Below, piece by piece: positions 1-45,060 of a stretch of DNA of 45,060 nt. The notes beneath the pieces are model-generated. The model did not search any database. It was not told the origin of the DNA and saw only the letters and a program-made list of their open reading frames with translations. This DNA is from a virus. Both the position numbers and the translations under genes were made by a program. Within the stretch, counting starts at the first letter, position 1; every line of letters begins with the position of its first letter. The stretch spans positions 1-45,060 of the IMG/VR virus record IMGVR_UViG_3300010885_043982; one strand, written 5' to 3'.

Positions 1-1116
1 GATGAATTTCATATCGATATCGTCTATGACCCACCATATGATGACATGAACTTTTGGAAACAATATCAAATAGTTTCTTATCATAGGAGCATTGGTGCTG
101 ATTTTGAAAAGGCAAACGCACTTATTAGAATTTTAAACTCCATTGGTATCATCACTGTTTGTGACATTGATGATTATTGGATGCCGGGTAAAGAACACCC
201 AATTCATGACATCATTAAATTTAATAAGATAAATGAAAAAATTGTTGAAAATCTTAAGGTTTCACAATATGTTACAACAACTACATCTTTATTTGCCGAT
301 GAGATTAGAAAAACAAATAAAAATGTTTTTGTTATCCCTAACGCAATAAATCCAAACGAACCACAATTTAAAGAACCTACATTAGAGTCAGATAGATTGA
401 GAATTGGTTGGTTGGGAGGTTCTTCACACTTTCACGATTTAGATATTTTAAACCCATCCTTTGGTAAATTAGTCCAGCACAAAGATAAATTACAATATGT
501 ACTTTGTGGGTTTGATGTTAGAGGAACTGTTACAGAAATTAATTCTCAAACAGGGGAACATGTAAAAAGAGATATTAGACCTGAAGAAACGGTATGGGCT
601 CAATACGAAAAGATATTTACTCAAAACTACGGAAATATTTCCGAAGAATACCAAAAACATTTAGTAAAATATAACACAGATTCGTTTTCAAATGAAATGA
701 ACGAGTCATATTTGAGGGTTTGGACTAAACCTGTTACTTCCTACGCTAAGAATTATTCAAAATTTGATGTATCTTTGTCCCCAATTAAGAATCATATGTT
801 TAATAGAATGAAGTCTCAATTAAAAGTTATTGAGGCCGGATTCTATAAAAAGGCTTTAATAGCGTCTAATATTGGACCATACACTCTTGATTTGAAACAT
901 TGTTTAAAAAATGGAGATTTTGTTGACGGAAATGCAATGTTAGTTGATGAGGTTAGAAATAATTCTGATTGGGCGAAATGTATTGAAAAATTAATGAAAA
1001 ACCCTAACTTGGTTAATGATATGGGGGAAAGATTATATGAAACAGTTAAAGACAAATACGATTTAAATATAGTAACAAAACATAGGAGAGAATTCTATTT
1101 AAGTTTAATTAAATAA
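1..1116 (+). CDS. GT-B type glycosyltransferase, 5' end outside window
   Basis: The reading frame is open from base 1, so the gene begins before the window; the first in-window ATG (base 46) is probably internal. The visible part encodes about 371 residues. A DIDDYW motif lies near the N-terminal part, followed by a Rossmann-like second half (IGWLGGSSHFHDL, then VIEAGFYKKALIASNIGPY), the pattern of GT-B glycosyltransferases of the GT4-like type, where the second domain binds the nucleotide sugar. It is the first of a run of sugar genes and is followed after 6 nt by the exonuclease gene. Donor and acceptor cannot be told from sequence. The fold class is fairly secure; the family number is inference. 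Confidence 0.7.
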   Translation, partial: DEFHIDIVYDPPYDDMNFWKQYQIVSYHRSIGADFEKANALIRILNSIGIITVCDIDDYWMPGKEHPIHDIIKFNKINEKIVENLKVSQYVTTTTSLFADEIRKTNKNVFVIPNAINPNEPQFKEPTLESDRLRIGWLGGSSHFHDLDILNPSFGKLVQHKDKLQYVLCGFDVRGTVTEINSQTGEHVKRDIRPEETVWAQYEKIFTQNYGNISEEYQKHLVKYNTDSFSNEMNESYLRVWTKPVTSYAKNYSKFDVSLSPIKNHMFNRMKSQLKVIEAGFYKKALIASNIGPYTLDLKHCLKNGDFVDGNAMLVDEVRNNSDWAKCIEKLMKNPNLVNDMGERLYETVKDKYDLNIVTKHRREFYLSLIK

Positions 1117-1122
1117 AAAAAA

Positions 1123-1824
1123 ATGATAAACATACCATTAAACAAGATTTTATTTTTAGACATCGAAACTGTTGGTATTGAACCAACTTGGGAATCATTG
1201 TGTTTAAATAGACCCGAACTTTCATTTCAATTTGAAAAATATTTTGATTGGTTTCAAAAAAGATTTCCTGAAGATGCGGATGAAGGTCCGGGAAAAATGT
1301 TTGTTAACCGAGCAGCATTAGTTCCTGAATTTTTAAGAATTGCCTGTGTAAGTGTTGCATTTATTGGGCCTGATGGTGAAACAAAAATGCAGTCGTTTAG
1401 TAATCTTGATGAAAAAGAATTATTAAAAGATGTGCAAAAAATGCTTTACCGTACCGGTGAGTTAGGATTTTTTCTTTGTGGCCATAATGTTAAAGGTTTT
1501 GATATTCCGGTTCTTGCAAAAAGAATGATAATGAATGGATTACTACCACCAAAGATTTTACCGGGTCATGATACTAAACCTTGGGAAATTAAAGCTCTTG
1601 ACACTAAAGAAGTTTGGCAATATGGTGGGTATGGTTCAATTGCGTCATTAGAATTGATGTGTGTATGTTTAGGGGTTGAATCATCTAAAAATATGGAAGT
1701 AACAGGAAATAAAGTTCACGAAGCTTTTTGGGATAAAAAAGACATTAAAGGTATTGTTGAATACTGTGAAAAAGATGTTGAGGTACTAGTGGAAGTAATT
1801 AAAAAATTAAAAGAATTAAAATAA
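1123..1824 (+). CDS. DEDDy-family 3'-5' exonuclease
   Basis: All three exonuclease motifs of the DEDDy class are visible: ExoI LFLDIETVG near residue 12 (metal-binding D and E), ExoII GHNVKGFDIPVL around residue 125 (D), and ExoIII YCEKDVEV near residue 218 (Y-x3-D). The length (233 aa) and arrangement fit the stand-alone exonucleases related to the proofreading domain of family B DNA polymerases. It should degrade single-stranded or frayed 3' DNA ends in the cytoplasm, in replication or repair. Its stop overlaps the dUTPase start by one base (TAATG), so the two DNA-metabolism genes are probably translationally coupled and form an insert inside the sugar cluster. Confidence 0.8.
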   Translation: MINIPLNKILFLDIETVGIEPTWESLCLNRPELSFQFEKYFDWFQKRFPEDADEGPGKMFVNRAALVPEFLRIACVSVAFIGPDGETKMQSFSNLDEKELLKDVQKMLYRTGELGFFLCGHNVKGFDIPVLAKRMIMNGLLPPKILPGHDTKPWEIKALDTKEVWQYGGYGSIASLELMCVCLGVESSKNMEVTGNKVHEAFWDKKDIKGIVEYCEKDVEVLVEVIKKLKELK

Positions 1825-2453
1825 TGGACGGATTAGATGGTTTAGGGTTTGACCCTGAAATATTAAATGATATTCAAAATCATTTTAAAAAAATACAAGA
1901 AGAATCAGGTGTTGACATTGATAATGACGATGAATATCAAAGAGAATTAGAAGAATTGATTGGTATGACATATGAAGAGATGAATGAAGATGCGTTAAAG
2001 GCAATTAAAAATAAAAATTTAAAAGTTGAGTTACTAAATGATGACGCTAAGTTTCCTGAATATGCATATCCAAGTGATTCAGGATTTGACTTATTCTCAA
2101 CGGAAGAGGTTATCCTACAACCTTTTGGTAGGGCATTAGTTCCAACGGGAATTAAATTATCAATACCTGAAGAATATGAAATTCAGGTTAGACCTAAAAG
2201 TGGATTGGCAATCAATCAAGGATTAACGGTTTTAAATACTCCCGGAACAGTTGATTCCGGTTATAATGGTGAAATTAAAGTAATCATGTTCAACACAAAT
2301 AATATATCTGTTACAATCCCTAAAGGGATGAAAGTGGCTCAAGCTGTTTTATGTCCTGTGGTTAATGGGAAATATGTAAATTTGATTCAAGTTGATAAAG
2401 TAGAAGACGGAGATAGAAAAGATAATGGATTTGGTAGCACAGGATTAATATAA
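1824..2453 (+). CDS. dut: dUTP diphosphatase (trimeric dUTPase)
   Basis: Residues about 65-209 carry the motifs of trimeric dUTPases in order: SDSGFDLFS (motif 1), VRPKSGLA (motif 2), NTPGTVDSGYNGEIKV with the catalytic Asp and uracil-site Tyr (motif 3), and the flexible C-terminal DRKDNGFGSTGL (motif 5). The enzyme hydrolyses dUTP to dUMP and PPi, protecting phage DNA from uracil and feeding dTMP synthesis. An acidic N-terminal extension of about 60 residues (rich in D, E and N) precedes the usual start of the family; it has no recognisable domain and may mediate an interaction. Start chosen by TAATG coupling to the exonuclease. Confidence 0.92.
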   Translation: MDGLDGLGFDPEILNDIQNHFKKIQEESGVDIDNDDEYQRELEELIGMTYEEMNEDALKAIKNKNLKVELLNDDAKFPEYAYPSDSGFDLFSTEEVILQPFGRALVPTGIKLSIPEEYEIQVRPKSGLAINQGLTVLNTPGTVDSGYNGEIKVIMFNTNNISVTIPKGMKVAQAVLCPVVNGKYVNLIQVDKVEDGDRKDNGFGSTGLI

Positions 2454-2454
2454 T

Positions 2455-4080
2455 ATGATAACAGTAGGATATTCAACAAGAAAACATAATACAGAGTTTA
2501 TTGAATACTTGAAAAAAAGTTCAGGTTTTAAAAAGATTGAGGTTATTGAAAAAATTAATAATGGTGAAAAATCTCTTTCAGAGGTTTACAACGAAATACT
2601 ATCCGAGTCAAATACGGATATTGTTGTTTTAATACACGATGACGTATATTTTGATACTAACGCATGGTATTCTAAATTAATCAAACATTTTGAAAAATCT
2701 GATTTTGGTATAATTGGAATGGCGGGAACTACCGATATGCCTGAAAGTGGTATGTGGTGGGAAAATAGAAAAAAAATGGTCGGTATTGTAAACCACGAAC
2801 ATGAAGGAAAAAAATGGGAATCAAAATATTCTGATAGTATTGGTAATAACATTTTTGAGACTGTAATTGTTGATGGTCTTTTCATGGCGATTAACAAAAA
2901 AAGAATTAAGAAAAACTTTAATGAGGAATTTAAAGGGTTTCACTTCTACGACATACCATTTTGTTTTGATAACTATTTGGAAGGTGTTAAAATTGGTGTT
3001 ATTACAAACATCAGAATCACTCACAAATCTATTGGTCAAACTAACGAACAATGGGAAGAGAATAAGAAATTATTTGCCGAAAAATATAAATCAAATTTAC
3101 CAGTTAAATTACCTTTTAATGAACAAAGAAAAATAAAAGTATTACTATCTTGTTTATTTTTTAAAACATTTACAGGGTCAGAACTTTATGTTTATGAGTT
3201 AGCAAAAAATTTAATCAAACAAAATTGTGATGTAACCGTGATGTCTCAAGTTGGTGGACCATTAACTGATATGGCAAAAAAACAAGGAATTAAATGTGTT
3301 TCATTTGAGGAAGCTCCCGGATTTAAAATGGGGGATGGAAAATGGGGTCATACAACAGATAAAGGATTCCAACCTTCTCAACCAAATGTTATGTATAGAA
3401 TTTCAGAAGTTAATTTTGATTTGATTCATATGCAACATAAACCGGTTGCAGAAAGAATGATTCAATTCTATCCTGAAATTGATAAAATATATTCAATCCA
3501 CTCAGAAGTAATTGAATTAGAAAATCCTATAGAACATGAGTCAATTAAAAAATACATTGCGATTAGACCTGAAATTAAAGACTATTTAATAAATTCATTT
3601 GAAATTCCGGAAGAACATATCGAGATTATTTATAATCCAATTGATAATGAAAAATTTAAACCAAAAGATATTAAAGAAGAAAATAGTGTTTTATTTGTTG
3701 GGACCATTGATTACTTAAGAAAAGAAACCATTTTAGATTTAATGGACAGAACAAAAGAAGAAGGTAAAGAATTATGGTTAGTTGGTGAAGATAAAGGAAA
3801 TTATTTACAACAAGTATTATTTGAACCTCATGTTAAATATTTCCCATCAACATGGAATGTTGAGTCTTTTATATCTAAATGTTCCGAAACCGCAGGTATT
3901 CAATTAGGGAGAACAACAATTGAGGGATGGTTGTGTGGAAAACCGGGATGGATATATAATGTTGACTCAGCGGGTTTTATCTTAAATAAAGAAAAATTTG
4001 AAGTACCTACTGATTTAGAAAAATATTACTCATCAAATGTAGCAGAACAAATAAAAAAGGAATACATTAAAATATTATAA
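2455..4080 (+). CDS. Two-domain glycosyltransferase (GT-A fused to GT-B)
   Basis: Residues 1 to about 225 look like a small GT-A domain: the start MITVGYSTRKHN, a VVLIHDDVYF segment with the acidic metal-binding motif, and VDGLFMAINKKRI followed by a FHFYDIPFCFD segment. Residues about 230-541 form a GT-B domain: LLSCLFFKTFTGSELYVYEL at its start, LIHMQHKP, then SVLFVGTIDYLRKE and LGRTTIEGWLCGKPGW at the donor site. Such fusions can add two consecutive sugars, or one half can be only a binding module. The downstream dehydrogenase-like gene follows after a single base. Donor sugars are not predictable. Confidence 0.75.
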   Translation: MITVGYSTRKHNTEFIEYLKKSSGFKKIEVIEKINNGEKSLSEVYNEILSESNTDIVVLIHDDVYFDTNAWYSKLIKHFEKSDFGIIGMAGTTDMPESGMWWENRKKMVGIVNHEHEGKKWESKYSDSIGNNIFETVIVDGLFMAINKKRIKKNFNEEFKGFHFYDIPFCFDNYLEGVKIGVITNIRITHKSIGQTNEQWEENKKLFAEKYKSNLPVKLPFNEQRKIKVLLSCLFFKTFTGSELYVYELAKNLIKQNCDVTVMSQVGGPLTDMAKKQGIKCVSFEEAPGFKMGDGKWGHTTDKGFQPSQPNVMYRISEVNFDLIHMQHKPVAERMIQFYPEIDKIYSIHSEVIELENPIEHESIKKYIAIRPEIKDYLINSFEIPEEHIEIIYNPIDNEKFKPKDIKEENSVLFVGTIDYLRKETILDLMDRTKEEGKELWLVGEDKGNYLQQVLFEPHVKYFPSTWNVESFISKCSETAGIQLGRTTIEGWLCGKPGWIYNVDSAGFILNKEKFEVPTDLEKYYSSNVAEQIKKEYIKIL

Positions 4081-4081
4081 T

Positions 4082-5239
4082 ATGAAAATTGGTGTTATTG
4101 GTGTAAACTCGTTGGGAGTTGCGTTTTCATTACTGTGTGAAAATACCGGACATGAAGTTATTATTTATGACAAGGATGAAGATATTATTTTTAATCTAAA
4201 CCAAGACATTTATAACACAACAGAACCTCTAATTCAAAAAATGTTATTTGAATCATATAATTTTTCCGGAACCACGAATGTTGTTGAATTAATTAAAGAA
4301 TGCGACACTATTTTCACATTTGTTGATACAATACCAACGATTGATGGTGGTAATGACACTACAAAAGTTTTTGAAGTTTCTAATCATTTTTTCACCGTAT
4401 CTCAATTAGATATACCGATTTATAATAAAAAATTCATAATCGGGTCTACAATGAATCCGGGTGAGACAGAACAGATTCAAGAAAAATTACATATGTTTAA
4501 TATACAAGTCGGATATTGTCCAACAATGTCGTCAGAGGGTAATATTATTAATGGATATATTAATTCAGATATTGTATTAATTGGGACCGAACATCAAGAA
4601 CTTTCCAATCAATTAATTTATCTTTTTTCTAAAATTCAACCTAATGGTGTTAATATACACACAATGTCTTTAAAAGCTGCTGAAATTGCGAAGTTATCAA
4701 TAAATTCATTTATTTCAATGAAGATAAGTTTTGTAAATACATTAGGTGATTTACTGGTTAAATCTGATTTAAAAGAAGAAACCAACGCGATATTACATTC
4801 AATTAGTTGTGATTCAAGAGTAGGTTCAAAATCTTTTAAATATGGATTTGGATACGGGGGACTTAATCTACCAAGAGATATGAAAACTTTATCAGAATAT
4901 TACAAAAAATATGATATTGATACAACATTAATCACCTCTGTTAAAGATGGTAATGAAAATCATTCAAAATTCTTAAAAGAATACTATATATCTCAAAACC
5001 CATATAAAGAAATACCTTTCGTTATTGAATACATAGGATTCAAACGAGGAGTTAATAATTTAATAAATTCACAACAATGGAGTCTTTGTCTTGAATTACT
5101 TAAGGAAGGGTATTATATTAATGTGATTGATGACAATCAACTTGGGGGTCAATTTCAAGATTTATGTTTGTTTTACAATAATCGACTTAAATTTTATAAA
5201 TCGGGTACAACACCTGATGGATACAAAATCAAATTATAA
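4082..5239 (+). CDS. UDP-glucose/GDP-mannose dehydrogenase-like protein, catalytic Cys missing
   Basis: The protein has the layout of the NAD-dependent nucleotide-sugar 6-dehydrogenases: N-terminal Rossmann segment MKIGVIGVNSLG, a STMNPGETEQ segment, the central helix AAEIAKLSINSFISMKISF with the conserved Lys204 and Asn208, and the GFGYGG loop. In active family members that loop continues with the catalytic cysteine (GGxCxPKD); here it reads GGLNLPRD, so residue 262 is Asn. The usual Glu in the PEFxxEG segment is also changed (PTMSSEG), and the GxGxxG of the Rossmann fold reads GVNSLG. It is therefore unlikely to do the two-step oxidation to a uronic acid. It may be a binding scaffold, regulator or altered dehydrogenase. 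It overlaps the next start by one base. Confidence 0.8.
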   Translation: MKIGVIGVNSLGVAFSLLCENTGHEVIIYDKDEDIIFNLNQDIYNTTEPLIQKMLFESYNFSGTTNVVELIKECDTIFTFVDTIPTIDGGNDTTKVFEVSNHFFTVSQLDIPIYNKKFIIGSTMNPGETEQIQEKLHMFNIQVGYCPTMSSEGNIINGYINSDIVLIGTEHQELSNQLIYLFSKIQPNGVNIHTMSLKAAEIAKLSINSFISMKISFVNTLGDLLVKSDLKEETNAILHSISCDSRVGSKSFKYGFGYGGLNLPRDMKTLSEYYKKYDIDTTLITSVKDGNENHSKFLKEYYISQNPYKEIPFVIEYIGFKRGVNNLINSQQWSLCLELLKEGYYINVIDDNQLGGQFQDLCLFYNNRLKFYKSGTTPDGYKIKL

Positions 5240-5904
5240 TGAAACTATTAATTAAATTTCCAACAAGAAATCGTAAAAATAAATTTTTTACAGTATTAAA
5301 AAAATATCAATCATTATGTGAGGATATTGAAAATACTTTTTTTTTAATAACCTTAGATACTGATGATAAAGAAATGAACTCCCCTGAGGTTGCAGATATT
5401 TTTAGCTCATTTAAAAATATAAAATATGTTTATGGAGATAGTCCTTCTAAAATTCACGCAATAAATAGAGATATCGAAACCATTGATGAATGGGATATTG
5501 TTTTATTGGCGTCTGACGATATGACACCAAAAGTTAAAGGGTACGATAATATTATCCGTGATAAAATGAAAGAACATTATCCTGATACGGATGGTATTTT
5601 ATGGTTTAATGACGGTCACCAAGCAAATCGTCTCAACACTTTATGTATCTTAGGTAAAAAATATTATGAAAGATTCAATTACATTTATTATCCTGAATAT
5701 AAGTCAGTTTGGTCCGATAATGAATTTATGTCAGTCGGTAATATTTTAGAAAAACAAACTTATTTTGATGAAGTTATTATTGAACATGAACATCCTGATT
5801 GGGGTTATGGAAACAGAGATATTATTCATAGAGTAAATTCAGAAAATGAAAGTCATGATATGAACTTATTTTTAAATAGACAGTCTAATAGATTTTATTT
5901 ATGA
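5239..5904 (+). CDS. GT-A fold glycosyltransferase-like protein
   Basis: A 221-residue protein starting MKLLIKFPTRNR, the usual first strand of GT2-like proteins, with an acidic metal-site candidate LLASDDMTP near residue 95 and an EHEHPDWGYGNRD segment near the C-terminus where catalytic bases often lie. These features suggest a small cytoplasmic GT-A transferase. There is no membrane segment. It is embedded in a chain of sugar-transfer genes with 1-4 base overlaps on both sides, which supports co-expression. Donor and acceptor are unknown. Confidence 0.6.
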   Translation: MKLLIKFPTRNRKNKFFTVLKKYQSLCEDIENTFFLITLDTDDKEMNSPEVADIFSSFKNIKYVYGDSPSKIHAINRDIETIDEWDIVLLASDDMTPKVKGYDNIIRDKMKEHYPDTDGILWFNDGHQANRLNTLCILGKKYYERFNYIYYPEYKSVWSDNEFMSVGNILEKQTYFDEVIIEHEHPDWGYGNRDIIHRVNSENESHDMNLFLNRQSNRFYL

Positions 5905-6554
5905 AAAAAATAATAAGCTTTTCTCTTTGGGGTGATAATCCTAAATACACAATAGGTGCGATTAGGAATGCCGAGTTAACACCAATAATCTTCCCTAATT
6001 GGGTATCAAGATTTTATTGTGGAAAATCCGTACCGGAAGATATTATTGAAAAATTAAAATCATTACCTCAAACTGAAGTTATTATTATGGATGAAGGTGG
6101 AGATTGGACGGGAATGTTTTGGAGATTTTACGCATGTGAAGATTCTGACATTATGTTATCTCGAGACACTGATAGTCGATTATCCAATAGAGAAAAATTA
6201 GCGATAGACGAATGGTTAGAATCAGATAAAGATTTTCATATAATGAGAGACCATCCCTACCATAATACAGAAATTTTAGGTGGAATGTGGGGGGTAAGAA
6301 ATGGTTTATTAAAAAACATAAAAGAATTAATTGGAGATTACATTAAAGGCAATTTTTGGCAAGTTGACCAGAATTTTTTAAGAGAAAAAATATATCCTTT
6401 AGTTATTAATAATAGTTTTACACATGATTCTTATTTGAACTATAACCCCAATTCAAAACAATTCCCGTCTGAAAGAATTGACAAGGAATTCATTGGAGAT
6501 GTTTTTGATGAAAATGAAATTAGACACCCTGAATATTATTTACAAATTTATTAA
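5901..6554 (+). CDS. Putative glycosyltransferase, GT-A-like with DTD motif
   Basis: The 217-residue protein begins MKKIISFSLWGDNPKY and has a LSRDTDSRLSNRE segment near residue 93, a DxD-type metal-binding motif, followed by IMRDHPYHNTEILGGMWGVR. This order resembles phage and giant-virus proteins annotated as glycosyltransferases acting on cell-surface or capsid sugars. It overlaps the previous gene by ATGA. The assignment rests on the DxD motif and context only. Confidence 0.5.
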   Translation: MKKIISFSLWGDNPKYTIGAIRNAELTPIIFPNWVSRFYCGKSVPEDIIEKLKSLPQTEVIIMDEGGDWTGMFWRFYACEDSDIMLSRDTDSRLSNREKLAIDEWLESDKDFHIMRDHPYHNTEILGGMWGVRNGLLKNIKELIGDYIKGNFWQVDQNFLREKIYPLVINNSFTHDSYLNYNPNSKQFPSERIDKEFIGDVFDENEIRHPEYYLQIY

Positions 6555-6560
6555 ATTAAT

Positions 6561-7223
6561 ATGACATTAACTATTTTGATATGTGTACACAGTACCAATG
6601 ACTTTAATGACGATTTATTAAATAAATCAATACAATCATTAGTTAATCAAACATATAAAGATTTTAAGACTTTAATTGTTTTAGACGAATGTTGGAGTAA
6701 AACCATGGAGATGATTACTTCTTCAAATTATGAATTAGATTTGACCATATTAACTCGAGATAAAAAACAAGGTTTGTCTTATGCCAAAAATTATGGATTA
6801 TACCATATCAACACAGAGTGGGTTGGATTCTTAGACGCAGATGATTTATACCTACCCACTAAACTTGAAGAACAAGTTAATTATATTGTTAATAACAAAG
6901 TTGATTTTTTAGGAACTAAATCTTGGTATATTGATGGTTTAAATGAGAAAAATTTATATCCTAGTTGGTATTTGACTAATGAGGACACACCATTATGTGA
7001 AACTCATGAAGATATTAAAAGTAAAATATTTGATTCAAATGTTTTAACTCACGGTTCAATGTTAGTTAGAAAAGAATGCGTCAATAAACTAAATGGATAT
7101 GAAGATGTCAGGGGAATGGAAGATTGGGACTTATGGAAAAGAGGAATTTCAAATAATTTTATATTTCATCAATTACAAAATAAACTTTACATCTACCGAA
7201 AAGGAACTAGTGTACCCTTATAA
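6561..7223 (+). CDS. GT2-family glycosyltransferase
   Basis: Typical GT2 features over 220 residues: the N-terminal strand LTILICVHSTNDF, the SIQSLVNQTYKDF helix that follows the nucleotide-binding loop, a FLDADDLYLP metal-binding DxD-type motif near residue 91, and MEDWDLWKR near residue 190, the usual acceptor/catalytic ED-W motif. It should transfer one sugar from a nucleotide donor with inversion, in the cytoplasm. Spacing to the neighbouring genes is 6 and 12 nt. Specificity unknown. Confidence 0.82.
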   Translation: MTLTILICVHSTNDFNDDLLNKSIQSLVNQTYKDFKTLIVLDECWSKTMEMITSSNYELDLTILTRDKKQGLSYAKNYGLYHINTEWVGFLDADDLYLPTKLEEQVNYIVNNKVDFLGTKSWYIDGLNEKNLYPSWYLTNEDTPLCETHEDIKSKIFDSNVLTHGSMLVRKECVNKLNGYEDVRGMEDWDLWKRGISNNFIFHQLQNKLYIYRKGTSVPL

Positions 7224-7235
7224 TAAATTAATAAA

Positions 7236-7916
7236 ATGAAATATATTTACCATCATTTAGGTCTCGGGGACCATATAATTTGTAATGGAATTGTTAGACA
7301 TTATCAAGAACTCTATGGGACTGTGACCGTTTTTTGTAAACAACATTATTTTACTAATGTCGAATATATGTATCGAGATGATGACAAAATTATTGTTTTA
7401 CCAATTGGGGATGATTCGGAAGTTATTAACTATATAAATCAAAATAATATACATTCAGATTTAATCACAGTTGGTTTTAATCAACCGGGTTTTACTAATA
7501 GTAAAACATTTGATGAAGGATTTTATAATACAGTAAATTTACCTTTTGAATATAGATTTTCTAAATTCAAATTTGATAGAAATATTGAAAAAGAATCTGA
7601 AGTTTATAATGAACTAAACCCAAATAATGAACCATACATTTATGTTCATGATGACAAAGAACGAGGGTTTAAAGTTGATGAAAATAAAATAAATAATAAT
7701 TTAAAAATTATCGAAAATGATAAAAGATTTTTAATGTTTGATATGTTAAAAATAATTGAAAACGCCACTGAAGTTCATAGTATGCAAACAGGAATGAAAG
7801 ATTTAATCAACTCCTTTAAATTTAATAAACCTAACTTTTATTTACATTGGTATGTTAGACCATATGGTGATGATTATGATAGTGTTGGGTTAAACAAATT
7901 TACTAAAATATATTAA
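7236..7916 (+). CDS. GT-B type glycosyltransferase-like protein
   Basis: The N-terminus HHLGLGDHIICNGIVRHY matches the start of GT-B transferases that begin with a G-x-GD-hh loop (heptosyltransferase/GT9-like and ADP-sugar dependent relatives). The C-terminal half has MFDMLKIIENATEVHSMQTG, like the donor-side helix of these proteins. At 226 residues it is shorter than a normal two-domain GT-B enzyme, so one domain may be reduced. The sequence is rich in Asn and Asp. Function as a transferase is plausible but not secure. Confidence 0.5.
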   Translation: MKYIYHHLGLGDHIICNGIVRHYQELYGTVTVFCKQHYFTNVEYMYRDDDKIIVLPIGDDSEVINYINQNNIHSDLITVGFNQPGFTNSKTFDEGFYNTVNLPFEYRFSKFKFDRNIEKESEVYNELNPNNEPYIYVHDDKERGFKVDENKINNNLKIIENDKRFLMFDMLKIIENATEVHSMQTGMKDLINSFKFNKPNFYLHWYVRPYGDDYDSVGLNKFTKIY

Positions 7917-7918
7917 TA

Positions 7919-8701
7919 ATGGAAAGTTACGTTTCAAGTCATTTACAAGGGGGATTAGGTAATTACTTATTTCAAATTTCCGCCGCTTATGCAATCTCAA
8001 TAAGAGACAATAAGAAATTAAAAATTGACATCTCAGATATCGCAATTATTCATAGCCCTTTAGAATTATACTCTGATAACATTTTTAGGAATATTACATT
8101 TGGTGAGATTGTAAATTTTGAATCAATTCACTCATCAGCACATTCTCCTATTAGTTATCTCAATATACCAATTGTTAACGGTAATTTAAAATTGGATGGG
8201 TATTACCAAAATGAAAAATATTTTAAACAATATCAAAATGAAATACTTAATTTATTTAAAATTGATGAGTCGACTAAAAATTATTTAACTGAAAAATATT
8301 CGGATATACCATTTGACAATACCTGTTCAATACATGTTAGAAGAGGTAATTATGTTGAACGTCAAGATTTTCACCCATTACAAAGTATTGATTATTATAA
8401 ACAAGCAATATCTATTATTGGGGAAAATACCTTATTTTTAATTTTCTCAGATGACATTGAATGGTGTGAGTCTAATTTAAGTTTTATTAAAAATAAAATT
8501 TTTATTAGTGGAAATTTGGATTATCAAGACCTATATTTAATGTCGATGTGTAACCATAACATTATTGCCAATTCAAGTTTTAGTTGGTGGGGTGCTTGGT
8601 TAAATAACAATAATGATAAAAAAATAATATACCCATCGTTTTGGTTTAATAATGGACCGGATAGTAGCGAAATAGGAGGGGAAAATTGGATTAAAATTTA
8701 A
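7919..8701 (+). CDS. Alpha-1,2-fucosyltransferase family protein (GT11)
   Basis: The family signatures are clear: N-terminal QGGLGNYLFQISAAYAIS (residues 10-27), the GDP-binding motif HVRRGNYV (139-146), FLIFSDDIEWCE in the Rossmann half, and NSSFSWWGAWLN (218-229). GT11 enzymes transfer L-fucose, or closely related 6-deoxy sugars such as colitose, from the GDP-sugar to O-2 of galactose. The gene is followed directly by the GDP-fucose-synthase-type gene and, two genes on, by a GT6 enzyme that classically uses the Fuc-alpha1,2-Gal product as acceptor. Length (260 aa) is within the bacterial range. Acceptor and exact donor need testing. Confidence 0.9.
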   Translation: MESYVSSHLQGGLGNYLFQISAAYAISIRDNKKLKIDISDIAIIHSPLELYSDNIFRNITFGEIVNFESIHSSAHSPISYLNIPIVNGNLKLDGYYQNEKYFKQYQNEILNLFKIDESTKNYLTEKYSDIPFDNTCSIHVRRGNYVERQDFHPLQSIDYYKQAISIIGENTLFLIFSDDIEWCESNLSFIKNKIFISGNLDYQDLYLMSMCNHNIIANSSFSWWGAWLNNNNDKKIIYPSFWFNNGPDSSEIGGENWIKI

Positions 8702-8707
8702 AAAATT

Positions 8708-9634
8708 ATGAGAAAATATTTAATAACCGGGTCCAATGGGTTGGTTGGTTCATCTTTAAAAAAGATATTAGGAGATAACCATGTGTACCACACAAAAGAT
8801 GAGGTTGATTTAACAGATTCTAAAAAAACTTTAGATTATATAACTTACCATGTTAAGAATAATGGTGTTGATTCAATAATTAATTGTTCTGCAAAAGTTG
8901 GGGGTGTACAGGCTAATATGAAAAATAACAAAGGTTTTTTTATTGAAAACTTTATGATAAATAATAATGTGATAGAATCTTCATTTAAAAATGAAATTCC
9001 AAATTTTGTTAATCTACTATCTACTTGTATTTTCCCCGATAAAAATATAACATTCCCATTAACCCCAAATCAAATTGATAACGGGGAACCTCATTTTTCA
9101 AATCACGGATATGCATACGCAAAAAGAATTGCGGGTTACCAAACAAATGTAATTAAAAAAGTTTTAAATGCTAATTGGATATCAGTGATACCGACAAATG
9201 TTTACGGAATCAATGATAATTTTCACTTAGAAGAAGGACATATGATTCCGGGAATGATACATAGGGCATATCTATCAAAACAAAATTCAGAAAAAATGGT
9301 TGTTTGGGGGGATGGAAGTCCATTAAGACAAGTTATTCATTCCGATGATTTAGCAAAATTAATACTATGGTCATTAGATAATTGGAATAGTGATGAATCA
9401 TTCATGGCAATAAACCCTAACGAACATTCAATTTTAGAGATAGCAAATATTATTTGTAATACATTGGGAATATCAAATGATGACATTATTTTTGATTCAG
9501 AAAAACCTATGGGACAATATCGAAAACCCGCAATTTCAAACGCACCTGAAGATTTTAAATTTATCTCATTGGAAGATGGGATTAAAGAAACCATAAATTG
9601 GTTTAAAATAAACTATAATAATATAAGAAAATGA
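8708..9634 (+). CDS. fcl: GDP-L-fucose synthase / GDP-colitose synthase-type epimerase-reductase
   Basis: A short-chain dehydrogenase of the GDP-4-keto-6-deoxymannose 3,5-epimerase/4-reductase family. The NADP loop LITGSNGLVGSS opens the protein, VGGVQANMKNNKG follows, and active-site residues are in place: STC (Ser105, Cys107), Y135-x3-K139, and His178 in the GHMIPGMIHRA segment. With the dehydratase at 12110 it gives GDP-L-fucose. The homologous ColC reaction (GDP-colitose) is an equally reasonable role because a ColD-like gene is also present. The start of the next gene overlaps its stop by 4 nt. Confidence 0.88.
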   Translation: MRKYLITGSNGLVGSSLKKILGDNHVYHTKDEVDLTDSKKTLDYITYHVKNNGVDSIINCSAKVGGVQANMKNNKGFFIENFMINNNVIESSFKNEIPNFVNLLSTCIFPDKNITFPLTPNQIDNGEPHFSNHGYAYAKRIAGYQTNVIKKVLNANWISVIPTNVYGINDNFHLEEGHMIPGMIHRAYLSKQNSEKMVVWGDGSPLRQVIHSDDLAKLILWSLDNWNSDESFMAINPNEHSILEIANIICNTLGISNDDIIFDSEKPMGQYRKPAISNAPEDFKFISLEDGIKETINWFKINYNNIRK

Positions 9635-10311
9635 AAAAAATTGGATTAATTTTAATATCGACTAATAAATACAAAATTTTTGTAAGACCTTTAATTGAAT
9701 CCGCTAGAAATTTTTTATTAAAAAATCATAAAGTAACTTATTACTTATTTACAGATTCTGATGAATTTGATGATTTAGGTGATGATGTAGTTATCAATAA
9801 AATTGAGCATCATCCTTGGCCTATGATTACATTACACCGATACAAAACTTTTGTTAAACATAAGGAAATATTAAGTGAAGAGGATTATCTTTTTTATTGT
9901 GATATTGATATGAGATTTGTTGATAGTGTTGGTGATGAAATTTTAGGAGATACGGTTGCTACCATACATCCGGGATTTTTAGGTGGAAGAGGTACTCCTG
10001 AAACTAGACCACAAAGTACTGCATATATTCACCCTAATGATGAATTAGTTTATTATGCAGGAGGATTTAATGGGGGTAATTCAAGTAATTTTTTAGAAAT
10101 GTCGGAGCAGATTGACAAAAATATTGATATTGACTCAAGTAATGGAATAATTGCGATATGGCACGATGAAAGCCATTTAAATAAATTTTTCACAATAAAT
10201 AAACCAACAACAATTTTAAGTCCATCATACTGTTATCCGGAAAGTTGGGTTTTAGATTATAGTAAAAAACTTTTAGCATTAGACAAAGACCATGAAAGCA
10301 TTAGAAATTAA
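9631..10311 (+). CDS. GT6-family (histo-blood-group ABO-like) glycosyltransferase
   Basis: The order of motifs matches GT6, the family of mammalian blood-group A/B and alpha-1,3-galactosyl transferases: HHPWPMITLHRYKTF (60-74), the DxD motif YCDIDMRF (91-93), HPGF (113-116), RPQSTAYIHP, YYAGGFNGG (141-149), and WHDESHLNKFF (177-187) with the catalytic Glu180, then LSPSYCYPE. The protein is a catalytic domain only, 226 aa, with no signal anchor, as in bacterial and phage members. GT6 enzymes add alpha-1,3-linked Gal or GalNAc to Gal, often next to alpha-1,2-fucose, which fits the GT11 gene upstream. Many bacterial members have NxN here; this one keeps DxD and is probably metal-dependent. Confidence 0.92.
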   Translation: MKKIGLILISTNKYKIFVRPLIESARNFLLKNHKVTYYLFTDSDEFDDLGDDVVINKIEHHPWPMITLHRYKTFVKHKEILSEEDYLFYCDIDMRFVDSVGDEILGDTVATIHPGFLGGRGTPETRPQSTAYIHPNDELVYYAGGFNGGNSSNFLEMSEQIDKNIDIDSSNGIIAIWHDESHLNKFFTINKPTTILSPSYCYPESWVLDYSKKLLALDKDHESIRN

Positions 10312-10912
10312 TATCGGAGAAATAAAACCTCATTTACAATGGTGGGAAAATAATTTATCAATACCTGAAATACATCAAGAGTTCTCAGGATGGTTAGAAG
10401 ATTCAGACGTAAGTAGTCGAACAGAATTATTCAATATAATAGAGTCAAAAAATATTGAAAATGTATTAGAAATTGGGCCAGGAATCTTTACTGACTATAA
10501 TATGTTTTTTTCTAAAAAAGATAATATTAGTTACAAATCAATAGACATTACTAAAAAAATAGTTGATTCCGCAAAAAATTTAGGGATAAATTGTGAACAA
10601 TCCAGTATTGAGAATATAATATATCCTGATTCATCTTTTGATTTAGTTTATTGTAGACATGTAATGGAACATTTAGATTATTATCGTGAGGCAATCGAAG
10701 AAATGATTAGAGTATCTAATAAACACATTTGTATTACATTTTGGTTATTAAGTGATACTGATGAAGATATTATTAATTACAACGATGATTTAAAACTTTT
10801 TCACAACAATTACAGTAAGATTAAAATTGAAAATTTACTTATTGAAAAAAAATTATCTTTTGAGTGGGTTTTTAGTAATAACGATAAAATACTTTTTATT
10901 TCTAAAAATTAG
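10292..10912 (+). CDS. SAM-dependent methyltransferase (class I)
   Basis: The Rossmann motif I NVLEIGPGIFTDY lies near residue 56, followed by an acidic strand end (SIDITKK), and by FDLVYCRHVMEHLDYYREAI near residue 113, the usual post-motif of class I methyltransferases. These act on small molecules, sugars or macromolecules; an O-methyl sugar or glycan end cap would suit the location. The ATG overlaps the GT6 gene by 20 nt; no better start is apparent because the next methionine would cut into the N-terminal region. The substrate is unknown. Confidence 0.8.
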   Translation: MKALEINIGEIKPHLQWWENNLSIPEIHQEFSGWLEDSDVSSRTELFNIIESKNIENVLEIGPGIFTDYNMFFSKKDNISYKSIDITKKIVDSAKNLGINCEQSSIENIIYPDSSFDLVYCRHVMEHLDYYREAIEEMIRVSNKHICITFWLLSDTDEDIINYNDDLKLFHNNYSKIKIENLLIEKKLSFEWVFSNNDKILFISKN

Positions 10913-10955
10913 TAATTTAAAATTATCCACCTTTTAATAAAAATAAAATTATATT

Positions 10956-12113
10956 ATGACAGAAAAAATAACATTAGTAAAAGACACCATTGACATTAAT
11001 GATGTTAATAAGTTAATTGATTGGTTGAAAACTAACCCTAGATTAACCAAAGGAGATTTGACAATTGAATTTGAAAAAAAATGGTCTGAATGGTTAGGGA
11101 CTAAATATTCTGTGTTTGTTAACTCCGGGTCTTCAGCTAATTTAGCGGCAATTTATTCTTTAATACTTTCAGGTAAATTAAAGAATAATAAAATAGTAGT
11201 TCCTGCGGTATCATGGGTTACCACTGTTACACCAGCAATTCAATTAGGTTTAGAACCAATTATGTGTGAATGTGACATGAATAACTTAGGATTGGATATT
11301 AATCATTTAAAAGAGATTATTAAAACCGAAAATCCCGGTACCATTATATTAGTTCATGTATTGGGATTCCCAAATTACATGAATGAAATTATTGAGTTAT
11401 GTGAAGAAAATAACATCCTGTTAATTGAAGACACTTGTGAATCAATTGGTTCAGAATATGAGGGGAAAAAATTAGGAACTTTGGGTGATTTATCAACATT
11501 TTCATTTTATTTTGGTCACCACATGTCAACAATTGAAGGTGGAATGGTTTCAACTAATGATGAGGAGTTATACCATATTTTATTATCAATACGCTCACAT
11601 GGATGGGATAGAGATTTACCAAAAGAAAAACAAGAATTTCTTAGAGAAAAATATAATGTGGATTCATTTAGGTCATTATACACTTTTTATTATCCTGGGT
11701 TTAATTTAAGAGCAACCGACCTACAGGCATTTATAGGGTTAAACCAATTAGAGAAATTAACTACTATAGTTGAAAATCGATATAAAAATTATATGAGATA
11801 TAAAAATGAAATTAAAAATGATTTTTGGAATATCTCTCCTCCAGAGAACTCTTACATATCAAATTTTTCATTTCCTATAATAACTAAAAACATTAAATCT
11901 TTGACCGAAGCGTTAATTGAGAATAATATTGAATGTCGACCTTTAATTTGTGGGTCAATAAATGAACATCCTTTTTGGTACGAAAGATATGGTAAACAAG
12001 AATTACCAAATTCAAAATTGGTACATGAATTTGGTATATACATACCAAATAATCATCAAATGACCGATGATGAAATAACCAAAGTAATTAAAATTGTTAA
12101 TAATAATATATGA
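10956..12113 (+). CDS. ColD-like PLP-dependent GDP-4-keto-6-deoxymannose 3-dehydratase (DegT/DnrJ family)
   Basis: A 385-residue fold-type I PLP enzyme of the sugar aminotransferase family: VNSGSSANLAA binds the cofactor phosphate, LIEDTCESIGSEYEGKKLG carries the PLP-stacking and pyridine-nitrogen residues. At the position of the internal-aldimine lysine it reads FYFGHHMSTIEGG, so His188 replaces Lys. That Lys-to-His change is the hallmark of 3-dehydratases (ColD, and the E1 enzyme RfbH), which remove the C3 hydroxyl instead of only transaminating. With GDP-mannose dehydratase immediately downstream (4-nt overlap) the ColD role, making a GDP-3,6-dideoxy-4-keto sugar, is preferred over RfbH; no iron-sulphur cysteine cluster is evident. 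Confidence 0.8.
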   Translation: MTEKITLVKDTIDINDVNKLIDWLKTNPRLTKGDLTIEFEKKWSEWLGTKYSVFVNSGSSANLAAIYSLILSGKLKNNKIVVPAVSWVTTVTPAIQLGLEPIMCECDMNNLGLDINHLKEIIKTENPGTIILVHVLGFPNYMNEIIELCEENNILLIEDTCESIGSEYEGKKLGTLGDLSTFSFYFGHHMSTIEGGMVSTNDEELYHILLSIRSHGWDRDLPKEKQEFLREKYNVDSFRSLYTFYYPGFNLRATDLQAFIGLNQLEKLTTIVENRYKNYMRYKNEIKNDFWNISPPENSYISNFSFPIITKNIKSLTEALIENNIECRPLICGSINEHPFWYERYGKQELPNSKLVHEFGIYIPNNHQMTDDEITKVIKIVNNNI

Positions 12114-13084
12114 AAATAGCATTAATTACCGGAATAAATGGTCAAGATGGTTCATATCTTGCCGAATTTTTATTAGAAAAAGGATATGAAGTCCATGGAA
12201 CATTAAAACGAAATTCTGTCGCGGAAAATCAAACATCAAGATTAGTTGACATATATACTCAAGTTAAATTACATTACGCTGATTTGACCGACTTATCTTC
12301 ATTAAATAAAGTAATTAAAGAAGTTAATCCTGATGAAATATATAATCTTGCTGCTCAATCACATGTTAGAATATCTTTTGACCAACCATTGTACACTGCA
12401 AATGTTACGGGTATTGGTACTTTAAATGTTTTAGAGTCAGTTAAATTAATCAATCCTAAGATTAAAATATATCAAGCATCATCTTCCGAAATGTTTGGAA
12501 ACTCGATTGACTCGGATGGATATCAAAGAGAAACTACTCCAATGAATCCGGTTTCACCATACGGATGTGCCAAAGTTTTTAGTTATAACATTTGTCGTAA
12601 TTATAGAAATTCATATGGAATGTTTATTTCAAATGGGATATTATTCAACCATGAATCACCAAGAAGAGGAACTAACTTTGTAACTAATAAAGTTTGTAAA
12701 GAAGCCGTTAAAATTAAACTTGGTTTATCTAATGAGTTAAAGTTAGGTAATTTAGAGGCAACTAGAGATTGGGGTCATGCTAAAGATTATGTTAAAGTTA
12801 TGTGGGAAATATTACAGTTAGACAAACCTGATGATTTTGTATGTTCAACAGGTGTTTCACATACTGTCCAAGACCTATGTGAATATGTTTTTGGAAAATT
12901 AGAGTTAGATTGGGAACTGTATGTTCAACAAGATGAGAAGTTTTTAAGACCAGAAGAATTACACAATCTAAAAGGTGATTCCTCAAAATTAATTGAGGCA
13001 ACTGGTTGGTCCCACGATTACACTTTTGAAACAATGTTAGATGAAATGATTGAACATTGGTTAAACTTTTATAAAAAAAATTAA
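12110..13084 (+). CDS. gmd: GDP-mannose 4,6-dehydratase
   Basis: The protein starts with the family NADP loop ALITGINGQDGSYLAEFL and has GTLKRNS, NLAAQSHVRISFDQP, the active-site ASSSEMFG (residues 123-130) and SPYGCAK with Tyr151 and Lys155, then NHESPRRGTNFVT. Length (324 aa) is slightly under the usual 345-375. It converts GDP-D-mannose to GDP-4-keto-6-deoxy-D-mannose in the cytoplasm, the common precursor for GDP-fucose and GDP-colitose. Both candidate next-step enzymes are in the same cluster. No gene making GDP-mannose itself is in the window, so the substrate would come from the host or from genes to the left. Confidence 0.95.
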   Translation: MKIALITGINGQDGSYLAEFLLEKGYEVHGTLKRNSVAENQTSRLVDIYTQVKLHYADLTDLSSLNKVIKEVNPDEIYNLAAQSHVRISFDQPLYTANVTGIGTLNVLESVKLINPKIKIYQASSSEMFGNSIDSDGYQRETTPMNPVSPYGCAKVFSYNICRNYRNSYGMFISNGILFNHESPRRGTNFVTNKVCKEAVKIKLGLSNELKLGNLEATRDWGHAKDYVKVMWEILQLDKPDDFVCSTGVSHTVQDLCEYVFGKLELDWELYVQQDEKFLRPEELHNLKGDSSKLIEATGWSHDYTFETMLDEMIEHWLNFYKKN

Positions 13085-13087
13085 ATT

Positions 13088-13471
13088 ATGGTAACAATAC
13101 CTGTAAGTGTTGGGGAATTAGTAGATAAATTATCTATACTCCACGTAAAACAAATGAAAGTCGTTAATGAAGAAAAATTATCTTTTATTAATAAAGAATT
13201 TGAATTAATTTACAATATGTCATCGATATACTTTGATAACGAAGAAATTCTAAATTTATATCGTCAGTTAATTGATGTAAATTTAAAATTGTGGGAGGTT
13301 GAAGATGAATTAAGAACGATTGAAACGACAAAAAATTTTGATTCTCATTTCATTGAGCTAGCTCGTAAAGTGTATTACATTAATGACGACAGATTTTTAT
13401 TAAAAAATAAAATTAATGAATTAACTAATTCTGAGGTTAGAGAACAGAAAGATTATGTTGAATATAAATAA
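13088..13471 (+). CDS. DUF6165-like small protein of sugar clusters
   Basis: A 127-residue helical protein opening with IPVSVGELVDKLSILHVK, a pattern typical of DUF6165-type proteins found beside sugar-modification genes in bacteria and marine phages. The rest is charged and largely helical with no catalytic motif that I can recognise and no membrane segment. It sits 3 nt after the GDP-mannose dehydratase and before phoH. Its function is not known; association with glycan synthesis is by neighbourhood only. Confidence 0.65.
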   Translation: MVTIPVSVGELVDKLSILHVKQMKVVNEEKLSFINKEFELIYNMSSIYFDNEEILNLYRQLIDVNLKLWEVEDELRTIETTKNFDSHFIELARKVYYINDDRFLLKNKINELTNSEVREQKDYVEYK

Positions 13472-13489
13472 ACAATTGAAATAATTTAA

Positions 13490-14239
13490 ATGGCTACATA
13501 TAGCAAATCAAAAAACAATAGACCAACACCGACTCCGGCGTTAGAGAGTGATAAAGTTGAAAAACGAACAAAAAAACAATTAATTTGTTCATTGGTTAAA
13601 AAGAAAACTAAAGAAAAATTTTTATCGGAAAGTCAAAAAAAGTATTATGACATTCTTAATAACAATCAGATAACAATTTGTTCCGGGCCGGCAGGTGTTG
13701 GTAAAAGTTATATAGCGATGAAAGCAGCGGTTGATTTATTATTGGATGAGACAAACCACTATGAAAAAATTATTATTGTTAGACCCGCAGTCGAAGCGGA
13801 AGAAAAACTTGGGAGTTTACCCGGTGGTGTTGAGGAAAAGTTAGACCCTTATATTTTTCCATCTTATTATCTTTTAAATAAAATTATTGGTAAAGAAACA
13901 AGAGAGAAATTAAAAGAGATTGAAGCAATTGAGGTATTTGCCTTAGCCTATATGAGAGGGATGAATATAGATAATTCTATATTAATTTTTGAAGAGGCTC
14001 AAAACTCAACTCCGAGTCAAATGAAACTTCTTTTAACCAGAATTGGATTTAATTCAAAATTCTTTATCTCAGGGGATTTAGAACAATTTGATAGACATAA
14101 AGATAAAACACAAACGGGATTATGGGACGCTCTTAAGAAGTTTCAAGATTTAGAAGATGTCGGAACATTTGAATTTAATTCTGAAGATATTGTAAGAAAT
14201 CCATTAATATCTAAAATATTAAAAAGATATGAGATATGA
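13490..14239 (+). CDS. phoH: PhoH-like ATPase
   Basis: PhoH family NTPase domain: Walker A GPAGVGKS (residues 66-73), IIIVRPAVEAEEKLGSLPGG (an arrangement specific to PhoH), Walker B SILIFEEAQN (163-172), SQMKLLLTRIG, and the sensor FFISGDLEQFDR. Residues 1-45 are a basic, low-complexity tail. PhoH-type ATPases are common in T4-like and marine phages; a role in RNA or nucleotide metabolism is suspected but unproven. It overlaps the next start by 4 nt. Confidence 0.93.
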   Translation: MATYSKSKNNRPTPTPALESDKVEKRTKKQLICSLVKKKTKEKFLSESQKKYYDILNNNQITICSGPAGVGKSYIAMKAAVDLLLDETNHYEKIIIVRPAVEAEEKLGSLPGGVEEKLDPYIFPSYYLLNKIIGKETREKLKEIEAIEVFALAYMRGMNIDNSILIFEEAQNSTPSQMKLLLTRIGFNSKFFISGDLEQFDRHKDKTQTGLWDALKKFQDLEDVGTFEFNSEDIVRNPLISKILKRYEI

Positions 14240-14838
14240 GAATTGGAGTAGAATTAAATGGGGTGTTGAGAGACACCCTTAAAAAAATACAACAAGAGTA
14301 CGAAAAATGGTATATTGAAAATCCGTTTAAGGAAGAAGAAGGTGAGGAGGAGTTTGAATATCAAGTAATCTCTGATTTAACAACTTTGGATATTATGAGT
14401 CATCTTAAATTTAAAAATGAGGATGAATTATATGATTTTCTATATAAAGAACATACTATGGAAATTTTTGGACATTCAGGTTCTGTTGAAATATCAAGTA
14501 TGACTGATTTCAATGAATTTTATTTAGATATTAGAGATAATCATGATGTTTTAATTGTTTCCGATGAAATGGGTAAATCAAAACCGGCTTCGTTATTTTT
14601 TATTTCAAAATTTGGATGTTTGGTTGAAACTGTAAAATTTTATAGTGAATCAACAATAAATTCGATGTGGGACTCAATAGATGTTTTACTTACTGCGAAT
14701 CCTACACTATTATTAGAACATCCTGAGGGTAAAACAATAATAAAGTTCAATACTAATTATAACTCAGGAATTAACATCGAGCACTCAATATCAAGTATTA
14801 AAGAGCTCAAAACTAAAATAAAAGAAATTTATGATTAA
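14236..14838 (+). CDS. HAD-superfamily-like protein with degenerate active site
   Basis: The N-terminus MRIGVELNGVLRDTLKKI has the shape of HAD motif I (hhhDxDGVL), but both aspartates are replaced: Glu at the nucleophile position and Asn at the acid/base position. A motif II-like strand (VLIVSDEMGKSKPASLFF) supplies Ser and Lys, and the motif IV-like segment reads DVLLTANPTLL, where active enzymes have adjacent acids. The protein (200 aa) therefore looks like a HAD fold that has lost phosphatase chemistry, perhaps a binding protein derived from a nucleotidase. It overlaps phoH by 4 nt and the next gene by 8 nt. Confidence 0.55.
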   Translation: MRIGVELNGVLRDTLKKIQQEYEKWYIENPFKEEEGEEEFEYQVISDLTTLDIMSHLKFKNEDELYDFLYKEHTMEIFGHSGSVEISSMTDFNEFYLDIRDNHDVLIVSDEMGKSKPASLFFISKFGCLVETVKFYSESTINSMWDSIDVLLTANPTLLLEHPEGKTIIKFNTNYNSGINIEHSISSIKELKTKIKEIYD

Positions 14839-15112
14839 TGTATTAGGAGAAACTTATTATGTCGACTTAGACTTAGTTGAGGAATATATTGGAATACCTA
14901 ACAATAGTGACGAAGTATTGTCAGGGGACACATCTGAAGTAAAAATAAATATTGTAAAGTTCGACCTAGTTAAAATGATGTTAGACACGGTTTTAACAGA
15001 ACATGAAGAACTTGATGAGACATTAGGAATGAAACAATCGTCAACAACTAGTATACCATTCAGAATAGCTTTTAATAGCTTATTAAACAAAAAACTTATA
15101 AATCATTATTAA
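14831..15112 (+). CDS. Hypothetical protein
   Basis: Not recognised. It is a 93-residue acidic protein (N-terminal ETYYVDLDLVEEYIG, a helical middle part VKMMLDTVLTEHEELDETLG, and a C-terminal helix FRIAFNSLLNKKLINHY). No membrane segment and no catalytic motif. The start overlaps the HAD-like gene by 8 nt and its stop is 3 nt before the next ATG, so it is part of the same transcript. It is kept as a gene because the frame is tightly packed between two clear genes. Confidence 0.6.
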   Translation: MINVLGETYYVDLDLVEEYIGIPNNSDEVLSGDTSEVKINIVKFDLVKMMLDTVLTEHEELDETLGMKQSSTTSIPFRIAFNSLLNKKLINHY

Positions 15113-15115
15113 AAT

Positions 15116-16168
15116 ATGGAAAATTCGTTACAAGAAAAAGTAAAACAATCCATTCAAACATTAAGGGACAAACAATCAAGAATTTACCTATTAGTTCAAG
15201 ATACTAAAGGTAACGCTAGAGGTTCAGTTCGTTATATGTATCAAATGGGTAAAACATTAAAAGACAATGGGTTTAACCCAATCATACTTCACGAAAAAGA
15301 AGACTACGCCGGTGTAGTTGCGTGGTTAGATGAGTCATTCATGGAATTACCTCATAAGGCAATTGAGGGTCAAAATTTGGAGATTTCTCCTGAAGATTTT
15401 TTAGTTATACCAGAAGTGTTTGGTTATATAATGGACCAAGTTAAACAATTACCATGTGCTAAGATAGTGTTGACTCAATCTTACTCATATATGTTAGAAA
15501 CATTACAGCCCGGACAAACATGGGCTCAATTTGGGTTTATGAAATGTATTACAACCAATAACAAACAAAAAGAATATATTGAAAGAATTATGAGAAATTG
15601 TTCTTTTGATATTCTCGAACCTTATGTTAGTGAGGTATTTGAACCTAAATCAGTTCCACCTATGCCGATTATTGGTATTCACACCAAAGACCAAAGTGAC
15701 GCTGTTAATTTAATTAAAACATTCTACTTAAAATTCCCTCAATATCGTTGGTTTACTTTTAGAGATTTAAGAGGTTTGTCTGAGTTAGAATTCGCCAACT
15801 CACTTAAGGATTGTTTTGTTAGTGTTTGGATTGACAACGAGAGTGGGTTTGGAACCTTCCCATTAGAATCAATGAAATCTAATGTTCCTGTAATAGGAAA
15901 AGTTCCTAACTTACCACCAACATGGATGAATGAAGACAATGGTATTTGGGTTACGGACCAAACATTATTGTCAGATGTTATTTCAGATTTTATTCAAAAT
16001 TGGTTAGAGGATAATATTAAACCTGAAATTTATGATGAAATGAAAAAAACTTCAGAACAATTTTCAAATAAACAAAAATTCGAATCAACAGTAATTTCAT
16101 TATTTGAAGGTTACTTAAATACAAGAGCCGATGCGTTCGAACAACAAATTACAAAAACAGAAGAATAA
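15116..16168 (+). CDS. GT-B type glycosyltransferase (GT4-like)
   Basis: After a short helical N-terminus, residues 20-70 hold a GT4-like first domain (RIYLLVQDTKGNARGSVRYM, then LKDNGFNPIILHEK), and the second domain has FRDLRGLSELEFANSLKDC and FGTFPLESMKSNVPVIGKVP near residue 245, which is the donor-binding E-x7-E-like region of GT4 enzymes. Total 350 aa. Likely a cytoplasmic retaining glycosyltransferase. It is separated from the core sugar genes by phoH and two small genes, and is followed by another transferase. Confidence 0.7.
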   Translation: MENSLQEKVKQSIQTLRDKQSRIYLLVQDTKGNARGSVRYMYQMGKTLKDNGFNPIILHEKEDYAGVVAWLDESFMELPHKAIEGQNLEISPEDFLVIPEVFGYIMDQVKQLPCAKIVLTQSYSYMLETLQPGQTWAQFGFMKCITTNNKQKEYIERIMRNCSFDILEPYVSEVFEPKSVPPMPIIGIHTKDQSDAVNLIKTFYLKFPQYRWFTFRDLRGLSELEFANSLKDCFVSVWIDNESGFGTFPLESMKSNVPVIGKVPNLPPTWMNEDNGIWVTDQTLLSDVISDFIQNWLEDNIKPEIYDEMKKTSEQFSNKQKFESTVISLFEGYLNTRADAFEQQITKTEE

Positions 16169-16169
16169 T

Positions 16170-16976
16170 ATGGAAAACAAATTATCACTTTCAATTATAT
16201 TACCAATAAAATCCTCAAAAGTTAAAGATTTTGAGGAATATTTTAATAAAGCAATTGAATCTATTAAAAATCAACAAGTTGGTGTTGAAGAATTAGTAAT
16301 TGTACATACTCCGGAAGAATCATTAATTTCATATATAGATGGATATGATTTTGGAGATTTAGATGTTACTAAATTAGTTTGGGATAAAGACCCAAATTAC
16401 ATGGAACAAGTTAATTACGGTATCAAAAACTCCAAGGGTAAATGGATTTCATTATTTGAGTTTGATGACGAATATTCGTCAATATGGTTTAAAAATGTTA
16501 AAAAATATTCTGAAGTTTATCCCGAAATACAAATGTTTCTACCTATAGTTGTTGAAACAGATGATAAAGGTGTTTTTGCCGGATTTACAAATGAAGCGAC
16601 ATTCGCAGCAAATTTTTCACAAGAAATGGGGTTTTTAACAAACGACACATTACAAAATTATCAAAATTTTCAAACTGCGGGGTCCGTATTTAAAAAAGAA
16701 ATTATTGAGGATTTTGGTGGGTTTAAACCATCAATTAAATTAACCTTTACTTATGAGTTTTTATTAAGATTAACTTATAACTCAGTTTCAGTTATGACAA
16801 TCCCAAAACTTGGATACAAACATGTTAACATGAGAGAAGGTTCTGTTTTTTGGAACTATAAGTTTGGAGAGTCGGTGATGACAGAAGATGAGGTTAAATT
16901 TTGGATTCAAACGGCAAAACGAGAATACTTCTTTAATGAAGATAGAGCCATAAAATATGAAGTATCTAATGAATAA
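16170..16976 (+). CDS. GT2-like glycosyltransferase
   Basis: The ATG at 16170, one base after the previous stop, is preferred to an in-frame ATG at 16131 that would overlap the upstream gene by 38 nt. The 268-residue product starts LSLSIILPIKSSKVKDFE, continues with AIESIKNQQVGVEELVIVHT and has FEFDDEYSS at the metal-site position and a VKKYSEVYPEIQMFLPIVV strand, the general GT2 layout. The DxD is represented by FDDE. Likely a cytoplasmic sugar transferase, last of the cluster, followed with no gap by the sigma factor gene. Confidence 0.7.
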   Translation: MENKLSLSIILPIKSSKVKDFEEYFNKAIESIKNQQVGVEELVIVHTPEESLISYIDGYDFGDLDVTKLVWDKDPNYMEQVNYGIKNSKGKWISLFEFDDEYSSIWFKNVKKYSEVYPEIQMFLPIVVETDDKGVFAGFTNEATFAANFSQEMGFLTNDTLQNYQNFQTAGSVFKKEIIEDFGGFKPSIKLTFTYEFLLRLTYNSVSVMTIPKLGYKHVNMREGSVFWNYKFGESVMTEDEVKFWIQTAKREYFFNEDRAIKYEVSNE

Positions 16977-17723
16977 ATGCAAGAAACTTTATCTGCGTCA
17001 ACAGAAGATGTTTTATCAAAAAAAAGAGGTAGGAAAACCGTTAATTTAAATTATTTTGCAGAAAAAGAAGAATTAGCAGTAAGAAATTTTTTAATCGCCG
17101 AAACTTTTGAGGAAAAAAATAAAATTTATAATGAATTTTTAAGAGGACCTCTTGATAAAATGATATCTTCTATTATTAGACGATACAAGTTATATCGTAA
17201 AGATATGAATTTTATTGAAATCCATACCGATACACATTCTTTCTTAATGACCAAAGTTGATAAATTCAAACCGGCAAAAGAAAAGAAAGCGTACTCATAT
17301 TTTGGCACTATTTGTAAAAATTATTTGATGGGTCAAATAATTAAAGACCAAAAGGAAACTAATAGGAGAGTATCTTATGAAGATATTTCTGCTAGTATTG
17401 AAGAGAGACCGGATATGATTTATAGAATTGACGATGATATTGTTGAAAGTCATGTTATTATTAATGAATATCTTAAAGAATTAAAAGAATTTATTGAAAA
17501 AGAATCATTAAATGATAATGAAAGAAAATTAGGATACGCCCTTATTGATTTATTTGATAATTATGAACAAATTTTTTCAGGTGCGGATAATAATAAATTT
17601 AATAAAAATGTTATTCTTCTTTCGTTGAGAGAGATGACAAATTTAAGTACTAAAGAAATTCGTAGTTCAATTAAAAGATTTAAAAAACTTTACCTAATTA
17701 TTCAGATAAAGTTGAAAAACTAA
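16977..17723 (+). CDS. gp55: gp55-like late transcription sigma factor
   Basis: The middle part (residues about 55-125) has the pattern of T4 gp55 and its relatives: a helix ending RRYKLYRKDMNFIE, then THSFLMTKVDKFKPAKEKKA, YSYFGTICKNYLMGQIIKDQ and KETNRRVSYED, equivalent to the sigma region 2 core that contacts polymerase and the -10 type element. At 248 aa it is longer than T4 gp55 (about 185), with an acidic C-terminal half. It should direct host RNA polymerase to phage late promoters. It starts immediately after the previous stop and is followed 8 bases after its own stop by a TATTTATT element that opens the structural block. Confidence 0.75.
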   Translation: MQETLSASTEDVLSKKRGRKTVNLNYFAEKEELAVRNFLIAETFEEKNKIYNEFLRGPLDKMISSIIRRYKLYRKDMNFIEIHTDTHSFLMTKVDKFKPAKEKKAYSYFGTICKNYLMGQIIKDQKETNRRVSYEDISASIEERPDMIYRIDDDIVESHVIINEYLKELKEFIEKESLNDNERKLGYALIDLFDNYEQIFSGADNNKFNKNVILLSLREMTNLSTKEIRSSIKRFKKLYLIIQIKLKN

Positions 17724-17731
17724 ACGAAAAG

Positions 17732-17739
17732 TATTTATT
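17732..17739 (+). promoter_or_regulatory. Candidate late promoter element TATTTATT
   Basis: Sense-strand TATTTATT, 3 nt before the ATG at 17743 and between the sigma-factor gene and the first virion gene. It is one of fourteen similar elements before structural genes. If it acts like the T4 late -10 element, the transcript would start at about the ATG. Confidence 0.45.
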
Positions 17740-17742
17740 AAT

Positions 17743-18108
17743 ATGGCAAGACCAACAAGAAAGGAAATTAATTTTTCAAAAGACTCTATATTATCGCTTA
17801 TGCAAGAAATCTATAATGAACTTGTTGAGCAAAGACAAACTGCAATTAGAATTCAAAACAAAATGTTGGCGATGTTGAAAGACCCTACCGATATGATAAC
17901 TATTGGACCTGTAATTGAAAAGCAACAAAAAATCGTTAATGATTGCGTTGAGAAAAAAATTAGTCTTTCTAAACTACAGTCGAGTATTTGGGAAAAATCC
18001 AATAATAATACCGAGTCATTCTCTATGGCCGATTTAGATGATGATTTAATACAGAATCTTATCGAAAAAGACGTTTCAGATGATTTAGAGACATATAAAA
18101 TGAAATAA
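17743..18108 (+). CDS. Hypothetical protein, first gene of the tail/baseplate block
   Basis: Not recognised. The 121-residue protein is mostly helical and probably coiled: ILSLMQEIYNELVEQRQTAI followed by RIQNKMLAMLKDP, then an acidic tail MADLDDDLIQNLIEKDVSDD. It has no membrane segment. Preceded by a late-promoter-like element and followed after 6 nt by the 690-residue virion protein. A role as a small baseplate component or assembly chaperone is possible but only inferred from position. Confidence 0.6.
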   Translation: MARPTRKEINFSKDSILSLMQEIYNELVEQRQTAIRIQNKMLAMLKDPTDMITIGPVIEKQQKIVNDCVEKKISLSKLQSSIWEKSNNNTESFSMADLDDDLIQNLIEKDVSDDLETYKMK

Positions 18109-18114
18109 GACATT

Positions 18115-20187
18115 ATGGCGATACCTGATTTAAAAAGTGCGGAAGATAAAATTCAAAGCAGACTCAAAGCCCTTCAAACATTTAGTGAAGTATCTCAATC
18201 GGAGAAAGATTTAGTCAAGGATAAAGGTAATTCATTATCTAAATCTAGTGCTCAATTATCAACTCAACTTAGTAAAATTAAGGAACTACAAAAAAGGTAT
18301 TTAAAAGACCCTGCAAATTCAATAGATAAAATGTTGGATTTTTTAGGTACAACTAAAGGAAATGGGTCTGAATCTTTAGGATATCTTAAAAAAAAGGTAA
18401 TTGAGGTCGCAGTTAAAATTGAACCTACAATTGCCGCAATAGTTAAAGAACAAACAATTAAAGCGTTAGGATGTTCTCAAGAACAAACCTATAAAGGTTT
18501 TAATCTTAATGGGCTTCAAATAAGTCCATTATCTATATTACCTCAATCTGAAGGTATTTATATCCCTATACAATCGGTTGATTTCTTTTCTAATTTAAAA
18601 AATTCACCAGACACTAAATTTGGTAAAATGTTTTACGAAAAACCGGTTCCATCCACTAGTGCAATATTTAAACCTTATGGAGGTACGACGCCGTTCCCTA
18701 TGAACAAACAAATGTATCAATTAACGGAAACTCAAAATTTTGGAAAATCATTTTCACAAATTAATGGTAAAAACTACTTAGGTAAATCGGGGCAAAATTT
18801 ATTTGATTTTCAATATACTAAACAAAATAGTTTTCAAGTAACCGGAGATTATTATAGAGTGTTGTTACTTACTCGAGATAATAATATAAATAATGTTGGT
18901 GAATTTTTATCGGATTATTATAGTACTATTAAATTAATTGACCCGGTTGATGTTGGTATGCAATTAGTTAATATTGTTTCAGGTGCTATCAGTATAAATT
19001 CTCAAATTGGTTTTGGAGAAATAACAAATCAATCTAAATTTATGTTATTAGCTCAACGAATTTTAGGTCTTTGTTTTGATTCAAGACAAGAAATCGATGT
19101 TAGTGGTACTGCAAAAATTGCGGAATTAGATGGTGTTGATGAAAGTTTTTTTGAGTTAACCGAAATTGATTTAAGAAATATTGATATTGAAATTTCAAAT
19201 GTTCAAAATGGGGTGATGGAATTTGTTGATTGTGATAATGTTAAATTACCGGTCGATACAGAATCGTTAGTTTCACAACTTGTTGATTTTAGAGATAATG
19301 TTGATACCCAAACAACCGAACAACAAGTTAATACTATTAATACAATTGTTAATTCTATTTCACAAAATCCTCAATGGTCTCCGATGATTCCATCTAATTT
19401 TAATGTAAGTGTCGCAATTGATAAAAATATAATTAAAAAAATCCCATTAGCGGTCGCTTCAGGTGTTTTATCACCTAAAGTCTTATTACCTCTTTATACT
19501 TTACTCTCAGTTGTTCAATCAGGGGCAACCTATACCTATAATCAACAAGTAACCTCAGTAAATCAGGTTATTCAATCCGGTAATAGTAATACTTCACAGT
19601 CAAGTAATATTGTTGCTGACGGAGCGGATTTTTTAAAAAAATATAAAAAATTCTCAATTGAAGTAATATCTCTTATTAATAGTGAATTTTTAAAAGTCTT
19701 GTTTCAAGAATTAAAAAAGGATATTTTAAATTTAGTTGCATTAATCTTAAAAGATGTGACAAAATCTCAAAGATTAAAAAAATACGCAATTATTTTAAAA
19801 TTAATTCAGTTAGCTTTAATAATATCACAACTTATTAATGATTATCGAAAATGTAAGTCATTAATGAGTAATATTTTACTATTACTTGATACAATTAATG
19901 GACTTGGCCCAAAACAATTAATCAGTAGAGCGAGTATTCCAATACCGTTATTGTATCTTGCCGAATTTCTTCCGGGGTTTTCACCTGAAAGAGCAACAAT
20001 TAACACTATTGAATTATTACAAGGATTAGGGATTCCAACAGGTACATTACCTGATGGTTCTCCAAATTTAATGTTATTATATAATTTAGTATCAAATAAA
20101 GGTTTTGATGCCGAAAGAGGAGAAAATGAGAAAATAGTAGGAGTAGTTAAACCAGATAGATTCACCATTATTGGAAAAGCATTATAA
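18115..20187 (+). CDS. Large virion protein, probably baseplate-associated
   Basis: The 690-residue protein has three visible zones: a helical N-terminus (1-120, KDLVKDKGNSLSKSSAQLST, coiled-coil-like), a central beta-rich zone with Gly/Asn/Ser-rich stretches, and a C-terminal hydrophobic helical zone (about 540-610, with FQELKKDILNLVALILKDV and ILKLIQLALIISQLIND) that could be membrane-active or buried in an oligomer. No enzyme motif. The neighbour two genes on is a gp5-like hub protein, so a baseplate wedge or hub role is inferred. I cannot match it to a specific T4 gene. Confidence 0.6.
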   Translation: MAIPDLKSAEDKIQSRLKALQTFSEVSQSEKDLVKDKGNSLSKSSAQLSTQLSKIKELQKRYLKDPANSIDKMLDFLGTTKGNGSESLGYLKKKVIEVAVKIEPTIAAIVKEQTIKALGCSQEQTYKGFNLNGLQISPLSILPQSEGIYIPIQSVDFFSNLKNSPDTKFGKMFYEKPVPSTSAIFKPYGGTTPFPMNKQMYQLTETQNFGKSFSQINGKNYLGKSGQNLFDFQYTKQNSFQVTGDYYRVLLLTRDNNINNVGEFLSDYYSTIKLIDPVDVGMQLVNIVSGAISINSQIGFGEITNQSKFMLLAQRILGLCFDSRQEIDVSGTAKIAELDGVDESFFELTEIDLRNIDIEISNVQNGVMEFVDCDNVKLPVDTESLVSQLVDFRDNVDTQTTEQQVNTINTIVNSISQNPQWSPMIPSNFNVSVAIDKNIIKKIPLAVASGVLSPKVLLPLYTLLSVVQSGATYTYNQQVTSVNQVIQSGNSNTSQSSNIVADGADFLKKYKKFSIEVISLINSEFLKVLFQELKKDILNLVALILKDVTKSQRLKKYAIILKLIQLALIISQLINDYRKCKSLMSNILLLLDTINGLGPKQLISRASIPIPLLYLAEFLPGFSPERATINTIELLQGLGIPTGTLPDGSPNLMLLYNLVSNKGFDAERGENEKIVGVVKPDRFTIIGKAL

Positions 20188-20188
20188 T

Positions 20189-20395
20189 ATGAAAAAAGAA
20201 GAATTTGAAAATATTATTAAAGAACAGTCTAATCTTAATAATTTACCTAATCAAAAATTAGTTGAGTTTATGGATTTGTTGTCTTCAGATTTTGACGGTA
20301 CTAAACAAAATATAATTAACTCGACTCTTTATTTAGATAAAGTTGAGGAATTATATAATAACACTTTAAAAGTTTATCAAGAAAGAAATAAATAA
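20189..20395 (+). CDS. Small hypothetical protein in baseplate block
   Basis: The ATG at 20189 (one base after the preceding TAA) is preferred to an upstream TTG that would overlap the previous gene. The 68-residue product is acidic and helical (FENIIKEQSNLNNLPNQKLV, VEELYNNTLKVYQERNK). Its stop overlaps the next ATG by one base, indicating coupling to the hub gene. Not recognised; possibly a chaperone or small baseplate part. Confidence 0.6.
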   Translation: MKKEEFENIIKEQSNLNNLPNQKLVEFMDLLSSDFDGTKQNIINSTLYLDKVEELYNNTLKVYQERNK

Positions 20396-21915
20396 TGAGT
20401 AATACAATATTTTACCAATGTATTGTTTTAGACAATCAGGACCCATTAATGCTTGGGAGAGTAAGAGCTAGAATTGTTACGGATAATTATGAAGATATTC
20501 TTAAGAGTGTTGACAGTCCTAAATGGAATCCTGAAAAAGACCCATGGACTTCAAGAGACCCTTTAGTTTTTAATTCGTTATTACCGTATTTTGTTTACCA
20601 AGTACCAAAAGTTGATGAGTTAATTCAGGTAATGTTTTTAAATTCTGACTTTAAATATCAGAATCAATATTATATTCAAAATAACTTCTCAAGTCCAACC
20701 TCAACATTTAAGGAATTTAATTTTGGGGCAAATAAATTTACCGGAACCGGTTTTCAAATTGAGAATCCAAGACCTTTAAAAAACCAAAATGGTACTTATA
20801 CCGATAATGGTATTCACGAAGGGGTATTCCCACAACCAGGAGATAATGCCATCTTAGGTCGTGGTAGTGCGGATATGGTGGTTAAACAAGATGAAATATT
20901 AATAAGGGCTGGAAAATTTAAAGGGGAAACATTACAATCAAATGTTGTACCTGTTGGGAATTCCCAAAGAGGTTTTTTTCAACTTACCAAATTTAATAGT
21001 GTTAAACAATCTTTATCCCCAAAAACTTATTTTGAGCTTAAAGAAAATGTTCTTTTAACTAAATATTTGATAGAATGGGTTGTTAATAATCCTGAAAACA
21101 ATCAAGATAAATTTGGAGGGTCCGTTTATTTATATCAATTAAAATCAGACATTTCGGTTAATACAAAAAATTTAACAGTTGGTAGTCCTATAAATGAAAA
21201 TCTAAAACAATTAATAACAACACAAGATTTTTCGTCATTAAGTAAATCTGATACAATTAAATTTATCAATACCTTTATTAAAGAATGTAACGATAAAAGT
21301 CCTTCTATTGGAGGGGTGGTAACTTTTACATCTAATTCTCAAGATACCAATTTCCCTATATTTTTTAGACCAAATAATTTAATGTATTCGTTAATTAATT
21401 CAACATCATCAAGTATTGAGACAATTAATATTAGTCAAATATATAAAGGGATTAAATTAAACTCCGCTGACACAGGAGGATATGGTTTTATTTATGTTAA
21501 AGGTAAAGTAACTTTACGAACCCCTTTAGTTCCAATTAAAATAGTTGTTCCTCAAGACACCTACATTAATACTGAATCAACTTATGGAGCAATTGGTTCT
21601 GATAAATTATATTTATTATCTCATCAATCTCAAATACCCGGTAAATCAAAAATAAACTTTGATAACACGTTATACGGAATTGATACTAAAAAATTTGCAG
21701 ATGATATTCAACCCAATACTTCAAGTATGGTTAGAGGTGAAGAACTTTTAGAATTGATGAATTTAATTGTTAGATTCTTAGTTAGTCACACACATGCATA
21801 TCCAGGATTACCTCCTGTTAGTGTTACCCAAGATGGTTCTAACGTTGCAAACATCCTCACTGAGATGCAAAATGCTTATACCAAAATACTTAATGAAAAT
21901 ATTCGACTTAATTGA
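20395..21915 (+). CDS. gp5: gp5-like baseplate hub/spike protein
   Basis: The N-terminus FYQCIVLDNQDPLMLGRVRA then RIVTD is the typical beginning of the OB-fold domain of gp5/VgrG-type hub proteins (D-P-x-x-x-GRVR). Further on, FPQPGDNAILGRGSADMV and a C-terminal SHTHAYPGLPPVS segment resemble phage hub proteins that end in a THxH-type loop. No lysozyme domain of the T4 gp5 kind is visible in 506 residues. It would sit at the centre of the baseplate and carry or form the membrane-piercing spike. Confidence 0.7.
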   Translation: MSNTIFYQCIVLDNQDPLMLGRVRARIVTDNYEDILKSVDSPKWNPEKDPWTSRDPLVFNSLLPYFVYQVPKVDELIQVMFLNSDFKYQNQYYIQNNFSSPTSTFKEFNFGANKFTGTGFQIENPRPLKNQNGTYTDNGIHEGVFPQPGDNAILGRGSADMVVKQDEILIRAGKFKGETLQSNVVPVGNSQRGFFQLTKFNSVKQSLSPKTYFELKENVLLTKYLIEWVVNNPENNQDKFGGSVYLYQLKSDISVNTKNLTVGSPINENLKQLITTQDFSSLSKSDTIKFINTFIKECNDKSPSIGGVVTFTSNSQDTNFPIFFRPNNLMYSLINSTSSSIETINISQIYKGIKLNSADTGGYGFIYVKGKVTLRTPLVPIKIVVPQDTYINTESTYGAIGSDKLYLLSHQSQIPGKSKINFDNTLYGIDTKKFADDIQPNTSSMVRGEELLELMNLIVRFLVSHTHAYPGLPPVSVTQDGSNVANILTEMQNAYTKILNENIRLN

Positions 21916-21923
21916 TATTTATA
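21916..21923 (+). promoter_or_regulatory. Candidate late promoter element TATTTATA
   Basis: Exact TATTTATA on the sense strand beginning directly after the hub-gene stop, with 13 nt to the next ATG at 21937. Belongs to the 12-14 nt spacing class. Confidence 0.5.
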
Positions 21924-21936
21924 ATTAAAAAGATAG

Positions 21937-23439
21937 ATGTCAATTTTAAGGTCTTATATAGATAAAAACAACACCATTATTTCAAACTCTTATGTTAATA
22001 CAGGAAGGAACCCTGTTATTGAGTTAAATTTTGGTGCTTCTGATTTAATAGTTCCAAACTTTGGGTATACAAGATTCATCTTTGATTTAGATTTATCTCT
22101 ATTACGTCAAAACATTCAATCGGGTGTAATCTCAACAGGTTGTACCACGGGAATGACACATACATTAAACATGACTAACACCTCTTCATTCGATAATGAA
22201 TTATTAAATACATTTATGTCAAACGAAAGAAGAAGAGCAACCTCATTTGATTTAATCTTATTTAGAATCCCCAAAATTTCCGGAACTACCGGAGGTTCAC
22301 AATCATGGGATGAAGGTGTTGGATTTGATTATAGTGAATTTAATTTGGGTAAAGGAAGTTCAAATGGTTCGTCAACACCACTTACTTATGTTGATAGTCG
22401 AGCCTATTCATTAAGACCATCTAATTGGTATCAAACAACAACAATTAATAATTGGTCCCAACCGGGAATATATGACAATACTAATCAAGGAGTTGTTAAT
22501 TATTCAGGACTAACCATTGTTGGTCGACAACATTTTGAATTAGGTAATGAGGATTTATACATAGATATGTCCAACGAAATTAATGGAGTATTAAATGGAA
22601 GTATTACTGGTGTTACCGGGTGGGGAATTTCATACCTACCTCAAATTGAAAATATATCAGGTCTTACCGATAGTTATAGTGTCGCATTCTTTTCAAGACA
22701 TACTCAAACTTTTTATCAACCATTCTTACAAACAACATATAATGATTTAATTCAAGACGACCGAAATTTATTTTTAAAGAACCAACAAAATAAATTGTTT
22801 TTATACATTTATCAAAATGGTGATTTAGTTAATTTAGATTCTGACCCTTTTGTTAGGATTGAAGACAGAAATGGAGATGTTGTTATTGGCATGTCATCAT
22901 TAAACACTTGTTTAAGAACTAAAGGAGTTTATGAAGTTGTAATACCTAACGGATTTACCGGAAGTCCAGCCCCTTGTGTATTCTATGATATATGGTCAGG
23001 ATTAACAATTAATGGACAAGGAATACCAAACGTTCAAAATCAATTTATTCTTCAGGAATATACCTCAGGAATCCAAATTGGGTCAACGTCAAAAGAACCT
23101 CAAAAATATGGATTTAATTTTTACGGTATATTACAAAATGAAAATATCCTTAATACCGACATCAGGAAAGTTGGTGTAACAATTAAAAAAGCTTATACCG
23201 CTCAGCAAATATTATTAGAGGTTTCCGCCTTTTATAGAGTATATATAAAAGAAGGAACAACTGAAGTATTAGTCCAAGATTGGACACCTATTAATAGAAC
23301 ACCAAATGAATATTATTTTATGTTTGATATGAGAGATAAAATACCAAATCAATACTATGTTGATATTCAAGTAAATACATCAGGTGAAAAAGACACCTAT
23401 AAAAAACAATTAACCTTTAATATAGTAAATCACAAATAA
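21937..23439 (+). CDS. Virion structural protein, beta-rich
   Basis: A 500-residue protein, rich in Gly, Ser, Thr, Asn and aromatic residues, with few charged helices: SYIDKNNTIISNSYVNTGRN at the N-terminus, then FGYTRFIFDLDLSLLRQNIQ, and a C-terminal domain (about 400-500) with alternating beta strands such as VQDWTPINRTPNEYYFMFD that looks like an Ig-like or beta-sandwich fold. Composition and position suggest a tail, baseplate or fibre-attachment protein. No known family recognised. It has its own late-promoter-like element. Confidence 0.6.
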   Translation: MSILRSYIDKNNTIISNSYVNTGRNPVIELNFGASDLIVPNFGYTRFIFDLDLSLLRQNIQSGVISTGCTTGMTHTLNMTNTSSFDNELLNTFMSNERRRATSFDLILFRIPKISGTTGGSQSWDEGVGFDYSEFNLGKGSSNGSSTPLTYVDSRAYSLRPSNWYQTTTINNWSQPGIYDNTNQGVVNYSGLTIVGRQHFELGNEDLYIDMSNEINGVLNGSITGVTGWGISYLPQIENISGLTDSYSVAFFSRHTQTFYQPFLQTTYNDLIQDDRNLFLKNQQNKLFLYIYQNGDLVNLDSDPFVRIEDRNGDVVIGMSSLNTCLRTKGVYEVVIPNGFTGSPAPCVFYDIWSGLTINGQGIPNVQNQFILQEYTSGIQIGSTSKEPQKYGFNFYGILQNENILNTDIRKVGVTIKKAYTAQQILLEVSAFYRVYIKEGTTEVLVQDWTPINRTPNEYYFMFDMRDKIPNQYYVDIQVNTSGEKDTYKKQLTFNIVNHK

Positions 23440-23900
23440 TGGAAAAAATAGTTAAACTAACAGAATCCGACTTAAACAGGATTGTTAAAAAAGTTCTTAA
23501 AGAACAAGAAGTTGCTGATTATATGTTTTTTAGTAATCTACAACAAATTAAAAGACAATGTGAAATCATGTTAAAAATGGACCCACAACAAATCGATGAA
23601 ATCATTAATGAAGGTGGTCATGATTGGGCTGATGACCACATAACCGAAGCTAAAAATAATATGGACCAAGTATTTGATTTTTTAATGAATGAAACTGAAA
23701 AAGAATATACTGATTACGAAGATATTAGTGAAGGTAAAAAAAAAGTAGGAACTAAATTATGTGCTCGAGGTATATCATCAGCTAAATCAAAATACGATGT
23801 TTATCCTTCAGCATATGCAAATGGACACGCCATTCAAGTATGTAAAGGTAAAATTAAAGGGCTTGATGGTAAAAAACATTGTTCAGGTGCATATTGTTAA
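23439..23900 (+). CDS. Probable internal/core-associated protein with Cys-containing C-terminal domain
   Basis: The N-terminus IVKLTESDLNRIVKKVLKEQ is a short basic helix with a gp21-type cleavage candidate LKE|Q at residues 20-23. The C-terminal part has KLCARGISSAKSKYDVYPSA then YANGHAIQVCKGK, with four cysteines, a small domain seen in many phage structural cassettes and compatible with a prohead or capsid role. The middle is acidic. It overlaps the upstream gene by one base. A similar LTES leader occurs in the protein at 38601-39425, so packaging into the head is suspected. Confidence 0.55.
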   Translation: MEKIVKLTESDLNRIVKKVLKEQEVADYMFFSNLQQIKRQCEIMLKMDPQQIDEIINEGGHDWADDHITEAKNNMDQVFDFLMNETEKEYTDYEDISEGKKKVGTKLCARGISSAKSKYDVYPSAYANGHAIQVCKGKIKGLDGKKHCSGAYC

Positions 23901-23940
23901 AAAAAAATAAAACTTTATTAGGTTATTAAAAAAATATGTT

Positions 23941-23948
23941 TACCTTTG
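23941..23948 (+). promoter_or_regulatory. Candidate Bacteroidota-type promoter (TACCTTTG)
   Basis: Matches the -7 consensus TAnnTTTG of Bacteroidota vegetative promoters and lies 22 nt before the ATG at 23971, giving a plausible short leader. No clear TTTG at -33 is visible, which is often weak in phages. Suggests host-polymerase expression of the next gene. Confidence 0.5.
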
Positions 23949-23970
23949 TCGAGTTAAAACACGATAGACA

Positions 23971-24369
23971 ATGAAACAATTTTTTAAGAAAACGAAATTA
24001 AAATTTTACTTGAAACTTAGAAGTATCTCTAGAACTAATATGTCGTATGTTGATAAAAATGAAGTGAAATCTTCGGCAATTTGTAGAAAATTAATTTCTC
24101 ACCCTGATTCTAAATTTTTAATCGCTCCGCTATCTCATAAAAGATATATAAAAAACGACCCTTTAGGTATGTTTATTGTTTTATCTGATAATCGAATAAA
24201 TATTATTAATCACGTATATAATTACGACGTTAATGTAAGTTCAACTATTTCTGATAAATTAGACACTATGTTTGATAATAAAGTTGAGTCTTTACGATTA
24301 TCTTTTGAACTTGAAATGAAAAGTCAAATTAAACACTCCTTAACTACGATACTTGAAAAACTTATTTAG
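23971..24369 (+). CDS. Hypothetical protein with own host-type promoter
   Basis: Not recognised. The 132-residue product has a strongly basic N-terminus (MKQFFKKTKLKFYLKLRSIS), then KLISHPDSKFLIAPLSHKRY, and a beta-like centre MFIVLSDNRINIINHVYNY. The helical C-terminus ends with LTTILEKLI. It is preceded by a TACCTTTG element, unlike the surrounding structural genes, and so may be expressed early. Its 3' end overlaps the opposite-strand gene at 24362 by 8 nt, marking the convergent strand switch. Confidence 0.65.
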   Translation: MKQFFKKTKLKFYLKLRSISRTNMSYVDKNEVKSSAICRKLISHPDSKFLIAPLSHKRYIKNDPLGMFIVLSDNRINIINHVYNYDVNVSSTISDKLDTMFDNKVESLRLSFELEMKSQIKHSLTTILEKLI

Positions 24370-24805
24370 TTAATTCTTCTTTTATTACTTTTAAAATTAA
24401 ACCTCTTAATGACTCATTTTGAGGTTTTTTTATTGGGATTTTAATTGATTTTTTTTTACGTCCATTCCACACCGATTCTGATTCTTTGATTGGATTACCA
24501 CTTAAGGTGGGGTTAAGTGCCGAACCCTCATCATCATTCTGACCTCGATAACTTTGTTTTTGTTTCATCAACAAGTGAGACATTTTTTTAGTTTTAGACT
24601 CTATCTCTTTTCTTTTTTCAGGTGTTTCATTAAAATCTCCGTCCGCCTCTTCATACGCTAATTCGGCATTTGTATAGTGGTAAACATCATTAGTAAATGG
24701 ACTCAATTGTTTTTTTTCCCATATTTGAGGGGCTAAAACAATTGGTGTTTTATAATGTCCGGAACTTCCGGAACCTGTAGCTTCACTAATAATATTTTTT
24801 TTCAT
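24362..24805 (-). CDS. Hypothetical protein with possible packaging leader
   Basis: The ATG at 24805 is preferred to a GTG 9 nt upstream. The 147-residue product begins MKKNIISEATGSGSSG, where IISE|A fits the (L/I)xE cleavage rule of gp21-type proteases and resembles T4 internal-protein leaders. The remainder is polar and lacks a recognisable fold (TPIVLAPQIWEKKQLSPFTN), ending in a basic, helical SLRGLILKVIKEELTK. It may be a capsid-internal protein. A TATTTATT element lies 14 nt before the start. Confidence 0.55.
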   Translation of the reverse strand: MKKNIISEATGSGSSGHYKTPIVLAPQIWEKKQLSPFTNDVYHYTNAELAYEEADGDFNETPEKRKEIESKTKKMSHLLMKQKQSYRGQNDDEGSALNPTLSGNPIKESESVWNGRKKKSIKIPIKKPQNESLRGLILKVIKEELTK

Positions 24806-24819
24806 ATATTTCACTTAAC

Positions 24820-24827
24820 AATAAATA
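24820..24827 (-). promoter_or_regulatory. Candidate late promoter element in divergent gap
   Basis: Sense (minus) TATTTATT, 14 nt before the ATG at 24805. The gap between the divergent starts 24805 and 24843 is only 37 nt, so this is the sole promoter-like element visible for either gene; read on the plus strand it is AATAAATA, the T4-like orientation. Confidence 0.4.
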
Positions 24828-24842
24828 TACAATTAAAGAATA

Positions 24843-25091
24843 ATGGAACAAGAAAGACAACCACTAGGATTATTATTTGATAGTGTGGGGTATAACTCAC
24901 CAGACGACATTGATAGATTAACTGATGAGATGACAACAGACCAATCTTTTTATATACTTACACAGGCATTATCATATGTTCATAGTACTCGGTTATTTAC
25001 AATGCAAGAAACAGAATTGGTTTCTAAATCATTAAGAATTCTACATAAAGTAATGTTAAATCGAGATAATCAAACTGAAACAACAGAATAA
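24843..25091 (+). CDS. Hypothetical small protein
   Basis: Not recognised. An 82-residue acidic, helical protein (RQPLGLLFDSVGYNSPDDID, DEMTTDQSFYILTQALSYV, ELVSKSLRILHKVML). It is a lone plus-strand gene between two minus-strand genes and shares a 37-nt divergent gap with the gene at 24805. Kept as real because it fills the gap, has a proper ATG and a convincing amphipathic composition. Confidence 0.55.
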   Translation: MEQERQPLGLLFDSVGYNSPDDIDRLTDEMTTDQSFYILTQALSYVHSTRLFTMQETELVSKSLRILHKVMLNRDNQTETTE

Positions 25092-25108
25092 AAAAATTGG
25101 GGGTTATA

Positions 25109-25999
25109 TTATTTTAGATATGCAAAAGAATTCCAATAATCATATTTAACATTATAACCATTAAATTCCAACCAATTAAAAAGTTTATCAATCCTATCTG
25201 TATTGCCTATTCTTTCTTTGGATAAATGGATAGTTTCAAAAACAATTAATTTTGGTTTATTAACTTTAGTAAAATCTAATGACATAATAATTTCGTCATC
25301 AATCGATTCAGTGTCCAAATGCAACCAATCTAAAGTGTGTTGTAAATTTTCTTGTATAATTAAATCATTAACACCAACCGATGTCATATTAACAATTTTA
25401 ACTTCTTCATCATCCTGAATGTGACTTTTATAATGTGATTCACTTAATGTATTTGCACCTCCTAATCCAAACTCATAAAATTTAACATCTCCTCCATTAC
25501 CGGTTATAACATTATTTCTAAATAAAACATTATCAAAATTTAAATAATTTTGAGTCAATTCATCAAATTGTTTTTTAGACGCTTCGACCAATACCACAAA
25601 TGTTGATTTGTTTTTTATGTGTTTAACCCACCCACCCTCTGTACCATCATGAGTACCAATAACGATACCCTTTGAGTTTGGGTTCTTACTAATCCATGTG
25701 TCAAAAAACTGTTCTGTGGCATTTCGATTGACCCAAACATCATATTTAAATTGTGATATAATTTCATCTTGATTATTCTTAATCACAGCAATAAAATTAT
25801 CATTATCTAAATTATCCCAAAATGCCCACATACCCGGATAAAGGTCGATGGACCAAAGACGTTTGTCATCTCTTAATATTTCAAACTTGAAAGGTAATTC
25901 CTCTTCACTATATAACCAAGAGGCCTCATCAAAGACTAATCCGAGAACTTTCCCACACGGAGCCTCATCACTCTTATCGATAAATCTAATACTAAACAT
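25109..25999 (-). CDS. FkbM-type SAM-dependent methyltransferase
   Basis: The centre of this 296-residue protein has the FkbM layout: SKGIVIGTHDGTEGGWVKHI (motif I near residue 112), VVLVEASKKQFDELTQNYLN (acidic end of strand 2), then NVLFRNNVITGNGGDVKFYE, and later WLHLDTESIDDEII and KLIVFETIHLS, matching the D-x-E and E motifs. An N-terminal domain of about 100 residues (LWSIDLYPGMWAFWDN) is extra. FkbM enzymes O-methylate sugars or other small groups, so it may modify the glycan made by the left cluster. Its ATG at 25999 follows a terminator for the upstream gene. Confidence 0.75.
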   Translation of the reverse strand: MFSIRFIDKSDEAPCGKVLGLVFDEASWLYSEEELPFKFEILRDDKRLWSIDLYPGMWAFWDNLDNDNFIAVIKNNQDEIISQFKYDVWVNRNATEQFFDTWISKNPNSKGIVIGTHDGTEGGWVKHIKNKSTFVVLVEASKKQFDELTQNYLNFDNVLFRNNVITGNGGDVKFYEFGLGGANTLSESHYKSHIQDDEEVKIVNMTSVGVNDLIIQENLQHTLDWLHLDTESIDDEIIMSLDFTKVNKPKLIVFETIHLSKERIGNTDRIDKLFNWLEFNGYNVKYDYWNSFAYLK

Positions 26000-26041
26000 T
26001 AATTCTTTTTTATTTAATTTTATTATACACTATTACTAAAT

Positions 26042-26073
26042 AAAAAAAAAAGGTCTCACGGGACCTTTTTTTT
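26042..26073 (-). terminator. Intrinsic terminator after zinc-ribbon virion gene
   Basis: Perfect 8-bp stem AAAAGGTC/GACCTTTT with a TCACGG loop, flanked by A/T tracts on both sides, directly after the stop at 26076. Works on the minus strand; symmetric enough to function both ways. Confidence 0.85.
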
Positions 26074-26075
26074 AT

Positions 26076-26903
26076 TTACAATTTATTTCCACAAGAAGGA
26101 CAAAATTTAAAATTACTTTTTGTCTTGACTCCACATTCTGTACAGTAATTTCTTATATCAGAAGTTGTTTTGTTTCTTGTACTCAAAGGTTGTATTTTAT
26201 AAACAATCTGATGAGATATATTATATTCAAATTCTTTGTTTGAATTTTGGAAATGTTGACTTGTCTGACCCCCTTTTTCAACTCTTCCAGTTTCAATACT
26301 TTTACTTATTGGGGTTGATGCTGAATTATAAAAAGCAGTATTAGTTATACCAGCAGTATTTATAACCCCACTAACATTTGAGGATGTGTTAAATGCCGTC
26401 GAAGATATACCAGCAGTTAAAGTCGAACTTCCACAGGTCCCAAAAATTGAAGTATCTGTTGTTGTTGAAATAAAAGTTGGGTTGTATGTACCCGTGTGAT
26501 TCAGAAGTGTTGTACCGTAACGGTAATTGTTACTCAATGTTAAATGGTTATTTCGTTTCTCATTATAGAACTCAATTCGTATGTCCCCGTTTAAGGCAAT
26601 TGCCGATTGATTTTCCGAAGTATTATTAACGGTGTAGGTACTGAACTGAAATTTGTTATTTGTGTCAAAGAAACGTTCTAAAAACACTCTTTCTCCGGGT
26701 CTTAAAACTAAACCACTTTGTGAGATGTAATCACCATGTAATTTTATTTTACAAAGAACAGTATTTTGGGTTGGATTATGGATTTCGAATTCGAAATTGT
26801 CATTGTCTTCCATGAAGACTACGTGTCCGTTATAAACTTTTAGACGCGATTTTTTCTTAGTGATGTGAGCATTTGGTTTGCTCACCGCAGTTGTGTAATT
26901 CAT
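26076..26903 (-). CDS. Virion-like protein with C-terminal zinc ribbon
   Basis: Residues about 20-95 form a conserved beta-rich domain (KVYNGHVVFMEDNDNFEFEI, QSGLVLRPGERVFLERFFD), a type that I associate with phage and large-virus structural proteins. A Ser/Thr/Asn-rich, low-complexity centre follows (residues 130-215). The last 24 residues hold two Cys pairs, YCTECG and FCPSCG, 13 residues apart, a zinc-ribbon. A decoration or scaffold-bound protein is likely. The gene has its own terminator and a leader of about 100 nt containing a small hairpin. Confidence 0.65.
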   Translation of the reverse strand: MNYTTAVSKPNAHITKKKSRLKVYNGHVVFMEDNDNFEFEIHNPTQNTVLCKIKLHGDYISQSGLVLRPGERVFLERFFDTNNKFQFSTYTVNNTSENQSAIALNGDIRIEFYNEKRNNHLTLSNNYRYGTTLLNHTGTYNPTFISTTTDTSIFGTCGSSTLTAGISSTAFNTSSNVSGVINTAGITNTAFYNSASTPISKSIETGRVEKGGQTSQHFQNSNKEFEYNISHQIVYKIQPLSTRNKTTSDIRNYCTECGVKTKSNFKFCPSCGNKL

Positions 26904-26955
26904 TTTACTTAATTTTATAATAGTTAATGACTATGTTACTGATACCTTTGTGTCC

Positions 26956-26990
26956 GTGAATACTCAAAAGTCAAAATGACTCGGGACCAA
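26956..26990. other. Intergenic hairpin in the 139-nt gap 26904-27042
   Basis: AGTCA-AAA-TGACT forms a short perfect hairpin in the leader of the minus-strand gene at 26903. A plus-strand TACCTTTG lies at 26943-26950, but there is no plus-strand gene downstream to need it. Confidence 0.3.
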
Positions 26991-27006
26991 TAATCTAAAA
27001 TCTATT

Positions 27007-27014
27007 AATAAATA
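27007..27014 (-). promoter_or_regulatory. Candidate late promoter element, long leader
   Basis: Sense TATTTATT on the minus strand, about 103 nt before the ATG at 26903, the largest spacing among the candidate elements. The leader between contains the AGTCA hairpin. Confidence 0.4.
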
Positions 27015-27042
27015 TAATGTCACAACATATTATGTAAATAAA

Positions 27043-27723
27043 TTATATAATATTATTTGACTTACGGATATTCTCTTCCCCCCACATTGGTTGGAGATTA
27101 TTTAACGACCAACATCTCATAAACTCATCATCTCCCATCTCTTGAATATTAAAAGAAGTGATTGGTAGTTTATGGTCAACGTGCCAAATTCCATAATTAT
27201 CCCAAGTCATTGTGTCCGTAAATTGTTTTTCTAAATGATTAATTAATTCTTCCGGTGTATATTGTAGGATGTCAAAGTAGGATTTATTCTTTTCTACATT
27301 ATTCTCCTTTAATACTTGATATATTGCCGTTCTGAAATTGGAGATTAGTTTATAGAGGGGGTCTCTCGATTTACGATTCCTTTCGTAGTCGCGTTTTATT
27401 TGACGAATTTTATCAACATTATTTTCTCGGTATTCTTTAAGATATTTTTTACGATATTCTTTATTTTGTTCATACCAAGTTTTAACATATTCTCTAACAC
27501 TATCTTTATTTTTTTCTCTCCATCGTTTATCGGCGACTTGTTTACCACCAATATTTCTTCTTCCGGACGAACTCATTATAACACCATTTTCTTTTAATAT
27601 CCTTAATATTGTTGGTTTACTAATACCTGTTTTTTCAGAAATAGTATGTGAACCTAACAACTCATCATTATACATTTTAAGTATGTTATCTAATTCTTCT
27701 TTATTTAATTCTATCTTTTTCAT
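27043..27723 (-). CDS. HNH endonuclease with N-terminal helix-turn-helix (probable homing endonuclease)
   Basis: The ATG at 27723 is preferred over an in-frame codon 27 nt upstream because TATTTATA lies 3 nt before it. The 226-residue product has an N-terminal HTH (GSHTISEKTGISKPTILRIL), a long basic Lys/Arg linker (about 70-125), then the HNH core: WHVDHKLPITSF and CWSLNNLQPMWGEEN with the His-Asp-His and Asn-Asn residues. Free-standing HNH proteins of this kind cut phage DNA at a specific site and spread by repair. It lies directly next to the major capsid gene, a favourite site for such elements. Its own terminator-proximal promoter isolates it from the capsid transcript. Confidence 0.85.
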   Translation of the reverse strand: MKKIELNKEELDNILKMYNDELLGSHTISEKTGISKPTILRILKENGVIMSSSGRRNIGGKQVADKRWREKNKDSVREYVKTWYEQNKEYRKKYLKEYRENNVDKIRQIKRDYERNRKSRDPLYKLISNFRTAIYQVLKENNVEKNKSYFDILQYTPEELINHLEKQFTDTMTWDNYGIWHVDHKLPITSFNIQEMGDDEFMRCWSLNNLQPMWGEENIRKSNNII

Positions 27724-27726
27724 ATT

Positions 27727-27734
27727 TATAAATA
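27727..27734 (-). promoter_or_regulatory. Candidate late promoter element before HNH gene
   Basis: Exact TATTTATA in minus-strand sense, 3 nt before the ATG at 27723. It decides the start choice for this gene. Confidence 0.45.
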
Positions 27735-27767
27735 TAACATATTTTACCAAAAAACATATAGTTAATA

Positions 27768-27775
27768 CAAAGATA
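27768..27775 (-). promoter_or_regulatory. Candidate Bacteroidota-type -7 element (TATCTTTG)
   Basis: TATCTTTG in minus-strand sense just downstream of the capsid terminator and 44 nt before the HNH start. It fits TAnnTTTG but has no visible -33 partner, since that position overlaps the terminator stem. May be fortuitous in such AT-rich DNA. Confidence 0.3.
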
Positions 27776-27777
27776 TA

Positions 27778-27806
27778 AAAAAAAGGGACATATAGTCCCT
27801 TTTTGT
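27778..27806 (-). terminator. Intrinsic terminator after the major capsid gene
   Basis: Perfect 9-bp stem AAAAGGGAC/GTCCCTTTT with a 5-nt ATATA loop, followed on the minus strand by a T run; it starts 21 nt after the capsid stop. Separates the highly expressed capsid gene from the HNH gene. Confidence 0.9.
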
Positions 27807-27826
27807 TAAATATTTTAAGATTTTGA

Positions 27827-29614
27827 TTATCTCAATTCTCTTAAATCGAATGTTCTAACACCATCAACAGTAATTCGTCCGTAAAAGCGGTTATTGACCA
27901 TTTTTTTCGCGTAACGGGTCATAATACCTTTTATCGGTGTAAAGTTGAATGGGTTGTACATTGTTGGAGTTAATTGTAACGGTACGTATGGTGCGTAGAT
28001 GTATCCTGTGTCTAACAATGATGTTCCTTTATGTCCCATTAACACTTGGTTTGGTGGGAAGTAAGGGTCACGGTAAACTTGGTAACGTCCTGCAAGAGTA
28101 CCAACTCTTTCAATACCCATGTTGTATTGGTCTTGCTCAGGAGAAGCATTTGATACGTGGAAGTATTCTAAATCGTCAAAGATAGCTGAGATTTCAGAAG
28201 AAACAACAATCCAGTTAGCTCCACCTCTTAATGTAGATTTGTGGATTTGAGCAGAGATTTGGTTAATCGCTGTGATAAGCGTTTGGTTCCAGTCTTTTTG
28301 AGTATAAGGAACGGCAGAAGAACCTAAACGTTTCCAACCATTGTAATCCCATCTCAAGTTCCAAGCAGCACCTTTACGTAAATCTCTTAAAATTTCACGG
28401 TCAATTTCTGCAGCCACTTGCTCAGATAATAAAGCTGTTAATTCAGCTTCAGCATCGATGTTGTGGAATGCAGCAACGTCTTGTGCCATTTCAGGAGACC
28501 ATTGTGCTCTTAATTTTCTTTCTGTTACAGAAACAGTTACTGACAATAAGTCAAAAGAAACCTCACCAATTTTATCTTCAAATTCTAACTCTTTGTAGAT
28601 TCTGTAAGTGGCAGTAAATGCATTGTTATTACCGGTTGAAGATGAGAATGTAGAACCTGTGTAACCGTCCATTGAACCTCCGCAAGTAATACAAACTGGT
28701 ACTTGTAAATCAACTTCTAAGTAAATTTTACCTTCAGCATCACATACATTGTCATATTGACCACCACCTGTTTTACTATCAGGGAATGCTAGTGTAGTGT
28801 TATTGTTTCCATACTCAACAATACCTTTACCGTATTTTTGAGTTACAACTCTAAATAAGTAAGGGTTAGCTGTGTTAGCAGATGTTGTTGTGTTACCAGC
28901 AGCTCCTTTAATTGTTAAATCAGCTAAAAATGATTCATTATCCATTGGTTGACCATCAGGACTGATTAATTTACCTGCCGCAGCACTTGCAAAACCTGAC
29001 AAAACAATTAATACTTTTCTATAGTCAGTTGAAGCATATGCAGAAGGAGTTAATGCATCTCCAACCCATGCAACAGTAACAACCGTAGCACTAATCGCAG
29101 AAAACTGTCCTTTTGAATAGTCAAATAAACCTGGTGGGTCTAAAGCTGGTTCATTACCTTCGTAGAATCTGTCATAAAGGTCTTTAGTTGCGTTATAGTC
29201 ATACCCACTGGTTGGTGTTTGACCTGCAGTCGCGTTTGGAGAACCAAAAGGTGCGTAATGTGCTCCCGTTGTTTCATACGACTGAATGTTTGGTACGAAG
29301 TAAAATAATTTACCGATTGGTAAATTCATTGCTTGTACTGAAACGATGTCGTTAGATAATAATTTAGAGAATACTCTTCTAACGATTGGGAAAACCACTG
29401 TTTCAAATGCACCTGTATCAGATGTAGATGATGCTTCGTTAATTAAATACGATGCTTGGTTTTCGTAAAGTTGTGCGACATTTTCTCTCATGTGACCTTT
29501 AAGTCCTTCTAAGAAACCTAATTTGTCCCATTTGTTGATTGTGTCTTCTTTGATAACTTTAAGGTGTTTTAACCCGATGTTACCAACTAATCCTGATTCT
29601 AATAATGCTCCCAT
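27827..29614 (-). CDS. gp23: Major capsid protein (T4 gp23-like)
   Basis: The 595-residue protein aligns in layout with T4 gp23 (521 aa): a basic N-terminal scaffold-binding region of about 60 residues, then SYLINE|ASSTSDTG, where E60|A61 matches the gp23 maturation cut, followed by FPIVRRVFSKLLSNDIVSVQ and AMNLPIGKLFYF, the gp23 P-domain pattern MVRRAIPNL..VQPMNSPTG. Later WSPEMAQDVAAFHNIDAEAE and LTALLSEQVAAEIDREIL, and YAPYVPLQLTPTMYNPFNF, are also capsid-typical. It should form the hexamers of the head after proteolysis. It lies after the scaffold gene, in T4 order 21-22-23, and is followed by a strong terminator. Confidence 0.95.
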   Translation of the reverse strand: MGALLESGLVGNIGLKHLKVIKEDTINKWDKLGFLEGLKGHMRENVAQLYENQASYLINEASSTSDTGAFETVVFPIVRRVFSKLLSNDIVSVQAMNLPIGKLFYFVPNIQSYETTGAHYAPFGSPNATAGQTPTSGYDYNATKDLYDRFYEGNEPALDPPGLFDYSKGQFSAISATVVTVAWVGDALTPSAYASTDYRKVLIVLSGFASAAAGKLISPDGQPMDNESFLADLTIKGAAGNTTTSANTANPYLFRVVTQKYGKGIVEYGNNNTTLAFPDSKTGGGQYDNVCDAEGKIYLEVDLQVPVCITCGGSMDGYTGSTFSSSTGNNNAFTATYRIYKELEFEDKIGEVSFDLLSVTVSVTERKLRAQWSPEMAQDVAAFHNIDAEAELTALLSEQVAAEIDREILRDLRKGAAWNLRWDYNGWKRLGSSAVPYTQKDWNQTLITAINQISAQIHKSTLRGGANWIVVSSEISAIFDDLEYFHVSNASPEQDQYNMGIERVGTLAGRYQVYRDPYFPPNQVLMGHKGTSLLDTGYIYAPYVPLQLTPTMYNPFNFTPIKGIMTRYAKKMVNNRFYGRITVDGVRTFDLRELR

Positions 29615-29655
29615 TTTAAAATATTTTGTTTTTAATTTTTATTTATTTATTTTGA

Positions 29656-31215
29656 TTACCCTAATTTACTCATTAAATCTTTCATTCTAAGGAATTGAGG
29701 ATTTTCATAAGTTTTTGATTCAATTAAAGTAGTCGATGAACCTGTAGATACGGTTTTTTGAATTTTGTTTTCTACTGATTCACTAAGTGATTTTTTAATT
29801 TCCGGTTTAGATAATTCACCTTTAATTGACTGATAAAGACCTTTAGATTCTTTTAAAGTTTCAACGTCGTCAAATCTTCTTAAGATATTAATTTTCTCTT
29901 TTTTAGTAGTCGAATGTTCAGTGAACAATCTTGTTGCGTAAGCTAAGTTTGAATTGAAGATTGCAACTTCATTAAGTTTTTCTCTGAAAACATTTAATGC
30001 TTTTCTGTATTCTTCATTTTTTTCTCTTAACAACGTAACTTCTTCTGTAGATTCTTTATAAACTTTATTACGATTTGGTGTAATACCTTTTCTTAATCCT
30101 CTACCTTCTTTTGAACCCATTCCGTAAGTGTGTGCAGCTTCTTTTGTTTCTTCTTTTTCAAAAGCTTTTCTTTTTAAAGTATCACCTTTTTTAGTAGTGT
30201 AATCTTCTTTACCTGTCATGGTTTTAGATTTATCACCTTTATTCATTCCGTAATTACCTTCTTTTGTTTCTGCCTTAACAACTTTGGAAGTTCCTTCCAT
30301 ATTTTCACCTTTCTTGTATTCAAATTTTGGTTTACCGGTACCAACTGTTTTACCTTGAGGTCTTTTTTCATTGAACCCTCCGGATACTTTTTTAATTTCA
30401 GTTTTACCTGCTCCATTTCCAATTCCAACACCTTTAGGTTTAATTGTTGATTTTGCTTCTCTCACAGCTCTTCTTAGATTGTAAGACTCTTCTAAGTCTT
30501 CCTCTTCTTCGTCATCATCGTCATCATCGTCTTCAAGGTCGCCATCTTCTTCGTTGAATTCGATTTCAAACATAATTTCTTCTTCATCGTCTTGGTCTGA
30601 ACCCATGTCATTCATAGAACCGTTAGCAAATATTGCGTCAAGTACGTCATCTGTAGTTTGGTCGTCCATTTCTTCTTCCATTTCAAAACTCATGTCTTCA
30701 TTCATGTCTTCATCCATTTCTTCATCCATTTCTTCATCCATATCGTACTCATACATATCATGTTGAGATTCACCAAGTTTAACAAGATACTCAGAGTCAT
30801 TATCGTTATCAGTTAAATGAATGTCATTACCGTCTTTTTGAACGATAATACCATCTTTTTCACCCATAGCTTTAAACACTTTAAGAATTTCTTCGTCAGA
30901 AGCTCCTGTTAAGTCAATCGGACTTTCGTCAGAATCCATGTCCATGTCAAAATCCATGTCCATTTCATCTTCATCTTCATTATCAGAATCCATATCAAAT
31001 TCCATGTCTTCTTCGTCAGAATCCATTTCATCATCCATGTCTACATCTAATTCAATCTCATCTTCTTCTTGTTCAGAAAGAGATTCTTTTACTAGCTGAT
31101 TGATTTCTTCCTTCATAGTTGAAGCAAGTATTCCTTTTGCGTTTTCGGCAATAGCTTCTTCAACTTGTTTCATTTGAATAAGTGCCTCCTGTACTAATTT
31201 GTTATTTTCTTGCAT
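29656..31215 (-). CDS. gp22: Acidic prohead core/scaffold protein (gp22-like)
   Basis: Position between protease and capsid gene, and composition, identify it as the scaffold. The N-terminus (MQENNKLVQEALIQMKQVEE) is helical, with candidate cleavage sites AIAE|N and SLSE|Q. Residues about 50-245 are a very long Asp/Glu/Met-rich tract (DMDSDNEDEDEMDMDFDMD, many EEDMDED repeats). Residues 250-390 are Lys/Gly-rich and probably disordered. The C-terminal 120 residues are helical and coiled (RKALNVFREKLNEVAIFNSN), as expected for the capsid-binding end. At 519 aa it is about twice T4 gp22. It would nucleate head assembly and be degraded by the protease. Confidence 0.75.
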   Translation of the reverse strand: MQENNKLVQEALIQMKQVEEAIAENAKGILASTMKEEINQLVKESLSEQEEDEIELDVDMDDEMDSDEEDMEFDMDSDNEDEDEMDMDFDMDMDSDESPIDLTGASDEEILKVFKAMGEKDGIIVQKDGNDIHLTDNDNDSEYLVKLGESQHDMYEYDMDEEMDEEMDEDMNEDMSFEMEEEMDDQTTDDVLDAIFANGSMNDMGSDQDDEEEIMFEIEFNEEDGDLEDDDDDDDEEEEDLEESYNLRRAVREAKSTIKPKGVGIGNGAGKTEIKKVSGGFNEKRPQGKTVGTGKPKFEYKKGENMEGTSKVVKAETKEGNYGMNKGDKSKTMTGKEDYTTKKGDTLKRKAFEKEETKEAAHTYGMGSKEGRGLRKGITPNRNKVYKESTEEVTLLREKNEEYRKALNVFREKLNEVAIFNSNLAYATRLFTEHSTTKKEKINILRRFDDVETLKESKGLYQSIKGELSKPEIKKSLSESVENKIQKTVSTGSSTTLIESKTYENPQFLRMKDLMSKLG

Positions 31216-31237
31216 GAAAAGTTATTGTTATTTTCAT

Positions 31238-31245
31238 TATAAATA
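31238..31245 (-). promoter_or_regulatory. Candidate late promoter element before scaffold gene
   Basis: Exact TATTTATA in minus-strand sense, 22 nt before the ATG at 31215. It lies just after the terminator at 31259-31301, so the scaffold and capsid genes form one transcription unit starting here. Confidence 0.5.
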
Positions 31246-31258
31246 TTACCAAAAACAA

Positions 31259-31301
31259 AAAAAGTTTATTTTATCTAACTAATAGACAAAATAAACTTTA
31301 A
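31259..31301 (-). terminator. Intrinsic terminator upstream of the scaffold gene
   Basis: Twelve-bp perfect stem AAAGTTTATTTT/AAAATAAACTTT with a 15-nt loop, followed on the minus strand by a long T run. It ends the transcript that includes the DUF4494-like gene at 31361, 60 nt downstream of its stop. Confidence 0.8.
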
Positions 31302-31360
31302 TTTAGTGTAAAAAAAGTATCCTAATATGAACACTTTTATGTTATTAATAATTAAATCCG

Positions 31361-31570
31361 TTATTGAATAACTTCATCAATTTTACTTTCAGAGACAGCG
31401 GTTATTCTCCACTCGTGTGTGAACCCCTCATATTTTTTTGTAACCTTGGCTTCAACATCTGTTACTGAATACCCTTCTACAAGTTTTTCTTCTCTGATTT
31501 TTCTAATTTTACCTGTATTCTCATCAGGTAAGTCGTACTGAATTTTTGCTACGAAATACTTTTCTTCCAT
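31361..31570 (-). CDS. DUF4494-like small protein
   Basis: The 69-residue sequence (EKYFVAKIQYDLPDENTGKI, REEKLVEGYSVTDVEAKVTK) matches the pattern of DUF4494, a family common in Bacteroidota genomes and their phages: a beta strand, a charged turn, then EGYSVTDVEA and EWRITAVSESKI. Function unknown; its position after the protease gene, whose stop is 8 nt upstream of its start, indicates co-transcription with head genes. The family supports the Bacteroidota host inference. Confidence 0.75.
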   Translation of the reverse strand: MEEKYFVAKIQYDLPDENTGKIRKIREEKLVEGYSVTDVEAKVTKKYEGFTHEWRITAVSESKIDEVIQ

Positions 31571-31578
31571 GTGTTTTT

Positions 31579-32295
31579 TTATTTTCCTAAAAAGTCGTTT
31601 AATTTTTTCATTAAGTCAACTGATTTCTCAACATAATCGTCTTTTTGTTTATATTTTTTTTCTTCTTCTAAGTTTTCTTCATATTTTTCTCTATCATTGG
31701 CATCTGAGAATAAATAAGCTCCTGGTGTGGATGGAGAAGATACCAAATCAAAACATATCAATTCAAAATCTTCTTGAACTTCATTTCTTTCACCAACTTT
31801 TTTTAATGACCCAACACCTCTTGATGATATTCCCAAAGTGACACCTTGTCTCATTAAGTTCGCTGCAATGTCACCTTTTGTGGATACAACTCCTGATTCA
31901 TGGAATCCGGGTGATGTTAATAGTTTTAATTTACCCATTAAAATATTTCGGTCCCACCATATTTCGGTGATAATGTGAGATACTCGGTCTAAATCGATTA
32001 AAGACGATTCAGGATGGTTTAATTCAGATGTTGATAAACCCTTCTCAATTGTTTTTTTATAGTTGTCGGCTTCTCTTTTTAATATTTTTTCAGGGTATGA
32101 ACGACCGTTTCTATTTGGTGTGTCATATTTTTGTAAAACAGCGTAAAATTCAAATGGGTTTCTATAATCCATGTCTTTAGCTTCTCGTAAAACCTTTTCA
32201 TTATGTTTGTCTTTAGGGGATACCCAACCGGCATCCGCTTCAACTAATATACCGTGTCCTAGTTCAGTCGCTTCTAATATTCTTAATTGTTTCAT
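31579..32295 (-). CDS. gp21: Prohead maturation protease (gp21-like, S77 type)
   Basis: The 238-residue protein has the family features: FEFYAVLQKYDTPNRNGRSY near residue 50-67, ELNHPESS with the likely catalytic His94, MGKLKLLTSPGFHESG, and GVTLGISSRGVGSLKKV with the likely nucleophile Ser157 or Ser158, then EDFELICFDLVSSPSTPGAY with the Asp. It cleaves scaffold and capsid proteins after (L/I)xE during head maturation. Its own N-terminus contains two such sites, ILE|A (residues 6-9) and LVE|A (17-20), compatible with self-processing. The order protease, scaffold, capsid is as in T4. Confidence 0.92.
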   Translation of the reverse strand: MKQLRILEATELGHGILVEADAGWVSPKDKHNEKVLREAKDMDYRNPFEFYAVLQKYDTPNRNGRSYPEKILKREADNYKKTIEKGLSTSELNHPESSLIDLDRVSHIITEIWWDRNILMGKLKLLTSPGFHESGVVSTKGDIAANLMRQGVTLGISSRGVGSLKKVGERNEVQEDFELICFDLVSSPSTPGAYLFSDANDREKYEENLEEEKKYKQKDDYVEKSVDLMKKLNDFLGK

Positions 32296-32308
32296 TAATT
32301 CTTTTTAA

Positions 32309-32316
32309 GATAAATA
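32309..32316 (-). promoter_or_regulatory. Candidate late promoter element before protease gene
   Basis: Sense TATTTATC, one mismatch from the TATTTATA core, 13 nt before the ATG at 32295. Confidence 0.4.
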
Positions 32317-32332
32317 TATCAATTATAATACT

Positions 32333-32773
32333 TTACAATGATTCCTCTTTTTTTGTAGTAGAAAATTCAAAATATTTATTGGTTGTAATGTTATTATTAA
32401 AAATTGATTGAACTATATTTTTTACGGAATTTTTAATTTCTAACGATTTAAAATCAAATTCATTTGTGGTATATAGATTTATTTCTAAATTAAAAAATGA
32501 TTTTTTTCCGTGGGAAATTCCACTTGTCCTTAGGTCTAAATCAACAATACTTTTATCTTGGAAAATATTGGTGTTAATTGATTCATATACGGAATGTTTT
32601 ATTTCTCTTCCTAAATTAGAAACTATTCGATTCCAATTATTATATTCATCTTTAGGGTTTACCCATGATTGAATGTTTATGTATATTGATTTTAAATTTT
32701 TTGAATCTACTGTTCCGTAAACTGATTTAATTGGAGTGTATAAGTTTAATTTTACACTTTTTCCTTTTTTCAT
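32333..32773 (-). CDS. Hypothetical protein between core and protease genes
   Basis: Not recognised. A 146-residue protein with alternating beta and helical stretches (SVKLNLYTPIKSVYGTVDS, YINIQSWVNPKDEYNNWNRI, FNLEINLYTTNEFDFKSLEI) and no membrane segment. In T4 this position between portal and protease holds small core genes (67, 68), but this product is not acidic or helical enough to be confidently equated. A neck, head-completion or core role is only positional. Confidence 0.6.
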   Translation of the reverse strand: MKKGKSVKLNLYTPIKSVYGTVDSKNLKSIYINIQSWVNPKDEYNNWNRIVSNLGREIKHSVYESINTNIFQDKSIVDLDLRTSGISHGKKSFFNLEINLYTTNEFDFKSLEIKNSVKNIVQSIFNNNITTNKYFEFSTTKKEESL

Positions 32774-32786
32774 TAATGTTTTTCAT

Positions 32787-32794
32787 TATAAATG
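32787..32794 (-). promoter_or_regulatory. Candidate late promoter element
   Basis: Sense CATTTATA, 13 nt before the ATG at 32773, with one mismatch at the first base. Confidence 0.4.
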
Positions 32795-32840
32795 TTTATT
32801 GATTATACTGAAAATATAAATGAATTTATGTGTGATGTCA

Positions 32841-32890
32841 AAAAAAAAAAGTGTTTTTACTAATTAAATAGTTAAAACACTTTTATTTTT
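32841..32890 (-). terminator. Intrinsic terminator after the core-like gene
   Basis: Eleven-bp stem AAAAGTGTTTT/AAAACACTTTT, extendable with TA pairs, followed on the minus strand by a long T run. It starts 17 nt after the stop of the gene at 32908. The 134-nt gap 32774-32907 holds this and the promoter element only. Confidence 0.8.
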
Positions 32891-32907
32891 ATGTTAAATA
32901 AGTTAAA

Positions 32908-33606
32908 TTAAATAGACTCTTCTAAACTTTTAAGTTTTAAAAAATTCATTTGGTCAAACTTTTCATTTTCCACCCTACCAATTGTTTCGGATATTTTTGT
33001 CTTTATTTCAAACTCTGGTTCTTTATCTAAAATTACTTTTAATTTATTAATAGTGGTTTCCCTTAATACTTCAAATTTAGTTTCAAGTGTTTTAGAATCT
33101 TCAGATATTAATTGAAAAAATTCTTTTTTAGAATTTTCATCTAAATTTTCAATATATTCATTTAATGTTCGGTTAGCAATACTAACCATCGATTTTATTG
33201 GTATATTAATAGATTCTTTAACTACTTGTTTATTTTCTTTTAATACTTTAATTATTTGTTTCTTAACTGTTACTCTTTCAAGTAAGTCTAATTTATTACT
33301 GTAAAGTAAAATATCTAAATTTTCATAATTATTTTTAACCGACTCCAATAATGGTTTAGGTAATTTTATTGTTGGTAAAATTTTATGTAATAGACTAATA
33401 CCTTCTTCTAAGAATTCTTTAGCGTCCTGTTCGGTTAAACCTTGGGGAGTACTTAATTGGTCATATAAAGTATAGGCTTTTGACATAGATTTATTATTCA
33501 ATACATTATGTTTGAATTCTCTTAGTGATTTTTTAAAATCTTTCTCGTTATTGTACGATTCGAGTAGATTTTTTTCAATTATGGATTTTAGGGTTCCGAA
33601 AGTCAT
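32908..33606 (-). CDS. Probable prohead core protein (coiled-coil)
   Basis: The 232-residue protein is almost entirely helical and charged (LREFKHNVLNNKSMSKAYTL, VKKQIIKVLKENKQVVKESI, ENLDENSKKEFFQLISED). The N-terminus MTFGTLKSIIEKNLLES has gp21-type cleavage candidates (LLE|S at 14-17), like T4 capsid-targeting leaders. It lies between portal and protease genes, the place of the T4 core genes 67/68. Function in the prohead core is inferred from these three points. It has its own promoter element and terminator. Confidence 0.6.
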   Translation of the reverse strand: MTFGTLKSIIEKNLLESYNNEKDFKKSLREFKHNVLNNKSMSKAYTLYDQLSTPQGLTEQDAKEFLEEGISLLHKILPTIKLPKPLLESVKNNYENLDILLYSNKLDLLERVTVKKQIIKVLKENKQVVKESINIPIKSMVSIANRTLNEYIENLDENSKKEFFQLISEDSKTLETKFEVLRETTINKLKVILDKEPEFEIKTKISETIGRVENEKFDQMNFLKLKSLEESI

Positions 33607-33623
33607 TACGCTTTATTTTATTA

Positions 33624-33631
33624 AATAAATA
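33624..33631 (-). promoter_or_regulatory. Candidate late promoter element
   Basis: Sense TATTTATT, 17 nt before the ATG at 33606. Confidence 0.45.
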
Positions 33632-35488
33632 TTAGGAATTTAGTAACTTATCCAATTCTTTTGAAATTTCCCCTAAAGATTCTTGTCCATGACCTAAATT
33701 AATCATTTGAGCTCCTTCTATTAAGTTATTTTCAACCAACATATTTAAGTTATTTATTCTAGATTCAGGGGTTATTTCCGCCTCACCTCCGGATGGTGGA
33801 GGTGGAACTGTTTCTTCTCCTGCTGGTGGTAATTCTTCCCCGCCTAAATCAGCCGTCTCAAATCCACCTCCACCAAATGATGGTGCCGGTTCTGATGTTT
33901 CAGTTGATGCCGTTTGAGTTCCTCCTGAGGTACTACCGTAAAGTTTATCAATATTATCAAATAAACCTGTTTTAGTAATAACTGTTGCAGTTGCTTTAAG
34001 TTCTTCACCAACTGCTCGTTCAATTCTTTGTTGTTGTAAATCTAAACGAACTTCTTCGTCTGACCATCCAAAAATATGTTTTTTCGCCCATGTTGATGAT
34101 GTTGCCTGAATTCCGTTACCCGGGTCAGAAACTAAATCTTTATATAATAAAACTTTTTCTTTCCAAACATCAATTTTTAATAAATCAGCTTGTGTTGAAG
34201 GATTTGATAACCCTAAAGTAAAATTATCTAATTCATCTTCAAACCCAAGTAAAAATAAATGTACGATTGCTATTTTATTTAATTCGGCAATCATACTTTT
34301 TTGGATTCTATTAATTGTTCGAGCAAAACGAATATCTTGTAAGGATAAATTCTTACCGTCCCCAACAACTTCTTCAAATCCTAAGAACGCCTTAGGAACA
34401 CGAAGAGCTGTTAATAATTTCTTTTGTATATATTCAATATCTGCTATTTCCGAAAGGTTAGTTGCTCCCGGTAATGTAGTAATTGGGTCCGGTGCGGATG
34501 GGTCTCTAACAGGAATAAAATAATCTTGGTCAACCGCCATTTGGTTAAACCTCATATCAACATTACCTGTTTTATTATCAACAACTTGTTCTCTTTTAAA
34601 TTTATTAGCAACTCGTTGTACATAAGCCTCAACATCATCATCATTCATATTTCCAACAAAGACTTTAAACATTCTTCTTTCAGGTGCTCTTGAGGTACGA
34701 TAAATTAACATCGCATCTTCCGATAATAATAATTGTTTCCAAATTCTTCTCGCCTTTTCAAGCATCGATGTACCATAAGGAAGTTTTCGGTCATCACCTA
34801 ATAATCTAAAATGTCCAATCTCCCATGATTGGAATTCCATGTTTTTATTTTTCCAAGTAAAATGTAGAGACTTTTTGTCCTTATCTAGTTCTTTAGTAAT
34901 ATCCGTTGATATTTTTGCACTTACTCCTACTTCATGTCTTTCAATTTCAATTGTTGGTAGTTGTTGAACCCCAACAATTCCTTTTTCCGGGTCTAACTTT
35001 AGAAAAATAAAGTTGTCTCCGTACTTACAGGTATTTCTCGTCCACATTGGTAGGTTAGTATTAATGTCAAGTGAGTTATTAAATAAATCCGCTAATACCC
35101 CTTTTATTCTTTTTGATTCTGAATAAATTTGTAATATAAAACCATCTTCATTTGTCGTTGTTGATTCCTCGGCGTAAATGTCTAACGCCGCTGATATTTC
35201 AGGAGTATATTCCATACTTTCATAATCATACTGAGCCGATAATCTTGACGGTTCATAATAGATTGCTTGAGAATATAAATTGTTCTCAACTTTCGCCCAT
35301 TGATTAGTTAAATAATAAGTTTGTTGTGCCTGTAACTTTTCTTTCTCGTATTCTTCTTTACTTTTGGTACGTAATAATTCTTTTTTATCAAACTTAAAAG
35401 TTGGATAATCTTGATTTAATTGAGAATTAGGCCCAAATGTTTGGGATAATCTCTGCCATACCGTCATATTATTTTGTTGTTCGTCCAT
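33632..35488 (-). CDS. gp20: Portal protein (gp20-like)
   Basis: The 618-residue protein shows the T4 portal pattern: LYSQAIYYEPSRLSAQYDYE then MEYTPEISAALDIYAEESTT, characteristic of gp20-type portals, then LRVPKAFLGFEE with the DIRFARTINRIQKSMIAELN helix in the crown-to-stem zone. The last 120 residues are Gly/Pro/Glu-rich and probably disordered (PSFGGGGFETADLGGEELPP), an extension that T4 gp20 (about 524 aa) lacks. Twelve copies would form the DNA entry vertex. It follows the terminase gene by 39 nt and has its own promoter element. Confidence 0.88.
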   Translation of the reverse strand: MDEQQNNMTVWQRLSQTFGPNSQLNQDYPTFKFDKKELLRTKSKEEYEKEKLQAQQTYYLTNQWAKVENNLYSQAIYYEPSRLSAQYDYESMEYTPEISAALDIYAEESTTTNEDGFILQIYSESKRIKGVLADLFNNSLDINTNLPMWTRNTCKYGDNFIFLKLDPEKGIVGVQQLPTIEIERHEVGVSAKISTDITKELDKDKKSLHFTWKNKNMEFQSWEIGHFRLLGDDRKLPYGTSMLEKARRIWKQLLLSEDAMLIYRTSRAPERRMFKVFVGNMNDDDVEAYVQRVANKFKREQVVDNKTGNVDMRFNQMAVDQDYFIPVRDPSAPDPITTLPGATNLSEIADIEYIQKKLLTALRVPKAFLGFEEVVGDGKNLSLQDIRFARTINRIQKSMIAELNKIAIVHLFLLGFEDELDNFTLGLSNPSTQADLLKIDVWKEKVLLYKDLVSDPGNGIQATSSTWAKKHIFGWSDEEVRLDLQQQRIERAVGEELKATATVITKTGLFDNIDKLYGSTSGGTQTASTETSEPAPSFGGGGFETADLGGEELPPAGEETVPPPPSGGEAEITPESRINNLNMLVENNLIEGAQMINLGHGQESLGEISKELDKLLNS

Positions 35489-35516
35489 AATTTAAATTTA
35501 CTTATTTCCTCAGTAA

Positions 35517-35524
35517 TATAAATA
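35517..35524 (-). promoter_or_regulatory. Candidate late promoter element before portal gene
   Basis: Exact TATTTATA in minus-strand sense just after the terminase stop, 28 nt before the portal ATG at 35488. Confidence 0.45.
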
Positions 35525-35527
35525 GTA

Positions 35528-37285
35528 TTACCCTCCAAATAACCATCCGTATTTTTGGTAGTCTTCTTTGGTTGGCCCTTGATTTATTGGTTGTTGCCTA
35601 CCCATTTGAGGAACCATTGGGTTAAAGAATTCTGATGAATTTTTATTTTCAGTAACAGAGGTCGACCAAGAGTTTAACATTGCTCTTGTATGGTTGGTAA
35701 CTTTTTCTAATGATTGAAATGATTTTTCCGCAACATAAATCGCCATTGCAATACTCATGATACAATCATCGTGATGCATTTTTTGATGGTCAGGTCGTCC
35801 ATTTATATATACAAATGTGTTCATTTCATTATATAAACGACTGGAATAGATTCTAAATTTATGTCTCATCGCCTCCTCAAAAGATGCAATAATTTGTACT
35901 CTTTTTGAGTTAAAATTAATCCCCGGAATTTTTTCATTTATCTTTGGGTCATATTTCCATTTATTGGTCATATCAACACCATCAACATATAATCCACCTT
36001 GGTAATTCATTTCTTGAAGTTTTCTTGCTGTTGCAACTCCCATACCACCGGTTAAATCGACAACACAAAATGCGCTATACATAGTTCCCCATTTATATGC
36101 TATTTCTGCTAACACATCAGGGGGAATTTTTCCAACATATTCTAATACTTGTTCACGAGCATCAAAATCAATTATTTCAATACTTGAGAAATCTTCGGAA
36201 TCTCCTCGAGATACATCAACACCCATAACATATTTATGACCGTTTTCTGGTTCTTTCCATATCCAAAGACCACCACCCATCATTTTAGCTTGTGGGTCCT
36301 TAACTTGGTTTTTAGAAATATCTTGCATCATGTCCGAATCAAATACATTGTCTCCGGAACCTAAGAAATTACATTCTAATTCTTGTGCAACTTTACGTCT
36401 ATCATATTTTAATTTTTTAACCATCCCCTCAAACCATGAAGAACATGGTTTATACCCTTGTTCGATGTAGTCGGTTACAATTGAGTGGTCTCGTTCAAAT
36501 GGGTTTGGCATAGATAAATTAACGACTACTTCATCAAGATTATATTCTTCACGATTTAATAAAAAATGAACTAAGTCATTTGTTTTGACCATATATAAAT
36601 CTTTTGTATATCGTGGGTCACGATGCCAAAACATTTCAGTTACTTTAAAGTCATTCATACCTCTAAGTGACTGGTCATAAATTTCATAATAAATTGCATC
36701 GTAACCGTTAGGCGTTGAAACAACAATAACCTTACCCCCTGTGGATAAGGATGCCATACACGCAGCCCAAAAATCTCCGTCCGCTTCAATATAGGCCGCC
36801 TCATCAAATATTAGAATGGTTGGAGTGTATCCCCTAAGTGCATCTCGTGATGTTGCAACTGCCTTAACTTCACATCCGTTAGTTAATTTAAAATGTCGTT
36901 GAGCGTTTTTTTCTTGAGAGAATCCAACACCGACCCATGACGGCCATTGTTCAGTAAACCCTCTAACTTTATTAGCCATCTCCACCGCAGTGTCCAACTT
37001 GTTGGCAATAATTAATATTTTTTCAGGTTTAGTTTTTTTTGCGAATACTAATTTTTTTGATGCCCAAGCTGCAGTTACGGTTGATACCCCTGCTTGTCGA
37101 TACTTTAAAGCAACATTTTCGTTATGAGTATCATAATCCTCAATAAGGGTGATTTGGTCGGGGAATAAATCTAACGGTACATATTTTGAAACCGTATTAT
37201 CGTATGTCTGTAAATAAGTACGAAGTGCGTAAGGAGTATTCCTCATGCACTTCGTCACTTCAATTATTAATTGTTCTTTATTCAA
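35528..37285 (-). CDS. terL: Large terminase subunit (gp17-like ATPase-nuclease)
   Basis: The 585-residue protein has ATPase motifs: deviant Walker A KYRQAGVST (61-69), with Lys before the loop as in other phage terminases of the K-x-RQ-x-G type, Walker B TILIFDEAAY (157-166), and the coupling motif VVSTPNG (188-194). The RNase H-like nuclease follows with candidate metal residues Asp357 (VMGVDVSRGD), Asp410 (VVDLTGG) and Asp506 (MHHDDCIM). It pumps DNA into the prohead and cuts concatemers. No ATG exists between the upstream stop and residue 14; the frame opens with TTG at 37285, so the start is TTG or Met14 (37246). Confidence 0.93.
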   Translation of the reverse strand: MNKEQLIIEVTKCMRNTPYALRTYLQTYDNTVSKYVPLDLFPDQITLIEDYDTHNENVALKYRQAGVSTVTAAWASKKLVFAKKTKPEKILIIANKLDTAVEMANKVRGFTEQWPSWVGVGFSQEKNAQRHFKLTNGCEVKAVATSRDALRGYTPTILIFDEAAYIEADGDFWAACMASLSTGGKVIVVSTPNGYDAIYYEIYDQSLRGMNDFKVTEMFWHRDPRYTKDLYMVKTNDLVHFLLNREEYNLDEVVVNLSMPNPFERDHSIVTDYIEQGYKPCSSWFEGMVKKLKYDRRKVAQELECNFLGSGDNVFDSDMMQDISKNQVKDPQAKMMGGGLWIWKEPENGHKYVMGVDVSRGDSEDFSSIEIIDFDAREQVLEYVGKIPPDVLAEIAYKWGTMYSAFCVVDLTGGMGVATARKLQEMNYQGGLYVDGVDMTNKWKYDPKINEKIPGINFNSKRVQIIASFEEAMRHKFRIYSSRLYNEMNTFVYINGRPDHQKMHHDDCIMSIAMAIYVAEKSFQSLEKVTNHTRAMLNSWSTSVTENKNSSEFFNPMVPQMGRQQPINQGPTKEDYQKYGWLFGG

Positions 37286-37299
37286 AAGATGTTTTTTGG

Positions 37300-38598
37300 T
37301 TATTTAGGTCTCGATATACCTAAACTACCCAAGAAATCATCTAATCCGTCATCATCTTCATCATCAGATTCAATACCTTCTTCTTCTTTGTAATCTTCAA
37401 ATTCTTCTTTCATTTTAATGGCTTCTCCCATGATTTCTTTAAATCTTGCAGACGCTTTAGATACTTTTGAAGAGTCTTCAGAGATTGCGTTTCCAATAAT
37501 GTCTAAAAATTCTTGAGCTTCAATTTGGTATAAAACAGTATGAAACCAGTTTATCAAACCTTTATTTTCAGGTTCGTATATATCATCAGGTAATGCAAAC
37601 CTAATTCGTTCAACAATTTCAGGTCCAATTCTTAGTTGCATTGGTTCATTACCCAATGTGTCTGTTTGTCCCATAACTCTTTGAGCCATTTCAGGGTCTT
37701 TTGGTAACCCATGTCTACCTTTAGCTTCTTCTAAACCTTTAATAATTTCATGACATAAAATAGGGAAGATTAAACCGAAGGCTTTGATTACCGTATCCGG
37801 AGTTTCTTCTCCTTCTTCACCTTCTTCACCGTCTTCATCATCGTTATCAGATAACTCAACTTTACCGGCAACACCTTGACCTGTTTCACTCATCATTTCA
37901 ATCATTTGTTCCATACTAAAATATAGGAAGTCATTAATTGCCATAATTCCTAAATAATCTCCATAAAGAGATGGGTCAATTTCATCAAGTCTTGCCTTAA
38001 TATCAGGTTTTTGAAACATGTAGTGTCCTTTCTTCGCAGCACCTTGAATTATTGCGTTAATAATATTTCTCTTATGTTTTTCTAATTCAAAAATTTCGTC
38101 TTTAGTTAAATCCTCAACGTCAAAAGACGGAATTTCAATTCCATCTTCTTTTTCTTCCTCATCATCCTCTTCTTCTTCAGGTTTCATTCTAAAGTTTGAA
38201 ACATCTATTGGTTCTCGATTTAAATAAGCTTCGATTTTATACCATTCAGCGGGAACTTCAGATTCCTCTAAAGAAGATTCGATTGCCAATTGTTCTAATT
38301 CATCTCTATGAGCAGCCTCAATTCTCATGATGTTTGGTAATTTTCTCATCATCTCTTGGTATATCATACCTTGAACTTGTTGAGAACTTAAATCCTCTCT
38401 TCCTGTTACTTGACTTAATTTCTCAGCAACTTTTTGGAAACGATTACTAACCAATCTTTGAACATCTGCCTCTTTTTTCTTCATTGCGGGATTCTGAGAA
38501 TATAACCCCTCAGGATTTGCAAGTTTTCTTTCCAAATTTGGGTCCATTCTTTCAGGTCTATTCCCGTAATCTAATTGTTCTTTAATTTTCTTTGCCAT
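37300..38598 (-). CDS. Acidic virion-associated protein
   Basis: Not recognised. The 432-residue protein begins with a Lys/Glu-rich helical part (RLVSNRFQKVAEKLSQVTGR), has acidic low-complexity tracts (EEEEDDEEEKEDGIE about 145-160; DNDDEDGEEGEEGEE about 256-270; ESDDEDDDGLDDF near the end) separating hydrophobic helical domains (FDVEDLTKDEIFELEKHKRN, GLINWFHTVLYQIEAQEFL). It lies just upstream of the terminase with 14 nt between them, so a role in packaging or as a neck/head-associated factor is possible. The small-terminase position is an option, but the length argues against it. Confidence 0.6.
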   Translation of the reverse strand: MAKKIKEQLDYGNRPERMDPNLERKLANPEGLYSQNPAMKKKEADVQRLVSNRFQKVAEKLSQVTGREDLSSQQVQGMIYQEMMRKLPNIMRIEAAHRDELEQLAIESSLEESEVPAEWYKIEAYLNREPIDVSNFRMKPEEEEDDEEEKEDGIEIPSFDVEDLTKDEIFELEKHKRNIINAIIQGAAKKGHYMFQKPDIKARLDEIDPSLYGDYLGIMAINDFLYFSMEQMIEMMSETGQGVAGKVELSDNDDEDGEEGEEGEETPDTVIKAFGLIFPILCHEIIKGLEEAKGRHGLPKDPEMAQRVMGQTDTLGNEPMQLRIGPEIVERIRFALPDDIYEPENKGLINWFHTVLYQIEAQEFLDIIGNAISEDSSKVSKASARFKEIMGEAIKMKEEFEDYKEEEGIESDDEDDDGLDDFLGSLGISRPK

Positions 38599-38600
38599 TA

Positions 38601-39425
38601 TTATTTTTCTAAGATTTGCATAATTACATCCATAATTTTATCTTTAGCTTCTTCCGGAGAAGGTCTATTAGCCTTTGGAGCCGGATTAACACCAGGGTTT
38701 GGATTCTTACCAGGATGACTTGGTCTCGTTCCCGGTTTTGTCGTTGGTTTTACTCTTGTTGGAGCAACCTTAGTATCATCTGCCTTTGGGGCCGGATTAA
38801 CTCCCGGGTTTGGATTCTTGCCCGGATGATTTGGTCTTGTTCCCGGTTTTGTCGTTGGTTTTACTCTTGTTGGTGCTGTCTCAGTTTCTGCCTCTGTCAA
38901 ATACTTTATAAGTTCACCTTTTGTAATTCTTGGGGGTAAATTTCTTTCTACTATTTTCATAATTTCGTTTTCAAGGAACAAAGATACAACATTTTTTCCT
39001 TCACCCAACTGTTTTTTTACAGATTGTACACATCTTTCCCATTTTTTTGATTTTCTTGGTCCTACTTGAGCGTGACATATGGCCCAAGGATTTTGTTTTT
39101 TGGTTTTTTCTACTTCAAAAATACCCATTCCGTCATCAGTTGCATCTGGGTCTCTAGTTACATTAACAGTTGCGTCTTCTTCAATTTCTCCTTCTTTAGC
39201 AGTTACCATAACTTCTTTTGTTGATGGGTTTTGAGTTATAACAACACCGTTAACCTCACCACCTTTAGGACCTACTTTGTAACTTTTTTTAGATGGGACT
39301 TCAGTGACTTGTTCACTTATTAGTTTACCGTGTAACACATTGATTTGTGACTCTGTTAACTTCGCAACAGTTTGTGAAGATAATCCTTTTTCAATAAGCT
39401 CTAATGCTTTTGTATTAATTTTCAT
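38601..39425 (-). CDS. Repeat-containing protein with packaging-like leader
   Basis: The ATG at 39425 is preferred over a TTG 18 nt upstream. The 274-residue product starts with a helical leader containing AKLTESQINVLHGKLISEQ (cleavage candidate LISE|Q at 35-39), similar to the leader of the protein at 23439. A middle domain has NPWAICHAQVGPRKSKKWER then CVQSVKKQLG, with two cysteines. The C-terminal part is a Pro/Lys-rich tandem repeat, two copies of 37 residues beginning APTRVKPTTKPGTRP. It looks like a capsid-internal or DNA-condensing protein with a basic repeat tail. It overlaps the next upstream gene by 11 nt. Confidence 0.6.
   Translation of the reverse strand: MKINTKALELIEKGLSSQTVAKLTESQINVLHGKLISEQVTEVPSKKSYKVGPKGGEVNGVVITQNPSTKEVMVTAKEGEIEEDATVNVTRDPDATDDGMGIFEVEKTKKQNPWAICHAQVGPRKSKKWERCVQSVKKQLGEGKNVVSLFLENEIMKIVERNLPPRITKGELIKYLTEAETETAPTRVKPTTKPGTRPNHPGKNPNPGVNPAPKADDTKVAPTRVKPTTKPGTRPSHPGKNPNPGVNPAPKANRPSPEEAKDKIMDVIMQILEK
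38671..38879. repeat. Tandem repeat, 111-bp period, two copies
   Basis: Within the gene at 38601; copy starts at 38671 and 38782. The copies are nearly identical in protein but differ at several third positions, so the repeat is not brand new. Confidence 0.85.
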
Positions 39426-39810
39426 AAATAACTTTCTTTTCAAATTCTAATAACAAATCTTTTTCATAAAGTTTGTCTTTTATTTCTTGTTCCGGAGTTC
39501 CAAATCTGAATATCATTCTTTTTTTTAAATTTTCATCGTCTGATTCCCAAGCTAATGCAATAACATCGTCTATTGCATCTATCATTGAAAAAAAATCGGA
39601 GTTTTGAATCAATTCCAATTTTACATCAGTATCTCTCAAAACTCCTACTTTTTTAATATATTTTAAATCGGGTGGTTGAGGATACCCATTAGATGGTCGA
39701 TTGTCCCATAATTCCCCCCACACATCCAAATCATCAGAAAATATGAATTCGTAAAGATTGTCTCCTTTATAATTAGGACCTAAACCGTTTACGTAAATCA
39801 AATAACTCAT
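39415..39810 (-). CDS. Hypothetical protein
   Basis: Not recognised. The 131-residue acidic, aromatic protein starts MSYLIYVNGLGPNYKGDNLY and continues with FIFSDDLDVWGELWDNRPSN; the C-terminal half is helical (FFSMIDAIDDVIALAWESDD). No membrane segment or catalytic motif. It overlaps the upstream gene by 4 nt and the downstream gene by 11 nt, so it is expressed with the packaging and virion genes. Confidence 0.65.
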   Translation of the reverse strand: MSYLIYVNGLGPNYKGDNLYEFIFSDDLDVWGELWDNRPSNGYPQPPDLKYIKKVGVLRDTDVKLELIQNSDFFSMIDAIDDVIALAWESDDENLKKRMIFRFGTPEQEIKDKLYEKDLLLEFEKKVIYEN

Positions 39811-41129
39811 ACTAATAACCCTTCAGGTGTAATTTTAATTTCTTTTCCTTTATTCTCAAAAACTAAATTGTTTTTGTTTGTTTTCCCAATAATTTTAGCA
39901 GATGAATTTTCTTCTAAAAATTTTTGAGATGCCAATTCTTGTTCAATTGTTTCAGTTAATTTAACAACTGAGTTCATTTGTCTTCTAACTTCAGTAATTG
40001 TTCTTGTTTTTTTCTCAGCAGTTTTTTGTCTATTTTCAACAATTTCTTTTTTAGAAACTTCAAAATATTTTGATAACACTTTATCAACTTTTGATTCACC
40101 AAAGATACTATCAAATATGGCTCCGTTACCATAATCAGAACTCATTTTTTTAAATCTTGAATGTGAGTTATGTTTTCTAAATTCTCTATCGTCAAAAATG
40201 TCGTCAGGATTAATTTCATCTACATCGTCATACTCATATCCTTCTTCCATATCACCTTCCATTGGAATGTCCATGTCTGCCTGGATGTCCTCAACTTCAC
40301 TATCATCAGTTAAATCTTCACCATCCATATCATCTCCACCTAAATCTTCAGTCTCATCTTCAAATTTAGACAAAATATCTTCTCTATCTTCTTCACTCAA
40401 CTCATTTAAATCAAATGACGATAAAACCATATTAATAACATATTTGATATTTTCAGAAGTCATACCTTCTTCAGTTTCTAATGTTCTAATTTTTTGGGTT
40501 AATTTACCAGTTAACTTTTGAATAGTTTTAAAAGTTACTCGTTCATTAGAACCGCCTTCATCCTCAATGTCTACATCAACATCAGTATCCATGTCGTCCA
40601 TACCCATGTCATCTTCTAATCCCATATCATCCATACCCATGTCATCTTCTAATCCCATATCATCTATTGGTGATGGTGGTAATTCCGGAGCCGGAACTGC
40701 TGGTGGAGCTGAAGGAATTTCTGCAGGTGATGGCATATCCATTTTTGGTTTTGGAGTTTTTAAAGTGAACTTTTTTTGTTCACCATACAGGGACATTCCT
40801 TCTTCATTTTCATTAAGTCTATTTAACTCACCCGCAACTAAGTTTAATCTTTTGAATGCTTGTGAATATGAAGAATAGTATTTTCTATTTCTCATTGGCT
40901 CAAGATAATCAGTTTCTGATTCTGAAATTGTTTTTTTGATAATATAACCTTGTCTTTCTTTAACAATTTCATATTTATTACCATCTGCAAGACCAATAGA
41001 ATATTCTGATTTTGCAGTTTCATTTATACGATTAGGTATTACTTCGTTATAACGAGCAATCTCCATAATTCTTTTAAGTTTTTGGTCCCCTGTTAGTTTT
41101 TCACTACCAATTGGCTTTAAATTTCCCAT
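39807..41129 (-). CDS. Acidic repeat-containing probable virion/core protein
   Basis: A 440-residue protein with a helical, basic N-terminus (MEIARYNEVIPNRINETAKS), a Pro/Ala linker (PSAPPAVPAPELPPSPID), then two copies of an Asp/Met repeat around residues 155-180 (DDMGLEDDMGMDD), long Asp/Glu tracts to about 315, and a helical C-terminus (TRTITEVRRQMNSVVKLTET). The composition resembles the gp22-like scaffold. Function not identified; a core protein is suggested by acidity. It has an AATTTATA element 4 nt before its start. Confidence 0.6.
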   Translation of the reverse strand: MGNLKPIGSEKLTGDQKLKRIMEIARYNEVIPNRINETAKSEYSIGLADGNKYEIVKERQGYIIKKTISESETDYLEPMRNRKYYSSYSQAFKRLNLVAGELNRLNENEEGMSLYGEQKKFTLKTPKPKMDMPSPAEIPSAPPAVPAPELPPSPIDDMGLEDDMGMDDMGLEDDMGMDDMDTDVDVDIEDEGGSNERVTFKTIQKLTGKLTQKIRTLETEEGMTSENIKYVINMVLSSFDLNELSEEDREDILSKFEDETEDLGGDDMDGEDLTDDSEVEDIQADMDIPMEGDMEEGYEYDDVDEINPDDIFDDREFRKHNSHSRFKKMSSDYGNGAIFDSIFGESKVDKVLSKYFEVSKKEIVENRQKTAEKKTRTITEVRRQMNSVVKLTETIEQELASQKFLEENSSAKIIGKTNKNNLVFENKGKEIKITPEGLLV

Positions 41130-41133
41130 TGTA

Positions 41134-41141
41134 TATAAATT
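41134..41141 (-). promoter_or_regulatory. Candidate late promoter element (variant)
   Basis: Sense AATTTATA, one mismatch from TATTTATA, 4 nt before the ATG at 41129. Confidence 0.35.
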
Positions 41142-41151
41142 TGTTTTTTTT

Positions 41152-41967
41152 TTAATTATTTAATCCGTTAAACCCACCTAACGTAATTGCGTTTAATTGT
41201 GCATATGGAACACCATAGGCATCAGTAAAAATAGGGTGAGGAGCAATTGCACCTACCGGAGCTGTTCCCCCACTGAAATCCCCAAGTATTCCAATAGTAT
41301 AAGCATATTGATTATTAACACTATAACCTGATAACGGCCAAGGACTTGGTGACGGAGTTGGGGTATTGGTCGGTGTTGGTGTATTTGTTGGGGTTCGTGT
41401 TGGAGTACCTGTTTGTGTCGGCGTATTTGTTGGTGTTTGGGTTGGTGTTTTTGTTTGAGTTGGAGTTGGTGTTGGTGTACCAGTTTTAGTTGGAGTTGGA
41501 GTTGGTGTACCAGTTTTAGTTGGAGTTTGTGTTGGGGTACCTGTTTGAGTATTTGTTGGAGTGTTTGTAGGTGTTCCTGTATTTGTTTGAGTTGGAGTTG
41601 GTGTTGGTGTACCAGTTTTAGTTGGAGTTGGAGTTGGTGTACCAGTTTTAGTTGGAGTTTGAGTCGGCGTACCTGTTTGAGTCGGCGTATTTGTTGGTGT
41701 TTGAGTTTGAGTTGGTGTTGGAGTCGGTGTTGGATTTGCTGTGAAACAAGTTGTACAATCACCATAATCTATCGATAATGTTGCAACATAATCTGAACCT
41801 GTACTAGGTTCTGCGGTGTCAACGATTTCATAACATCCTTGTGCCGTAGCACCAGTAAATGTTAAATAATAATTTCCCCCAACTGTAGGAAGAGAAGCAC
41901 TGTTAAATTCAACAGTTACTGCCGAACCTCCTGCGCAAGGTGCTATAAGATATGTTACAAATGCCAT
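41152..41967 (-). CDS. Thr/Pro-repeat virion-like protein
   Basis: The 271-residue protein has a small N-terminal domain ([40 protein letters not shown]) with four Cys residues, a long Thr/Pro repeat (about 78-210, [37 protein letters not shown]), and a C-terminal domain ([20 protein letters not shown]). No signal peptide or anchor is visible. Extended Thr/Pro repeats act as stiff linkers or stalks and are typical O-glycosylation substrates, which may matter beside a large sugar cluster. It is probably a head decoration, tail or fibre-associated protein. It has an exact TATTTATA element before it. Confidence 0.65.
41345..41735. repeat. Thr/Pro codon repeat region
   Basis: About 390 bp of nested repeats, seen on the plus strand as GTTGGTGTACCAGTTTTAGT-type units, encoding [10 protein letters not shown]-type units in the minus-strand gene at 41152. 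The units are imperfect and of mixed length. Confidence 0.85.
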
Positions 41968-41979
41968 TAATTTTTTATT

Positions 41980-41987
41980 TATAAATA
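41980..41987 (-). promoter_or_regulatory. Candidate late promoter element
   Basis: Exact TATTTATA in minus-strand sense, 12 nt before the ATG at 41967. Confidence 0.5.
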
Positions 41988-42020
41988 TATGATTATTAAC
42001 AATTATTGAAAATTAAATGA

Positions 42021-42752
42021 TTAATCCTCCATTTTTCTTTCAACAGATAGTTCTTTATCTGTTCCTTTATTAATGGAATCGAATAAATTTTCAATATGAC
42101 CGGACCTTCTTAGGTATTTAAAGACTAAATTTTCATAAGATAATTCTCCTCCATCGTCCAATCCTGACTGACGATATTTTTTTAATTTGTCTTTAATCGA
42201 TTCAAGAACTTTGATATCTCCATTCTCAACAGCGGTATCTATTTTCTCAACCCAATTTTTAATTTTATCTTCAAGAACTTTTTTATTTATCTCTAAATTT
42301 GTTTTTCTTGGAACACTAATCCATTTATTATTCATTATAGAATATACCCCTGAACTAATATGAGGTTCTTCGGCATCTTGAGCGTATAATTCCACATCAT
42401 AACCAAAGATTTTAATGTTATGATTTGTGTTGAAAAGTTGTTTTTTTAAATTGAAGAGTTCTTTGTATAGTTCATCCTCGTCTCCGTATTCATCCATATC
42501 TACAATAACATGTAAATCAAAATCTGAAAATTCAGACCAATTGAAATTTGATAATGAGCCGGTTAGAACAACATCTTCAACAAATACATTATCACCCAAA
42601 TAATCTACAAACTCTTCAGCAATACGCTCAAGAGCTTCTTTAACCTTAGGAATCATAGTCGCCTTCTTCGGGTTATCCGGATTTTCCCATACTTTTGGGT
42701 TAAGGGTTTCTTTAATAGAAAAACTATTAAGTATTTGTTGGGATTTACTCAT
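42021..42752 (-). CDS. Nucleotidyltransferase-fold protein, possibly packaged
   Basis: The 243-residue protein has a pol-beta-type nucleotidyltransferase core: LTGSLSNFNWSEFSDFDLHV (residues 63-82) with Gly65-Ser66 and metal-binding Asp77 and Asp79, and a third acid in GYDVELYAQD (Asp119 or Glu121). It may transfer NMP to a protein, nucleic acid or small molecule; no substrate-specific domain is visible. The N-terminus QQILNSFSIKETLNPKVWE contains IKE|T (13-16), a gp21-type site, so the enzyme could be carried into the cell inside the capsid like T4 Alt. TATTTATA lies 3 nt before its start. Confidence 0.75.
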   Translation of the reverse strand: MSKSQQILNSFSIKETLNPKVWENPDNPKKATMIPKVKEALERIAEEFVDYLGDNVFVEDVVLTGSLSNFNWSEFSDFDLHVIVDMDEYGDEDELYKELFNLKKQLFNTNHNIKIFGYDVELYAQDAEEPHISSGVYSIMNNKWISVPRKTNLEINKKVLEDKIKNWVEKIDTAVENGDIKVLESIKDKLKKYRQSGLDDGGELSYENLVFKYLRRSGHIENLFDSINKGTDKELSVERKMED

Positions 42753-42755
42753 TAT

Positions 42756-42763
42756 TATAAATA
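42756..42763 (-). promoter_or_regulatory. Candidate late promoter element
   Basis: Exact TATTTATA in minus-strand sense, 3 nt before the ATG at 42752. A transcript beginning 6-7 nt after it would start at the ATG. Confidence 0.45.
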
Positions 42764-43006
42764 CTACACTTTAGTATACTTGTAGGCTTTTGATATCTCA
42801 TTTACGAAAAATTTTCCTTGGGATTCTGCTGCTCTAAATTTTGTGTAGGTTTGGTGTGGAACTTCATCATACTCATACTTAAATCCGTTGTTAAATTCAA
42901 CAACTAATTTTTTTGTCTCAGTATCGTATTCAGTTCTTTTAATGTTTGACGATTTAATTTCATTAATAATCTTCGTCCCCTTGATTTCCTCTCTCGTAAT
43001 CCCCAT
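42764..43006 (-). CDS. KTSC-domain protein
   Basis: The 80-residue protein matches the KTSC domain over residues 20-80: SSNIKRTEYDTETKKLVVEF, FNNGFKYEYDEVPHQTYTKF, and RAAESQGKFFVNEISKAYKY. These small domains occur in lysyl-tRNA synthetases, phage and plasmid proteins and are thought to bind nucleic acid. The start overlaps the upstream gene by 44 nt, but no other start codon fits. Expected to be a soluble protein with unknown role in the phage. Confidence 0.75.
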   Translation of the reverse strand: MGITREEIKGTKIINEIKSSNIKRTEYDTETKKLVVEFNNGFKYEYDEVPHQTYTKFRAAESQGKFFVNEISKAYKYTKV

Positions 43007-43295
43007 CGCTTAGTGGTGTTAGTTCATTTATGTTTTGTAGTATTGGTGTTAAATAACTAGTGAAGTTGTTCCAATCTACATCAAAACCTAAGTCTTTTAC
43101 TTGTTGGAATAAAGCCTTTTGTTCATCACCAAAATTATGGTATAAGTTCATTAAACGATTTTCGTAATATGGTGGTTTTTCTAAATCCTTTTCACTCCAT
43201 CCTTGAGATTGAAAATATTGTCTTATTTCAAGATACAGTTCACTTAATCGTTGTAACCCAACACTATTATTTAAAAATTTTTCAAATGGTCTCAT
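42963..43295 (-). CDS. Hypothetical protein
   Basis: Not recognised. The ATG at 43295 is preferred to a more upstream frame start because TATTTATT lies 3 nt before it and the upstream part runs into the terminator. The 110-residue protein is helical and charged (SVGLQRLSELYLEIRQYFQS, MNLYHNFGDEQKALFQQVKD) with an acidic end. It overlaps the KTSC gene by 44 nt and is probably co-expressed with it. Confidence 0.6.
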   Translation of the reverse strand: MRPFEKFLNNSVGLQRLSELYLEIRQYFQSQGWSEKDLEKPPYYENRLMNLYHNFGDEQKALFQQVKDLGFDVDWNNFTSYLTPILQNINELTPLSDGDYERGNQGDEDY

Positions 43296-43298
43296 ACT

Positions 43299-43306
43299 AA
43301 TAAATA
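43299..43306 (-). promoter_or_regulatory. Candidate late promoter element
   Basis: Sense TATTTATT, 3 nt before the ATG at 43295, just downstream of the terminator at 43322-43350. Confidence 0.45.
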
Positions 43307-43321
43307 TGGTGTTGATTAGAA

Positions 43322-43350
43322 TAAAAAACCCCACCGGTGAGGGCGGGGTT
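43322..43350 (-). terminator. Intrinsic terminator after the UVR gene
   Basis: GC-rich stem AACCCC/GGGGTT with inner pairing, followed on the minus strand by a six-base T run. It begins 5 nt after the UVR gene stop. Confidence 0.88.
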
Positions 43351-43354
43351 AGTT

Positions 43355-43732
43355 TTAAGATTTTAATTTTTTCAATTCATCACGAATCTCAATAGACCTT
43401 TCAAAGTTATGGTCATTAATTGTCTGTTTCAACTCTTCTTCAAGTTTAGAGATGGTCTCTTGATTGGTTTCCATTTTTCTAATTTGGTCCCTAATCTCAA
43501 CCGCTTTCTCAAAGTCTTCATTTTCAATTGCCAACTCAAGTTGTCGTTTTAAACCATTACTTCCTTTAGATGTTTTTGGTTCTGAACTTCTATAAAATGA
43601 AGTTATTTTTATTGTACCATCGTCAGATACTCTTGTTTCTGATTTCCATTGACCTAACTGAGAATCAAACTGAGAGGACATATCATCAAACATCCTCAAA
43701 ATGTCATTAAAATTTTTTCTGTCTCCAAACAT
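43355..43732 (-). CDS. UVR-motif protein (McsA-like)
   Basis: The 125-residue protein has two UVR (UvrB/UvrC-type) motifs: residues 61-87 (LKRQLELAIENEDFEKAVEI) and 97-124 (LEEELKQTINDHNFERSIEI), each ending RDxIRK or RDELKK. An N-terminal part (LRMFDDMSSQFDSQLGQWKS) is unrelated. UVR motifs occur in McsA, an adaptor/activator of ClpC, as well as in UvrB and UvrC. The ClpC-like gene diverges from it 171 nt away and contains the same motif, so a partner role for that ATPase is suspected. No zinc-finger Cys residues of McsA are present. Confidence 0.75.
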   Translation of the reverse strand: MFGDRKNFNDILRMFDDMSSQFDSQLGQWKSETRVSDDGTIKITSFYRSSEPKTSKGSNGLKRQLELAIENEDFEKAVEIRDQIRKMETNQETISKLEEELKQTINDHNFERSIEIRDELKKLKS

Positions 43733-43763
43733 AATTTTATTTTTTTAATTAAAGTTTATTTTA

Positions 43764-43771
43764 TACCTTTG
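43764..43771 (+). promoter_or_regulatory. Candidate Bacteroidota-type promoter (TACCTTTG)
   Basis: TACCTTTG matches TAnnTTTG and points toward the ClpC-like gene, leaving a leader of about 125 nt. A second, poorer match, TACACCTTTG, lies at 43875-43884, 19 nt before the ATG. The 171-nt gap 43733-43903 has no other gene. Confidence 0.45.
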
Positions 43772-43903
43772 TCGTATTCAAATAATATACCATTCAAATA
43801 AATATGTCAATATGTCAGGTTAAAAAAAATTTACTGACAATTTGACTAAAAATTAGGATAAGAATAAAATTTGATACACCTTTGTAAAATAAAATTATAA
43901 ACT

Positions 43904-45060
43904 ATGAACGACTTAATGGACGACAACGACAAATCAGGTAACAAAGCACAAAAACAAGCTATGGATACAAACACTCCTGTATTGGACAACTTCAGTAGAG
44001 ATTTAAATAAACTAGCTGAGGCGGGTAAATTAGACCCTGTTATTGGTAGAGATGATGAGATTTTGAGAATTGCTCAAATCCTTTCTCGTAGAAAAAAGAA
44101 CAACCCTATTATTTTGGGAGAACCCGGATGTGGTAAAACCGCATTAGTAGAGGGGTTGGCAATGAAAATTGTGAGTGGTGAATGTCCAAGAAACTTAGTG
44201 GACAAAAGAATTGTGAACCTTGATTTAACTTCAGTTGTTGCTGGTACAAAGTATCGTGGTCAATTTGAGGAAAGAATGAAAGTGATTATTGAAGAACTTA
44301 ATTCTAACCCAAATATCATCGTGTTTATCGATGAGATTCATACCTTGGTTGGTTCCGGTAATTCTTCAGGTTCAATGGACGGTTCAAATATCTTTAAACC
44401 GGCCCTTGCTCGTGGAGAAGTTCAATGTATTGGTGCTACAACTCTTGATGAGTTCCGTAAAAACATTGAGAAAGACGGAGCATTGGAAAGAAGATTCCAA
44501 AAAGTAATTGTGGAACCATCTACAGTTGAAGAAACAATCGAAATACTTAAGAATGTTCGTGATAAATACGAATCATACCACAAGGTATTATATAGTGACG
44601 AAGTTGTGGAAACTTGTGTTAAATTAGCTGACCGTTATATCACTGACCGTGAATTCCCGGATAAGGCATTTGACATCTTAGATGAGGTTGGGGCTCGTAT
44701 GCAAACCGAGATTAAAGTTCCTGAGATTATTGAGGAATTAAAAAAGAAAGCTGCTGAGATTAAAATTGAGAAAATGGAAGTAGTTAAAAAACAAAACTAC
44801 GAACATGCCGCTCAACTTAGAGATAAAGAGAAAAAATTGTTAACTCAACTTGAAGTTGAGAAAGAGAAGTTTACCAAACAAATGGATTTGGAAAAACAAA
44901 CTATTGTTCTTGAAACTGTTTATCAAGTGGTGTCAAGTATGACTAAAATTCCTGTGAATAAAATGGACGCAGATGACTCTAAAGCGTTAATGAATTTAGA
45001 TAAGTCAATCATGGGTAAAGTAATCGGTCAGGATGTAGCGGTTGTTAAGATTGCAAAATC
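43904..45060 (+). CDS. ClpC-like AAA+ unfoldase, 3' end outside window
   Basis: Frame begins with ATG at 43904 and is open to the last base (385 residues visible), so the gene continues to the right. After about 25 polar residues it goes straight into an AAA+ D1 domain: VLDNFSRDLNKLAEAGKLDP, Walker A GEPGCGKT (72-79), Walker B IIVFIDEIHTLVG (138-150), and a GATTLDEFRKNIEKDGALER sensor region. A UVR-like M domain follows (about 290-316, QNYEHAAQLRDKEKKL), then the start of D2 (GKVIGQDVAVVKIAK). The usual N-terminal Clp repeat domain is absent. It should unfold or remodel proteins using ATP, possibly feeding a host ClpP. Confidence 0.9.
   Translation, partial: MNDLMDDNDKSGNKAQKQAMDTNTPVLDNFSRDLNKLAEAGKLDPVIGRDDEILRIAQILSRRKKNNPIILGEPGCGKTALVEGLAMKIVSGECPRNLVDKRIVNLDLTSVVAGTKYRGQFEERMKVIIEELNSNPNIIVFIDEIHTLVGSGNSSGSMDGSNIFKPALARGEVQCIGATTLDEFRKNIEKDGALERRFQKVIVEPSTVEETIEILKNVRDKYESYHKVLYSDEVVETCVKLADRYITDREFPDKAFDILDEVGARMQTEIKVPEIIEELKKKAAEIKIEKMEVVKKQNYEHAAQLRDKEKKLLTQLEVEKEKFTKQMDLEKQTIVLETVYQVVSSMTKIPVNKMDADDSKALMNLDKSIMGKVIGQDVAVVKIAK

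Follow-up and report, generated by a model that had tools for sequence, protein, structure and literature searches.

What can a nucleotide-sugar dehydrogenase homologue do once it has lost its catalytic cysteine? The question is raised by an open reading frame at positions 4082-5239 (plus strand) of the window, the whole 45,060-nucleotide stretch analysed here (IMG/VR record IMGVR_UViG_3300010885_043982). The frame is intact, starts with ATG and encodes 385 amino acids. The original prediction described a Cys-less dehydrogenase in an intact gene of a packed operon, and its frame, coordinates and residues agree with our translation (GFGYGG from residue 255, GLNLPRD from 260, PTMSSEG from 147). 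The packing is also as described: the upstream gene stops at 4080, the dehydrogenase starts with its ATG at 4082, and 5239 is where the following gene has its ATG.

The family of the protein was assigned by profile and by structure. The NAD-binding N domain (PF03721) scored 71.5 bits against a cut-off of 27, the central domain (PF00984) scored 63.7 against 25.4, and phrog_9148, annotated as UDP-glucose dehydrogenase, matched with 226 bits. On these profiles, membership in the nucleotide-sugar dehydrogenase family is secure. The curated subfamily TIGR03026 gave 164.5 bits, below its cut-off of 189.8, which a Cys-bearing sister protein passed with 197.5 bits. Pfam finds no C-terminal UDP-binding domain (PF03720), and the AlphaFold2 model (pLDDT 88.8, pTM 0.87) has a reduced alpha/beta C-terminal domain. 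Full-length Foldseek matches were UGDH structures (BceC, P. gingivalis and human UGDH; TM 0.84), so the protein has probably kept the family's oligomer and domain arrangement. The pLDDT fell below 50 at residues 259-262, the catalytic turn. The model of a Cys sister had no segment below 50, and two blocks around its turn were also weaker (76 and 81).

In this family, the catalytic Cys forms the thiohemiacetal and the thioester, and Glu141 (S. pyogenes numbering) acts in thioester hydrolysis. The human Glu161Gln structure, altered at the equivalent residue, traps the thiohemiacetal. Asp264 initiates the first oxidation, and 18 residues are reported as invariant among 229 NDP-sugar dehydrogenases (Freas et al., PMC4794789). 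The window protein keeps 15 of the 18 and lacks exactly Gly9, Glu141 and Cys260. We counted alignment columns in 7 distinct full-length proteins with Asn at the nucleophile position (the Asn clade), 57 Cys-bearing phage proteins and 30 Cys-bearing Bacteroidota proteins. First, the nucleophile is replaced by Asn262 (codon AAT, 4865-4867) in 7/7 clade proteins, within the rewritten catalytic loop GFGYGGLNLPRD (4844-4879, plus strand), where Pro261-Cys262 has become [IL]-Asn and Asp266 is kept. No replacement Cys was found at this loop; Cys146 is fixed in the Asn clade at a position held otherwise by Asn. Second, in the Rossmann loop GxGxxG the second Gly is replaced by Asn9 (4106-4108, plus strand) in all 7 clade proteins, which read GVNSLG or GANTLG, and is kept in all 57 Cys-bearing phage relatives. 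Third, the sugar-contact loop at residues 147-153 (PTMSSEG; 4520-4540, plus strand) is changed throughout, from PEFIAQG in the relatives to P[ST]MSSEG in the clade, so that positions 148-152 go from EFIAQ to [ST]MSSE. The hydrolysing Glu (Glu141 in S. pyogenes, Glu161 in human) is Thr148 in the window protein and Thr or Ser in the clade. In one clade member (L008), Val stands at residue 153, directly after the rewritten positions 148-152, a position at which Gly is invariant elsewhere in the phage family.

The loss of the nucleophile and of the Rossmann Gly was correctly called by the original prediction, as was the retention of Lys204 and Asn208. Its reading of the PTMSSEG loop was right for the first Glu only: the second Glu of the loop is present as Glu152, where Gln stands in 57/57 Cys-bearing phage relatives, and by this comparison it is a gain rather than a loss. 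Further cofactor-side positions are affected. Positions 9, 10, 35 and 84, each invariant in 57/57 Cys-bearing phage members, are altered in most or all of the Asn clade, and positions 35 and 84 now vary within it. The substrate and oxyanion residues Lys204 to Asn208 (4691-4705, plus strand) are kept, and Thr83, Thr123, Glu201, Lys204, Asn208, Asn219, Arg246, Gly259, Gly260, Pro264, Arg265, Asp266 (the equivalent of Asp264), Asn291 and Lys321 show no variation within the clade nor, with the exception of one gap at Thr83, in any of the groups.

A search of viral contigs with the window protein returned 12 loci at 74-81% identity. A degenerate DNA scan for the Asn loop in 2.9 million viral contigs matched only within the Asn clade and added one more (L189). 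Asn is present in each of the 12 other contigs that reach the site (L002-L011, L013 and L189), and L012 stops short of it; the asparagine is thus conserved in every relative that can be scored. Since the change from Cys (TGY) to Asn (AAY) takes two base changes and recurs in 12 other contigs, a sequencing error or assembly artefact is ruled out. A profile search extended the set to 80 loci, including a Cys-bearing sister clade at 50-57% identity. This clade and the cyanophage relatives have GFGFGGPC[LF]PRD-type loops, PEFIAQG and Gly in the NAD loop, and more distant Cys relatives are encoded in Bacteroidota genomes. One 37% match among the Bacteroidota search results (L102) lies on a short contig with NadE that may be viral. 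In a tree of 96 proteins, the Asn proteins formed one clade (SH-aLRT 100) on a long stem (0.65 changes per column), nested inside Cys-bearing phage proteins, and the Cys/Asn character switched once. This topology shows that the Asn dehydrogenase arose once, from a Cys-bearing phage enzyme encoded next to NadE, and on the tree the clade-specific losses of the three residues are likewise one event. Homologues with an ordinary Cys, which had been named as potential counter-evidence, do exist in the sister clade, where they merely represent the condition from which the Asn proteins evolved.

We compared selection on the two groups. The median pN/pS was 0.196 in the Asn clade and 0.191 in the Cys sisters, and the Asn clade is under strong purifying selection. 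Within it the NAD domain is more constrained than the central domain (0.147 and 0.236), whereas the order is reversed in the Cys sisters (0.200 and 0.121). Sister-invariant positions replaced in the Asn clade are concentrated in the pocket (16 of 69, with 8 expected; P 0.002), and invariance within the clade is higher at pocket positions than in the rest (37/45 vs 247/385; P 0.004); both P-values are indicative, as the pocket list was picked by the analyst from known contacts. Most of the replacement pocket residues are themselves fixed. A pocket that was rewritten and then held argues for use, not abandonment, and the suggestion that the gene is not simply decaying is borne out by the pN/pS of 0.20, the intact frame and the shared substitutions. 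The protein is a pseudoenzyme in the sense of an intact homologue under selection that has lost catalytic residues.

The loss of catalytic residues coincides with the loss of a neighbour. In the Cys-bearing phage members, an NAD synthetase gene (NadE) lies nearly always directly upstream of the dehydrogenase, most often with a 4-base overlap. The order in the sister phages is GTa, exonuclease, dUTPase, GT2-GT4, NadE and dehydrogenase. The window and its nearest relatives have this order too, minus NadE, which would lie at the junction 4080-4082 (plus strand). In whole-record searches, NadE was found in 5/5 Cys sister records and in 0/10 Asn records; the latter include four of 112-309 kb. Four Cys loci (L043, L078, L098 and L100) also have no NadE in their records, which may be fragments. 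Since Asn arose once, the association between Asn and the absence of NadE amounts to one evolutionary event. No second dehydrogenase copy, Cys-bearing or otherwise, was found in the 10 Asn records. We also considered whether the NadE-like protein is a uronamide synthase, which would explain the joint loss. All 71 NadE copies retain the TK.GDGG.D motif as well as a C-terminal His-Lys, both of which bind deamido-NAD. Because these expected motifs are kept in 71/71 copies, the proteins more likely make NAD+ as ordinary NAD synthetases than amidate a uronate. The pairing (L014-L019, L032-L101) is common to marine cyanophages, a pelagiphage and freshwater phages, and no description of it in cyanophages was found in the literature searched. 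It suggests that phages provide for the cofactor that their sugar oxidation consumes, and that both genes of the pair can disappear jointly.

The surrounding genes point to a cassette for the synthesis of a surface or virion glycan. Upstream lies a two-domain glycosyltransferase (PF13712 + PF13439; 2455-4080, plus strand), the same gene that precedes NadE in the sisters. Its second domain is GT4 in the window and GT2 in the L002-type phages, which suggests domain swapping in the glycosyltransferase beside the dehydrogenase. Downstream on the plus strand are an overlapping glycosyltransferase (phrog_14945; 5239-5904), a GT2 glycosyltransferase (6561-7223), a GT11 (fucosyltransferase-type) glycosyltransferase (7919-8701), a GDP-L-fucose synthase-like epimerase/reductase below its equivalog cut-off (8708-9634), a DegT-type sugar aminotransferase (10956-12113) and a GDP-mannose 4,6-dehydratase-like protein (12110-13084; 396 bits, cut-off 415). 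The cassette also holds a family 6 glycosyltransferase of blood-group type (PF03414; 9631-10311). Obligate coupling of the dehydrogenase to the aminotransferase was rejected: the latter was not found in Asn records of 309, 178 and 152 kb and is present in Cys records. The L002-type phage lacks the downstream sugar-nucleotide genes of the window (there is no DegT in the 309 kb record, and PhoH directly follows). As the Asn dehydrogenase is kept there, its role seems independent of those genes.

The window is a T4-like phage record. The nearest relatives of its capsid protein are from an uncultured phage, Flavobacterium phages and a Microcystis phage, and together with the Bacteroidota dehydrogenase relatives they suggest a Bacteroidota host. 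By eye, an HNH endonuclease-like frame beside the major capsid gene (27043-27750) is possibly a homing endonuclease. A frame at 41152-41967 with long Thr-Pro repeats (TPTPTQT...), whose other frames are translatable too, is possibly the stalk of a fibre or surface protein.

Given these results, which activity could survive? Because Cys and the hydrolysis Glu are both gone, uronate formation by the thiohemiacetal/thioester route is not expected of the window protein. Partial chemistry is possible in principle, since a laboratory enzyme with the catalytic Cys changed to Ala, although unable to finish when it starts from UDP-glucose, retains the ability to oxidise the aldehyde intermediate (PMC3184952). 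With the changes on the cofactor side and NadE lost, the balance shifts moderately towards a protein that binds a nucleotide sugar and is largely redox-inactive. Our leading reading, to which we give nearly an even chance, is that of a repurposed dehydrogenase acting as a binding partner of the flanking glycosyltransferases. On the Asn branch, Asn262 took the place of the nucleophile, Thr or Ser148 that of the Glu for thioester hydrolysis, and Asn9 that of the second Gly in the NAD loop; further residues on the cofactor side were lost, and so was NadE. The fold and the sugar-nucleotide contacts (Lys204, Asn208, Arg246, Lys321 and the glycine turn) were kept under strong purifying selection. 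By the established mechanism, such a protein cannot oxidise NDP-sugar to uronate via the thioester, and probably it no longer carries out NAD chemistry either. Instead, it may hold, deliver or gate a sugar nucleotide for the glycosyltransferases whose genes flank its own, in the setting of a phage surface-glycan cassette. We infer this partnership from gene order alone. Among the three roles first proposed, the sequence evidence favours the ligand-binding pseudo-enzyme over the one-step oxidoreductase, which remains a rival; the third was a regulator of the neighbouring transferases.

That rival, the main one and in our judgement a real but lesser possibility, holds that the protein interconverts the C6 alcohol and aldehyde of an NDP-sugar, or oxidises another carbon, with NAD(H). 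The reaction would go no further, for lack of the residues that carry out the second oxidation and hydrolyse the thioester. The lost catalytic residues are indeed those of the second half of the reaction, and Asp266, Lys204, Asn208, Thr83 and Thr123 are kept. The activity of the Cys-to-Ala mutant on the aldehyde, the reversibility of the first oxidation (PMC3184952) and the fixation of most replacement pocket residues are consistent with it, and the aminotransferase in some of these phages could use a carbonyl sugar. Thr83, Thr123 and Arg265, which contact the nicotinamide ribose, are all retained, as are Asp30 at the adenosine ribose and Asp266, the base of the first step; a protein that only binds its ligand would not need so many. 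Because the residues on the nicotinamide side persist, the two-electron oxidoreductase has to be taken seriously, and Asn at the second Gly is no proof that NAD binding is abolished. However, the change of Gly9 to Asn and the loss of Arg10, Tyr35, Pro84 and NAD synthetase point away from NAD. In addition, no constant consumer of the aldehyde was found, the aminotransferase being absent from the three large Asn records.

A full four-electron dehydrogenase that oxidises the hydrated aldehyde without a thiol is improbable. The Cys-to-Ala mutant does oxidise added aldehyde (PMC3184952), and Glu152 and Asp266 could conceivably act as a base, but the mutant fails from the alcohol, and the window protein has further changes, at the hydrolysis Glu and in the NAD loop. 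We consider it likewise improbable that the protein co-assembles with a Cys-bearing dehydrogenase of the host and thereby poisons or modulates it while the cell is infected. Enzymes of this family form dimers or hexamers in which neighbouring subunits share active sites at their interface (PMC3184952), the retained Arg246 corresponds to human Arg260, which reaches the site of the neighbour, and Bacteroidota encode relatives; most bacterial relatives are only 28-33% identical, however, which makes mixed oligomers unlikely. A decaying gene or assembly artefact, which the three losses would resemble if one sequence were viewed alone, is refuted by the intact frame, the same substitutions in 12 other contigs and the pN/pS of 0.20.

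Returning to the repurposed binding partner and its setting, the Asn-clade phages are a group of freshwater phages in which the dehydrogenase was probably put to a new use in a sugar-coating gene set. A broader proposal, less likely than not, is a new kind of protein for glycan assembly. It could be a chaperone that serves glycosyltransferases with nucleotide sugars, or an enzyme without a thiol whose product, an NDP-hexodialdose, is then incorporated into the glycan. The phage lineage would then have converted an enzyme of the UDP-glucose dehydrogenase type and lost its dedicated NAD synthetase.

No description of a Cys-less NDP-sugar dehydrogenase was found in the literature searched, and the clade is a conserved natural group without all three of the reportedly invariant residues (Cys, Glu141 and Gly9). 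The trypanosome AdoMetDC prozyme (PMC6221367) likewise has a conserved fold, dead catalytic residues and a presumed non-catalytic role. The prozyme activates a paralogue, whereas no paralogue was found in the Asn phage records. With the UDP-glucose 6-dehydrogenase family (TIGR03026), the window protein shares the fold, domain order, Lys204, Asn208, Asp266, Arg246, Lys321 and the glycine turn; it differs at the catalytic Cys, the hydrolysis Glu and the second GxGxxG Gly, all of which it lacks. The NadE-adjacent phage dehydrogenases (P-TIM68, S-SSM7, S-SCSM2R, Sf-FS3 and freshwater contigs L032-L101) are direct relatives at 35-57% identity. They also sit in a glycan cassette, and L032-L060 share the upstream GTa, exonuclease, dUTPase and GT, but their Cys, Glu and Gly are in place and NadE is nearly always beside them. 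The Cys-to-Ala and Cys-to-Ser laboratory mutants of UGDH are altered at the same site and show the chemistry that survives without the thiol (PMC3184952). Those are single engineered changes, whereas natural evolution of the Asn clade remodelled the entire pocket along with the operon. Compared with Cys-bearing relatives of the same gene order, the clade is a natural experiment on converting a four-electron dehydrogenase to something else.
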